Of a DNA stretch of 64,000 nt, positions 1 through 64,000 are shown piece by piece. The stretch spans positions 1 through 64,000 of the forward strand of contig VCJN01000080.1 in assembly GCA_006384855.1 (NCBI GenBank), read 5' to 3'. The translations under genes were made by a program, and so were the position numbers. This DNA comes from Tetraselmis striata (Eukaryota > Chlorophyta > Chlorodendrophyceae > Chlorodendrales > Chlorodendraceae). Position 1 is the first letter of the stretch. Every line of letters starts with the position of its first letter. The notes under the pieces were generated by a model. That model saw only the letters and a list, made by a program, of their open reading frames with translations. It had not been told where the DNA came from and did not search any database.

Positions 1-852
1 AGAGTGACTGTATATTATGTAGGAACATCCACCATTCCACGAGAGGAGTCCCGCGCCGGGACGGGCCTGCTAATATATATATCAACGCATAGCAAGCTGT
101 GTGTAGTTACTTAGCCTACATAGTTAGTAAGTCTATATACAGTACTCGTAATATAATGATATAATTTGTGGCCGGGCCCGGCCAAGTACCGCCAAAACCC
201 TACGAACTCCGCTCGCGGGCCCCCGGGGCCCCGGCCCCCGGCCCACCAGGACCCCACTCCCCCCCCGTCCCGCCACGCCGAGCCCCGACCCAGGCAGCCA
301 TTGAAGGGCGTAATAAAACCGATACACACCCGAAGCCTTTTGGCCCCCTTGAACACCCCTCTGAACACTAATTTGAACCCCCTGGATTTGTAAACTGGAC
401 TGCGCTTGGGGCCTACAGACCGAGCCCTCCGCCTGCAGACCCCTCCGTGCAGTCCAGTTGCATTGTCCAAGAGCACGCCGAGTACTTTCTGCTTTGCTGC
501 CCAGCGTCCCACCCCCCGGGCGCAGTCCAACTGCAGGTGGAGCAGGTAGTAGCGTTATGATGTTAAAGCGCCAGCTGGGCCGCGGGCGGGGGGGGGGGGG
601 GGGGGGGAGCAGCGTGATAAGCCGCGTACCGGGTAGCAAAACTAGCAACGTTGCAGCAGTCTTGTCGCAGCCTCGCAGCCCAGGGCCCGCCAGGCCCAGC
701 GGGTGTCGCAGCTCGCACACACAGCGATCTCTACGGGCCTACGAACAACAGTCATAACACGTTGGCGCAACCCCTCCCCCCCCCGCCCCCCCCCGCCTCT
801 AGCAGGCGACTTGTCGAAAGTAGACCGCCGCCACTCGATCGGCGCAGCGCGC
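1..852. other. Non-coding spacer with poly-G run
   Basis: No ORF here has a recognisable domain. The stretch is GC-rich with C-rich low complexity at 230-290, a run of about 20 G near 587-608 and C-rich runs at 775-800 just before the BED-finger ORF. Proline- or glycine-rich ORFs on both strands are products of these runs. Confidence 0.5.
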
Positions 853-2104
853 ATGGCGGGCGGTGGCGGCGGTCGCCCTGGGCGACTGGAGGATATTCGC
901 CACGATCCAGACACGAATCGGTGGCGCTGCCCCCACTGCCCTCACGAGTTTTCTCGCAGGGACAAGGTCGTGGATCATCTCAAGCTCAACAAGAATGGTA
1001 AGTTCAAGTGCAAGGAGAAAGCGCGCAAGGCCGAGGTGGCCAAGCGCAGTTTCTTGGCGAGCATGGAGGGTGACGAGATTCGTCGCGCGAGCAAGCAGGC
1101 TCGAGCAGGTGAGCCCTCCGAGCACTCTGCGCCCCAGGCCCGTCCGCATTCGCCGGAACCCACGCCCTCGGCGCCCATACCAGCCACTCAGTCGCCCGAC
1201 CGTACGCCGCGAGCCCCGGAACATGCAGCCGAGGGCGATGCTGAGGCTGCTGCCGGGCCCTCATCTACCGCTGGCGGAAGGAGTGGTGCTGAGCCAGCGC
1301 GGGCCGAGGCCGAAGGGCGCGATCTTACAGGCCGCCTGAAGGGAATCCTATCAGAAATTAAGGATGGGTTTCCGGGGTTGGCAAGCAGTGTTGCTGAGCA
1401 GGTAGTACGGCTTTTGAAAACGTCCACGAGTGCTTCAAATGACACTATCACATGTGCCTTATGCATCTTTTGAAGCGTTCCTTGATGGTCAAGTTGGCCC
1501 AAACTTACGCGCTATTCATGATTGGATGGTACAGAAAGGGCAGATTAAGCTTGCTGAGTTTGATGAGTGCTATTCCCAATGCAAAGCGCTTGCCTTGAAA
1601 ATGAATGCGGATGTTAAGGCCTTCAAATGTGAGCACCCTCAGGTGAAGCATAGGTGGCATGATGACAAGGATGGCTTGGAGACTGTGTCCGGAACAGTGA
1701 TACAGGCTGAGATCATGACTGTTCCGGCCTTTTACAAGTTGTGTCCTGGGTTCATGTACATGTATGTGCATTGTGTGCTTAAAATTTGCAATGAAGCTGT
1801 TGTCGAGGGCATGTGCAGTGTCGTTGCAAAGCATGCCACAGGTACCAGAGGGCTCATCTTTGACATGTATGCGAAGGAGAGCATCGTGGACTACAATGCT
1901 CCGCACCGTGCCCACAGCACCCCGTTCATCACCAAGGCCCTTGATCACTATTTTGGGCAGAAGACCTACCAGCGCGTCAAGCCTGTTGACAAGTGGCGCT
2001 TCTTGAGGACGGACAACAACTTGTGGCGGAATGCGTCGTTGCTCTCAGAGATGTTGACCAACCGCCTTACAGAGACATCGCGGTTGGAATTCATGAACCA
2101 TTGA
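853..2104 (+). pseudogene. BED/C2H2-finger transposon-like ORF, frameshifted
   Basis: Two overlapping reading frames make one apparent protein. The first (853-1473) starts MAGGGGGRPG and holds a zinc finger with CPHC followed by a histidine and a second Cys (residues about 27-54), then a Ser/Pro/Ala-rich linker. The second (open from before 1430 to 2104, another frame) is about 220 aa and includes VVEGMCSVV and FITKALDHYFG. That arrangement resembles the post-catalytic segments of plant- and alga-type hAT-like transposon proteins; this is recalled family resemblance and is weak. I found no GT-AG pair that joins the frames in phase, so a frameshift between about 1390 and 1470 is the simplest reading: a decayed copy or an assembly indel. 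No terminal inverted repeats were identified. Confidence 0.45.
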
Positions 2105-3411
2105 GTTAATTGGTAGTTTAACTTTTGGAGTTAGGGCGGGATAATCATGCACGCAATACCCTTGTTCAACCTGCCAGGCCGGGTTGTGGCCAGTTTTTTT
2201 TTAAACAACACGTATTTGGCTGAAAGCCCGAATTTAATGCCTTAATCTGCATTTTGGGATGCAGGATGGCGAATCTTAAAGCGAAAATGCTTGTTTGAGA
2301 CCGCACTTTCGAAAAATTTTCTGGGGGGGGGCCGGGGGCCCCCCCCCAGACCCCCCCCCCCCCCCCCCCCCCCCAACCCCCGCCCCAGGCGGGGGTTTTC
2401 GCCCCCGCCGCAGGCGGGGGTTCCTACATAATATACAACCCGGTGCCAGACCTACGACTGCAGTTGGCGCACGAGGTCAAGTGCTCGGGCGGCTTCGGCC
2501 GATGTCCCGGGGCGAACTGTTACAGGCACCGGCGGTCACTCAGCAGAAAATAGTCGCTAATCATCAAAATACCCGTATACTAGCGTGTGGGTCGACACTC
2601 GCGCTCCAACCAGTTCACTACCGGTAAAAATAACTGTACCAGGGCACCTGTGGCGTGATTTCATTGGCTTTAGGGAAAGCGTCCTTGATATATATAGTGT
2701 CCTCGCTGGTTGATCATAGCGACTATAATAATCGTCGTCGTGAAGAATGGTAGTAATGATTGCTCTTTTTATCATCAATGTCGTCCAGAAAAGAGGAATA
2801 AAAACACCGGTTTAATTAAGATTAGACATTGATGAAAATGGACCAAATTTACTACACCTATTTATACCGGTTATGACCGACAAATTGGTTTCGTCCACAG
2901 AACGCTGATTTATATAGCGAAATAATAGCGACTATGCAAATCATGCTCCGTAGATAGTCATGCGCGGTTGCTGGTATTTGAATTTTGAAAATTGGATTAG
3001 TCAGCCAGGTGCCCAGACCGCAAGGTAGCGACTTGCATCGCCTTCCGCCCGCTGCAGCGGGCCGTTGTCGAGACGTCGAGACGTCGACGCGTTGCTGACG
3101 TCGCAGGGGAGCAGTGCTGACAGCTGACGTGCTGAACTGCTGACCATAGTATGACCGGTCCATGAACGCGAGGGAACTCAGCGCCGACTTGCCTGTGCTG
3201 CGCTGACCCGAGGGCAACACCCGCATGCGTGCTGCTCACCTGAAGTCGTGTCCTGACCCCATAGCGACTACCGGTCAGCGACGCGCGCGCAATCCCTCGT
3301 GCGTCACCAGTACTGCCGTACAGGTTTCAGCTCAGCCAGGCGAGCCGCGGTGCAGCACGGCGCCCGCGCCTACCACAGCCACCTGGGAAGCAGTGGACCG
3401 CGCCAGTCGGC
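2105..3411. other. Spacer upstream of Psf3 with G/C runs
   Basis: It holds adjacent poly-G and poly-C runs at 2323-2374, an imperfect inverted GC-rich repeat at 2380-2420, a SINE fragment (2445-2530) and AT-richer sequence at 2650-2960. No coding region was recognised. The last few hundred bases presumably contain the promoter of the gene starting at 3412. Confidence 0.5.
2445..2530 (+). repeat. SINE body fragment
   Basis: This segment (CCTACGACTGCAGTTGGCGC, then a GGCTTCGGCCGATG block and a GGGGCGAACTGTTAC end) matches the body of the elements at 5830-6110 and, reversed, at 37245-37320. Only the 3' part of the SINE body is present; the tRNA-like head is missing. Confidence 0.6.
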
Positions 3412-5118
3412 ATGGCCTCTAGCGGCGCCGACTACTACGACTGCCAGGCCATCTTGGCGGAGGAGACGGTGCGCGGCTGCGCCTGCCTGCCTCCGCGGAC
3501 CCGCGCGTTGATGTCAAGCCGGCGCGCGCGAACGACTGACCGGCAACGCGCGCTTGCGCTATGTGTCTCGCGGCAGATGGTGCCGACGGATTTCCTGACC
3601 GGAGCGACAGGCGTGGGGCGGGCGCTGGACCCCAGCACCGACAGAGAGGACGTAAGGCAGCCGCTTCACCCACCCGCCGAACTGAACCAGTCTCTGGTGA
3701 AGTCGAAAGAGAGTGACTGGGAAGATATACAGCCACGGGGCGGGGGGGAGGGGGGTAGCAGAAGCAGGGATGGCGCCCAAGCCGGCAGCTGGGGGAAAGT
3801 CATGCTGACCTGCCATCCGGTTGCGCCCCGTCCCCAGCTGCAACGAGGGTCCAAGGTAGACATCCCGTTTTGGATGGTGAAGGGGCTGGCGGACCGGGGG
3901 ATGGCCAGCCTTCGGATGCCCAAGTGTTTCGGACCCAGGTGCGCCCCCCCCCCCCCCCCCCAAGGCTCCCCCTCGCACTGTCCTCTCCTGTCCTCTCCTG
4001 GCCACCTGCTGCGCGAGTCCCGGCCGGTGAGGGGTCTGAGAACAGCGGTGCTGCGCAGGCTGCGGAAGAAGGTAAAGGCGGGCGCGCAGTTTGTGGATCT
4101 CAGGAGCGCCTGCCCCCACTTTTACGAGCTGGGCATGATGCTCAACGACATGTGCGCCCCCCCCCCCCTCGGCCAGCTTCCCCCTCCCTCCTTCCCCTCG
4201 CCCTCGGCCTCGTGAAAGTGAGCAGCAGGGCAGGCTCGGATTATGATGAATCAAGATCGATGAATGACACCACATTTGCGTAGACCCAGGGAAAATTAGC
4301 GTAGCAGGCACAGTGCTCCAGAGGCTCTGCTCTTTCTCGCGTGGCCCGTCGTCTCAGGTAGTTTGGTCCAGCCCTGGTCCAGCGGCCGAAACACTCCCCA
4401 TGGGGTCCGGATAATCCCTGCCTGACTGACAGTCAGCGCCGGAGTTTGGCCGTTGTTAGCCGGCAGCGGCTGACGCACGCTCCCGCGCCGCAGAATCGTG
4501 GACGACGAGCTGCCGCAGTTCCTGATCAGCACCTTCCAGGTGCGCTACGCGGAGCTGCTGCTGTCCTCCCAGACGCACGACCCGCGCACCGCGGACCAGG
4601 AGCACATGCGCCTCAAGTCCAAGCTGACGGTGGAGGAGCGCCAGCGTGCGCCCCCTGGCCCCTAAGCCCCCCTCCAGGGTCAACACCGTTGCTGCCCCAT
4701 CCTGCACCTGCTGTACCCCGGCAGCAGGGGATGTCCGCGCGCCCTCCCCGCATCGCCCCACCCCGGAGGCTGACTCAATGCCGTGCTCGGCCACCCCGCG
4801 GGCAGTGTACGACGCGGGGTGCGCAGGCATGGCCGAGCTGGATCGCTGGCGGTACACGCACACGCTGGCCGGCACCAAGCGCAAGCTCCACATCGGCACG
4901 TGAGAGGGCGACGGCCAAGCCTGCAGACTGGGGTCCTACTCTCCACACCAGAGGCGAGGGCGCCCTGGGGGCGGCCGCCGCCGTCCGACCGGCGTAGTAG
5001 GCACGGCGGGCCAAGCACGTGTTCCTCCCTTCTGCCTTCGCAGCGCCCGCATTCCCCCTGCAGCAGCCTCATTGGCAGCGAGGATCCGCTGGACGAATGT
5101 AAACGGCGCAGCTTGTAG
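3412..5118 (+). CDS. PSF3: GINS complex subunit Psf3
   Basis: Psf3 is one of four GINS subunits; GINS joins Cdc45 and MCM2-7 in the CMG replicative helicase in the nucleus. Exons: 3412-3468, 3577-3651, 3838-3938, 4059-4151, 4494-4645, 4806-4899 and 5064-5118. All junctions are GT-AG and phases agree. The start MASSGADYYDCQAILAEE matches the Psf3 N-terminus (tyrosine followed by an I-L-x-E-E helix). Next come MVPTDFL, SKVDIPFWMVKGLADRG and MPKCFGPRLRKK, then VDLRSACPHFYELG, the most diagnostic block of the family, and the C-terminal helix VDDELPQFLISTFQVRYAEL. The product is about 190-210 aa; human and yeast proteins are 194-216. The end is uncertain: reading through the donor at 4900 gives a stop at 4903, while splicing to 5064 adds an acidic/basic tail ending at 5118. 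Introns 3 and 4 carry poly-C just after the donor. Confidence 0.88.
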
Positions 5119-5399
5119 GGGTGAGAACGGGCCCCCTCCCACCGAGAACGATGTAAATGTTCCACGGTGGCGCACCCAGCAGCCGCCACAATGTTTGCCG
5201 CTGTCCCGGGGGGCATGCTGGTATGTGTTGAATAGTGGTGAGGGTGTTGGGGAGCAGCACCCCTTCAACATGAATGCATGTAGTGGCTGGGACCAGACGG
5301 GCGGCACGCGGATGGCGTCAGCATCCTTCACAGCGCATTCCTGCCCCGGCGCCTCGACTCTCATTGCTCCCCGGCTCTGCTTCTCTTCAATGTGCCCCC

Positions 5400-5430
<31 letters not shown>

Positions 5431-5829
5431 ACCCCCGACCTCACCACATTGGGCCACGATGGTACGAGTACAGTGAGGATGGAGGCGGCGCTCATTGTCG
5501 CGCGGGCTTCAGGCAGCTTTTGAAGTTGCCTAAAATGCTGTGCTTAGCGGTAGTTTCTTGTTACTTGCGCTTTTTGTAATTCAAACGAGTACAGCCCTGG
5601 GTGGGCATCTGGGAGCGAAGCAGGGGGGGGGGGGGGGGGGGGGAGTCAGCAGCGCATGGGGCGCAAAGGTTGGTCCGCGCTGCCTGCTGCGTAGACGTGT
5701 GGTTGAGCAGAGGTGATGACTGTATCCAGCAACGGCTGCCGACGAGGTGATGACAACATTGCGAGTACGGGCAGGTCGACGCTGCCCCACCTGTGTCACA
5801 TCATGTGGAGACGAAACAGTAGCGGAACA
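5119..5829. other. Spacer with poly-C, CA and poly-G runs
   Basis: It contains a poly-C run running into a short (CA)n tract (about 5396-5432) and a poly-G run (about 5627-5643). No gene was recognised. Confidence 0.5.
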
Positions 5830-6250
5830 GAACGTACAATCCTTGTCCGCTCGGTCGAGCGGTGGTCATTAGCACAAGAGGTCCCGAGTTGGATTACCGG
5901 CCCTCCCAATTGACCCCGGCAGTATCGACCTGGAGTGTCCTAGGGTTCACCCGGTTGATGCATTAGCCCTTCATCGGGGGTTTGAATGCCGCAGCAACGG
6001 TCAAAGGGCTGTGCTAGGCCTACCTACCTACGACTGCAGTTGGCGCAAGAGGTCAGATTCTGGGGCAGCTTCGGCCGATGACCCGGGGCTGACTTGGCTT
6101 TTCTTGTGTAGCAGAACTACGGGTGCCGGCGCACCTACAAGAACCCCCTCAAACTGGGCTTGCTGGCAACATGCAATGAGGACGTTCGCTATACCGGCGT
6201 CTTGTTCTCGTCTGACGGCCGATGATAGGCAGGGCAGGTTTGTAATGCAG
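5830..6250 (+). repeat. tRNA-derived SINE, long copy
   Basis: The head at about 5848-5900 resembles a tRNA: an A-box-like GGTCGAGCGGTGGTC and a B-box/T-arm-like CCCGAGTTGGATTACCGG. It is followed by a body shared with 37245-37473 (reverse) and 2445-2530. From 6121 a hairpin GGGTGCCGGCGCACC begins a second module ending near GGCAGGGCAGG at 6240. That module recurs alone at 29200, 31368 (reverse), 7085 (reverse) and 32590 (reverse). Whether head, body and hairpin module are one composite element or two adjacent ones is not settled. A functional tRNA is unlikely because the arms do not pair well. Confidence 0.6.
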
Positions 6251-6565
6251 TTTTACCTGTAGCAGCGTCGAGACCCGTAATGCTCCATAGGCTCCATGCA
6301 ACCTACCTAGAAGCCTCCTTATGGGTTTTAAAGTGTGCTTATTTATAGGGTCCTGTAGGATGTTCTAACAGCGCTTACAGTTGTTACGCGGGTATAGGTA
6401 CTGTTCTTGCAAGGTGCGTCAGCACCGTACCGCCTGCTTCAGCGCAGATCAGGCGGGCTGACGGCAGCGGTGGCGATGTGGCACTATCCGCAAGGCGCTG
6501 ACGGACATGACCGCGACCCAGCAGTGTCCTACGCGGCGCACCGCCCGCAGCAGGCGCCTCATTCG

Positions 6566-9500
6566 TCACAGAAGCGCGCTCCCCTCATCCTCCTCTCGAC
6601 CCGTGGCGGCGGCGCCCTCATCGGGCGGCCGCCTGCTTGTCGTCTTCTCGAGGTCAAAGGGCGCCGTGCGCGTCGCGGCGAAGGCGGTCGCCAAGCCGAC
6701 AGCAGCGAGGGCGACGTTTATGGCGAATTGCGCGCTTGGTGGCACCCCGGCGCCGGCGCTATTGAGCTTCCACGACAGCGCGGAGCCGCCAGCCTGCACA
6801 GACTACGGGGTGGAAGAGGCAAGTTGGCGGTGTGTATATGTGTCTGTGTATATGTGTATGTGTGTGTGGGAAGGCGGGGAGGGGAGGGGGGAACATCAAC
6901 CACCCCATGATGTTTCATAGGGCAGGGTGCGGAATGTAGAAATGACGACTCTATTTGCGCCATCGATTCCTCAGATACATGTCGCATTCCGATGTCATCC
7001 CAAACATAGAAAACTAATTGTATTTTCCTTCTTCGCGAGGGGGTCAAAGCAAATACACGGGCCGGCGTGGTAGGAAGAACCTTCGCTACCTGCCAGAGGT
7101 CAAGCAAGTGCAGGCGAAAGAAGGGCGGAACTGCAGCGACTCTTTTATGTGTGGCATACGACCCCAATTTGAGGCTCACAGTAAAGGGATTAGAATATCG
7201 GTGCGCCGGCACCCGGATTAGTACACAGCAAACCCACAGCGTGGTTGTGATAGACAGCGGACAGCGCCGCCGATGCCTTCACGCCCCCCCCCCCCCCCCC
7301 CCCCCCCCCGCCCCACTGCAAGTCACCACAGCCGCACCTTAACGATGCCAGAGTAGCGCGCCAGCACGCCCGCGTCGTTGCTGCTCTGCCCGAGCACCCA
7401 AAACAGCCAGACCATGACCAGCGCGTCGCCCAGGCCTGCGCTCCCCACACACAAACACACACACATTCACAGCACGGCAATCGTCAGGTCCGGGTGCCCT
7501 GCCTGGCGGCACCAGAGGGCAGCATGGGATGGCACAACACGCACAGGCACGCCTGCATGGCAGTGCGGCGCGGCATCAAGACTGCTGTCCAGCGCTGGCT
7601 GGAGGCTATGCAGCGGTGACACAGCCGCTCCGATCTCTGCGCAGCATGGCCGGCTCAGCTTGGGGCGACCCGCTCGCTCGTTGCATGCCGGCCATTCCGG
7701 CTGCCCAGGAGCCCCATCCCGCATGCCGTGGACGGTGGGGGCATTAAATCGAGCGAGTGATGGGGGGAGGGAGTAGAGCACTCGGCACTCGGCAGCGTAT
7801 CGACTATTACATAAATATATATATACATAATATGTATACATATATTGTATTTTTCAATTATTGTATTTATTCATAATAACTACACACCTATACACTATTC
7901 ATCATAATATATGTGCATGTATTATACACCTACAATTATACATAGGTTTACTAAATACATTATAATAAGTATAATGTATGATGATATATGTTTTAACATC
8001 ATTATATATATTTTTAATGATATATAGAATGCATCTACACACCTATATACTACACATGATAATATATACCTATGTATTTATATCGTAAACACACCTTGGG
8101 TTTGCGCATAACTACTGCGTTCGACCCTTTCCCCCTTTACAAGTCCCTTCCTCTTAGAGGAAAATCCACGAAAAAGCCAAAATATCAGAACACGACATGC
8201 ACAAATCGACAAGATGTGGCGCAACTGTCATTTTTGGGGATGCGGGAACTCCATGAAAGGATGTTGCAGACGCTGTGGTCGGATGTGACTGTTTGTGCTT
8301 TATGGTTGTAGCACGGGGAGCAGAGAGGGTGGCGGGTGGGGCTGTCGCACCCCACAGGAGGTAGATCCCCGCAGCCGTGGCGTACCGCCCTCCGCCGGTG
8401 GCGACGTCTAGCTGGGCCGCCGCCCGCGGGGCCGCGCCCACCGCCGCCCCGGCCAGCAGCCAGGCCGCCAGCACGAGCGCCGCAATCGCCAGCAGCGAGG
8501 TCAGCGCGCGCCGCCGCGGACCCGGCGGCGGCGGCGCGGCGGGCTTGCGGCGGCGGCCGTCCAGCGCAGTGCCCAGCAGCGCCGCGCCCGCCATCTGGGA
8601 GGCCCAGTAGAAGGCGTTGTTCACGCCCTGGGCGCAGCGGGCGGGGGTCCGGGGCAGGGAGTGGAGCAGACCGGTGAGGGGGCGAAGCGGTGGAGCGACG
8701 CATCAATGCCGTCCCAACATAAGCAACAAATTCCATCGCTGGGGAGTGTGACATTCTTTATACTTTGTAATAGTCAAAAGTTCACACCAAGTTCAGAATC
8801 AATAATAACTTACAGGTGGACGTTGACCAGGAATTGCAACACCGGGGGAGGGAGTGGTGGTGGTGGGGGGGGGGGGGGGGGGGGGGGGGGGTTCCTTAGA
8901 GGTAATGACATCATTTGCACAAAATGTGGTCATACCCCTTAATATGAGCAACCACCTCATGAACAATGGCACCTCTTTCAATTAAAAGTCACGCGGGCGG
9001 AAAGATGAAGGACGCATATGACATCTGTGACTTTGAAGTTTGCAATGTCAGGACTTTAGCCTTTGACTTTTGAGGCGAGGTGGGCGGCGGCGGTCACGTG
9101 ACGCACCTGCGAGCGCACGCTGAAGAGGGTGTGGTTGTAGCAGCTGAACTGGTAGGTGTAGAACCAGTTGGAGTACAGCGCGAGCGGCATCAGCAGCAGC
9201 AGCCAGGGCTGCGCCGCGGCGCGCGCGATCAGCTTCGCCTCCTCGAGCGCCGCGCCGCGCGGCCCGCCGGTGTGCCGGCGCTGTGCGGCTACGGCGATCT
9301 GTGGGGCGCAGCGTCGTGTGAGCCAGGCCGCGTGACGCCGCGGGCAGCGAGGTTTATGTGATCATGCGGGAGGTGGGTGGGTGGGTGGGTGGGTGCTCCC
9401 TGCCTGCACGTGGCTGCCGTCGGGCCGGACCACGGTCGCCGGGTCCGCCAGCAGCAACGCCAGCAGCGAGCCGCAGGCCATGACGGCGAGGAACCCCGCG

Positions 9501-10659
9501 TAGGTGCGCCCGGAGGCGGCGGGCGCATCGGACGACCAGTTGGTGACGGCGGTCAGCACGCCGCCGAAGACGGCCCCGAGATTGAAGATGAGCCAGAAAA
9601 TGGCAAGGAACCAGCCCTGACAGGGCGAGGCGGCGCATGCAGGAGCGCCTCAGCCCAGGACATGCACCCACTCGCGCATACCTACACTCCCCCCTCCCCC
9701 CCCCCCCCCCCCCTCCTCCCACCCACCAACACACACACAGACAGACACACACACACAGCGGCACAGGTCCAAAGCAATGCATGCTCAGGTGGTTCAGTAC
9801 ACCATATAAGCAGCCATTCCACGCAAAGTACATTAATCCCCCCTCCCCCCACATACACACAACACTACACTGCACACATACACAGCAGGGAGCGGAGGCA
9901 CCTTGGTATCAGCTGAGGGGTACGCCATGACGAGTTGCCCCTGGACGTGCACACATGCCAGACCGGCTATCAGCCACTGCGAATAACAAGGCATGCCGTG
10001 AGGTGGGAAGGGGGTGAGGGATAATGCGGCCCGCGAACCTGCGCTGTCCACAGCAAGCCGGCCGACAGGCCGTTGATGGCGCCGCAAGCCACCACCACCC
10101 ACTCCCCCACGCGGCCCTGCTGGTACGCCACGATAGCCACCACGAAGACGGCGTAGCCCAGCGTGCCGCCAAAGAGCGCCAGCCGCGGGCCCAGCTGCCG
10201 ACACGCCACGGGCGCCGCGAGGCTGGAGGCCACAAACACGGCATACAGGGCGGCGGTGCTGTTGGCGACCACGCTCTGGTCGGACAGCCCGCCCCCCATG
10301 CTGGCCAGCGCGTTGAACATCCCGGGGCAGCAGAAGCAGACGAGCGCCAGCAGCACCACCTGCGGGAATCGCGCGTGACTGGGTAAGATGTCTCCTCCGT
10401 CTCGCGTACCAAGCTTTCTTATTGCAGCGAGGGCTACTGTCCTGTCCCACGACTGCAGCAAAAGACAAGCACGGGGGTATCGGGCGCTTGCCTGCACGCG
10501 TGCCTGCCGCCACGCCGCCACGTCGCTCACGGTCGGGCGAGGCGCCCCATCAGGAAGCGACGCCGCCACGCCCACCGCCACCTCCGTCGTCGTGCCTTCC
10601 AGCCCGACCACTGCGTCCATCGTGCCCGACGCCTCCGCGAGCGGCGAGCGGCTTCGCAT
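6566..10659 (-). CDS. Unc93-like MFS membrane protein
   Basis: Eight exons read on the minus strand: 10659-10498, 10359-10039, 9940-9902, 9616-9410, 9298-9107, 8627-8351, 7435-7338 and 6802-6566. Every junction is GT-AG in phase and the product is 510 aa. It is hydrophobic with about 11-12 membrane segments. Signatures of the UNC-93/DUF895 branch of the major facilitator fold appear in order: CCPGMFNALASMGGG (TM1), GLSAGLLWTAQ, a short GQLVMAYPSADTK loop, FWLIFNLGAVFGGVL, VNNAFYWASQMAGALLG-like, and YLLWGLGDALVMVW. The C-terminus is hydrophilic and acidic. Members sit in membranes as ion- or solute-linked transporters or chaperones; the substrate cannot be told from sequence. A second ATG at 10620 would give 497 aa. 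A 32-nt poly-C run lies 10 bp upstream of the first ATG, and several introns carry long G/C runs or repeats. Confidence 0.85.
7085..7215 (-). repeat. Hairpin-tailed repeat module
   Basis: Read on the minus strand it starts with the hairpin GGGTGCCGGCGCACC, then GAGCCTCAAATTGGGG, and ends at a CTCTGGCAGG block. It matches the modules at 6121-6245, 29200-29310 and 31368-31500. It lies inside the last intron of the Unc93-like gene. Confidence 0.55.
7795..8095. repeat. AT-rich intronic simple sequence
   Basis: About 300 bp of almost pure A/T with TATATA and ATAATATAT repeats in the intron between exons 6 and 7 of the Unc93-like gene. The contrast with the GC-rich exons is sharp. Confidence 0.7.
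8865..8891. repeat. Poly-G run, 27 nt
   Basis: Uninterrupted G tract in an intron of the minus-strand Unc93-like gene (poly-C in the transcript). Confidence 0.9.
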
Positions 10660-10667
10660 CGGCGGTC

Positions 10668-10668
<1 letters not shown>

Positions 10669-10700
<32 letters not shown>
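10669..10700. repeat. Poly-C run, 32 nt
   Basis: One of the two longest homopolymers in the window, 10 bp upstream of the first ATG of the Unc93-like gene, so it is a poly-G run in the sense strand of its 5' leader or promoter. Confidence 0.9.
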
Positions 10701-10704
<4 letters not shown>

Positions 10705-10719
10705 GCGCGCGCGCTAGGC

Positions 10720-13055
10720 TCCGGGAGAGGAATGGCCTCAAGGTACGCAGCGAGGCGTGGCAAACGCGCCGGCAGTTGCAGAGGGGCACGGGCTGAGGAA
10801 GAGAGTTGCGGCCATCTGTGGAACGCGAAGACTTGCTAGCGCGCAGGGGCAAATTCCAGAAAGACGACTCGTTGCTACTCATCGGCCTTGCCATGTTGTC
10901 TCGCCGCCGTCGACGGTCGTCATCTTTGGCCGACGATCATCGTCGAGTGACAACTTCCTGCGATCCTGCCATTAGTTCTAACGCATCAGATTACTCCATA
11001 AGTTCATATAATAAAATGTAGATGCCCGTAGGTAAGGATTAGGCCGGTCAGATTTGTTAGTTTCCTGTTTTAAGCCCCCGTCCCCAACCCCCCCTCCCTT
11101 CCTCGTGCACTTTGTTTGTCCGTCCTGTCCGGTACTTAACAGTACTGACAAATGGGCACTCCAGAACATGCACATGCATCAGCACTTTTTCATATGTCAA
11201 CAATGCAATATCGCATGCAAGCAGTTGGGTGCATCATGCCACAAGCATGCAAGCGTACATTGTTGGCGCGTGGGGGGGGGGGGGGGGAGGGGGGGGAGTT
11301 TTTTGGAACCATTGGCAAGTTACAATCAGCATGCCACAGCAGCCGCCAAACCATATGGTGGCCCAAGCCACCCATGCATGTAGCTGCTATATATGCAAAT
11401 GCCATGATGCTAATGTTGTAAGTTGAACACTTACTATGCTCTATTGTAGGTTCTGCTTCGCCTCCGTCGTCGTGGCAATTTATGGGCGGCGTTATTGTTG
11501 CATCATGCCTATGTGGCCGTTGCGTCTTATTTCTTGGCATGGTTGGCCATATGGACCTTGGCATTCACCTTGCGGCCAGCGCCAATACAGGTCTCGCACA
11601 CAGGCATAACTGTGGAGTAAACCGGTTGCTGCAAATCTGAGTTCATCACTCCACCTACTTCATAACATGCGCATCATTCAACTAGGTGCAACAGTGCAGG
11701 TTGGGTGCAGCATATACTTACGCGAGAACCCCGTTAACATCGTCAGCGTAGGCATTCTGGATTGGCATGGGGGGGGGGGAGTGCTATGTCGGAATATCTC
11801 GCACAAGCTGCTCGGCGAGCCTCAGCGAACATGTCTACTCGACGTTGAGGGGCGGCCCCGTCATGCATGGCCGCGCCGAAGCTGCCTTTGTTATTGGTTG
11901 GGACGTCCTTCATCACCTTCCACACCATCTTGGCTTCGTTTAATTGCCCAACCTATTGTTGATGTGATACTTGTCATGGCACATGCGCCTCAATAACCCT
12001 CCAAAGCTGCTGACGATATCTAAGTGCTCGACGCAGGAAGCGGGGGATTGGCGGCGGCTGGATAAGGATAAGGTTGATTTCGAATTCGCCGATGGCGTAC
12101 TCCAGGAGCTTGCTTGCGAACGGTCCGTGTGCGTCTCCACCCACACCCGCTCGAAGTCGGATATACTACGCTCTTGCAGCCGAGTGCCCGACCCTCCCAT
12201 TATTGCGTTGTCACCTTAACGCTGATCTTGTCGCCCGCTATCCTTGGCGGCTGGGAACGAGGAGAGAGGTTGGTGGTTTTAGGTGGTGGTTTTAGGTTTT
12301 AAAACCCCAACTTTCGGCCAAAAATCGGCCCATAAAACAGAACACTAAATCGAAACGGCCTTAGTCATTGTCTACACTTGATCGCGCGCGCAGCTACAGG
12401 TAATCCTTACCCTGTACAGTATGTCAAATTTCAAATAACAATCAATCTAGTCTGGTTATGCCAAAAGGTGGGGATGCTGATTTACACAAAAGAAGCGCCA
12501 TTTTAGGGCTAGGAAGAAGGCTCAGCCAAAAGGCGGGGGAAGGGGGGAGTCGGAGGAGGGCAAGGCGAAAACGAGAACGGGCGGGCGCTGCCAAAGGCAG
12601 CGAGATGGAAGATGGCAGGCGAGCTGCTAGTGGCTGTCCTAGCTAGCTCCCCGGCCGGGAGAACATGGCTCGCAGGCGCGATGGGGCAGCCCGTACTGTA
12701 ACATGATAGTACCGGTCACCTAATCGCCCGGTTGAAACCACCAACAGACTTTACGGGTCGCACTAGGACAGTTTAATTGTTGGGAAATCCAATAAACAGG
12801 TTTAGATCATATCGATGGGCGGTGATTGTGTTACAAGGATTCAAGGATATATAATGAGCTAGCTGCAAAAGGTGATCAGTAAATCACCCGAAAAGGCGCA
12901 ATGAATAGGAAACGTCCACTACATGAACTGCGAGGTGGAACCATAAACATAAGAGGGTGCGGAACCAGCACGAGCAGACGCATTTGACTTATTGGCCGTC
13001 TGCACTCCGGCAGAGAGAATGTCGCCCAAGGTACCATGCATGCAAGCAGAGATGA
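10720..13055. other. Long spacer, no gene recognised
   Basis: Neither strand has an ORF with an identifiable domain. Short ORFs at 11054-11564 and 11667-12302 overlap each other in several frames with no coherent codon pattern. It holds a G-rich run at 11271-11297. The stretch 11440-12220 has the even base composition of coding or former transposon DNA but I could not name it. Confidence 0.4.
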
Positions 13056-13059
13056 AAGC

Positions 13060-13210
13060 AATACGAAAGATCCGAGCATATCAAATACATGCGGGCGGCC
13101 GCATAAATGGCCATATAGCCGGTACACGGGCAGCTCAATACCGATATATATCGCGTTGTACTCGTGTCGATAACGGGCAGCCGAGTATCGGTACAAGATA
13201 GCTAACATTC
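13060..13210 (-). repeat. Dispersed GTACCGATACTCGGCTGCC repeat, copy 1
   Basis: Read on the minus strand it carries TACCGATACTCGGCTGCCC, then CTGCCCGTGTACCGGCTATA and GCGGCCGCCCGCATG. It is repeated at 13305-13450 in the same orientation and on the plus strand at 35860-36220 and 36475-36665. Confidence 0.65.
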
Positions 13211-13304
13211 CATCTTGTTTCATCCATGGACGACTAATCCGATTTCCGCGTGATAGGGAAATCGAACCACTGACCTCTTGGATCGCGGCCAAAGCTCCGA
13301 AACC

Positions 13305-13450
13305 AGTAATAGAAAAGATCCGAGGATAGCATATACATGCGAGCAGCCGCATATACAGCCATATAGCCGGTACACGGGCAGCCGAGTACCGGTGCATATT
13401 GCGATGTACTCATATCGATAACGGGCAGCGGAGTATCGGTACGAGTAGTA
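13305..13450 (-). repeat. Dispersed GTACCGATACTCGGCTGCC repeat, copy 2
   Basis: Second copy, about 245 bp from the first, sharing AAAGATCCGAG at one end and the GGCTGCCCGTGTACCGGC block in the middle. Confidence 0.65.
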
Positions 13451-14861
13451 TAGCTTGCAAGAGACCCGCTACAACAACCCCCACCGTGTGCGCGACGATA
13501 TTGATGGCGGAACTCAGCAAGCTAGCCGGCGACAAAGTTCCGAAGAGCTTGCACGGACTGACCACGAAGGAAGCATGAAGTCGGCGCGGAAGGACCGCCA
13601 AGGAGACTGCGCACAACAAGGCGCAACAATGCGAAGATGCAGATCACCATCAACCACTGTGCTCTTGGACCACCTCGTATTTAGCCTGTATTGCCCACCG
13701 TCAATGATTATGCTGTACACCACCGTCAATAAAAAGCGGATTTTTCGCGGCGGCCGCGGTCCTCAACCACAAAAGAGTAATACTGGTGAACACCTTGCAT
13801 TGGGGCGGACGACGCCCGCCCGGCCCGCGGCAAACTTCCCCGGCTCCGCCTCGGTCGCCGCAATCCCCGGGTGCATTAGCGGGGTTCGTTGCCCCAAGCA
13901 AGTGGGGGTGTGGAGGACACGCACGCGAAATCGATCATATGATCGTACGCCGGGCCCCAGCACACCCCGCTAGCGTCAAGTCTGACGGTCGCGAGCGGTC
14001 CGCTAGGCGCAGCCCAATCGTCTCCAGGGTCGTCCCGACTCCATAGCGGCCCCGGTAAAGCACCGCCCCTGCTTCAATTGCCACGGAAGCTCCGAGATTT
14101 TTCAACGCACTATGCATGCGGTGCTTGTAGGCCGCGACGGGGCAGATGGTGATTCGATGATATATCCATCCGGATAATATTGATGCGCATCTAGAGCAGG
14201 GTTGTATGTAAGGATCATATCATTTCCTTATGGGGCTGCTTTGTAGTACCCACTGTGAGATTCAGATGTGACGTAAATGTGCCCTACTGGTGACGAACGA
14301 CGACATACGGGGACGATACGGGACGGACGAGGGACGTGGATTTCATACCCAGTAGCGACGACTATCGCGCGCGACCTGTAAAGTACTATATGAATTTCTC
14401 GTTTCCATAATTTCATTTCATCAAATTGATATGCGCACGCGGGCTCGCGTGTCGCCCGCCGACGCGGAGCACCCGGGCTAAGTACAGGCGGATGTACGCA
14501 CTCATTGCACATCGCCGCACATCGCTGACCGCACATCGCTGACCGCTGACCCCGCGGTGTGCGGCGATGTGCGGCACGACGGGCGGAGGTGTGGGCGGAT
14601 GTAGGTGGTACGGTAGGTGGTAGGCGGTAGGTGGTGTTCGTAGGTGCGCGTTTTAATGCAGCCGCCCTAACTGCTGATGATTGTGTAACGCCCCAGCACG
14701 CGCATGAAGTACGGGGTCGCCTCACGGTCACCGCCGCTTACCGTTGAATAAAGCGCGGACAGCCGCGCACTCGCATCTGTGTTGCCTGCCGGGGGTGGGT
14801 TACATCCACCCCAACTCTCAACCCCCCCCCCCCCCCCCGCCCCCCGCGCGCGGCAGCAGGC
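13451..14861. other. Spacer with a shared repeat end
   Basis: No gene was recognised. The bases 14251-14272 are the reverse complement of 22335-22356 (22 identical bases), suggesting a common short repeat terminus. A minus-strand ORF at 13935-14117 (60 aa) has no known domain. A short poly-C run lies at about 14822-14838 before the next ORF. Confidence 0.45.
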
Positions 14862-16693
14862 ATGCCGGCAAAGGGATGGATAGCGAGTGTGTCGAAGGAT
14901 GGCGTGTACTCATGCAAGCACTGCCGGGGCAACGTGACGGGCACATGTGATAAGATGGCGCGAGAGCGGCACTTCCTAAAATTCCCGAACTGTAGCCACT
15001 CGTTGAAGCGTGCGGCTAAGTTGCGCCGCAAGGCCGCCTTATCACAAGCAGCAGCAGCAGGGGCGGCAGCAGCAGCAGCAGCAGCAACAACAACAGGGGC
15101 GGCAGCAGGAGTAGCTACAGCCGTCGGAAACGGCCCGCCGGCGCCGTTCTCGGACGACGGCGGCTCGAAGGTGGACGATGTGATGGGCGTGGGGGAGGAC
15201 CCCGTTGGCGAAGACGGTATGGACATCGACGCGCCTGCGTGGCCGCCGGCGGGCGTGGAACCCGCGATGAGGGCGTGATATGGAAAGGCGATCCCGGCGA
15301 CTTCTACATGAAGGTCATCGCCAAGAAGTTCCGGGGAGTATGGCACTACGGCGTGATAACCGGCGTCGTTACCGAGTGGGTGTTGGAGGACTACGGCGGG
15401 GCGACCCAGTGGCGCGCTGTTTTCGAGGACGGGGACATTGTGGGCCTTCTGCGTTCAGAGGTGAGTGGGCCCGGCATGCGTGCTGGTGGCACCACTCAAC
15501 TGCGGTTGTATGGAATCACACGCACCCGCCCGGTCGGCGTGGCAGGTTGTGGAGGCTATGGCGGCTGCCCAGGAGCACCCCCCTGTGGATGCGGACGGGG
15601 AGGCTCGCTTGGTAACCGTCCATGAAGGCGATGACTTGTCCAGTGAATCACGCACCTTGCCCGGCGTGCGTTCAACACAACCCGGCTGGCGGAGGCCAAG
15701 CAGAACACTGGCTGCCATGGCGTGTGCCATGTGCATGTGGTCCTGGGCTATGTCAGCATGGTCAACCTCTTCCCCCTCGCGCCGTTCCACCTGTTTTTTT
15801 TTGGCTTGGGAAGGGACTTCTGGAGGAAATTTGTCACCGTGCAGGGCCACATTGGATTCCGAGCTATGAAGCAGGAAGACCGGCGCCAGGCTTTAGTCCC
15901 GATACCCAGCAACTTTGAACACGGGTTGCGCCCTTCGTTTGCAGTGTCCAAGAATCGAAAGGTAACCCCCCCCCCCCCGGGCGTGGGCGTGGGCGTGGGC
16001 GTGACGGCATTCCCCTCCATGACTGCAGGGTCAGGCAAGGTGACGGTGCAGTCCGGCTGAGTGGGTCATGGAGGACTGCTTGCACCACATGGAAACGTTT
16101 TCCATTCTTAACGCCGGTCCGCTGCTCGAGGAGGCCCGGGTGAAGGCGATCATGACCGAGAAGGAGCTTCGCGTCCCCAGGCGGTGCTTGGGCACATGTA
16201 CAAGCGCATGCAAGGAGCTGCGTGGTTCGTCACGCGGTGGGGGTTGCAGAATGTGGTGACGGAGGAGGACGGCCCCGAGCGCAAGGCGCAGGTGGACGCG
16301 CTCACTAGGGAGGGGAGGACTCTAGACCCAGCGCGGCGCCAAGGCGCGGCGGCCGGGGCAGCGCGGCGCAAAGGCGCGGCGGCCGGGGCAGCGCGGCGCC
16401 AAGGCGCGGCGGCCGGGGCAGCGCGGCGCCAAGGCGCGGCGGCCGGGGCAGCGCGGCGCCAAGACAGCGCATACAGCGGAATCGGCGGAAAGGGGTGCAT
16501 TACAAGCTGTGGACGGCAGCCGCTGAAAACTATGCGGTCATGCCGCAACAACCCCAGCACTGGCTTCTCGATACCTCTGATCTGGCTGGCGGCGGCGGGC
16601 TGCGGGATGCAGGGCCGCATGACTGAGGTGGCGGTGCTGGTGAGCCCGGAGAGTCTGCATGCGGCGGAGGCGGCGCAGCCGCATAGGCACTAG
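14862..16693 (+). pseudogene. BED-finger plus Tudor-like gene, frameshifted
   Basis: The first ORF (14862-15278) begins MPAKGWIASVSKDGVYSCKH and carries a BED-like finger (CKHC, later H and C-x2-H) followed by poly-Ala and acidic stretches. A second frame from about 15239 reads VIWKGDPGDFYMKVIAKKF then FEDGDIVGLL, like a Tudor/PTM-type small barrel, and ends at a good GTGAGT donor at 15461. An exon from 15546 (VVEAMAAAQEHPP) follows, then another frame (NLFPLAPFHLFFFGLGRDFW to FAVSKNRK, donor at 15961). Later pieces include CLHHMETFSILNAGPLLEEA and YKRMQGAAWFVTRWGLQNVV. At least three frame changes have no matching intron, so this is a decayed or mis-assembled gene. The BED finger suggests transposon ancestry. 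No function is assigned. Confidence 0.45.
16331..16462 (+). repeat. 30-bp tandem repeat
   Basis: Four full copies plus a partial one of a 30-bp GC-rich unit (GCGCGGCGCC then AAGGCGCGGC). In the frame of the surrounding ORF it would code a ten-residue Arg/Gln/Gly/Ala repeat. Confidence 0.85.
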
Positions 16694-17050
16694 ACAATGC
16701 TCTGAAGCGAGCCCCAATTGTCTGCCCAGCGCCTGCCCCAATGTAACGCACCAGCTTGGCAGCAATTGGCAGCTCTTTTGCCCCCCCTCCACCCCACAGA
16801 CACACTACCAATACCAGTTTCTCATCCCGGCGGGCAGTTGATGCGTATACCTAGGCTTGTGCGTACGCGGTGCGGGGGGGGGGGGGGGATCACTATAGCT
16901 AAGCTAGTGATGTGAGATATGAGTGCAGCAACAGATATTGTGCAAGGTATAATACGATGGCATGCAAGCGGGTCCCCGCTCTTCCACAATCATTGGCCCT
17001 GCTCCCTCTTGCCCTGCCCCCGGTGCCCTTTAGCTGCTCTCAGCATCCCG

Positions 17051-17354
17051 AGTGGGATGGGCGGGGCAGCGGTTGCTACCGAGTGAGGCGTAGCATCGTT
17101 TGCAGTAGCAACGCAGCCTTTCCGGTGTGACGCCGCCTGGATGTAACCCAGCAGTACGCGCAAAGTGCAAGTGCAAGCTGCTGATGGCGGGGATCCCGCG
17201 CAGGGGGGGGGGGGGGCAGCGGCTGTGGGATAGGCGCGGCAGCGGTTGCTACAGAGTGAGGCGTCGCATCGTTTGCAGTAGCAACGCAGCCTTTCCGGTT
17301 GCATAGTGTGACACCGCTTGGATGTAACCCAGCAGTACGCGCAAAGTGCAAGTG
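17051..17354. repeat. Two direct copies of a ~122-bp sequence
   Basis: Copy 1 (17051-17172) and copy 2 (17224-17354) share CAGCGGTTGCTAC, GCATCGTTTGCAGTAGCAAC and CCCAGCAGTACGCGCAAAGT. The copies are about 173 bp apart with a poly-G run (17205-17216) between them. No ORF spans them. Confidence 0.75.
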
Positions 17355-17396
17355 TTACACGTCCGTGTGCCCCACCCAATGACATTGCGCCCGACC

Positions 17397-17869
17397 TCAC
17401 TGACGGCATGTCTCGCTCTCCTTCAGCTCCTGGGCCGTCCGCCGCCTCACCCTGAGCACCCTACCAGCCGCGCGTGCCTTCTCGGAAGCCTCACACACGG
17501 CGGCGCGAGTCGCGTCGTGGAACGCGTCCCTGACATGGCGGAACTCCGCCCTCAACGTGGCCTGGTCGGGCAGGGGACTGCCCGCTGATGGGTCGCCATG
17601 CATGGGTACTTGGGGCCGCACAAAGCCGGGGTGCCGTCGCAGCAACACTCCCAGTCCGCCCGTTGGCCGCAGTCCACGCATGACGGGCGTCCGGCCAGGA
17701 CACGCACATGATAGTGCATGTGGCCGCCTCCCGCCACTGCTCGTAGTGCTCCGGTCAACATGGCGACGAGCAAGTCGGCATGTCCCGCAGGTGGCTGCGG
17801 GGCGGGTGGCGCGAGCGCAGCCTCGCTCGCCTCGACAACCCCCTCAGCCCGATCAGTCGCCTCGACCAC
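17397..17869 (-). pseudogene. Cys-rich zinc-ribbon-like ORF, two frames
   Basis: On the minus strand, 17869-17552 codes about 105 aa ending with a compact cysteine cluster: CVDCGQRADWECCCDG, then LCGPKYPC and a His. The spacing is B-box-like (C-x2-C, C/C pair, C, C, H). The continuation in another frame (to 17397) is helical and Arg/Glu-rich (LRAEFRHVRDAFHDATRAAV). No clean intron joins them, so this may be a frameshifted gene or an exon pair with an unrecognised junction. The upstream 17870-18513 is also open on this strand but low in complexity. Confidence 0.35.
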
Positions 17870-19022
17870 GGCCTCCTCCGCCTCCTGACGCGGCGCACCA
17901 GGCGCATCATCGTCGCCTGGCAGGGCGTCCCCCCCCCCGCAACGGCGCCGTCGGCGGTGGCCGACGCCGTCGTGGCGGGGTGTTGTGAGGAGGTGGCCCT
18001 AGACATAGGTGGGGCCGGCACCGCCATGTGTTGCTCCACATGCGGTGCGGTTCCTGACGCGACAGCTCCGTCGCACCAGTACCGGCGCCGGCACCCCACG
18101 CCTGCTGGGCTTACCACCAACCGGCATGTTTCCTTTGGGAGGCGGTTCATCCGCGTCGGAGGTGAGCGGCGGTGCATGTGTGGGTGTGGATACTGCCCGG
18201 CCATTAGGGCTCCCGCCGCCTGCCGCTCCGCCGACCCACGCCGCGGCGTGTGCTGCGCCCCGCATAGTCGCCTCGAATATAATATACATGACGCGGGGAC
18301 GGGGGGGGGGGGGGGGGGGGGATTCGTGCGTTTCGTATGTCGGCGGAAAGGCGTGCGAAGCTGCGGCTGGCGAAGGTGGTGGAAGTAAGCGTGGCGGCGT
18401 CGGCGGCGTATTACCGTGCGTGCATGCGTGCGCAACCCCGCGGCAGCAAGCGCCGGACTCGGCGTGTGCCGGCGGCAGAGCTGCGAAGCCATGGACACGG
18501 TACGGGATGCCAAGTCTGGCTAAGCAACTGCCGAGGCTGGCGGCTTAACCCCCATGTCCGGCGGTTGAGGGACGGAAAGTGCGTAGAAGTTGATCGGCAA
18601 AGCGGGCATATAAGCCTGGCTGTGCTAGGTTCCTATTAAGTAATGGCGGTTTGTGCTAAGTAATTCGTAGGGGTAGACCATGCAGCGCAGGTAGGGGGCG
18701 GTATAAATGAGGCCGGGCACATATACTGCTCCACGAAACGACACTGTCGCACGTGTAGTTGAATAGACGCCCCCCCCCCCCCCCCCCCCCCCCGCCGGGT
18801 CGGCCCGCCGGGTCGGCCCGCCGACCCGCCACGGCATGTAATATCTGTCATGCATCGCCGGGGTATGTGTGAGTGGATGCCCCGCCGCCACATCCCCCCC
18901 CCCCACCCCCACCCCATTTACACTTGTGCACTCATTAAGTTTGGGCTGGTTTCGGAGCAGTACATGTACGTATGTATATACATACAATGGAACGTAGGAC
19001 CTGCGCGGAAAGAGGCGGGGCT
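17870..19022. other. GC-rich spacer with poly-G and poly-C runs
   Basis: It carries a poly-G run near 18301-18320 and a poly-C run near 18771-18793. A short plus-strand ORF (18337-18639, Arg-rich) has no known domain. Nothing else was recognised. Confidence 0.4.
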
Positions 19023-19257
19023 GGCGGAGTGCGTTGGGGGTGCGTAAAGTAGCGTGTTGGTGAGATTCGGGGTGCATCGGACGCCGGATGCCCATCCACC
19101 CAGCGTAAAAGACGCGTACGTAATATTCACACTATATATATTCACACGCAACTGTGTGAAAACCGGACATTCCGTGCCGGATGGGTGGGAATACGGCGTC
19201 CGATGCAGCCAAAACCCCAGCAACACGCTATTCTATGCACCGCCAATGCACTCCGCC
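19023..19257. mobile_element. Fold-back (long-TIR) element, copy 1
   Basis: The left arm (from GGCGGAGTGCGTTGGGGGTG to about 19105) and right arm (about 19175-19257) are imperfect reverse complements over roughly 80 bp; each holds GCATCGGACGCC in opposite orientation. The short centre includes the small palindrome TTCACAC...GTGTGAA. No coding capacity, so it is a MITE- or fold-back-type element. Confidence 0.65.
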
Positions 19258-19396
19258 AGCACCGCCTCATTCTCTGTCGATTTCGAAAACGCCTTCACAT
19301 TATCCACCGCTAATTGCAATTGCCACCGTGTAATGTTGTCACGATGTGCGCACACAACAACACTTACTACCGGTTCCGACGCGGATGGAGGCGAGG

Positions 19397-19625
19397 CTTG
19401 CGGAGTGCGTTGGGGGTGCGTAGAGTAGCGTGCTGCAAATAATTGGGGTGCATCGGACGCCGGATGCCCATCCACCCGGCGTTAAAGACGCGTAATATTC
19501 ACACTTTATTAACACACAAATGTGTGAAAACCGGACATTCCGTGCCGGATGGGTGGGAATACGGCGTCCGATGCAGCCAAAACCCCAGCAACACGCTATT
19601 CTATGCACCGCCAATGCACTCCGCC
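19397..19625. mobile_element. Fold-back element, copy 2
   Basis: Same structure as 19023-19257, shifted by about 368 bp. From the TGTGTGAAAACCGGACATTC block on, the right arm and about 80 bp of flank (19626-19709) are essentially identical to the first copy (19258-19339), while the left arms differ at several positions. Confidence 0.65.
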
Positions 19626-19709
19626 AGCACCGCCTCATTCTCTGTCGATTTCGAAAACGCCTTCACATTATCCACCGCTAATTGCAATTGCCACCGTGTA
19701 ATGTTGTCA

Positions 19710-20363
19710 CCCCCCCGGGCAAAAGTGGGCGGCGAGCCTTGTTGTCTCGCGTGTCCGCGCCGCCGGCATCGAGGAGGACGAGAAAGACATGAGGAAACGC
19801 GTGACAAGGTGGGCGCGCAACAAAACACTCCATCCTCCACATTAGCACGCACCCACTCGTGGCTAACTTGTGCCGCGCGCAGGTTCGTCCGGGAGCGCCG
19901 TAAGGCCCACCTCAACGCCAAGGCTTCCACAGTGCCAGCGGCGCAACTCGTGGTGGCCGAGGAGGCCGCATCCTCAGCCGCTTAAAGGCGAAACGATTGT
20001 GGCTTGTTGTGGGTGTCTGGGCACAGGGGGCGTCCCGACGCGAAGGTAAGGAAGCTCATGGCGGCGTCGTCGACGGCACAGCCTCCCGGGGTGGTGAAGA
20101 CACTGACGGATGACAAGAAGCGGAAGCGGCCAGTGAAGAAACGCCGAGGTAAGAAACTGACGGTCGCGGAGTCGGAGGCGCAGGCGGAGGCGGAGGCGGA
20201 GGCGGAGGCAGCGAGATCGTCGAAGCGGAGGGTCCCCCGGGCACGCAAGAACAAGAACAAGCAGTAGCCCCCGCCCCCTTACCCCCCTCCCCTCACTCCC
20301 CCGGCGGGAGCGGCGGGGGGGGGGGGGGGGGGGGGGCGGCGGGGGGACCACGCCCGCCCGCCT

Positions 20364-20394
<31 letters not shown>

Positions 20395-20708
20395 GGGCCA
20401 CATTCCCCGATGGCAACTGTCGCGAATATTGTAATTCAAACATTCTTCGGCAGACCGCTGCCTGCCCCCGCCCTCCCCCTCGCGAATATTTATGTAACGT
20501 GAGCACTCTTTGGCAAAACATGGCAGCCAAACCGCCCATCTGATGACCTTTGATCGGACGGCTGGCAGGCCCGTTCAGCAGTACTAGCTATAATGTACAC
20601 AAAATTCCCCGGTGTTACCAAATACGTACGGCTGAGATTTGCGCTCCCATGTACTAATAGTCGTAGTTATCCACAGGACCACTCGTCATCGCGCCCGGGT
20701 TCGTACTA
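19710..20708. other. Small basic ORFs and paired G/C runs
   Basis: A plus-strand ORF at about 20058-20267 encodes a Lys/Arg-rich peptide with an Ala-Glu repeat (AQAEAEAEAEAARSSKRR) and another ends at 19985. They could be the last exons of an unrecognised gene or chance ORFs. At 20316-20392 a G run and a 29-nt C run lie close together and could fold back. Nothing was recognised at 20400-20708. Confidence 0.35.
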
Positions 20709-22058
20709 CACCCCTCCACATAAGTCCGGGTTTTGCATTTTCGATCGCAAAGCGCATGCATGGGCGAGGATAACGCCGGCTGCATGTGCATACATGCTAA
20801 CTACAGTGGGAATAGTTCGGGCGAACGCCTATTGTGCGCTTTATACCCAAGCCACCCGCGCGACAACACGACCATTTGTGGGCGCCCTTTCAAAAACGCG
20901 AAATCAGTGCATGATGCGTTGACGCCAGAAAGTTGTGGGTTGGGCCAACCGTCCAAACCTATGGAAATTGCGGCACTCGTCGCACCAAACTCGGTGGATA
21001 CGGCCCTTGGCACAAGTTGCGCACACCGTGCGTGTAGGCCACTGAAAGCATGTCGCTATAGGCACGACGTGACACCCCAACGACAAGTTGGCCACTGTGG
21101 GGAGCAGTTTTGGGGTGAAAATGCTGCTGTTTCTGTGGCGAACGCACGTAGGAGAGGCGCTCGATGGCCCCCTTGGTGTAGGGCAATGCTCTACTATGGG
21201 GGCGCGTGGTGGAATGCCAGTTGCACCGTTTCGTGGGCGGGGTGGCGTGGTAGGGGCGTGGATTTTGATTAATATGAAATTCCTTGAAAAATGCTGTGGA
21301 AAATGGCATTTTGGCTGGAAGACGTGTGTATCGCTAGGAGGTGGCACATGCCAAGTGTTGGTGGTCCGTGGTCATCCACATACATAACTCTCTCGCGCAA
21401 CTGAGTATGGGGCTTAGACACGCACTTGGCGCAAAGCCACGAGCCCGATATGGGTGGGCACATGAGGCGGTGAGGGGCAACTTGGATGATAATCTTTGGG
21501 GATTTTTTTCCGGGGACCCCAAAAATCGATTTTTGATTATGGAAGATTGTTTTCGACGCAGATTTGAACGAGGAATCGCGTGGTATTTTCAAAAAGTTTT
21601 TCTGAGCAAACCCTGAGAAGTTATAGCGTTTTAAAGCCAAGGGGGTGTTGCTGCGCGTGGCCGACACTGATGCCATGCCAGTATCGCAACGCGACATGTA
21701 CTGGCCGCTGCCCACACGGCTGCACCCCAACCAAATGCACCCGAGCCCCTCACCAATGTGTTTCCTCACGCGTTCATGGCCATCCCGCCGTTTGGTTGTC
21801 TATTCACGCGCGTCGGCGTGTGCGTGATACCGACCCCGGTTTTGGTGCAGTTGCATGCGACGCCCATCCACGCACCAAGTGCAGCGTGATTCCCTAGTCA
21901 AAGGTCTTTAAGCTTCGGTTTGAGCCACTCGTCATGCAGGTTTTATAACACCCTCTGAGATTCCAGGGTTTCATCTCATATGCCCTACGTTCAGGTACCC
22001 TAGACTTATGAAGTCTTGAGACTGCCGAAAAGGGACCCCAAACTTATGTGCAGGGGTG
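20709..22058. mobile_element. TIR element copy A (TA-flanked)
   Basis: The element is 1350 bp with terminal inverted repeats: left CACCCCTCCACATAAGTCC, right end reading inward CACCCCTGCACATAAGTTT. TA lies directly outside both ends, as expected for a TA target duplication (Tc1/mariner-type rule). It is homologous to the copies at 60243, 61764 and 63285 with scattered substitutions and a small indel. ORFs of 80-180 aa occur on both strands, but none has a transposase motif, and the copies differ without a clear synonymous pattern. It is most likely non-autonomous. Confidence 0.75.
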
Positions 22059-22867
22059 TAGATACCCGGTACCGGCTTAATAAATATATCGCGTACTGCC
22101 CGGTACCACCCGGTACTACCCGGTACTACACGGACAACCTCGCACCTTTTACTTCAGTGCCATGTAGCACATCACACGTCATGTACGACTACCTCAATGA
22201 TTACAAAAAGGATTTATCGCCCGCCGGCAATAACGCCGGATGTACTCGCACGTAACTGGATGGACATGCCGCCACCAGCAGCAGCTTTCACGGATAATAG
22301 TGGTACCGGTACGGTAGTGCTTCGTCACCCGTATGTCACATCTGAATCTCACAGTGACCCCCCCCCCCCCCCCCCCCCCCCAAAAGTCTTGCCCCCCAAA
22401 ATCACACAATATGCGGGAATTCACTGTTGCGCGAGTATACGGCAATATTATTGGATGCCATTCAAGCGACCGCAGGTGCACTCAATGCACTAAGTGCATC
22501 GTATTAAATTGGCGAATGTTGCTAGTTTTGGCGCGGAGATGTGTGTGATAAAGTGGTAGAACAGCCGTAGCAGTGTCCCATTTTTAGCGCACCCATTGTA
22601 AGCGAGTTCGGAGCATATAAGCAACGGTTTCTGGCAAGTATATGTGCGATTTTCTTCCAAATTCGCCGACGAACATAGTGGTGTCATGCGAGCACACCGT
22701 GTTGCTTCATATTGAGTAAGAATGAGTCTCCACGCGAGAGTAAACATGAATATGAGCGTCGTCAGTATTGGAAAAAAACTGCTGCAATCGGTTGTGGGAG
22801 AGTGTATGTACATCATAACAGCTGTCCTTACAATTGTATATTGTCGTCGCGTATCATAACGATTCTA
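22059..22867. other. Spacer between TIR elements
   Basis: It has a short CCGGTAC-rich tract (22065-22135), a poly-C run (about 22357-22381) next to the 22-bp sequence shared with 14251-14272, and no recognised gene. Confidence 0.45.
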
Positions 22868-24623
22868 CACCCCTCCACATGAGTATGGGGTTTGCGAATT
22901 TTATCCACATTCCCATGCGCGGCCACACTGAGACCGTGCGCGCGTGCACGCGTGTTACTCGGAGTCGTACGGCTGGGGGGAAACGCCGCGATAGCGCGAT
23001 ACACCCCATATTGCCACGCGGTGGCCGTTGCCGTCAACGCTTTCATTCAGGCAAAAGCAAGGCTTCTGACGCTAGCGCTTCAAAACCACAAATTGCGCCA
23101 CTCGTGTGCACAAATAGGCATGGGACACCACAGCCCCGTACTCATACCACATCACAATTGGTATGATCACTATCCACCACACACGTAGGGCATTGAAATC
23201 ATGTTATTAACGACCTGGACCAAGCCCTGCGTGTCGATGACAGTGGTTTATGGCCAAGGTCATGGACAAAATGCGGCTGTGATCGTTGCACGCGCAGGCG
23301 GGAGAGGGTTCGGGCGGCCTCCTTGCCGCAAGCCAAAGCTTTTCTATAGCAGTGCATGGCCGCATGCTCATAGCGCGCCATGGTGAGCCCAGTGGGGCGG
23401 CAATGGCATGCACCTTAATGCGTCAAGGCTGGTGGAAATAATAATATTGTGAAAGGGAACCGGCATGACGCCCGTGAGCATCGCTCAAGGAGGGTAAGTG
23501 CCGAGTATGAGTAGTCCATGCACAAGGGAATGGGACAAGATTATAGCATAAACGATAGAGGCCACTATACTTCACTTATGACTCACTGAAAATGGGACAA
23601 TTTACTAGCTTTAAACCCTGTGCAGGTTTTTAGGGTTCGCGTGTACTGGCACAAAGTACATGATCACTTGGTGGCGGCGGAACGAGGCAGAGGCGGCGGG
23701 TCGAGGTAGGTTCTCCGAAGGTAGGTAGGTAGGTAGGTTGCCGCGAAGTCGAGGCAGTCCTCCGCCTCCCACACCTGTCTAACAGTTCTCGCTGAAACAA
23801 GTAGGAAGTAGGGCTGCGGGGTTAGTATGGGTTCCCCCTTGCGGGCTACACACGGGCTATACCCTTGTGGCCTCTACCGTTTACGCTATAATATTGCGCT
23901 TTTCCCCATGCACAAGTGCATACAACACACCGTCTCGCCACCGTTTATGAGGTTTTGAGATCCCCTTGGCGTAAAGTTTCACGCCAACGTGTTGACCACA
24001 CGCTGACACAGACGTCAGATTTCGACATATTATTTCCAAAAAATCGAAAGTGCCTAAATGGCCTCGGACGACGGTGCTGCTACTGTGGAATCTGTAGCCT
24101 TGCTCGCTTAGTTTTTATCGGAATTTATATGAAAATGTTCTGACGTTTCCTCGCAACGCACTGTCTGAGCGATACCGCGAGTTGGAGAGTTGCACCACAG
24201 TCAAGGCGGCACTGCATTATTATAGCGATTGTATCACGCCACATCGTGCACGACGGGCGCACGCCACTATGGCCCCACCCCAAGCAAAAACACCCTAGCC
24301 TCTTTGCTGACATGTTTCCTCGTACACCCATGGCCATCCCACCATGCAATATGGTCTATGCATGCGCGGCGGGACGTGCGGGGTACCAAGCAACCCCCGT
24401 TGTGGGGGTATGTACTGGGAACGCTCAGTGTGGCGCAAGTGCCACTCGTGTAGGGCATTTGATAGGGCGCCAAAGGGGTTGCTTACACCCTAAGGTGGTA
24501 ACTGCTGAGCATAAATGTGCAGGATTTCAGGATTTCAGGTCATAAACTCTAGATTCAGCTGCCCTACTATTCGTAAGCTCGGATTCGGCGAAAATGGGGC
24601 ATGGGATCTTATGTGGAGGGGTG
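22868..24623. mobile_element. TIR element copy E, divergent long relative
   Basis: The left end CACCCCTCCACATGAGTATG and the right end read inward CACCCCTCCACATAAGATCC match the TIRs of copy A, again with TA outside both ends. Internal blocks align with copy A (for example the CCATGGCCATCCCACC region near 24330 with the CATGGCCATCCCGCC region near 21775). It is about 400 bp longer; the extra part at about 23440-23920, with (GGTA)n near 23720, may be an insertion. No transposase was recognised. Confidence 0.65.
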
Positions 24624-24625
24624 TA

Positions 24626-25050
24626 CACATGTGTGAGATATTCGTAATATTATTCTATAATGTAATAGTTCAGTAGCGCGCTTTTGTGAAAGCCCTGATG
24701 TACGGGTAATTAAAATTCAGTATAGTAGCAACTATCGTCAGCAGCGCAGCGCTGGCGCGCGCGCCCTCATCTGCGTATGAGTTGGTCGCCGCCATCACAT
24801 CATCCTACTGTCGCGCTGATCGCCATCGTCAGCGCATATCGGCGTGCGAATGGCGCGGTCGATGACATGATGAACAATAGTGGCGCGACTAAAAGCGATC
24901 TGTAACGAAAAAGATAAATACTAAAAGCGACCTCCTGCGGGCGTCTACCGCAGCGCCACCGGTGCAGCAGGTGGCGCAGCAACCGTCCACAGCGCCTATA
25001 GCGTCCCCGATCGGTGGTCCGGTGCCCTGTAGAGAACCCCCGCTCCAGCC
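24626..25050. other. Upstream region of the gyrase gene
   Basis: About 425 bp between the TIR element and the ATG at 25051. It should hold the promoter and 5' leader; no specific motif is claimed. Confidence 0.4.
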
Positions 25051-28000
25051 ATGGCGCAGCACGGCTCGCTAGCGCGGCTGCAGAGCGCGATATGCCGGCC
25101 GCCGCGGGTCCCGTCCGTGCTGGGCGCCAGCCGAATGATGGAGCGCCACGCCGCCGCCGCCGCCGCGAAGGTCGCCCCTCCCCCCTCCCGTTACAGCTCC
25201 CTAAGCCCGACTCGCCGCACAAGCCGTGCCTGCCCCGCCTCCCTGTATTACCATTCGCACACGCACTGACCCCCCCCCCCCCCCCCTCCCCCCCCCGCCT
25301 CCGAGCCCTCGGCCTGCGCACATTGGCAAGATTTTGCTCCGAAGGATAGCGAAAGCTCCCGCCAGAAAATTCGCCATCGGGAGCAAGTCGCCTGACGCCC
25401 GCCTGCCGTTCCCTTTCCCGCGCAGGTCATCAGCAGGCTCAGTCACTATGGGGCGCCCGTGCGCGGGGCACGGCTGCTGAGCGCGGCGGCTGGGTCCGAT
25501 AATGGCAGCGGGGAGGCGGGGGGCGACGCGGCCGGCGAGGGCGGTGCGCTGGCCAGCGTGGAGGAGCTGCCGGAGGGGTGGGAGGAGGTGTCGGGCGCGG
25601 GGCGGGTGGTGACGTACGACCTGCAGAAGGAGGCCACCGACTCGTACCTTTCGGTGAGCACGGACACCCCGTCGCCAGCCCCTTCCCCGCATCCCTCCCC
25701 CCGTTTGCCCAACTCCCCAACTCCCCGTCTCACGTGACACTCGAAGAACCCCCAGCTGACCCGGCATGATGCCTTGTCTGGCGCTGACTATGTTGGAATC
25801 CTCCCTCCGCCGGGCGCAGTATGCAATGTCGGTCATTGTGGGCCGCGCACTCCCAGATGTCCGCGACGGTGAGCGCCCTGCTTACCCCCGGCCTGCTAAC
25901 CCCCTCTCGCGCTCCTCCAAACGCCGCTGCATCATTCCCCGGCGGATGGCAGAGGCAAGTCGGGGGCTCTCCGTGGTCCGCTCTGATGCATCTCCGTCCT
26001 GAACCCCCATCCTCCCTGGTAGGCCTGAAGCCGGTGCACCGGCGCATCCTGTTTGCCATGCACGAGCTGGGCCTCTCGAGCAGCAAACCTTTCCGCAAGT
26101 GCGCGCGCGTGGTCGGCGAGGTGCTGGGCAAGTACCACCCGCACGGCGACACCGCGGTGTATGACGCGCTGGTCCGCCTGGCGCAGGACTTCTCCATGCG
26201 GTGCGCGACCCACCTGGGGGCCATGGCGGTGGGGAAAGGGGAAGGGGGTGGGGCAAAGGGGTGGCGGTGCAGAGGGGAAGCGGGTGGCATCCGTCTGGAA
26301 ATGGCGACGGAGCCTGCACCGAGAGCGCGCAGCCGATCCCCAGCCGAGCTGAGCGCCACCGCTGCCGCATGCACGCACAGGGCGCCGCTGGTGGACGGCC
26401 ACGGCAACTTCGGCTCGCTGGACAACGACCCGCCCGCCGCGATGCGCTACACGGAGTGCCGCCTGCACCGCCTTGCCATGGCCTCGCTGCTGACGGATCT
26501 CGACTGCGACACTGTCGAGTTTGCGCCCAACTTTGATGGCTCACAGGTGCGGCAGCCATCTGCCTCCTCCCCTCCTCCCCCAGTCATTCATTCCTACCCC
26601 TTCTCCCCCGCCCCGCTCCCCAAACCCTACTAGAGCCGTGCAGGCAGCAGCCAGGAGAAGCTGCCCGCACGCAGTCGCCATGCCCAGCTCGGCTTATGCG
26701 GAATGTCTGGCGCGCAGATGGAGCCGTTGGTGCTCCCGGCTCGCGTGCCGCTCCTGCTGGTCAACGGCGCCAGCGGCATTGCCGTGGGCATCGCCACCAA
26801 GATCCCGCCGCACAACCTGGGCGAGGTGGTGGCGGGCCTGCGCGCCATGATCGCCGACCCGGACATCAGCTCCGCGGAGCTCATGCGCTACATCCCCGGC
26901 CCGGACTTCCCCACCGGCGGCACCATGCTCGCGGGCGCCGGCCTGGCGGACGCGTACGCGGCGGGCCGCGGCGGCGTCACGCTGCGCGCGAGCGTGGCCG
27001 TGGAGAGCCCGGAGGAGGGCAGCAAGCGGCGGCGGCGCTCGGACCGCGAGCTGCTGGTCATCACGGAGATCCCGTACCAGACCAACAAGGCGGACCTGGT
27101 GCAGAAGATTGCGGAGCTGGTGGATAACCGCATCATCGACGGCATCTCGGGTCCGCCACAGCCCCCCAAACTCCCTGCCCTGTCTCCACCCCACTCACCA
27201 CCCCTGCGAATTGGCACCATCGACACCATCTCCCGCCAGGCCACAACCGGTGTCCCGGCAGGGCCAATATACACCCGACATCTCCTCCCCGCAGCTCAAT
27301 CCCCCTCTATCATTGCAACATGTACCCTCCCGCTGCCCACATTGTCGCGACCTATGAGGATTCAGGACAGTCCTTGGCTTACGTCCAGCTTCAGGTCAAT
27401 CATGGCCCCGCCGCATCATCCTGACGGCGGAGCGGCGGGTCTGTCATCCTGCGCTTTGCTATTATATTTTGTGATCGCAAGGGCGTGTCTATTCCGCATG
27501 CCTTTTCAATGGCTGCACCGTGCATATGTTTATATGTATACAGACCTATACATGTACCTACAAGTACATACATATGCATACATATATATCTGAATATACA
27601 TGCATATACATATATGCATGTATGTGTATACATACATATGTATATATATATGCATACAGCATATATATGTATGCACGTATATATGTATATGCCTATGTAT
27701 ATATGTATATATAGAGATACATGCAGATATATGCATGTATATATATGTCTAAAGATCTATATGTATATACATATATATCATGTTTATATGTTCACATGTG
27801 TACATGTCATATTTACATGTTAACATAATACATATAAACATGTATACATATACATATACAAATACGTATACATATACATATACATATATACATGTAGATA
27901 TACACAGATATACAGACATGTATATATACATATATCAGAGGCAGGCGAATATTCCACCTGTTCAGCGCTCAGCTGCATCGTTAAGCTCCCGCCAACCCGA

Positions 28001-31000
28001 GAAGACAATATTGGGCAGACAGATGCACAGCTTCCCTCCTGCTTGTCACCCGCCTCGCGCGCGCTGGCCGCACATGTGACGCCTAGCCGCGTGCTCGCAG
28101 CAGCAACTGCCTCCGCCGCACACCTCCCTCCGCCTGCGCACGCTGCCCCGTGCCGGCTGAAAGATGCCGGCGCCGCGCCCTCCCTCGCTTCCTTTTGATG
28201 GCCTGGCTGTCCGTCCCCCCCTGGCAGACGTTCGCGACGAGAGCGACCGCGACGGCATGCGCGTGGTGGTGGAGCTCAAGCGCAGCGCGGTACCGGAGCT
28301 GGTCCTGAACCAGCTATTCCATCACACCCGGCTGCAGGTGCTACACAGTCCTCCCCCCCACCCCCTTCTTCTCAACGCACGAGGCCTCTCTCTACGCATC
28401 CCCTCTCAGCAGATAAAGTTAGGGCAGTTGGATCGGCAGTGTAGACCTGATTCCACCGAGCTGCCCCGCAGGTGCGCTTTTCCTGCAACATGGTGGCGCT
28501 CGTGGACGGGCAGCCGATGTGCCTGGGCCTGCGCGACTTTCTGCACCACTTCCTGGAGTGGCGCTGCGACGTCATCACCCGGCGCTCCGCCTTCAAGGCC
28601 AAACAGTACCGCACCTTCCCCTCTGCCTCTGGGCTCTCCTCCAGCTGCCCGCGCACCACCGGCATGCAATTACAATCACAATTACAATTGATTAAAATTA
28701 CAATAAATAATAATAATTACAATTACACACCACCGAAACGCACAGCGGCCAGAGCCCGGCCCTGACGCTGTACCGCCTGCGCCCCGCTGTCGCTAGGGCA
28801 CGGAAGCGGCTGCACCTCGTGGAGGGCTACATGGCGGTGCTGCTGGACGTGGACCGCGCCGTGCAGGTCATCCGCTCTGGGTCCGACCCCGCGGACGCCG
28901 GGCTCAAGCTGCAGGATGCGTTTGGGCTGTCGGCGGAGCAGACGCGCGGCGTCCTGGCCATGACGCTGGGTCGCCTCACCAGGCTCGAGGTGCGCCTGGC
29001 CCTGTCTTCATACCATCCTGCGAACGGCATTCAGGCGCCTTTCTCGGAACTCTCCGCGCCCGCTGTCCTGGGATTAGCGAGAGCAGAAAGTAAAAGGGCT
29101 GTGTGACGACGCCATCATATTTTGCATCCCCCATACTGAGCCGTGGTGTGTTGATTTTTATTTTTGGTGTATTGGATATTGTTAATTACATACATAAACG
29201 GGTGCCGACGCACCTATGCGAACCTTATTCATTATAAGCCCCAAAGTGGGGTTGCAGGCCACCCATCTGAACATTTGCTATAATCCCATCTGGCAGGCAG
29301 GGCAGGTTCCCATTCCCAGTGTTCTTATTAGCGATTCGGCGCCCGTGTACATGTTGTATTGATAGAGGCGCAAAGAGAGGTTGCGTTGGTTGGTTTGAGG
29401 GTCACTGCGGAGGCCTTGATATGCCCAGCTGTGCGCTCGAGGCCGCGCCCGCTGCTTGTGTCCGCCGGGACATGGCTGACAGTGGTGGCGCGAATGCCGG
29501 CTGCGTTGGCAGACGGACAAGCTGGCAAAGGAGAGCGCGGAGCTGGCGGCGACGATTGCGGACCTGGACGACCTGGTCAGCAGCCGCGAGCGCCTGCTGG
29601 GCGTGGTCGAGGTGCGGGCCCGAAGCCGCCCCCATTGATGGCGCCCCGTGCGGAGGCAGCCCTGGTGCCGTGCCTCCGGCTCCGGGCGACTGACAACCGG
29701 CGCACCCGGAATGCGCTCTGATACCGCAAGTCCGAAGCGATGGAGGTTGAGAAGCAGTTCGGGACGCCGCGCCGCACGCGCATCGTGGCGGACGCCAGCG
29801 GGGACGGCGGCGTCATCCAGGTGCAGGACATCATCCCCAACGACGAAAGCCTCGTCACCTTCAGCAGGCGCGGCTACGTCAAGCGCATGGCCTCCGACAC
29901 CTTCTCCGTCCAGGCAAGCACGGGTCCCGGCGCGCTCTCCGCCCAATGCCGCCCATACACCCCCCCCCCCCCCTTCTTGCGCCCTCTTGCCCTAGCTTAG
30001 AATCCCGCCCCCTCCGCATCGCGCTCAGCCACCTCCCCTTTGCTTGCGCATGCAGGCACGCGGCGGGCAAGGCAAGGCGGCAGCGCGCCTGAAGGACGAC
30101 GATGCGATGGAGAGCGTGGTGCGGCTACGTAACCACGACCACATGATCTTCTTCAGGTGCGGCGGCGTGCACAAAAAAGATGGCGTGCAACACACGGGGA
30201 ACCAGTCTCGTTCCTTTCCTTGCGTTTGCGGCCCGCTGTATGGCTTTGAGGGGCGACCAGGTTATGCTTGTTGGCAGGGGGCCCTCACCTGCCACCGCGT
30301 GGGGTGCAGTGCCGCACCTGGGGCTCGATGGCCCTAAAAACCCCTAGGGTAAATCATAATTAGGGTCGCGTGGTTGTAGGGTCTCCATACGCTGACCACC
30401 TGCCTTACCCGCCTCGTGTGGGTACCACATATAAAGCCCAAGAAGATGCTCCACTTGGACATGTCCCACTAGGAGGCAAATTAGTGGGGGGGGGGGGGGG
30501 GGGGGGGGGGGGAGAGGGGGGGTTTGGGGGGCATGAGGAGGTGGTGGAAGGCCCTCCCCCCAGCATGGGAGTTCTTGCTCACAAGGGCCCCGGAGGCCCT
30601 AGGCTTCACGCTAGGGCCTCATGCGGACCTAGCCTCATGTGGCAGCAGCCGCACCAGCGAGAGCTCACCCTGTCTCCGGCTTGTTTGGGGTGCAGCAACC
30701 AGGGGGCGGTGTACACCGTGCGCGCGTACGACATCCCCGAGGCGAAGCGCACCGCGCTCGGCACGCCCATAACGTCCATCATCAGCCTGCCGGCCGGCAG
30801 CTCCGTGACGGCCATGATCAACACCGCCAGCTTCAAGGAGGAGGACTTCCTCCTGCTGGCCACCAAGAGTGAGCCGCGCCCTCGCCGCCCCCCGGCAGCG
30901 GTGCCTGACCTGCCCCCCCCCCCCCCCCCAAGGGCCCAGGGCGGACGCGCCACGTCACCCTTACGTCCTGTCTCTAGGGAGGTGTCTGTGTCCAGGCCCC

Positions 31001-32410
31001 CCGTAATACGCTAGGCAGGCATTGCGCAAGTAGGTGCCAAGTTGAAGCACCGCGATGCAAACTGATGTTGCACTGTCTTCGGCATCGTTCGTATATCGTT
31101 GTTTATATATACCGGACAGTTACATACGGACCGCGGGTCCAAAACATAATGAATTGTTTTGCACCGTCGCGTCGGAATATTCGTGATATATTGATGCTGT
31201 AATCTGAATTAGTTGTCCCGTTTTAATTGTTTTTCCTCATGGGGGGGGGGGGGGGGGGGGGCAGAAACTTTTTTATTCGCGGACCGTTTGTGTTTGTTCG
31301 GTACACAGATATAAGCCATATCATCTACGGATTCCAACTCCATTATAGGAGCACCGCCCTAATGAGACACCGCCCTGCCTGCCAGAGGTCCAATGCAGAC
31401 AAAGCCATAGCGGAACTATGGCAAATGTTCTTCTGGGTGGCAGGCAAGCGCCCAATTTGAGGCTCATAGTACGGATTATTGTGGGTGCGTCGGCACCCGT
31501 TCATATATTACATGGCTATGTACGTGTATTCGTAGTATGTCTACGGTATGGTTCTGTATGTGTCACAAGTATGGACAGTCTACTTTCCGGTACGAGGGGA
31601 CGGTGGTTGTGCCGGTTGATTGAGGTGTTGGAAACCTTAGATGTAGCTCGCGTATAGAAACCAGTTCCGGGACATCGCGCTTGCTGAAGACACAGCACCC
31701 GCCATGCCTATCCGGGTTCCTCGCTCCTTCTGTGAATACCAGTTGCGGAGGCACTGTGACAACACGAGCGGCCGGACAGCGCCCCGGGTGTCAGCTGCAG
31801 TTGGCTGCGTGCGTGTGCTCACGGAGGGGCTGCCCTCCCTGCCCCCCAGACGGCCTCATCAAGCGAGTCCCCATGGCGGACTTTGCCACCGTGCGCTCCA
31901 ACGGCCGCGCCGCGATGGCCCTGGCGGAGGGCGACTCCCTGGACTTTGTGGAGAAGGCGCCCGCCGGCTCCTCCATCCTTACCGTCTCCAGCACCGCCCA
32001 CCTGCTGCACTTCCCGGTGGACCTGGTGCGCGTGACCAAGGGGCGGCAGACCAAGGGCGTCAAGGTGCCCCCACCCCCCCCCCCCCCCCCCCCCCTCTCC
32101 GCCCGCGCGGCCAAACCAGAGCTACGTCAGCAACACGGCAGACCTTGCGACAATGGGACGCCTTGGGCGCTGGCCTGGAGCCCCCTCGCTCCCTCTCTCT
32201 CACACACACACTCTCTCTCTCTTCTTCTCTCTCTCTCTCACGCGCGCACACACACACACACACGCATAATTCCATCCACTCTTCCCTCGTGTATGCGGCA
32301 GCCCTGTGGGGAGCCCTAGTTCTGTCCTATTGGCATGGAGAGCCAGCCACATTCCGGATGCCGGTTTGCTTGCTGCCTAGGCCGGCGTATACTAGCGCCT
32401 GCGGCGTCGG

Positions 32411-32448
<38 letters not shown>

Positions 32449-32472
32449 CGTGAGTGTGTGTGAGTTTTGTGC

Positions 32473-32526
<54 letters not shown>

Positions 32527-32713
32527 TCGTGTAGCGGTGTGCCTTTACGTGTGTCCGTTTACACGGTGGTAAGAGCACTGCGAATTAGAACCCAGCCTGC
32601 ATGCCAGAGGTCGAATGCAGACGAAAGGATAGCAATACTGTAATGCCGAATTTTCTTATGAGTGGCAGGCAAACGCCCAAAGGTTGCTATGGATGCGTTG
32701 GCTGTGTTGGTCG

Positions 32714-32778
<65 letters not shown>

Positions 32779-32798
32779 ATATATATATATATATGGAT

Positions 32799-32835
<37 letters not shown>

Positions 32836-35399
32836 GGGGGGGGGGGGGGTACGCGCACATTCTTACGATTATCCTTGGACGATGGCATCTACCAACATGT
32901 GGACACAGGATTTGGCATAATACCAGTGGCAGCGCATGCTGGACAGAGCCGTCCCTACTCTGAACGGATATGTATATGCTTAAGAGTCCGCCACACAGAG
33001 GGTCGCCGACACAGTAGAATGTCCCCTCCCCCCTCTTCCCCACCACCCGCAACAACAAAGCCGCCGCAACAGGAAGGCGGGTGGGCGGGCCGGTGTTTGA
33101 TTGACGCCTGACCTGCGCCCTGCCCACCGCGCGCCGCCCAGTCCATGAAGCTGGTGGGCGGGGAGCGCGTGGTGGGGATGACCGTCCTCCCGCCGGAGCT
33201 GGAGGTGCTGGGCGACAACGCCGCGGCGCAAGGTAAGCCCCTCCCCGCGTTATCTCCGCGCACCGGGTGGCATGCCAGGGCAACTGGGCTGGTGCCTCCG
33301 TCTGCGCCGCGGAGCGTATCCCGCGGGAGGGCCTCACGATGATGCCCCTGCCCCTGCCCCTGCCCCTGACCAACCGCCGTCAGACTTTGAGGATGACGAA
33401 GAGGGGGCGGAAAACCCGCTGGATGGCGCTCCCTGGGTGCTGTTTGTCACCAAAAAGGTACGAATGCCCCCACCCGCCCTGACACTCGCCAACTGATGGC
33501 CCGCTCGGCCCGGGACATGTGTTAATATATGTATATGTATGGGTATATTGCATGAATATATGTGGATACATATATATATATATATACATGAATATGTATA
33601 TACATGGATATATTTATATATATATTCTGTATGTGTATACGTATACACGGTATGTACGTGTGTTTATATATGTATATGTTTGGGCATATTGCATGAATAT
33701 ATGTGGATACATATATATACATGAATATGTATATACATGGATAAATGTATATTCTGTATGTGTATACGTATACACGGTATGTACGTGTGTTTATATATGT
33801 ATATGTTTGGGCATATTGCATGAATATATGTGGATACATATATATACATGAATATGTATATACATGGATAAATGTATATTCTGTATGTGTATACGTATAC
33901 ACGGTATGTACGTGTGTTTATATATGTATATGTTTGGGCATATTGCATGAATATATGTGGATACATATATATACATGAATATGTATATACATGGATAAAT
34001 GTATATTCTGTATGTGTATACGTATACACGGTATGTACGTGTGTTTATATACGTGTATGTATGGGTATATTGTATGAATATATGTGGATACATATATATA
34101 CATAAATATGTATATACATGGATATATGTATAAACTGTATATGTATACATATACACGGTATGCAGTTGTGTTTATATACGTGTATGTATGGGTATATTGC
34201 ATGAATATATGTGGATACATATATATACATATATATGTACATACCGTCTATACATGGATATATGGACATACCGTATGTATATTTATTTATTTATATATTT
34301 ATATACCGTATGTATATACATATATAATAAAATATATGTATATTCACCCCCGTTGAAGCCGCATGGAAACTTTGCTCGGTCCGCCCTCAAACTGCGCCGT
34401 GGGCTGGCTGGCTGGCAGGGCATGGGGAAGCGGCTGGGCGTGCGGCGCTTCCGCAAGATGAGCCGAGCGCAGAAGGGCATCATCGCGCTGCGCCTGGCGC
34501 CCGGCGACGCGCTGGCCAGCATGCACGTGGTGGGCGCGGCCGCGGAGGGCGCGGACGCCTCGTCTGCGGAGGCGCTCGGCGACGCGCTGCTGGCGACGGC
34601 CAACGGGCTGATGCAGCGCGTGGCCATCCAGGACTTTCCGCTGTTCAAGGGCCGCCAGACGAGGGGCAACATCGTGATGCGGATGAAGGTGCGGTGTGCG
34701 TGCATGTGTGTGGGTGTGAATGCGGCGACCTGTGTGCGCATGTCTGTGGAGAGAGGGAGGGAAGTAGAGGGAGGGAGGGAGAGAAATAATGCACGAGGAT
34801 GAGGCGGTTGAGAGGCACATGAACCTCGTCAGTTTATATAGAGGGGAATGACATAACCCAGAGCTGTGGGTTGTTAAGGGGCATCAGCCCCCTCTTACCC
34901 CCAAATGGGTGAAGTTTGTTCTTGCACATGTAGAGAGACACGTGGGGCTGCCACCACATACCCGATGAGGGAGGGGTGACGCCCCCCCAGCCTCCTCATG
35001 CTATCTGCGCTCCCCGGTGGCTGACCACATTCAAGGTCCTTCGCTCTCCCCCTCTCCTTCTATTGACAGACACGCGCGATCGCTGAATACAAATTTGAAA
35101 CTTGAACTTTCTAACAACTTTATCCCTGCTAGTCTTACTTAAAGCAATGCAGGCCAGCTGTCTCACGGCCCGGCTGCATGAACCCGCATAGGGTCAGCTG
35201 CCTGCGCATTGCCCGTAGTGTGCTGCACTCCGAAGGCCAGGCCGCGTACAGACATACCGCTATCCTCTCCACCTATTCTGGCGAGGCGAGGGATGATCAA
35301 TGTATTTGCAACCCGGACGTGGCGCTGGTGCAGGATCCGGCCGACGAGGTGATCGGTGTCACGCTGGCGGGCAGCCACTCCGCTGTCGACGAGGACTGA
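25051..35399 (+). CDS. GYRA: DNA gyrase subunit A, organelle-targeted
   Basis: GyrA is the DNA-cleaving subunit of the A2B2 type II topoisomerase that adds negative supercoils; in plants and algae the nuclear-encoded form acts in plastids and mitochondria. Exons: 25051-25170, 25426-25653, 25820-25868, 26023-26200, 26381-26546, 26718-27150, 28228-28337, 28472-28605, 28797-28989, 29513-29611, 29731-29913, 30056-30156, 30696-30868, 31850-32064, 33142-33232, 33384-33457, 34419-34688, 35334-35399. All are in phase, giving 960 aa (Arabidopsis about 950). The first ~90 residues are Ala/Arg/Ser-rich, as in transit peptides. Then [36 protein letters not shown], and the catalytic tyrosine (~Tyr215) in AAMRYTE. 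The C-terminal beta-pinwheel has a GyrA-box-like QARGGQGK, which supports gyrase over topoisomerase IV. Intron 11 uses a GC donor. No GyrB is in the window. Confidence 0.93.
27510..27945. repeat. AT-rich TATG/ACAT simple sequence, gyrA intron 6
   Basis: Over 400 bp built from ATATAC, CATATG and TATGTA motifs within the 1077-bp intron 6. The Tyr/His/Ile-rich ORFs on both strands here are artefacts of this composition. Confidence 0.75.
29200..29310 (+). repeat. Hairpin-tailed repeat module, gyrA intron 9
   Basis: It begins with the hairpin GGGTGCCGACGCACC, continues with GCCCCAAAGTGGGG and GAACATTTGCTATAAT and ends at CTGGCAGGCAGGGCAGG. It is the clearest relative of the reverse copy at 31368-31500. 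Confidence 0.6.
30486..30512. repeat. Poly-G run, 27 nt, gyrA intron 12
   Basis: Uninterrupted G tract followed by further G-rich sequence in the intron between exons 12 and 13. Confidence 0.9.
31368..31500 (-). repeat. Hairpin-tailed repeat module, gyrA intron 13
   Basis: Read on the minus strand: GGGTGCCGACGCACCC, GAGCCTCAAATTGGGC, GAACATTTGCCATAG and CTGGCAGGCAGGGCGG. It is opposite in orientation to the host gene. Confidence 0.6.
32405..32830. repeat. Cluster of (GT)n, (AT)n and (AG)n tracts
   Basis: Intron 14 of gyrA holds two (GT)n tracts (about 32413-32446 and 32479-32525), a partial hairpin-tailed module (32590-32690, reverse), an (AT)n tract of about 55 bp (32716-32770, then to 32795) and an (AG)n tract (32801-32827) followed by a poly-G run. 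Confidence 0.85.
33520..34270. repeat. 127-bp AT-rich minisatellite, gyrA intron 16
   Basis: A GCATGAATATATGTGGATAC landmark recurs at 33551, 33692, 33819, 33946, 34073 and 34200: one 141-bp step, then four exact 127-bp steps. The intron (33458-34418) is otherwise AT-rich. Confidence 0.9.
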
Positions 35400-36932
35400 G
35401 CGGATGCGTCAGGCTCCACGCGGAGCTTCGGGACGGCGAGGACGTCACCGGCAGCGGCGCCGCTGGCTGTCAATCCTCGCACCATCAGCGCCAGGAGGCC
35501 GGCAAAGACATTGCCCTCCGTGGTACTTGGTGTCAAGCAGGGATGGGGCCGGTGGGTTTGGGGGTCCGAGGGGGATGGCAACGGAACCGTGAACCGTGAA
35601 CCGCTAAGCCCGTGGCAGCGTAGGCCAGCCGCCGAGCGCTGCATAAGATGGCTCATTTCATTTAACGGCTTTCAAACCTGGGGCTCTGGTGTGCAGTCAT
35701 GCATGGCTGCTTCCGCTTCCTCACTTTCACAAAGTTTGGTACGTCGTGTGTGAGCGGAGCGTCTGCTCGACCCCCGCACGCTAGCTCGGCTGCGAGGACA
35801 AAGTCACTTCACCCCTATTTGCGATGCAGCCACAGCTTTCCTGAAGAGGTCGGGAGCGCTAGTTGTACTCGTACCGATACCCGGTTGCCCATGATCGATC
35901 GATACTCGTACACCGGCACTCGGCTGCCACTTACTGCCAGTGTACCGGATATCTGGCTATGTACATAGTACTCTTAAGTACTGTTTGAAGTTCGCATATG
36001 TTAAAGCACTGATGTCTTAGGGCAACAAAAAAATAATGGCTATATGCATGCGGCTGTCGTACGGTACAAATATGCGGCTACGTTTACATGTAGTGACTTA
36101 TACGGTACATATATGCGGCTGCCCGCAGTAGTTAGCGACTACATATGACATGCGGATCTTGTGCGATTGCGTTCACATTAATATTTTCGGAGCCTTTGCT
36201 GCGGTCCAGGAGGTTACTTGTCACCCGGAATTCATATTTATGATGGTGTGAGGGAATGTGCGCTGGTGGTGGCTATTCCGCTATGGTGGTGGTCGAGTAT
36301 AATCTGATTACAGGCCGACACGCGCCGTGCCTGATATATCAGGCGGCGCGATGTGGCCGACAGGGCGCGGGCGCAGCCCGTCATCTGACGGGCGCGCGCT
36401 ACGCGCCTATTGTGCTATGATGATTAGGGCTAGTGAGGGTATAGGATATATCCTCACAGATGGGACGGGATGGCATGGTAGCCGTACTCGTACCGATACT
36501 CGGCTGCCGGCTATCGATAGTCGCGCTACTCGTACCACGCGCGATGTATGTAACAGTGCTCGGCTGCCCGTGTTTTACCGGATGTATGGCGATACATGCG
36601 GCTGCCCGCAGATATGCATGCGACATGCAAATCTTACAATCTTTATTTGCGATTGCTTTCGATGAGGCAACGTTTTGGTAGCAGACCGGGGGGCGCTTAC
36701 ATGGGTGTGTAGAATATGTCCTGCGACTGAGTAACAGTGGTGTCTGTGAAGGCGCCCTTGCACTCCCATAGGTCCATTGAAGAAGTAGTTCAGAGGGCGG
36801 CGATGAGCCGCAGAATCTCGGTGACAGATGTTTTCAATTAGGCCTCTAGCGCGTCCTGGCGGCGTGTCCGATGTCCGACGTGAGCGATGACATGCTAGAG
36901 CGGTAGCGGTCCCACAGCCTGAGTGGCTCCTT
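35400..36932. other. Spacer after gyrA with dispersed repeats
   Basis: No gene was recognised. It contains plus-strand copies of the GTACCGATACTCGGCTGCC repeat: a partial one at 35860-35970, a fragment at 36050-36220 and a fuller copy at 36475-36665. Confidence 0.5.
36475..36665 (+). repeat. Dispersed GTACCGATACTCGGCTGCC repeat, copy on + strand
   Basis: It carries GTACCGATACTCGGCTGCCG, then CTCGGCTGCCCGTGTTTTAC and ATGCGGCTGCCCGCAG in the same order as the reversed copies at 13060 and 13305. Confidence 0.65.
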
Positions 36933-37664
36933 GAACACTGTGCTACATGTGGCCGATGTGAATCCGAGGAAATCGAACATATGTTGGTGGAGTGCCCGCG
37001 GTGGGGCCGGGTATCACCATCATAACTTCGGGTTGTTAGTTCCGGAGTTTATTAGGGATAATATTAGTAGTCAGGTTGCGTCAATACCCGAGGACCGACA
37101 ACTCATTGACTGCCTTCATTTATTAGGGTGGGGTCCCCCCTTCCCTCCATGGCGCCCTGGATTTTATTACTGGGAATGGGAAAATTTCTCAGTATGGCGT
37201 CGGGCCCTCAGCCCTTGCCCTTAATTTTTGTTGCACATGGTAACAGTTCGCCCCGGGACGTCGGCCGAAGCCGCCCCAGCACTGGACCTCTTGCGCCAAC
37301 TGTAGTCGTAGGTCTGGCATGATAGCCCGTAGACCATTGCCTCATTCGAACCCCGAAGGGCTAATAACGCATCAACCGGGGAAACCCAGGACACGCCGGG
37401 ACGAAATTGCCGAAAATGCCTCGGCCAAGATTCGATACCCGGACCTCTCGCGTACAAGACGACCGCTCAACCGTTGTTGCAAATGTTATCCTGCTTATCG
37501 CACTCCCGAAAATGCTTTGTTTCGCGGGATGGGGCTTGCCCCAACTCGCATTATTCGCGAATAATGGGCCGACGCCCAAACGGGTACCTGAGGTAGACCT
37601 TCCGACCTGTCGTGGTCAATGCCGCCGCGCGTATTTTGATGGCAGTGTTTTGGACTACGGTTGA
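36933..37664 (+). pseudogene. LINE-type retrotransposon fragment (zf-RVT to RNase H)
   Basis: At 36933 the reading HCATCGRCESEEIEHMLVEC matches the Cys/His finger found after the reverse transcriptase of LINE-type elements (C-x2-C, later H and C). The frame then breaks into another one (FGLLVPEFIRDNISSQ). After an inserted SINE (37245-37473) the sequence resumes and includes RRAYFDGSVLDYG, like the first strand of a LINE RNase H domain. The reverse transcriptase core is not present. It is a truncated, frameshifted remnant. Confidence 0.5.
37228..37490 (-). repeat. SINE with target-site duplication
   Basis: The SINE is on the minus strand (37473 down to 37245): head GGTTGAGCGGTCGTC, a B-box-like GGGTATCGAATCTTGG, then the body shared with 5830-6110. 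It is flanked by 17-bp direct repeats, TTGTTGCACATGGTAAC at 37228-37244 and TTGTTGCAAATGTTATC at 37474-37490 (14/17 identical), as expected for an aged insertion made by LINE machinery. Confidence 0.65.
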
Positions 37665-37954
37665 TCCAATTGTGCTGGAAATTCCATCACTGGCCTTTAA
37701 TTTGTCTTGCGGAATGCTTAGGCAATTTGCTACTTGCCATTACGGTTTCACATGACTCAGCATTAGAGACCATCACGGAGCGTCGCCTGGAGCAGGTAGT
37801 GTGCCCAGGGGCGAAAAAAAGTCCTGTCCCGGGGGCGAAAATAGTGTGCCTAGGCAGGGCGCTTTAATTACATGCATACCTATTAACTAACGGGTACCCT
37901 GCCCGAACTGCGATCGTAGAGCGAGACTACCCTGTATCTCATACATGTACATGT
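37665..37954. other. Short spacer between retroelement remnants
   Basis: Nothing recognised; it may belong to one of the flanking remnants. Confidence 0.35.
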
Positions 37955-38868
37955 ACTCGTAAGAGCTGGCATCCGCCACATGGCTACCGTTCGTGATGCC
38001 GCCTTCATCGGCTGCATGAATGCCATCCTCCCAAGGTTCCTGACTAGGAACTCCGGCACCAACACCCCCACCCCTGGTTTCTTCGACCCACAGCTCGGGT
38101 CCGTACTTGGCCGAGGCAGCTTCAACGCAACTTCTTCCGCCCGCCAGTATGACCACTTCCTCAACGATGCTCATGGGTCGGACAGCTACGCCGCGGAGAT
38201 GCGCGAGGCGTGGGGCCGCCTCCAAGCGGCTACTGTTGGCCATCTCGGCGACGCAGATGCGCGCCAGATGGAGCGGGAAGTGGAGGCTGCGTCGGGCTCG
38301 CAAAAGGAGCTGACGGCATTTTTAGACCAGGCCAACAACTCTCGGCTTCAAAATGAGGTGTGCGCTCTCCCTGCCACATGTAGGGAACGGATCTTGTTCA
38401 ACCAGCTCGACGCGGCGTCAGGCATGTGGACAGTGGCCATCCCCACCGCGCGGACAGTCATGACTCCGCATGAGCTGCGGGAGGTCGCTGCCGGGTACTT
38501 CCTTCTGCCTAGCCCGTGCTTGGCCCCGGTGGTTGGGAGCCAGATCATTCTGCCCTCGACGGAGCACAATCCCGTCACTGTTGACCTATACGGCGACGCG
38601 CTCATGAACCTCCCGGCGCCTGGAGACGCTCTCTGGCGTGTACAGCACGACGCTATCGTAGATGCCTTCCGCGATCACTGTGTTCACGACCTAGGTATCG
38701 CGGTACGGCGGGAGATGGATGACTTGTTACAGCAGGCAGTGCCTCTCGGCAACACCGTACCTAGGGATGAACTCAAGGACATAGTGCCGGACGCAGAGCT
38801 CTCCCTTCCGGCGTTCAACGTCGTGACCGGGAGCTATGATCCCCGGAGCTTGAAGTCCACGCTGCTAA
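37955..38868 (+). pseudogene. Reverse-transcriptase-associated ORF, left half
   Basis: An open frame from before 37980 runs to the left end of the large TIR element. It contains RHMATVRDAAFIGCMNAI, then ASGMWTVAIPTARTVMTPHE, FLLPSPCLAPVVG, VDLYGDALMNLPAPGDALWR and QHDAIVDAFRDHC. This succession (W-x-x-A-x-P-T, L-P-S-P-x-C-A-P, D-x-Y-G-D, W-R-x-Q-H-D) is that of the region after the reverse transcriptase in a family of non-LTR retrotransposon proteins common in algae and protists (recalled, not searched). The 5' part with the polymerase is missing. The stop at 38879 lies inside the inserted element's terminal repeat, so the real continuation is beyond 51415. Confidence 0.55.
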
Positions 38869-38893
38869 CAGTAATTTAACCTATTTTGCACCG
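38869..38893 (+). repeat. Left terminal inverted repeat
   Basis: CAGTAATTTAACCTATTTTG followed by CACCG. It pairs with 51391-51415 with three mismatches. Confidence 0.75.
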
Positions 38894-39159
38894 TGGAATT
38901 CATTTTGCACCGTAGGGTTTGTTTATACCCTAGTTCCCGGGTTTACTATCAGTACTTCAGACTCACTGGTGATGTAGCTTGGGTTTGTAGACCTTGGGTG
39001 CAGTGCAGCATTCAACAGCATGAAGGCCAGCCGCGACGCATATCCAATGTTGGTTTTGGAGCATTTTGTCCAAAATGGGACAAGATGAGGCAATGAAATC
39101 AATATTTATTATGATTATTACATCCAGCGGCTAGCTAGCCACAAGACGTTGCTGATAGT

Positions 39160-42100
39160 TTATTCGTTGAGCATCCCCAACTCAAGCAAGTCCTTCTTCG
39201 TGGCTGCATTAAACTTGACGACTCCGCCGGGTTTGCGTTGCGCTGGGGTGGTTGACATGACGTGGACGCAGTTGTTTCGTGGCTGGCTGATTTGCCACCC
39301 AGTTTGCGCATATGTCTTCACGACTTGGACGCTTTTACCGTACCACTTCTTTCTGACCATGGTGCCGTCCTCGTTGAACACCTCTCGACTTCCCGACGCG
39401 TCGTGGATGGCCTTCGCGTACGATAGGGGGACGGCTTCAACAAGCTTCCAAGGAAGCGTCAGGCACTTCTCCCAGCTTGTGTCAACTGGCTTCTTCCCTC
39501 CTTTTGTCTGCGCGTACAACCATAGGGGCATAAGGGGTTTGCCCTTTGCATCGGCATGGAAGGGCTCGTATACGGCCACGGTCAACGTGTCTTCGGTAGT
39601 CTCGCGCGACTTCACAAGCCCGATGACGAATCTCGACTCCCAATCACCAAGAGTTTCAGGACACTTGTCTTCCTCATGCACCTAACGATGACCAAGACCG
39701 CGAGCTATGTTAGTCCCGAGCGACACGCCACGCCATTTTTGTCCCAGCTGGGACAAAATAACAAGCAAGGTAGAAGAACCAAATTGTTTTGTCCCGTAAA
39801 GGACAAAAATGACAAACAATGGGACTCACATCGGAGACGTCGATGACAACGAGGTTCGAGCCCTTTGCATCGCTGGGCGATGTGTTGTCATGAAGCCTCT
39901 CCTTGGCGCCGGCGTGAACTCCCCGGAAGGCGCTGTCATCTTGAAGCACTTGAGCACGAACCTCGGCTTCAACGCGAGCGGCTTCGGCATTGTTGAGGTC
40001 TGCGTTGGTAGCCATCGTGTGACGTGCCTCAGCAGGCGCGGTCTGCCCGTGCTCGCGCAAGAAGTCGTCAACTTCCTCTTTCCGTTGCGGCCAGAACCCG
40101 GAGAAAGCTGCCGAAGGAGAAGTTTGCATCTCATCCAAGTCGTCGAGCAGATTCTTCCAGCTCTCGCGCTCGACTGGGGAGAAGTGCCACTGGACCGCCA
40201 GGTCCGTGATGTACGACCTGACCTTCTTGAAATCATCCAAGTACCTCCGGACCTTCACCGCGTCGGGCTTCTTTTTGTCGCAGAGAGCGTACAAAAGGGG
40301 CCGGCCCGCACGAATCTCGGGCGTCCCAGTTGGCGCGCTCTTCAAGATCTGCACGGGCTCAGAAAGCGGTGTGTTGGACCACAAGGCGGTGCGCAACGAG
40401 CCGCCAGACGCGGCGGCGTCGTCACGGGTGAACTCGAATTTGTGCGGCTTACTGATGTCCTGAATGTGGTCTTGGAAATGGGGCCTTAACCACTCAGAGA
40501 AGTCGAGGGAGAATGAGAGCTCAGCAATCTCCGGAGTGGGCGAGAATGCCTTCGCCACCAAGTCAAGAAAGGCCTCGATTGTGTAGGCGGAGCTGCGAGA
40601 TAGCGCAAGACTGATGCGGCTGAAGATCTGGTCAACCCGTTCGTGAGTGTGCCCGACAGGCAAGAAAGCCAAATGAATGACGTCGCAGATGCCGATAGAC
40701 ACAAGCCAATTGCAGAGGGCCGCCACGTTCCTATTCTTGCTCTCCCTGACGGTGTTGTCCATCTGGATTCTGATGTACGGAATCTTTCTACCACGGTGTT
40801 GAATTTCCTGCATCGCAGACCAGATTTCATCAGTCCATGGCTACCGGACAACCACGGCGAACCTATCGGGAGGCTAACGAGCTCACCTTCATGATCGTGA
40901 TCCATATCAGAGTGCACGTCGTGGACGAATCGTGGGGGATGGTGTTGGTGTAGTAGTAGATGTCGTCCGGGCGGTATCCGTCGTACTTCACACAGGTGAG
41001 GTGGTACTTGAGGAGCATGTCGGGCTTCACAGTCTTGGGGATGCGAACCCAGTGAGGCAGCAGGGTCTTCGCGGAGTCCATGCTATCAATTTCGAAGAAG
41101 AAGAAGTTTCCATGGCCAAGGCGCGACTGGAAGACGGCGTTGTTCAGATCCCTTCGTTCCTGGCGCACTCTCTCGAGGTGTACCTTCTGCTCAGCTCTGA
41201 CCTGACGCCTCACCAGTTGCTGATGTTGACGGTGCACTTGACGTTCCTCTGGCGTCATGTCCTTTGTGCAAATCTCGCGAGCTTGGTCTCTGAGTGCTTT
41301 GCCCGCCGCGCATATGGGACAGTGGCTGAATCGCTTCACCTTCGGCGTGGTGACATCCGGGAAGTCTTCCTTCCAAGTCCGGCGGAAAGTGTCGAACGAT
41401 GCGAGCTTCACTTCGCTCTCGGTAGCCAAATCTACAAAGGGGCAGGGGCGTGATATGTCGGTATACAAATAAGGTCTCATAATGCGAGACAGAAAAGTTC
41501 GGTCTGAAGTGGGTCGAAATAATTATATCGGTAGTGGGTGAATAATTCTGTAATCAGCATGGGGAAACAATCTGTCAACAGTGTGACGAAACGGTATGTC
41601 AGTAGTGGGACGAAACCGTATCTCAGCAGTGGGACAAGACGTTCTCTCTGCAGTGGGACGATATCGGCTAATTATGTGGGACAAATACTTTTGCGGTCGG
41701 TGGGACGAAACGGTATGCCATGAGCGGTGCGAAACGTTCTGTCATCAGTGGGACGAAATCGGTCCGGCGTCGGTGGGACTAAACGTTCTGGCGATAGCGG
41801 GACGAAACGTTATGTCATCAGTGGGACAAAACGGTTTGTCATCAGCGGGACAAAACGGTTTGTCATCAGTGGGACGAAACGGTTCGTCATCAGCGGGACA
41901 AAACGGTCTGTCAGCAGCGGGACAAAACGGTTTGTCATCAGTGGGACGAAACGGTTTGTCATCAGTGGGACGAAACGGTATGTCATCAGTGGGACGAAAC
42001 GGTTTGTCATCAGTGGGACGAAACGGTTTGTCATCAGTGGGACGAAACGGTTTGTCATCAGTGGGACGAAACGGTCTGTCATCAGTGGGACGAAACGGTT

Positions 42101-43027
42101 TGTCATCAGTGGGACGAAACGGTTTGTCATCAGCGGGACGAAACGGTCTGTCATCAGCGGGACGAAACGGTATGTCATCAGTGGGACAAAATGGGCCTCA
42201 CCACGGAGAATGGCGTTGTCGTCCTCGGCCCACGACTTGTAGTAGTAGTAGACGCAAATCTTGGTCATCCAGGGAGGTAGGTGCTTCTTGAAGGTCTCGC
42301 TGTTTCCGTCATGAAAAGGCATGATCTCGACGTGACCGAGGTCATCCGAGAAGAAGTGCTCGAGAAACATGCGCACATGCTCCCTCGGTCCGGTCTGTCT
42401 GCTCTCGTATTGCTTGCGCTGCCTGATGTACGTGGGTTCGTTATCCACCACCGACCGCTGGATCACGAGACGTCTGTGTTTCGAGACCTGATGCAAGACC
42501 TCCCACGCACGCCCACACGTGTAGATGGGGCCGCGATGATCGAAAGATCGCAAGTAGCCACCGTGATCGAACATGTAATCGAACTTGTCGGATGCCGACT
42601 CGTAGCCACCCCTGAGAACCTGAGCGAGCCGGTCAAAGGAGCGGTTCTGATTGCCAGAGTATACGGTCAACGCACGGTCCAACACGGCATCAACGAGGGC
42701 CTCTCCGCACTGTGTGTATAGCTTGTGCACGCACTTGCGCGAACAGCATGGCGACTGCTCGCTAGCCTCCTTGGCGAGCATGAGGCGGATACAATCGCGA
42801 GAGGTGCGCTTGCTGATCAGAGACGAGACCTTGCCATTACCGCTTTCGGCGACCTCATCGCAGCCCTTGCCCCACGTGTACTTCCTTTTCTCAGGCTCCT
42901 TACGATCACTCGCACGCGCGTCGCAATCACACGAGTATCCACTGCGGCACGAACACAGCGGTAATGTAACTGTAGTGTCCGACGCGCCGGATCCTGGAGA
43001 AGAGGCCATGCTTTCGACCGCCGCCAT
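39160..43027 (-). CDS. Putative DDE/DUF7869-like transposase, 956 aa
   Basis: Four exons on the minus strand: 43027-42202, 41431-40887, 40807-39830 and 39681-39160, with donors GTGAGG, GTGAGC and GTGAGT, all in phase. The N-terminal part is Cys-rich (CSCRSGYSCDCD; PCCSRKCVHKLY), as in transposon proteins with CxC-type zinc domains. Exon 2 has FSHCPICAAGK (zinc knuckle), a basic helix and EIDSMDS (Asp391/394). Exon 3 has IRIQMDNTVRESKNRN (Asp474) and FLPVGHTHERVDQIFSR (Glu/Asp near 513-516). This D...D-N-T...H-T-H-x3-D layout is the hallmark of eukaryotic DUF7869-type proteins and fits an RNase-H-like strand-transfer core (inference). The C-terminal exon (TLGDWESRFVIG) resembles no family I know. 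Start: ATG 43027 is preferred over 43159, whose extra residues are coded by a poly-C/G run. Intron 1 holds a 24-bp minisatellite. Confidence 0.72.
41540..42195 (+). repeat. 24-bp minisatellite array 1
   Basis: About 16 regular 24-bp units (core CATCAGTGGGACGAAACGG) at 41,800-42,195, preceded by degenerate units back to about 41,540. It lies in intron 1 (41432-42201) of the minus-strand transposase gene; the intron donor GTGAGG abuts the array, so the in-frame VPLMT-type repeat is not expected in the protein. Confidence 0.9.
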
Positions 43028-43570
43028 GCAGCGCGGGGCGAGTGGGTGGGGGGGGGGGGGGGGTGAAGGACTGTGATCTGTGGTGAAGAAGAGTGACGGC
43101 CGATGACCGTTCTCGGACGGGCCGTTGACCGGGGGGCATAATATCCAGCTACGGGTCAAAATAATTCAGGACTCAAATACCGTGCTATTTCGTGTTTCTT
43201 TCGTATGTCGGGAATAGTTCTATACTAGTAAGTACACCCGAATCCAATCCAAGGAATATATCATCCCATGAAGGAATATTATTGCCACGCCACTGTACTC
43301 TCGTACCGTTATGACTCTCGAGTAGGGAATATTTTATCTTCCAGTAATAGTAATATATAGTCGCAGTAGTTAGCCTTGTATATTCGTCGCGGTGCAAAAT
43401 ACATGAACCTGATGACGACGACGAGGTACACTATAGTGTGCGCACGCGCGCCGTTGGTCCAGCAGGGGTCAGAGCGGCGGCAGACAGAAACCACGTCATT
43501 TCCACCTCTCCCTCACCGCTTCCCACCAAGAAACCCGCTCATCTACCGCGTCAACCTACCTACGGCCAGA
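43028..43570. promoter_or_regulatory. Shared intergenic region of two divergent genes
   Basis: The two transposon genes start 543 bp apart and point away from each other, so this interval should contain both promoters. It includes a run of about 16 G (43049-43064) and an AT-richer centre (43190-43390). No TATA box is claimed with confidence. Confidence 0.4.
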
Positions 43571-46500
43571 ATGGCGCCGAAGAAGAACGAGCCTGCCAAG
43601 GACAAGGAAGACAAGGACGACGCCACCCCAGGTGAGTTGCGCGCGCGTACAGTAGCTGCCTGCCTGCTCGACGCGTGATACGGCCAGATCTAGCGAGTTC
43701 GGTTAGGGTTCCCTGTAGAAGCGGTGTAATCTAGGACCACTCGAGGTGTAGGCAGACGAGTGGCAGCGTACAGTAGCCGCCTGCCTGCTCGACGCGTGAT
43801 GCGGCCAGATCTAGCGAGTTCGGTTAGGGTTCCCTGCAGAAGCGGTGTAATCTAGGACCGCTCGAGGTGTAGGCAGACGAGTGGGAATAGAAACTCAAAC
43901 GAGACGAGCGGCATCAGGGTCCTGCATGGTAGTATTACGTCCCGTCGAGGCAGCTGTTGCAAGCAGTAAGGATGCTAATTGGTGGTGGGAGGGGGTGGGG
44001 GTGAAGAGCGGCCAGGGGGAACCTCTGCCTGTACTCCGCCGTAAGGAGTGGTTTAATATTAGTGTGAAGCGCAGTACTTACAGACATTACATTATTAAAC
44101 CGCAGTACATAATGTATTGAATATAGTTTTGTCATCAGTGGGACGAAACGGTTTGTCATCAGTGGGACGAAACGGTTTGTCATCAGTGGGACGAAACGTT
44201 TTGTCATCAGTGGGACGAAACGGTCTGTCATCAGTGGGACGAAACGGTCTGTCATCAGTGGGACGAAACGGTTTGTCATCAGTGGGACAAAACGGTTTGT
44301 CATCAGTGGGACGAAACGGTTTGTCATCAGTGGGACGAAACGGTTTGTCATCAGTGGGACGAAACGGTTTGTCATCAGTGGGACGAAACGTTATGTCATC
44401 AGCGGGACGAAACGGTTTGTCATCAGTGGGACGAAACGGTTTGTCATCAGCGGGACGAAACGGTTTGTCATCAGCGGGACGAAACGGTTTGTCATCAGTG
44501 GGACGAAACGGTTTGTCATCAGTGGGACGAAACGGTTTGTCATCAGCGGGACAAAACGGTCTGTCAGCAGCGGGACAAAACGGTTTGTCATCAGTGGGAC
44601 GAAACGGTTTGTCATCAGTGGGACGAAACGGTATGTCATCAGTGGGACGAAACGGTTTGTCATCAGTGGGATGAAACGGTTTGTCATCAGTGGGACGAAA
44701 CGGTCTGTCATCAGTGGGACGAAACGGTCTGTCATCAGTGGGACGAAACGGTTTGTCATCAGTGGGACGAAACGGTTTGTCATCAGTGGGACGAAACGGT
44801 CTGTCATCAGTGGGACGAAACGGTCTGACAGGATATGATATTTTTAGGTCGAAGGTCCAAGCGGACATCAAAACCTACCGAGAAAGCAAAAGAATTCGAT
44901 GCGCTCGGAGCGCTAGTCGGGAGAAAACACAAGGCGTCATCTTCTGTGCCCGAGCAGCCGGCGGCGAAGAAGAGCCGTGCAGCCTCAGCTTCTGCGGCTA
45001 GAGCCGGCGCTGAGGCATCAGGTAACCCCTGGAAACCGAGCCTTTTAGGAGGTAGGGTGCCGGCTTACGGCACGCACTCGCAAGGAGAAAGATCGGCCGC
45101 CTTGCGTTTGAGGGCCCGAATCAAGAGCGGGCAGGTCCTCTCAGATGCTCAAATGCAGACAGCGCGAAGGCTAATCGATTACGAAAAGCTCATGCAAGCT
45201 TACTATCAATCAGGTCCTCGCCTCTCCAATCATATTATTTTTGTGAGTGCACTGTGTCATATTGACATTGTTTGAAATCATGTGTGTTGACAGGTTCTAA
45301 AGGACGCGCACAAGAGCCAGTAGCGACTGAAGCTTCAAAGGAATCCAAGGGAAAAGAAAAAGTTTCAGAAACGATTGTGACTCCAGGTAATTGTGACTGA
45401 AAGTATCAATCCCTGCCTTTGTGAGTGCACTGTGTCATATTGACATTGTTTAAAATCATGTGTGTTGATAGGTTCGAAAGGACGCGCACATGAGCCAGTA
45501 GCGACTCAAGCTTCAACGGAATCCAAGGGAAAAGAAAAGGTTTCAGAGACGATTGTGACTCCAGGTAATTGTGACTGAAAGTATCAATCCCTGCCTTCTC
45601 ACTCCCTTCGATTACTTTCTCGTCAATGAGTATCTGACGTTCCAACAGGTCGTAAATTGGCGCGGGCAACCGCGAAGGAAGCAGCTGGTAGATCGGGATC
45701 CCCAGGTAAGAAAAATCACGCTTGGCTTTGATGGTGTATGGCGATACCGTTCAGGGGTTAATCGTGACGCCCACTGCAGGTGTGTTGAGTACTCTCTACT
45801 CATTCTTTACAGGTTCCCCCAATCAAGGCTCTTCTTTGTCTAAAGGCCCGCCTCAAGTACCGGAAACAGAGCCTGAGCCTGAAATAGAGCACACTGAGCC
45901 GGAGCCGGAGCCCGAGCCGGAGCCTGAAACAGAGCCCAATGAGCCCGAGCCAGAGCCTCGGCATGAGCCTGAAACTGAGCCCGCTCTGACGGAGCCCGAG
46001 CCGGAGCCCGAGCCGGAGCCCGAGCCCACTCGGCTTGACCCGGCGCCAGAGGCCGAGCTCGAGACTCCAGCGCCGACTACCGGGCAAGCGTCCGGTTCTG
46101 GAGCCTCTTGTTCTCGAGCCCCTGTTGCCGAGGCTCCGAGAAGGGTTCCTGAATTCCTCAGTATGTGCACGGATGAAGAGGTCTTCGGCACAGAGGAAGA
46201 ACAGAGGCAACGGGCGGCGGAGAAGCGTAAGCAAGCTCTCGACATCACCGGCACTCCCGGACCCGAGAGGAAGACAAAGCTGATGACGGTCGCCTCTTAC
46301 GACGACTTCTTTGACGAGAGGGACGGGTCCCAAGAACATGACTCCTACAGCGACTTTACCTCAAGGAGCTGGACTATCCACTGGTTCAAGAACGCAAGTG
46401 CTAAGGTCGAGATCTATTTGTACATCGAATTGCACAAGGCGAGCCTGCTGACTGGCAAGGACTTTTTCGATGATCCGAAGGGGCCACTTCTCGCGTGTAT

Positions 46501-49500
46501 CGGAAAGATCAAGGACGTCAAGCTGGACTCGGCCGGAAACTACGGGGTGAGTAAAGCTTATATGATGTCTGAATTCGTGTCAATGTCGTGTTTCAATAAG
46601 TATTAATATTCTTGTGCTTGTTACCGCAGATATCTCTTGAACCTTATCGCTTGACAGTGCACAAGGAGTACAGGATCGATGTCAGCTTTGAGAGGTTGCT
46701 ACTCCACGCGATCCAACCGTCACTCCCCTTCCAACCGCGGTTCCAGTCTTACTACGCATGGACTTTGGTCGAGCGCAATGTGCTGGCGCAGGCGCTGACA
46801 GGTTTCGCGTCGGGTCAGATTGACATCGATGACTTGGCCAACATTGACAAGGATTTTAAGAACGCGCTTCCATACGTCAACACGTTGGCCGTCCCGCCGG
46901 CCTTGAATGGCTTCCACAACACCGGTGCCGTCGACTGGATCTCTTACGGCCACCTCAGAGTCGAGATTGCTGATCCAGAGGTGAAGACATCTCACGGTGG
47001 CGACATCAACATGTTGTACGCCGACAGAGTCAACCTCGTGGTCAACAAGGCTACGGGGCTGCCTTACATTTTCAGCTTCATATCCGATAGGTTCGTCGCT
47101 CCGCCGCCGGAATTTGAATTCCGTTCCCCAAAGCTCCAAGACTGCAATATGGTGGCGCAAAGCTACAAGGTAAAAGCCTATCGCGACCTGTTGTACCTAT
47201 CCGGATCAGATATGTGTAGACAAATATAAATCAATACACAATGCAACTTACTGACATCCCTTTATTTTGCATTTGTTATTCAGAGGAATCCTTCCCTATC
47301 CGCCGAGAATTTCTCAGTGTCCTTCCCAGTGGTTGCCAAGAATTTAGGCTTAACGTTCCGCGAAGAGTACGAGCCCCTCGCTCAGACCATGGCCAACTTC
47401 AAGGAGCTAGTCGCAGCAGACGAAGGCGGGGAGAAGCCGAGGTTGGCGGATTCAAGTTCCTACAAGCCAGACATCGACGCCATCATCGATTTTCTTGGCG
47501 CCCACGGCGCGCGTCAAGCCAACATCGACGGCAGCCACAGACGGGAGGCGAAGCGCATGGTGAAAGAAAACTACCCGGAAATCTACAACGCCAACAAAGG
47601 CATCCACCTCACGTCGACTAAGATGTACATCGGCCTCTCGCCGGAAGTCTGCCGCTACATGTCTATGAAGCTCAACGAGGCGGGTCACACCGTCGTGGGA
47701 GACACGTCGATGCACAAACTCCTGGTGAGTGACCCATTCTCCCAAATTACTATTTAGCTAACCGTGGCAGCAAATAGGCGTAAAGTGTGACAAAAGTCGT
47801 TCCGTCGTTAGCGGGTTAAAAATATGTCACAGCGGGACAAAACGATTTGTCATCAGCGGGACGAAACGGTCTGTCATCAGTGGGACGAAACGTTCTGTCA
47901 TCAGTGGGACGAAACGTTCTGTCATCAGCGGGACGAAACGGTCTGTCATCAGCGGGACGAAAGGGTTGGTCATCAGCGGGACGAAACGTTCTGTCATCAG
48001 TGGGACGAAACGTTCTGTCATCAGTGGGACGAAACGGTTTGTCATCAGTGGGACGAAACGGTTTGTCATCAGTGGGACGAAACGGTCTGTCATCAGTGGG
48101 ACGAAACGGTCTGTCATCAGCGGGACGAAACGGTCTGTCATCAGGGACGAAACGGTATGTCATCAGTGGGACGAACGTTCTGTCATCAGTGGGACGAAAC
48201 CGTTCTGTCATCAGCGGGACGAAACGGTTTGTCATCGAGGTACAAGCGTTCGGAATTTTGAAATCGGTGCAATTGTTTCTGCAGAACCTTCGCAGATGTT
48301 TCGAGAGCTGGTATGCAGAACAGGATGCAAATCGCCCCGGCTTTAGGGCACTTCCGCAAATCAGGGTAGTGAAGGAGTTCAAGAAGTCTGAAGTTCTTCA
48401 AGTTGAACTTGAGAAGATCGGCATCAAAGATGAGAAGAGCAGCGAGTTCTCAAATTTGATTGACCTCTGCTCGCGCCCACAACGGTGAGCTGCGTACATG
48501 ATGAAAATTTATCGTGTTGTTAATGCTGCTAGATTCTGACAAATGATTTGCGCAGTGTTTTTGAGCCCCTTGAGCAGATTTCTGAAGCCTACCGGCATGT
48601 TGACCTCGGGGTTCGAGGATGGGACGAAGCCAGAACCAAACTCCTAGACCTATTTTTTACTACGAGCAAGAACTCGATAGAGTCAAGCATCTCAGTACGG
48701 CAGGAAACTCACCCAGAAGGAAGTGAGCAAGGTTTACGAAGCAATTCGGAAGCCTATCAATACAATCCTCGATAACAAGAAGTACGGCTTCGGGAAAGAC
48801 AGAGCTCACTTCCGAGTCGCCCTCATGGAGGTAAGTTGTGACCGACCCCAGTGTCTTAATCATATGGAATACTATCATTGATTCCTTTCTCCGTACTGAA
48901 GTTTGTTTTTCGACCCAGGATGTCGGCTTTGGCCCCGGTACGCCCTGGCTAGACGAGCCGTCTCTTGCCAAGCAGAGCGACAGCGCGGATCTCCCTGTGG
49001 GCCAGATGTACCTGGTGGTTGGACTGCTCATCCAAGGCGAGCACAGTGTGACCCCTTGCCTCTACGAGCTGGTGGATGACATAAAGCATGCCGGCAACAA
49101 TGGCCCCATGGCTGTTACGCACACCAACGCGGAGTGGCTCGCGATGATTGAGACCTGGCGGTTTCGCGATCTCTTGCGTCGAGCAAGCATCAAGGTCATG
49201 AATGCCATTGACACGGCCAAGGGCAGGGAGGCAATCGGACTGCTGACGCCGGACGAACCGGCCAGGAACTGGGGGAAATATCTCTCGGACCACATCATCG
49301 ATTGGGATGTGGAAGACAAAGTGTCGGATGAGCAAGCGGCCGCTCGCCTTGACGCCATCACCAAGTTCCGAGCCAAGGTTGATGACCTCGGCCCAACAGG
49401 CTTCCCCAGAAAGTTCCAGGATTTGTTCAAAGGTGCTCATCGCTCCGGTCCTTTGATGGTCTTGCTGACCCCTCCTGCCAGATGGGGGGACATGAAATCC

Positions 49501-51072
49501 GCCGATTGTCTCACACCACTACCGGTTCGAGAGCATATCGCGGCCACCAACACCACCATCAGGAGTGAGGCGTATCGCATCAAGAATCAGATGCCGGACT
49601 TGGTCATCTCCTTCTTCACAGAGTTTGCTCTTCTGGCATGTGCGCCGGAGCTTATCGCGGTTTCCGCTCCGAATGTTTCTAATGAGCTGTGGATATCGAT
49701 GAAGGTAACTAAGATCTTGTGCAACCACAAATGCTCTTCTGAATTTTCGTTGTGAGCTATTAACCCGAATCTGTTTTCTAATACACACAGGCCGAGAAAC
49801 TTCCGGTGATGCCCAAGGGCCATGAGGTCGACAAGGATGAGGATGTGTGGTTGAACACGGAGCTTTGCAAGACTTGCATTGTGGAGGGGAACTTCAAGGC
49901 TCCCGCGACAAAACAATTCGTCGCGGACGCCATGTCGGCAGTTCGTGCCAAAAAGGCAACAGTCTTCATTGCCGACGCGCTTTTCGGAGCTGGTTCGCAC
50001 ACATGGGACTCGAAGGATGCTGCGTGGGGTACGGACGACTTCAACGACGTGTTTGCTTTCGCCAGGCAAGACAACCCCCACAACCCCGGTGCGTACTAGA
50101 TGACTGTGCTTTCATTTATCTCATTCCCGATTTACCCCCGCGCAGGCAGTTGAATATCCTGACTGGATCTTCTGACGTCCACACTGCTCTCGATGGGTGC
50201 CATTTCTTCATTCACCTCTCGGACCAGCAACTTGGATCCGCAATCACAGCCGTTCAAACACAAGCTGAGGACCTCATCTATCACGTCCTGACTTGGGCCA
50301 AGGATTGCGGGATGAAGATGGGCAGCTCTCTGCGTCACGACGCTGAGTACTACCTCTACGTCAGGAAGCCCCCGCCAAGCATCATAGCTGACAACATCCG
50401 TTTCAATGATCCCCGAAGGTGAGATTTGATCCGTGGAAAATAGCCGGCTTGTATATTCTACTCGCTAAGCCGGTTGTGCCTTTCCAGGTTCTCTACATCC
50501 ATCATGTTGGGTCACTTCAAAGACAGTTCGAAATTGAAGGACGAGAACAGACAGACGGTGAACAAGTACCAAAAGCCTATCGCTCTCTTCGCCAAGCACC
50601 TTAAGATGGCGGCAACAGACGGGACAACAATCGTCGACGTCACAGCCGGAACCGGGACAACCGCGGTGCGTGAGGGGTGCAACCCGGGTGAGTGTCTTAA
50701 TGGGGTCAGCATAAAAAAATTAACGCCTTGTGCGGTTTGCCACGCCTTTTCCAGGTCGCTGCGGCCTTTTCCGTGTGGTGGGACCATATGGATCATAGCT
50801 ACTCGTTCACACACAGGAACTTGAAGATGATCCTCATTGACAACCAGAAGACGCAAATCGCTGGGATGAAGTCCAGGATGACCTCATGGTTCAAAGAGAA
50901 GCCATGGGACGAGACTCAACAACTGCGTCCAAGTGACTTCGAGAAGTGGCCGGGTCTACCCCGTCCAATGACCGAGTTAGAGGAGGAGTTAGAGCGTGCA
51001 GCGGCGGAGAAGAGGAGGCAACAGGCAGCGGAGCGCCGAGGGGATTATGTGATCGAAGATGAGGATATGTAG
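43571..51072 (+). CDS. Transposon-borne large protein with methyltransferase-like C-terminus
   Basis: Exons: 43571-43631, 44848-45021, 45294-45386, 45472-45564, 45649-45705, 45813-46546, 46630-47169, 47284-47724, 48285-48484, 48556-48830, 48919-49704, 49791-50088, about 50146-50418, 50488-50665, 50755-51072; roughly 1,500 aa. The N-terminus ([17 protein letters not shown], then RRSKRTSKP) is basic; a Glu-Pro repeat follows (~residues 180-240). The middle ([20 protein letters not shown] onward) is unrecognised. The end fits a beta-class amino-methyltransferase: IADALFG with WDSKDAAWG (motif IV place), LTWAKDCG, then KPIALF and the SAM motif [15 protein letters not shown], then a Glu/Arg-rich tail. 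Motif IV is DALF instead of DPPY/F, so catalysis is doubtful. Frame breaks near 48650-48720 (T6 run) and between 50048 and 50150 are either homopolymer assembly errors or decay. Confidence 0.62.
43648..43892. repeat. Two tandem ~121-bp copies in intron 1
   Basis: AGTAGCTGCCTGCCTGCTCG (43651) and AGTAGCCGCCTGCCTGCTCG (43772) begin two copies that both contain GCCAGATCTAGCGAGTTCGG and GAGGTGTAGGCAGACGAGTG. They lie just downstream of the first exon. Confidence 0.85.
44129..44830 (+). repeat. 24-bp minisatellite array 2
   Basis: About 29 units of the same 24-bp repeat as array 1, in intron 1 (43632-44847) of the plus-strand gene, ending 17 bp before the acceptor. The unit variants TTT/TCT/TAT and GTGGGACG/GCGGGACA alternate along it. 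Confidence 0.92.
45294..45564 (+). repeat. Duplicated exon-intron unit (178 bp)
   Basis: Exons 3 (45294-45386) and 4 (45472-45564) of the transposon gene are 93-bp near-copies, each coding a 31-residue Lys/Glu/Ser-rich segment beginning GSKGRA and ending VSETIVTP. The intron halves before them (GTGCACTG/ATTGACATTGTTT blocks) are duplicated too. Confidence 0.88.
47824..48240 (+). repeat. 24-bp minisatellite array 3
   Basis: About 17 units of the same repeat, several with GTTCTGTCATCAG, in intron 8 (47725-48284) of the plus-strand transposon gene. A few units are shortened by one or two bases near 48140-48200. Confidence 0.9.
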
Positions 51073-51104
51073 TACAATTCCGCAAAATTAGCCGCTCATA
51101 TGTT

Positions 51105-51275
51105 TTGTCCCGGCTTTGACAGAGTTTCAGCCCCGGACGGCACAAACTACTTGGTAGCCATCACGGCCCCCGCTCTTTTTTGTCCCAGTTTGGACAGAGT
51201 TTCAGCCCCCGGTGGCGCAAACTTCTTGTAACCATCCCGTTTCCTTCACTCTTTTGATTTGTCCCTGCTTGGACG
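51105..51275. repeat. Right subterminal direct repeats
   Basis: Two ~75-bp copies beginning TTTTGTCCCGGCTTTGACAG (51105) and TTTTGTCCCAGTTTGGACAG (51177), each followed by AGTTTCAGCCCC, plus a shorter degenerate third copy near 51258 (TTTGTCCCTGCTTGGACGG). They lie after the stop codon of the plus-strand gene. Confidence 0.75.
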
Positions 51276-51390
51276 GAATTGGTTTCCCCGACTTGGCACA
51301 AAATGAACCAACCGGCATTCATATTAGCTTTCAATACCACTGCTGCCCCCAAACCCTAATTTAGACCTAACCACAATGCACCGCGTGCCT

Positions 51391-51415
51391 CGGGGCAAAA
51401 TAGGTTGCATTACTG
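51391..51415 (-). repeat. Right terminal inverted repeat
   Basis: Read on the minus strand: CAGTAATGCAACCTATTTTG then CCCCG. It matches the left repeat at 38869-38893 at 22 of 25 positions. Confidence 0.75.
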
Positions 51416-51700
51416 TTGGAGTTTATTACAGCTAGAGTTCAAGACTATGCGGTACGGGGTCAAGTACACTGCAATGCCCCGGGCCACGGCTGTGGATCGG
51501 TTTGAGCGCTCCCTGTTGGGCGACATACAACGGGGGTTGGCTGCGCGGGATGCGGCGTGGCACAACACGGAGCCCGGACAGAAGGGTCCTCTTCGAGACA
51601 TCCTGGATATGTCGGAGTACACGGGCATGGTCTTCGGCACAGTGGGTGAGGTGAGCAAGGGGGTGCACCGCACAGTGGTTTCGCATGCTTGGCTGCGGAT
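51416..51700 (+). pseudogene. Reverse-transcriptase-associated ORF, right half
   Basis: Directly after the TIR the frame reads LLQLEFKTMRYGVKYTAMPR, then ERSLLGDIQRGLAARDAAWH and SEYTGMVFGTVGEVSKGVH. In the retrotransposon family assigned to 37955-38868, a segment of this kind (L-x-E-x-K-T, then V-F-G-x-x-G-E) follows the part preserved on the left. The two together make one ORF interrupted by the 12.5-kb element. Further downstream the frame decays (stop at 51788). Confidence 0.5.
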
Positions 51701-52552
51701 CGGGGTGCCCTCTCATCGCGGGGCACTCGGTGCATCACCCGGGCTCACCAGGAGGCCTTGCTCGCAAGAGATTTCCTCGGGGTCCTGAGCTTGGTGACTG
51801 GCCGCTCGAGAGCGCGCTCGTTGCCTCATCAGGCGGCGCATATTCGTGTGCCATCCCGTTGCTGAAGCTGCACAGCACGTCCGAGGATCACCCACACACA
51901 CACGTGCACGCGTGGCCCGGACTCTGAACCGTGTGCGCATCACTCATCCATCCCGCCTTTTGCGGGATGCGGGCCGCTTTTAGGCGGCTTGCTGTGTTGA
52001 TTTTCTAATTTGGGGGACTGCCCTTTTTGTAATTCACACCTGTACTCGTACGCTGCATTGGTTTCACTGACGACAGCTGCCAGTCCTGTCCACGGGGCGA
52101 CAAAAAGGATTAAAAAAATCTGCTGGCACCGACCGGGCGCCGCTTCGCCCCGCGTATGAACGGCTGTTGTTGTCCCCAGCGCAGTCCTTGCATCTCGTCA
52201 TACATCCAGCAGGGTAGTCGCTACATCACCGTTGGCGAGCACAACAACAATTGCTGGCGACAGCAGCAGACCGTAAGATAGTAGGTAGCAGACCGCCTTT
52301 TGCTCTGCTGCCGCTCCAATACTGGAGTAGCTCAGTGAAAACCGAAGCAGGCAGGCGTGCTAGCGGCGTCGCTATCGCCTAGTCCCGGCGGGGAAACGTT
52401 ATACACTACCTCCGCGCAGCTACGTTAAGGTACCGTACCAGTATAGTTGCTCTACTCAGAACAGCTCGGCGGCAGAAATTTCACACAGTCGCACGGTCCT
52501 CCGCCGCACGGGCACGGGGTAATACCTGCTAGGCACCACCTGCCCTGCCGCT
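51701..52552. other. Spacer upstream of the NADPH oxidase gene
   Basis: It holds the decayed tail of the retrotransposon ORF to about 51950, a short CA tract (51891-51902) and about 550 bp of leader/promoter. No other gene was recognised. Confidence 0.45.
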
Positions 52553-55500
52553 ATGGGGCGCTTCGCTAGCGCCGTCGCCCACTGGGTCGCCGTGGGGGTT
52601 CTCCTGGCGTTCCTTGTCGTGGAGTTGGCGTGCTGGCTGGTGTGCGTGATCGTTCCTGAAGTCGGCGGCTCGATATGCCAGGTGAGCAGCCCACCAATCC
52701 CCACCCCTCAGCAGAACAGCAGGGCCCCCGCTATCGGCATGACAAGAAATGCGAAAGGCAATCTCTGCCATCTTATGACGGTGGAAGTGCGCGGCCTGCT
52801 GACTGCTGCCCTGTTCGGTCATTAGGCACCTATGAACCTATTCAACGCGCGCTACATCGCGTCGCACTGCGTCCTGGTGACCCCCCCCCGCCCCCCCCTC
52901 CCCCCCCTACGCCGGCCGACTGATGAATGCATATCACGACGAGTGCCGAATGCCCTACGTTGTCAGCCGACTCGTCGCTCGAGGGCACGAGGGCCAAGCG
53001 GCCTGACAGAGCGATCCTGTCCCCGCGCACTCTTGCTCTGTGCGTAGGTGACGTTCCTGCTAGTGATGTACTACGTAGCTCAGAGCAAAGGGGCGACCCG
53101 CGAGAGCATGCACGGAGGGTCCGAGCAGGTAGGCGACCCCCCAGGCCTGGGTACTTGAAAACGAGGCGCGTGACACTGCAGTGTGGAACCGTGAAGGCTC
53201 TCAGGGCTGCCGACTGACCGCAGGTGGGCAAGCCGCGGTTATCGAGCTTCGCCTCGGAGCTTGTCAACGTCCGAGCGCTGACAATTTGTGAGCGCCCCTC
53301 GAGCTCCCTAAAAAGACCCCTTTGAATCACTGAGCAGCCGACGAAAGCTGCCCCTGCCTATTCGCACGACTTCATCGCAAGCATTGCTGCAGGGCTGACA
53401 TCCGCATGCTTGGCTCCAGACGGCATCCTCGCCTTCGGCCTGGCCGGGTTCCTGGCCCACGTGCACTTCGGCCTGGAGCCCTTCACCATCCCCGGAAGCT
53501 GCCCCGACAGCGAGCCGCTGGCTGAGCTGGCCGCCCTGCTCTCCCAGCACTCCGCCTCCGCCACCTCGTCATCGCCCCCGACAGGGCTCCCTCCCTTGGA
53601 GGCCCACCAGGTGGAGGCTCTCCAGTCGGCCCTGCTCGCGGCGCAGAGCAACGCCAGCGGCATCGCTGCCCCGGGAGAGGGCAGCAGCGAGCCGTCCGGC
53701 CCCTCCCAGGGAACCGCCCGGCCAGCGCGCGGTGGGGAGGCAGAGGCCGAGCCGGAGCCAGAAGGCGAGTTTGCGCCTCAGTGCGAGGGTGGCGAGTCCT
53801 ACAGGTGCGCCGGCCTCCAAAGTCCATCCGACAGCCAGTCATTCCACACAACCCATCCAAAAACAGCCATGGGCCGTTTGCCGTGAACACACGGAATCTC
53901 GAGGTTTTGTCTTAGATTGCTACATACTACATGATGAAACACAGTAACCCATTTACACTACAAACTGCGCAAGTATCAGTGCGGGGTGGCGTCTCCTTTG
54001 GGCTGTCCTCGATGCCAACTCTCTGCTGAGCTGTGGAGGATCGCGCGGCCATGAGTCATGTTGGGTCTGCCGCTAGGTCGTTTGTGGTTACCCAAGGACA
54101 CCCTTCAGAATCTATCCCGCGCACATGCCCAAGCCAGCCAATAAATCATCAGCCGTCTGGCAGGGCAATGGTCAACGCAGTAAACGCAGAGCTCGCAGCG
54201 TAGTTTCTCATCATGGATGTGGCACCTCCAAGTGCCCTTCCGAGTGACCCATTGCCGGGCCTCACACACATGTGCGCGTGGCGGAGCCGAACTCTATCTG
54301 TAGATCCTTGTAACGGCTGCCACCCTTCATGTCTCTCGCTAACCAACTGCCCCGCATGCTGTGCCGCAGATACGCTGTGTGGCCCTGGCTGCCTCTCGCC
54401 AAGGTCAGGCCACCCCCTCTCACCACCTCACCACCTCATCGCGCTGCTGGGAACCTTTAATCCTTCCCCTTTTTGCTCCTCCTCCCTCTGCCTGATGAGC
54501 CTCCGTGGCGCTCACTGCTGCCCCATGCGTGCCCCATGCCTGCGCAGGTTGGCGGCTACATCCTCGACTTTGTCTTCCCGCTGCTGCTCTTCCCCGTGAT
54601 GCGCCACTTCATGACGATGCTCCGCCAGTCCCCAGCCATCAACTTTTTGTCCCTGGACAGCAACGTAGACTTCCACAAGTACCTGGGCGCCTTCACCTTC
54701 CTGCCCATCGCCTTGCATGTGTCGATGCACTACACCTGGATGGCCCTCCTGCCGCCCGTGACCGACAACAGCAACTTCTACACCAGAGCTTTCAGGTGCG
54801 CCCACCCATTGCCCACCCTTCCACTGGCAAGTGGTCAACAGCCAATCATGCGAGACTGCGATGGATAAACAGCTATGGGTGTGATGAGTGACCTGTGTGG
54901 AAACATGTGGAACATGTTATCCGCAAGGCAGTGTGCAGCAGTGGCACACCGCATGGCATGACGGCTCATCGCATCACAATGATGATGGCATTTGTGTCAT
55001 GTCCCGAGATGATTGCGTGATGGGGCCGGGATCCCTGCTACTGGGGTGCTTGTGCCGCCGACTTTGTGGTGACTAAGAGACGGCCCCGGTGCCGCAGGAG
55101 CAACCACGGCATCACGGGCCTCATCCTGCTTGCCTGCATGCTCCTCATCGGCATCACCGCCCTCCCGCCAGTCAGGCGCTGCCACGTGAAAATCTTCGGG
55201 AAGGAGGTGCGCCCATCCCACCGCCTGCAACGCCCCCCCCCCCCCTCTCCGGGGCCCGACTCACGGGCCGCTCCAATTCCCAATTTCTGACCCCCCTGTG
55301 GCTCTCATGCGGCGGAGCAGATCATCGGCTTTGACATCTTCTGGAACACCCACGCGCTCTACTGGCTGCTCTACACGGTGCTCTGCTTCCACAGCGTCTC
55401 CTTCATCAAGTGGTCCTTCTGGCCGCTGGCCATGTTCCTTCTCGACAAGGTGCTCCGCAAGTGGTACAAGCGCACGCAGACTGTCTCCTCCTTCTACGCG

Positions 55501-57604
55501 GGGAAAATCACCTCTGGCATCCTCGAGGTATGCACCGGGCGTCTTGCGTACCCCCGCTCCCTCGCGCCCGGCTGCTTTCACCTTGTATCTCCTTCGGCAT
55601 TCAGCCTGCTCGTCGCTCTCTGTCCAGATAAGCGCCAGAATGGACAAAGCCTTCCACTACAAAGCTGGCCAGTGGGCGTTCCTGAGGGTGAAAGAGGTCA
55701 GCATGTACGAGTGGCATCCTTTCACGATCAGCAGCAACCCGGAGGTGAGCCACCGCACTGGTCTCCCCCCCCCCACAGAATCACCGCCACCGCCCGCGGA
55801 TGACTTAATCAGGGGGGACCGTGGCTCGCAGGGGCGCGAGGTCACCTGGCACATCGCGACCGGCGGAGACTGGTGCAAGCGGCTCGCGTCACTGGTGAAG
55901 GAGCAGGCTGTGGAAGCAAGTGTGGGGCGGGATGCGGTACGCCGCTGAGCGTTTCCCCACCTCACGGCCATGCCGTGTCATATTCGCCACGCTGGGCCAC
56001 TTGGCATCATATAATGTCGCCACAGCATGACGCGACTTTCCCTGCCATGCGGACGTGCCGGGCTGACCGACATGTCGGTCACACTGCCACAGGCCACTCC
56101 AGGTGCTGAAGCGCATGACGGAGTGGAGGTGCAGCTTAGCATCCAGAGGGGCAGCATCCTCCCCCTGCGATCCTCTCACCTCAGAAAGGTCAGCGCCCTC
56201 CCCGCGTCAGCCGACAGCTGCTCGGTTGGCGGGGTCCCGTGTGCGTCTCCCCCATTCTCAGCGCACCCGCCCGCCCGTGCTAATACTCACCCCGCAGGTC
56301 AATCTCACCCTCACAGTGGATGGACCGTACGGCTCAGGGTCAGAGCACGTCTTTGAGTACAAGTAAGCCCATCCTGCCCCATTTTCGGCAGCCTCAGCAA
56401 CCCCGGCGTATACCGTTTCCCGGATATACTCCCCCATCACGACCGGATGGCCGGCTCACTGTGAAACGGTGTCGCCATGCTGCGAACTGGCGGCACGTTC
56501 GCCCCACAGGAAGGTGATCATGATCAGCACAGGCATCGGCATCACGCCCTACTTCAGCATCCTGAAGGTACACGCCCACCCGCCTGCTGGCCCTTGCGTT
56601 GTGCCTTCACGAGAGACCCACGACACCTGCTCGCGCTCATCAGTGGGCCCATCCCTGCCAGCCATCCTCAATTCCTCATGCGTCCCAACGGATCCGACCG
56701 GCGCCTGCATCGGCGTGGATGAGGGCGAAGGGCACGGACTGACAGCCCCCACCCCCTTGTACACGCGCCGCCCCCCGAGCAGAGCATCCACTCCCGCCTG
56801 CTCATCAATGAGGCAGTCTACGGCAGCTCGGACCCAGGGGCGAACGTCCCCACCACGGTGTACTTCTTCCATGTCTGCAGGTGCGCCGTCGCCCATTGCC
56901 CCTGCAGCCGCATGCGCCGCGTGACGTGGCAGCGCGGCTGACATGCCGCTTGCGGGGCCGCCAGGCATAGGAAGGACTTTGCTTGGGTCAACCCCCTTCT
57001 CGCCACGCTGGAGAGTGACAACTTTAGCAGCAAGGTCCGCTTCCGCTTTATCGTCTACGTGACGCGTCCCGGGAGGCGGGACAGGTACGCCTTCGGATCC
57101 ATCAGCTCTGTGCTGTCGACTGCAAGTGCTACCAGCAGACACACCGAAGAGGAGGAGCCCCCGGCGGAGCTGCCGGGGGAGGAGAGGCGAGGACCTACCC
57201 TCCTGCGCGCGTTGCCCGTTGCTGCCGTCACCCAGGGTGGCGGCTTACCCGTGGGGAGGGGGGGGGGGGGGGGGGGGCGCGCTGAGTGCTTTGCATGTGT
57301 GGCAGGCACGGGCGCCCCGACTGGAATCTGGCCCTCAGCGACGCTGCCAAGGAGCTCGGAGAACAGGCAGGAAAGGTGAGGCCCGGCACTGCTCCGCCTC
57401 TGCATGCATCGGAATGATACCTCCCCCCCTCCCCTCCCCCCCCTCCTCGGGTGCTCGGGGTAGCCTCTGAGTGGGGTGATGCCTCTGTGGCAGGTCGGGG
57501 TCTTCCTGTGCGGATCCGGAGCCCCCCAGATCCAGAAGGCGTGCGACGATCTCAACAACTCCAGCGCCGGAACGTCGTTCACCTTCCACAAGGAGGCTTT
57601 CTGA
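52553..57604 (+). CDS. NADPH oxidase / ferric-reductase-type flavocytochrome
   Basis: It moves electrons from NADPH through FAD and two hemes across a membrane, producing superoxide or reducing ferric iron. Exons: 52553-52681, 53048-53128, 53224-53287, 53393-53804, 54370-54403, 54548-54795, 55098-55206, 55321-55527, 55628-55744, 55832-55921, 56093-56188, 56298-56362, 56510-56567, 56783-56880, 56965-57084, 57306-57375, 57494-57604; GT-AG, in phase, 702 aa. The first helix is near residues 10-35. Heme histidines pair as in NOX: His283/297 (spacing 14, DFHKYLGAFTFLPIALH) and His370/383 (spacing 13, FWNTHALYWLLYTVLCFH). FAD motif HPFTI (~458); NADPH motifs DGPYGSGS and STGIGITPYFSIL; C-terminus FHKEAF. 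A Pro/Ser/Glu-rich loop occupies about residues 120-225. No EF-hands precede the membrane domain, unlike plant RBOH. The NOX-like C-terminus favours NOX over FRO. Confidence 0.9.
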
Positions 57605-60103
57605 CGTCACAGCCTCATCATGCACGATCCGGAGCGGCACTATGATACCCACGGGTCGTATGCGGCCATGAGAGGCAGCCATATGTAATCCTTGTTGTTG
57701 ACATCACTGTTGGTACACTACTGCATATGTACAATGTAGCTAGGGCATGCCTAAGTACTTTAGCACATGTCATCATGCATAGTCCGCACCAGCGCGGCGC
57801 GCGCGAACCAGGCACCGCATCGCCTGCCTAGATGCGTGCGGCGCCCAGCGGGCCTGGTCACTTCTCTGTAACCAGCCACTCTCTGCGCTTCATGTTCCCT
57901 CCCACAGTCCCCGGCTCGCGCGCCGGGCGGGTTGGTAGGGACGACATGAGAGCTCACCGATGGTTGGCGAGAAGACTCTCCGTCTTCGGCAACACGCCGG
58001 CGTTGAGATTGTACATGATTGTCACCTGCAGTTGTTGGTTCGGTTCGGTTTGAAGGGTCGGTTTGAAAGGTTGTAACGAAGGATCGGCGATCGTGGTCCA
58101 TCAGCGCGGCAGAATTAGGTTTGTTTCGGAACACCGGGATCGCCTTGGTGAAGGGTCGAAGAGTTCTAGGATTTGTAGGGTTGCCAGGGAAAAGTGGTCG
58201 TTGGCGACCGACACGTTCTTGCCAGATCTCGGCAGTTACCATCAAAGTTTCGACGACATGCTGCGATTGAAAGTGTTGACGGTTGTCGGGTTGCCAAGTA
58301 GGGTCGAGGATAGCGTTGGTCATCATCATGACGAGCAGCAAAGGAAGCTGAGGGGCAGAGCGGCGTCTCGGAGGCTTGAACGGCGATGTCTCTGTCCCCA
58401 AAATTACACGGAACATCTCTAGTATTGGGTAGCCCACGTACCTCCGGGCAATAATCATCGTAACTCTGCAATAATAATTGGGCTACAATGTGCAGGGTCG
58501 CAAGCCAGGATCGAGCACGGTTGAGCTGTCGAGAGAGAGCTCCTATCTACGTAGTGGATTCAGTCGACGAAAACCGCCTGGCAGTTCAATTGTGGGGTCG
58601 TCGGGTAGACTGTCGACGGAGCAGGGTGTGTCAAAGTATTTTGGTCGGGTTCGTGGTCACTGGTATGGTCAAGAACTTGGTAGCGCTATGTTGGCTGCGC
58701 GGTGGGGCAGCCTGTTTGTTGATCTCTGCAGGGTTAGTATATAGTTATCAAAGGGTTCGGAATGTGCAGCAGGTTGACGACGTTGTGACGTCCTGAGATC
58801 GTTGGTGAAGTCGTCACCATAAGCGCAGCTGGATGTCTGTGTCGGTGGTGAAGCATGTGGAGGACAACGACGATGTCTCGCCATAGTATATATCAGGTCA
58901 GCAGGATTCAGGCGAGTTAATTATCGGTCGATGCAAAAGAACTCGGAACACCGAAAAGCCGAGTGTAGGTCGTTCCCGCCGGCGGCAATCGCGGCGTCTG
59001 GTGTATGATGCCAACGGTGGCCGATATACCACAACACGGTGGAGGGAAACGCAATAAGAAAGGTGGCAGTGGTTCACGGTGATGCAGGTGCTGGGAGCAC
59101 AGAGTCAGTACGGTCGCGACGGTGTCGTTGCTGGTTTCGGTCGTGATGTCAAAGTGCCGGTATACAAGCAGGTCGGCAAACAATGCGGCTCAAATGCGGC
59201 TACTATGATGCTCGAGAGTAGCGATCGGTATTATGTAGAGGCACCGAATGGAGAAGTTGTGAGAGAGGCAGCATGGTTCAGCAAGCTGGAGAGATTCTCA
59301 GGGTTGAGCCGTGAGTTGTTGAGGAAACTGGAAGAATTATTACAAGCTGTGCAGCGGAGGAGACATGTTTTTTATACCAGTCTGGCAGGTCAGCTTTGGG
59401 GAAGATTAGTTTGAACTGGGATGGGAAAGGTCTTGCCTGCCGCTTGAACAACAGCAGTGGTTGGAAAGGCTGCTGCTGCACCCACTAGGGGCTTATTGGT
59501 TGGCGGGACAGTTCAGAGCTGTCAGGAATGACCACATGTGGTCAATCCTGGCCTCGTTATGGATGCCCATGAGGAAGCTGAGCTAACTGGTGGGGGCTGG
59601 GGGCTGCCTTGTCAGTCCCGGTCAGCGCGCTGGTGTCAGCATGGCAAAAAGCCAGCAGTAACACCAGCTGCCCCCCACCTACTAGTACATTTAAAATCAA
59701 TAAATTACTAATCCTGTAGTCAATTATTTGACTGATACCCTGCCTCCCTGCGTGGCGGCAGCACTATAAACCTGTGTGGCTTATGGCTGCGCCATCACCA
59801 AACTTGCCATGAGGTGGGTAGCAGGTAAATGGGAAGCGTCACCCGTCCAGCTAGTATGTATTGTACCGGGGTCATTTCTTAAAGGACGTAGGTTACTGAT
59901 GAAAATGTTATTAGGTTTTGGAGGGTTTGATCATCCTCTCACATCCCTACTGCACTCGCATACCGTCGGTAGCGGTCGCTACATTACTGCCAGTACCGCG
60001 TACGGTGTTTAATTTACATGATCCTGAGAAAGGTTGAGGCGGCCGAATAAGGCAGTTACGATTAAATGTTATGTTTTAGGTACCGGATTTCCGGAGAAAC
60101 TGA
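57605..60103. other. Spacer with unassigned ORFs
   Basis: Two ORFs stand out by length: minus 58458-57760 (232 aa, Pro/Arg-rich, no known motif) and plus 59079-59414 (111 aa, containing SSDRYYVEAPNGEVVREAAW and a Leu/Glu-rich helix). Neither has splice partners or a domain I recognise. The region is less GC-biased than its surroundings and may be old transposon DNA. Confidence 0.35.
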
Positions 60104-60128
60104 GGGGGGGGGGGGGGGGGGGGGGGGG
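60104..60128. repeat. Poly-G run, 25 nt
   Basis: Uninterrupted G tract upstream of the tandem TIR-element array. Confidence 0.9.
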
Positions 60129-60242
60129 TCTTTAATTTGGGGTCGGAACTTTCATTTCAATAGTTAAGCACTGTTGGGCGGCTGGTGGCCTGAGCTAGGT
60201 CTCTCACCGCCGCTCTAACGCATGCGCTGGCAACGGTATCTA

Positions 60243-63200
60243 CACCCCTCCACATAAGTCCGGGTTTTGCATTTTCAATCGCAAAGCGCATGCATGGGCG
60301 AGGATAACGCCGGCTGCATGTGCATACATGCTAACTACAGTGGGAATAGTTCGGGCGAACGCCTATTGTGCGCTTTATACCCACCCGCGCGACAACACGA
60401 CCATTTGTGGGCGCCCTTTCAAAAACGCGAAATCATTGCATGGTGCGTTGGCGCCAGAAAGTTGTGGGTTGCGCCAACCGTCCAAACCTATGGAAATAGC
60501 GGCACTCGTCGCACCAAACTCGGTGGATACGGCCCTTGGCATAAGTTGCACACACCGTGCGTGTAGGCCACTGAAAGCATGTCGCTATAGGCACGACGTG
60601 ACACCCCAACGTCAAGTTGGCCACTGTGGGGAGCAGTTTTGGGGTGAAAATGCTGCTGTTTCTGTGGCGAACGCACGTAGGAGAGGCGCTCGATGGCCCC
60701 CTTGGCGTAGGGCAATGCTCTACTATAGGGGCGCGTGGTGGAATGCCAGTTGCACCGTTTCGTGGGCGGGGTGGCGCGGTAGGGGCGTGGATTTTGATTA
60801 ATATGAAATTCCTTGAAAAATGCTGTGGAAAATGGCATTTTGGCTGGTAGATGTGTGTATCGCTAGGAGGTGGCACATGCCAAGTGTTGGTGGTCCGTGG
60901 TCATCGACATACATAACGCTCTCGCGCAACTGAGTATGGGGCTTAGACACGCACTTGGCGCAAAGCCACGCGCCCGATATGGGTGGGCACATGAGGCAGT
61001 GAGGGGCAACTTGGATGATCATCTTTGGGGATTTTTTTCGGAGACCCAAAAAATCGATTTTGTGATTATGGAAGAGTGTTCCCGACGCAGAATTGAACGA
61101 GGAATGGCGTGATATTTTTAAAAAGTTTTTCTGAGCAAACCCTGAGAAGTTATAGCGTTTTGAAGCCAAGGGGGTGTTGCCGCGCGTGGCCGACACTGAT
61201 GCCATGCCAGTATCGCAACGCGACATGCACTGGCCGCCGCCCACACGGCTGCACCCCAACCAAATGCACCCGAGCCCCTCGCCAATGGGTTTCCTCACGC
61301 GTTCATGCCCATCCCGCCGTTTGGTTGCCTATGCACGCGCGTCGGCGTGTGGGTGATACCGACCCCAGTTTTGGTGCAGTTGCAGGCGACGCCCATCCAC
61401 GCACCAAGTGCAGCGTGATTCCCTAGTCAAAGGTCATTAAGCTTCGGTTTGAGCCACTCGTCATGCAGGTTTTATAAAGCCCTCTGAGATTCCAGGGTTT
61501 CATCTCATATACCCTACGTTCAGGTACCCTAGACTTGTGAAGTCTTGAGACTGCCGAAAAGGGACCCCAAACTTATGTGCAGGGGTGTGTTGGCCATATG
61601 TCATTCGGCCATATACGGCCGACGCGGCATGTTTGAATCACCCCAATGCTCCTACTGGCTGCATATGCCCATGACGCATCCACATGCGAGCCACGGGCTC
61701 GAAAGGGCTCACTGTCCCAAGACGCCTTATTGCGACCTCGTCGAGCGCGCTTGGTGCGGCGCACACCCCTCCACATAAGTCCGGGTTTTGCATTTTCAAT
61801 CGCAAAGCGCATGCATGGGCGAGGATAACGCCGGCTGCATGTGCATACATGCTAACTACAGTGGGAATAGTTCGGGCGAACGCCTATTGTGCGCTTTATA
61901 CCCACCCGCGCGACAACACGACCATTTGTGGGCGCCCTTTCAAAAACGCGAAATCATTGCATGGTGCGTTGGCGCCAGAAAGTTGTGGGTTGCGCCAACC
62001 GTCCAAACCTATGGAAATAGCGGCACTCGTCGCACCAAACTCGGTGGATACGGCCCTTGGCATAAGTTGCACACACCGTGCGTGTAGGCCACTGAAAGCA
62101 TGTCGCTATAGGCACGACGTGACACCCCAACGTCAAGTTGGCCACTGTGGGGAGCAGTTTTGGGGTGAAAATGCTGCTGTTTCTGTGGCGAACGCACGTA
62201 GGAGAGGCGCTCGATGGCCCCCTTGGCGTAGGGCAATGCTCTACTATAGGGGCGCGTGGTGGAATGCCAGTTGCACCGTTTCGTGGGCGGGGTGGCGCGG
62301 TAGGGGCGTGGATTTTGATTAATATGAAATTCCTTGAAAAATGCTGTGGAAAATGGCATTTTGGCTGGTAGATGTGTGTATCGCTAGGAGGTGGCACATG
62401 CCAAGTGTTGGTGGTCCGTGGTCATCGACATACATAACGCTCTCGCGCAACTGAGTATGGGGCTTAGACACGCACTTGGCGCAAAGCCACGCGCCCGATA
62501 TGGGTGGGCACATGAGGCAGTGAGGGGCAACTTGGATGATCATCTTTGGGGATTTTTTTCGGAGACCCAAAAAATCGATTTTGTGATTATGGAAGAGTGT
62601 TCCCGACGCAGAATTGAACGAGGAATGGCGTGATATTTTTAAAAAGTTTTTCTGAGCAAACCCTGAGAAGTTATAGCGTTTTGAAGCCAAGGGGGTGTTG
62701 CCGCGCGTGGCCGACACTGATGCCATGCCAGTATCGCAACGCGACATGCACTGGCCGCCGCCCACACGGCTGCACCCCAACCAAATGCACCCGAGCCCCT
62801 CGCCAATGGGTTTCCTCACGCGTTCATGCCCATCCCGCCGTTTGGTTGCCTATGCACGCGCGTCGGCGTGTGGGTGATACCGACCCCAGTTTTGGTGCAG
62901 TTGCAGGCGACGCCCATCCACGCACCAAGTGCAGCGTGATTCCCTAGTCAAAGGTCATTAAGCTTCGGTTTGAGCCACTCGTCATGCAGGTTTTATAAAG
63001 CCCTCTGAGATTCCAGGGTTTCATCTCATATACCCTACGTTCAGGTACCCTAGACTTGTGAAGTCTTGAGACTGCCGAAAAGGGACCCCAAACTTATGTG
63101 CAGGGGTGTGTTGGCCATATGTCATTCGGCCATATACGGCCGACGCGGCATGTTTGAATCACCCCAATGCTCCTACTGGCTGCATATGCCCATGACGCAT

Positions 63201-64000
63201 CCACATGCGAGCCACGGGCTCGAAAGGGCTCACTGTCCCAAGACGCCTTATTGCGACCTCGTCGAGCGCGCTTGGTGCGGCGCACACCCCTCCACATAAG
63301 TCCGGGTTTTGCATTTTCAATCGCAAAGCGCATGCATGGGCGAGGATAACGCCGGCTGCATGTGCATACATGCTAACTACAGTGGGAATAGTTCGGGCGA
63401 ACGCCTATTGTGCGCTTTATACCCACCCGCGCGACAACACGACCATTTGTGGGCGCCCTTTCAAAAACGCGAAATCATTGCATGGTGCGTTGGCGCCAGA
63501 AAGTTGTGGGTTGCGCCAACCGTCCAAACCTATGGAAATAGCGGCACTCGTCGCACCAAACTCGGTGGATACGGCCCTTGGCATAAGTTGCACACACCGT
63601 GCGTGTAGGCCACTGAAAGCATGTCGCTATAGGCACGACGTGACACCCCAACGTCAAGTTGGCCACTGTGGGGAGCAGTTTTGGGGTGAAAATGCTGCTG
63701 TTTCTGTGGCGAACGCACGTAGGAGAGGCGCTCGATGGCCCCCTTGGCGTAGGGCAATGCTCTACTATAGGGGCGCGTGGTGGAATGCCAGTTGCACCGT
63801 TTCGTGGGCGGGGTGGCGCGGTAGGGGCGTGGATTTTGATTAATATGAAATTCCTTGAAAAATGCTGTGGAAAATGGCATTTTGGCTGGTAGATGTGTGT
63901 ATCGCTAGGAGGTGGCACATGCCAAGTGTTGGTGGTCCGTGGTCATCGACATACATAACGCTCTCGCGCAACTGAGTATGGGGCTTAGACACGCACTTGG
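60243..64000. mobile_element. Tandem array of TIR elements (1521-bp period)
   Basis: Element copies start at 60243, 61764 and 63285, exactly 1521 bp apart: a 1345-bp TIR element (homologous to 20709-22058) plus a 176-bp spacer (61588-61763) containing GGCCATATGTCATTCGGCCA. Full-length copies B (60243-61587) and C (61764-63108) and the partial D look identical wherever I compared them. The left border is preceded by TA; the spacer junctions are not. The array runs off the window end. Confidence 0.82.

Follow-up and report, generated by a model that had tools for sequence, protein, structure and literature searches.

To our knowledge, sequence-specific anti-silencing by transposons is best documented for the VANDAL elements of Arabidopsis. 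TnpA of maize Spm provides a second case, with TnpA and TnpD of the En/Spm (CACTA) elements comprising a transposase and a DNA-binding accessory protein, and with subterminal binding motifs. The available part of PMC5735166 describes the VANC system as one in which a conserved transposase is accompanied by a variable protein containing peptide repeats, and in which motif arrays occupy introns and upstream regions and are absent from exons. Some fungal DNA transposons, KDZ elements included, carry a TET/JBP dioxygenase, and Zisupton elements generate 8-bp target duplications, as described in the portion of PMC12730594 consulted. No element pairing a DUF7869 protein with a methyltransferase-like protein was noticed in the titles and abstract openings of the literature searched, in which no paper on the term DUF7869 was found either.

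The window analysed here, a stretch of 64,000 nucleotides from the green alga Tetraselmis striata, contains a 12551-bp transposon (38867..51417, + strand), confirmed as a many-copy mobile element of this species. The inverted ends of 25 bp (22/25) placed here by the initial annotation were found, with comparison of 20 other end pairs showing that the true termini extend 2 bp beyond these on either side, giving 27-bp terminal inverted repeats at 38867..38893 (+) and 51391..51417 (-). Both match the end pattern, and the consensus of the 20 pairs is AACAGTAAT...ATTACTGTT. The genome-wide search for copies that had been put forward returned 413 exact matches to the pattern AACAGTAATNNAACCTATTTTGCNCCG in the 224-Mb genome (220 forward, 193 reverse), compared with 0 for the reversed control in the same genome; inverted ends common to many copies place the element among the TIR class II DNA transposons. 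A perfect 4-bp target duplication is present in 18 of 27 end pairs, made up of a 20-pair set (15 with a perfect duplication), five further pairs read by eye (two), the sister C1660 (present) and the window copy (absent). The window copy, one of the nine pairs without a full duplication, has a 3-bp duplication and 13 extra bases at its right junction (51418..51430, unstranded), followed by GCT at 51431-51433, a repeat of 38864-38866, as judged against uninterrupted host-repeat paralogues. Its host is another repeat, in agreement with the proposed insertion inside another element, and all five paralogues compared, taken from 39 other scored matches, are uninterrupted at this position and represent empty sites. 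The end matches against an empty control, the 4-bp duplications and the empty sites support mobility and show the anatomy of a transposon. End pairs 18.6-28 kb apart (C483, C264 and C345 among them) had raised the idea of a giant element, which was rejected from the interior of C483, the one of these three that was read through, consisting of a 12-kb element and an 8.6-kb nested insertion. C470 is a non-autonomous copy, with a 4-bp duplication and with both genes cut down to end pieces and scraps.

The element carries two divergent, intron-rich genes on opposite strands, as had been described. Gene 1 (39160..43027, - strand) encodes a protein of 967 aa from four exons (42202-43027, 40887-41431, 39830-40840 and 39160-39681), with a spliced frame that is open in the window and six other copies; seven of 13 copies thus have the gene intact. 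The protein is a member of DUF7869 (PF25273; E 6.7e-37, with 127.4 bits for one exon against a cut-off of 26), a family whose Pfam name gives no function. The D-N-T...H-T-H-x3-D core reported by the initial annotation was located within this match, with profile match and motifs placing the core at 40415..40813 (-). All seven metagenomic relatives (21-26% identity) retain the IDxxD, DNT and HTHxxxD motifs, one of them with LDxxD for the first. The dN/dS of gene 1 is 0.08-0.56 in 14 of 15 copy pairs, the remaining pair containing just one synonymous change. Judging from the conserved Asp and His motifs only, gene 1 is likely to be the transposase. Among 13 members analysed, matches at E up to 5 covered 19 families without including the KDZ profile PF18758, and a profile search of the genome with PF18758 gave no match, its controls being equally silent; the 4-bp duplication also differs from the 8 bp of KDZ/Zisupton elements. 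Neither a MULE-type nor an En/Spm (CACTA)-type transposase match was obtained in Pfam scans, and a search of viral contigs with a few peptide patterns gave no relative of DUF7869 or of gene 2.

Gene 2 lies colinear with gene 1 in four other complete aligned copies (C2449, C2110, C1562 and C1441), with the same order kept in C24, in the diverged sister C1660, and in the portions read of C363 and C2294. An independent gene set contains 49 gene-2 models, of which 13 are numbered adjacent to one of 50 gene-1 models, compared with about 0.1 expected at random. The proposal that the two genes belong to a single mobile unit is thereby supported. The initial annotation had set against it the prospect of no other copy sharing both ends, or of the genes occurring separately; the end matches and the colinear copies were found instead.

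The subterminal TTTTGTCCC motifs noted previously are present, and form part of a larger pattern built on GGGACRAAA. The element contains 69 occurrences, none of them in its 7621 coding bp, compared with two in the other 51 kb of the window. This motif forms 24-bp arrays in three introns, as located by repeat and motif scans, namely gene 1 intron 1 (41564..42191, +), gene 2 intron 1 (44128..44824, +; 29 units), and gene 2 intron 8 (47825..48236, +). A dyad scan places single unstranded dyads near the left end (TTTTGTCCAAAATGGGACAA, 39064..39083), in gene 1 intron 3 (two within 39737..39806, at 39737-39756 and 39787-39806), and near the right end (two within 51178..51276, at 51178-51197 and 51257-51276); another TTTTGTCCC half site lies at 51103. 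Among 100 array matches listed, 92 have an inward-facing end no more than 13.5 kb away and 90 are in element orientation. Over 690 units, the deviation rate is 1.1% at the eight fixed core positions, compared with 9.4% at 15 others (position 15 left out), or 5.2% once the two most variable places are removed. The unit is unchanged between the main family and C1660, the only sister compared. The methylation footprint is neutral evidence, the observed/expected ratio for CpG being about 1.0 within the element, against 0.87-0.95 in its flanks.

Gene 2 (43571..51072, + strand) has 15 exons in the window copy, at 43571-43631, 44848-45213, 45294-45386, 45472-45564, 45649-45705, 45813-46546, 46630-47169, 47284-47724, 48285-48484, 48556-48830 (exon 10, frameshifted here), 48919-49704, 49791-50092, 50146-50418, 50488-50665 and 50755-51072. 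A duplicated 93-bp exon is single copy in C1562, C2449 and C24. The frame is open in four of seven mapped copies, reaching 1542 aa in both C1562 and C2449, and 1571 aa in C1441, and is broken in three, the window copy included. These four frames of 1542-1571 codons contain no stop, against 2.0-9.8 expected across six pairs. Gene 2 changes far more rapidly than gene 1, with a dN/dS of 0.49-0.79 and with exon divergence exceeding intron divergence in five of six comparisons with the window copy. However, this fast change could instead reflect weak constraint, with dN/dS above 1 in no pair, and intron divergence slightly exceeding exon divergence in C1660.

The C-terminal region of gene 2 (49791..51072, +) resembles N6/N4 DNA methyltransferases, with PF01555 matching C1562 at 30.7 bits (exon 13 as modelled here; cut-off 26.7) and a phage DNA-methyltransferase family matching at E 4.4e-9. 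Five public gene-2 models score 24.8-26.2 bits with PF01555, below the cut-off, and P0060 gives no match. The SAM motif is intact, and a pattern search of 17 models located it in five. Gene 2 might accordingly be imagined as an active N6-adenine or N4-cytosine methyltransferase marking the element's own DNA, for protection or the timing of movement, however we consider this highly improbable, with the DPPY claimed to precede the SAM motif reading DALF in 13 of 13 models and in the diverged P0073, and with the profile match beginning downstream of DALF, which was matched to motif IV by order and spacing rather than by profile. Of the accessory roles suggested by the initial annotation, that of a DNA-binding factor fits, whilst a modifying activity finds no support, given the DALF replacement. 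TPPARW was rejected as an alternative motif IV, with DALFGxGSHTWDS preceding motif I by the expected distance and present in 13 of 13 gene-2 models, and PPARW matching in five. Solved structures gave no match for the methyltransferase part of gene 2, and nothing convincing for two profiles, with one match each (E 1.1 and 0.039).

A role in transposition itself is a possibility we regard as doubtful, in which gene 2 would be a TnpA-like transposase partner, with the dyads and arrays docking the transposition complex or serving self-regulation, and having no part in silencing. Dyads of a single length, 20 bases, occur close to either end as well as within gene 1 intron 3, with four or five per element in 9 of 9 copies having both ends; the arrays carry the same half site, and each element has two divergent genes, all of which would suit such a partner. 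However, the majority of sites lie in arrays deep within introns, away from the ends, and the rapid evolution of gene 2 relative to gene 1 would be unusual for a core transposition subunit. It is less probable still, and in our view unlikely, that the intron arrays represent inert minisatellites, with gene 2 as a decaying passenger. The variation in motif number between copies (83 in C2449, 60 in C2110, 67 in C1562, 56 in C1441 and 38 in C2384) is consistent with this, as are the broken frames, the missing exon 1 in C2384, and the loss of most of gene 2 in C70 and C470. In contrast, the presence of one 24-bp unit in three separate introns and of related single dyads near the ends, the constancy of the motif core, the retention of two arrays (one inverted) in the gene-poor C470, and the 0 stops between C1562 and C24, where about 10 are expected, argue against inert repeats and simple decay.

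The explanation we tentatively favour is that of a DUF7869 transposase accompanied by a fast-evolving, VANC-like array-binding protein that opposes silencing. The element would move by cut-and-paste, with gene 1 predicted to cut the AACAG...CTGTT ends and to insert the element through a 4-bp staggered cut, the duplication being observed and the catalysis presumed. The gene 2 product may be a large and rapidly diverging DNA-binding protein, based on a methyltransferase fold whose catalytic motif is gone. We infer that it binds GGGACRAAA, both in the single dyads near the ends and in the tandem intron arrays of the two genes, and that, once bound, it would maintain the chromatin of its own element in an open, expressed state. 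The whole would amount to sequence-specific anti-silencing by a transposon of a green alga. The core being the steadiest part of the unit, the arrays retained in C470, and a gene 2 that is open yet variable are consistent with this VANC-like reading. Against it, the array motif is the same in C1660, a constancy at odds with the joint divergence of VANC and its targets; the window copy has a broken gene 2, and gene 2 is dispensable in cis, since C70, with most of gene 2 gone, still has a clean target duplication; and a third of the end pairs (9/27) lack the full duplication. More speculatively, and with less confidence, DUF7869 may define an undescribed eukaryotic DDE/D transposon superfamily with 4-bp duplications, its algal branch having independently evolved VANC-type anti-silencing from a methyltransferase turned non-catalytic reader of its own intron arrays. 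DUF7869, an uncharacterised domain, now has a defined element, ends and target duplication, making transposase activity directly testable.

The algal element resembles the fungal TET/JBP transposons, as far as the consulted portion of PMC12730594 describes them, in being a DNA transposon bearing a gene of a DNA-modification fold, and differs in its gene 1, which has no KDZ match, in its duplication length from Zisupton, and in the methyltransferase nature of that fold. With En/Spm it shares subterminal motifs and, probably, the combination of a transposase and a DNA-binding accessory protein, whilst its ends read AACAG rather than CACTA and its duplication is 4 bp rather than 3 bp. The arrangement also resembles that of VANDAL, the Arabidopsis MULE encoding VANA and VANC, which, in the available parts of PMC5735166 and PMC10398659, similarly combines a conserved transposase and a variable accessory protein with internal peptide repeats with a short motif in dense, same-orientation tandem intron arrays that are absent from exons and vary in length by copy. 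In contrast to VANDAL as described there, the putative algal transposase belongs to DUF7869 rather than to the MULE type, the accessory fold is methyltransferase-like rather than DUF1985, the target duplication is 4 bp, and the one sister family compared shows no change in the motif. If the favoured explanation is true, self-recognition through intron arrays, relying in this unicellular alga on a transposase and an accessory fold both unrelated to those of VANDAL, would prove to be a general form of counter-defence.

The two genes, gene 1 for a DUF7869 protein on the minus strand and gene 2 for a methyltransferase-fold protein on the plus strand, are carried by a 12.55-kb mobile element (38867–51417) with defined ends and target duplication. 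The 25-bp inverted ends of the initial annotation are present, but the true termini, AACAGTAAT...ATTACTGTT, lie 2 bp further out on each side. Searching the 224-Mb assembly (2903 contigs), for which all counts are lower bounds, with a 232-bp query from the left end and a 336-bp query from the right gave at least 40 scored matches each (the best 40 of ~400 candidates), and a pattern built from both ends gave 413 exact matches genome-wide, compared with 0 for the reversed control. A perfect 4-bp target duplication is present in 15 of 20 opposed end pairs in which both ends were read, with no sequence common to the 15, while one of the remaining five pairs has a 2-bp duplication and four have none. 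Five further elements, named like all copies here by their contigs, were read by eye, with a 4-bp duplication found in C2384 and C1562, and none in C1441, C2110, and C2449; the duplication of the diverged sister element C1660 is CTAA. Overall, 18 of 27 end pairs, window copy counted, have a 4-bp target duplication, the chance agreement of two random 4-mers being 1/256.

The window copy itself is without a 4-bp target duplication. It is flanked (37920–38866 and 51431–51788) by a very abundant host repeat carrying a long open frame, with 1601 candidates for the 300-bp left flank, the 40 scored being 96–100% identical. All five host-repeat paralogues fetched are uninterrupted across the insertion site, and comparison with these reveals GCT flanks on both sides of the window copy, plus 13 extra bases at the right junction (51418–51430) that occur in none of the five. 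C1562 and C2449 are near-identical in gene 2 until its last third, where they diverge, a mosaic which suggests recombination between element copies; such recombination could also explain the missing target duplications.

Gene order is identical in the complete copies compared and in C1660, where identity by matched stretch, some stretches crossing introns, is 86–94% for gene 1 and 57–91% for gene 2. Among public protein models, 13 of 49 for gene 2 are numbered adjacent to one of 50 for gene 1, compared with a mean of 0.11 and a maximum of 3 in 2000 random draws assuming 45000 genes, and P0073 and P0044 form an adjacent-numbered gene 2/gene 1 pair of a diverged branch. Gene 1 (four exons, 967 aa) has an intact frame in 7 of 13 mapped copies (window, C2449, C2110, C1562, C1441, C2294, and C363), is deleted or partial in C2384, C554, and C408, and is broken in C24, C70, and C483; an 8.6-kb insertion rich in tandem repeats lies inside its last exon in C483. 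Its dN/dS is 0.08–0.56 in 14 of 15 pairs, mostly 0.1–0.3. The DUF7869 match covers the DNT and HTHxxxD motifs, which are conserved, together with a preceding DxxD motif, in all seven metagenomic proteins (21–26% identity), with CxxC, IIDG.D, DNT, and HTHED invariant among the four relatives compared. At least 150 DUF7869 matches in the genome exceed the cut-off (150 scored of 548 candidates).

Gene 2, in our predicted splice model, has 15 exons in the window copy, with a frameshift in exon 10. It is open in four of seven mapped frames (1542 aa in C1562 and C2449, 1571 aa in C1441, and 1567 aa in C24 once intron 10 is taken out), with standard splice sites throughout in three of those, and is broken in C2110 and C483. 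The donor and acceptor sites of the 84-bp intron 10 of C24 are both altered and the protein match passes through it without meeting a stop, as if the intron had been converted to coding sequence. A 178-bp tandem duplication at 45240–45597, including one entire 93-bp exon, is present as two units in the window, C1441, and C70, and as one in C1562, C2449, C24, and C2384.

The first third of gene 2 is of low complexity with Glu-Pro repeats, and the last part, using our predicted exon 13, matches PF01555 at 30.7 bits (cut-off 26.7), the public models scoring just under the cut-off. Motif I of the methyltransferase part can be read, and DALF stands at the place of motif IV in 13 of 13 models and in P0073. 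All 49 proteins listed, among 8000 candidates scored, are from Tetraselmis striata. The dN/dS of gene 2 is 0.49–0.79 across six pairs, with exons more diverged than introns in five of six comparisons against the window copy, and slightly less diverged than introns in C1660. Between C1562 and C24 there are 257 changes with 0 stops, compared with ~10 expected, so gene 2 is retained as a protein.

A repeated noncoding motif, GGGAC[A/G]AAA, is tied to the two-gene element, with 69 occurrences (67 intronic and two right subterminal), none in its 7621 coding bases, and two in the remaining 51.4 kb of the window. Three introns hold 24-bp arrays, whose unit is most constant in the core (690 units compared) and includes a weaker dyad of its own. 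Dyads of 20 bases, TTTTGTCC...GGAC, lie at 39064, 39737, 39787, 51178, and 51257, with one shorter match in the right flank, and each of eight other copies with both ends has four or five. Among 100 listed of 760 genomic matches to a two-unit array pattern, 92 have an end pointing at them at a distance of at most 13.5 kb and 90 are in element orientation; seven of the other eight are on C30, within ~7 kb of a DUF7869 match. C70 has lost most of gene 2, yet keeps a clean target duplication and two arrays. C470 also keeps a clean duplication and two arrays, in opposite orientation, its coding remains being gene 1 residues 701–967, gene 2 query residues 1483–1573, and scraps; this gene-poor derivative has three 1.5-kb direct repeats. 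C554 matches only the left 2.4 kb of the window element, with no motif array within the 13.6 kb read. A 28-kb end pair (C264:10579–38544), with the 4-bp duplication ACGC, holds eight separate array matches at 15.4–24.3 kb.

We propose that the gene 1 product is the transposase of the element, and that the gene 2 protein may bind GGGAC[A/G]AAA, binding which would shield the element from silencing. The main alternative is a TnpA-like role for gene 2 within the transposition complex. Under the proposed shielding role, the closest working analogue is VANC of the Arabidopsis VANDAL elements, for which a motif differing between related families would be expected; no such difference was found in C1660, the one sister examined. 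No described element with this gene pairing was found in the accessible portions of the mainly open-access literature searched. The VANDAL literature (PMC5735166, PMC10398659) describes the targets of VANC as tandemly repeated, lying upstream and within introns, and VANC itself as a variable protein with internal peptide repeats accompanying a conserved transposase. Judged by its transposase, the algal element is not a VANDAL.
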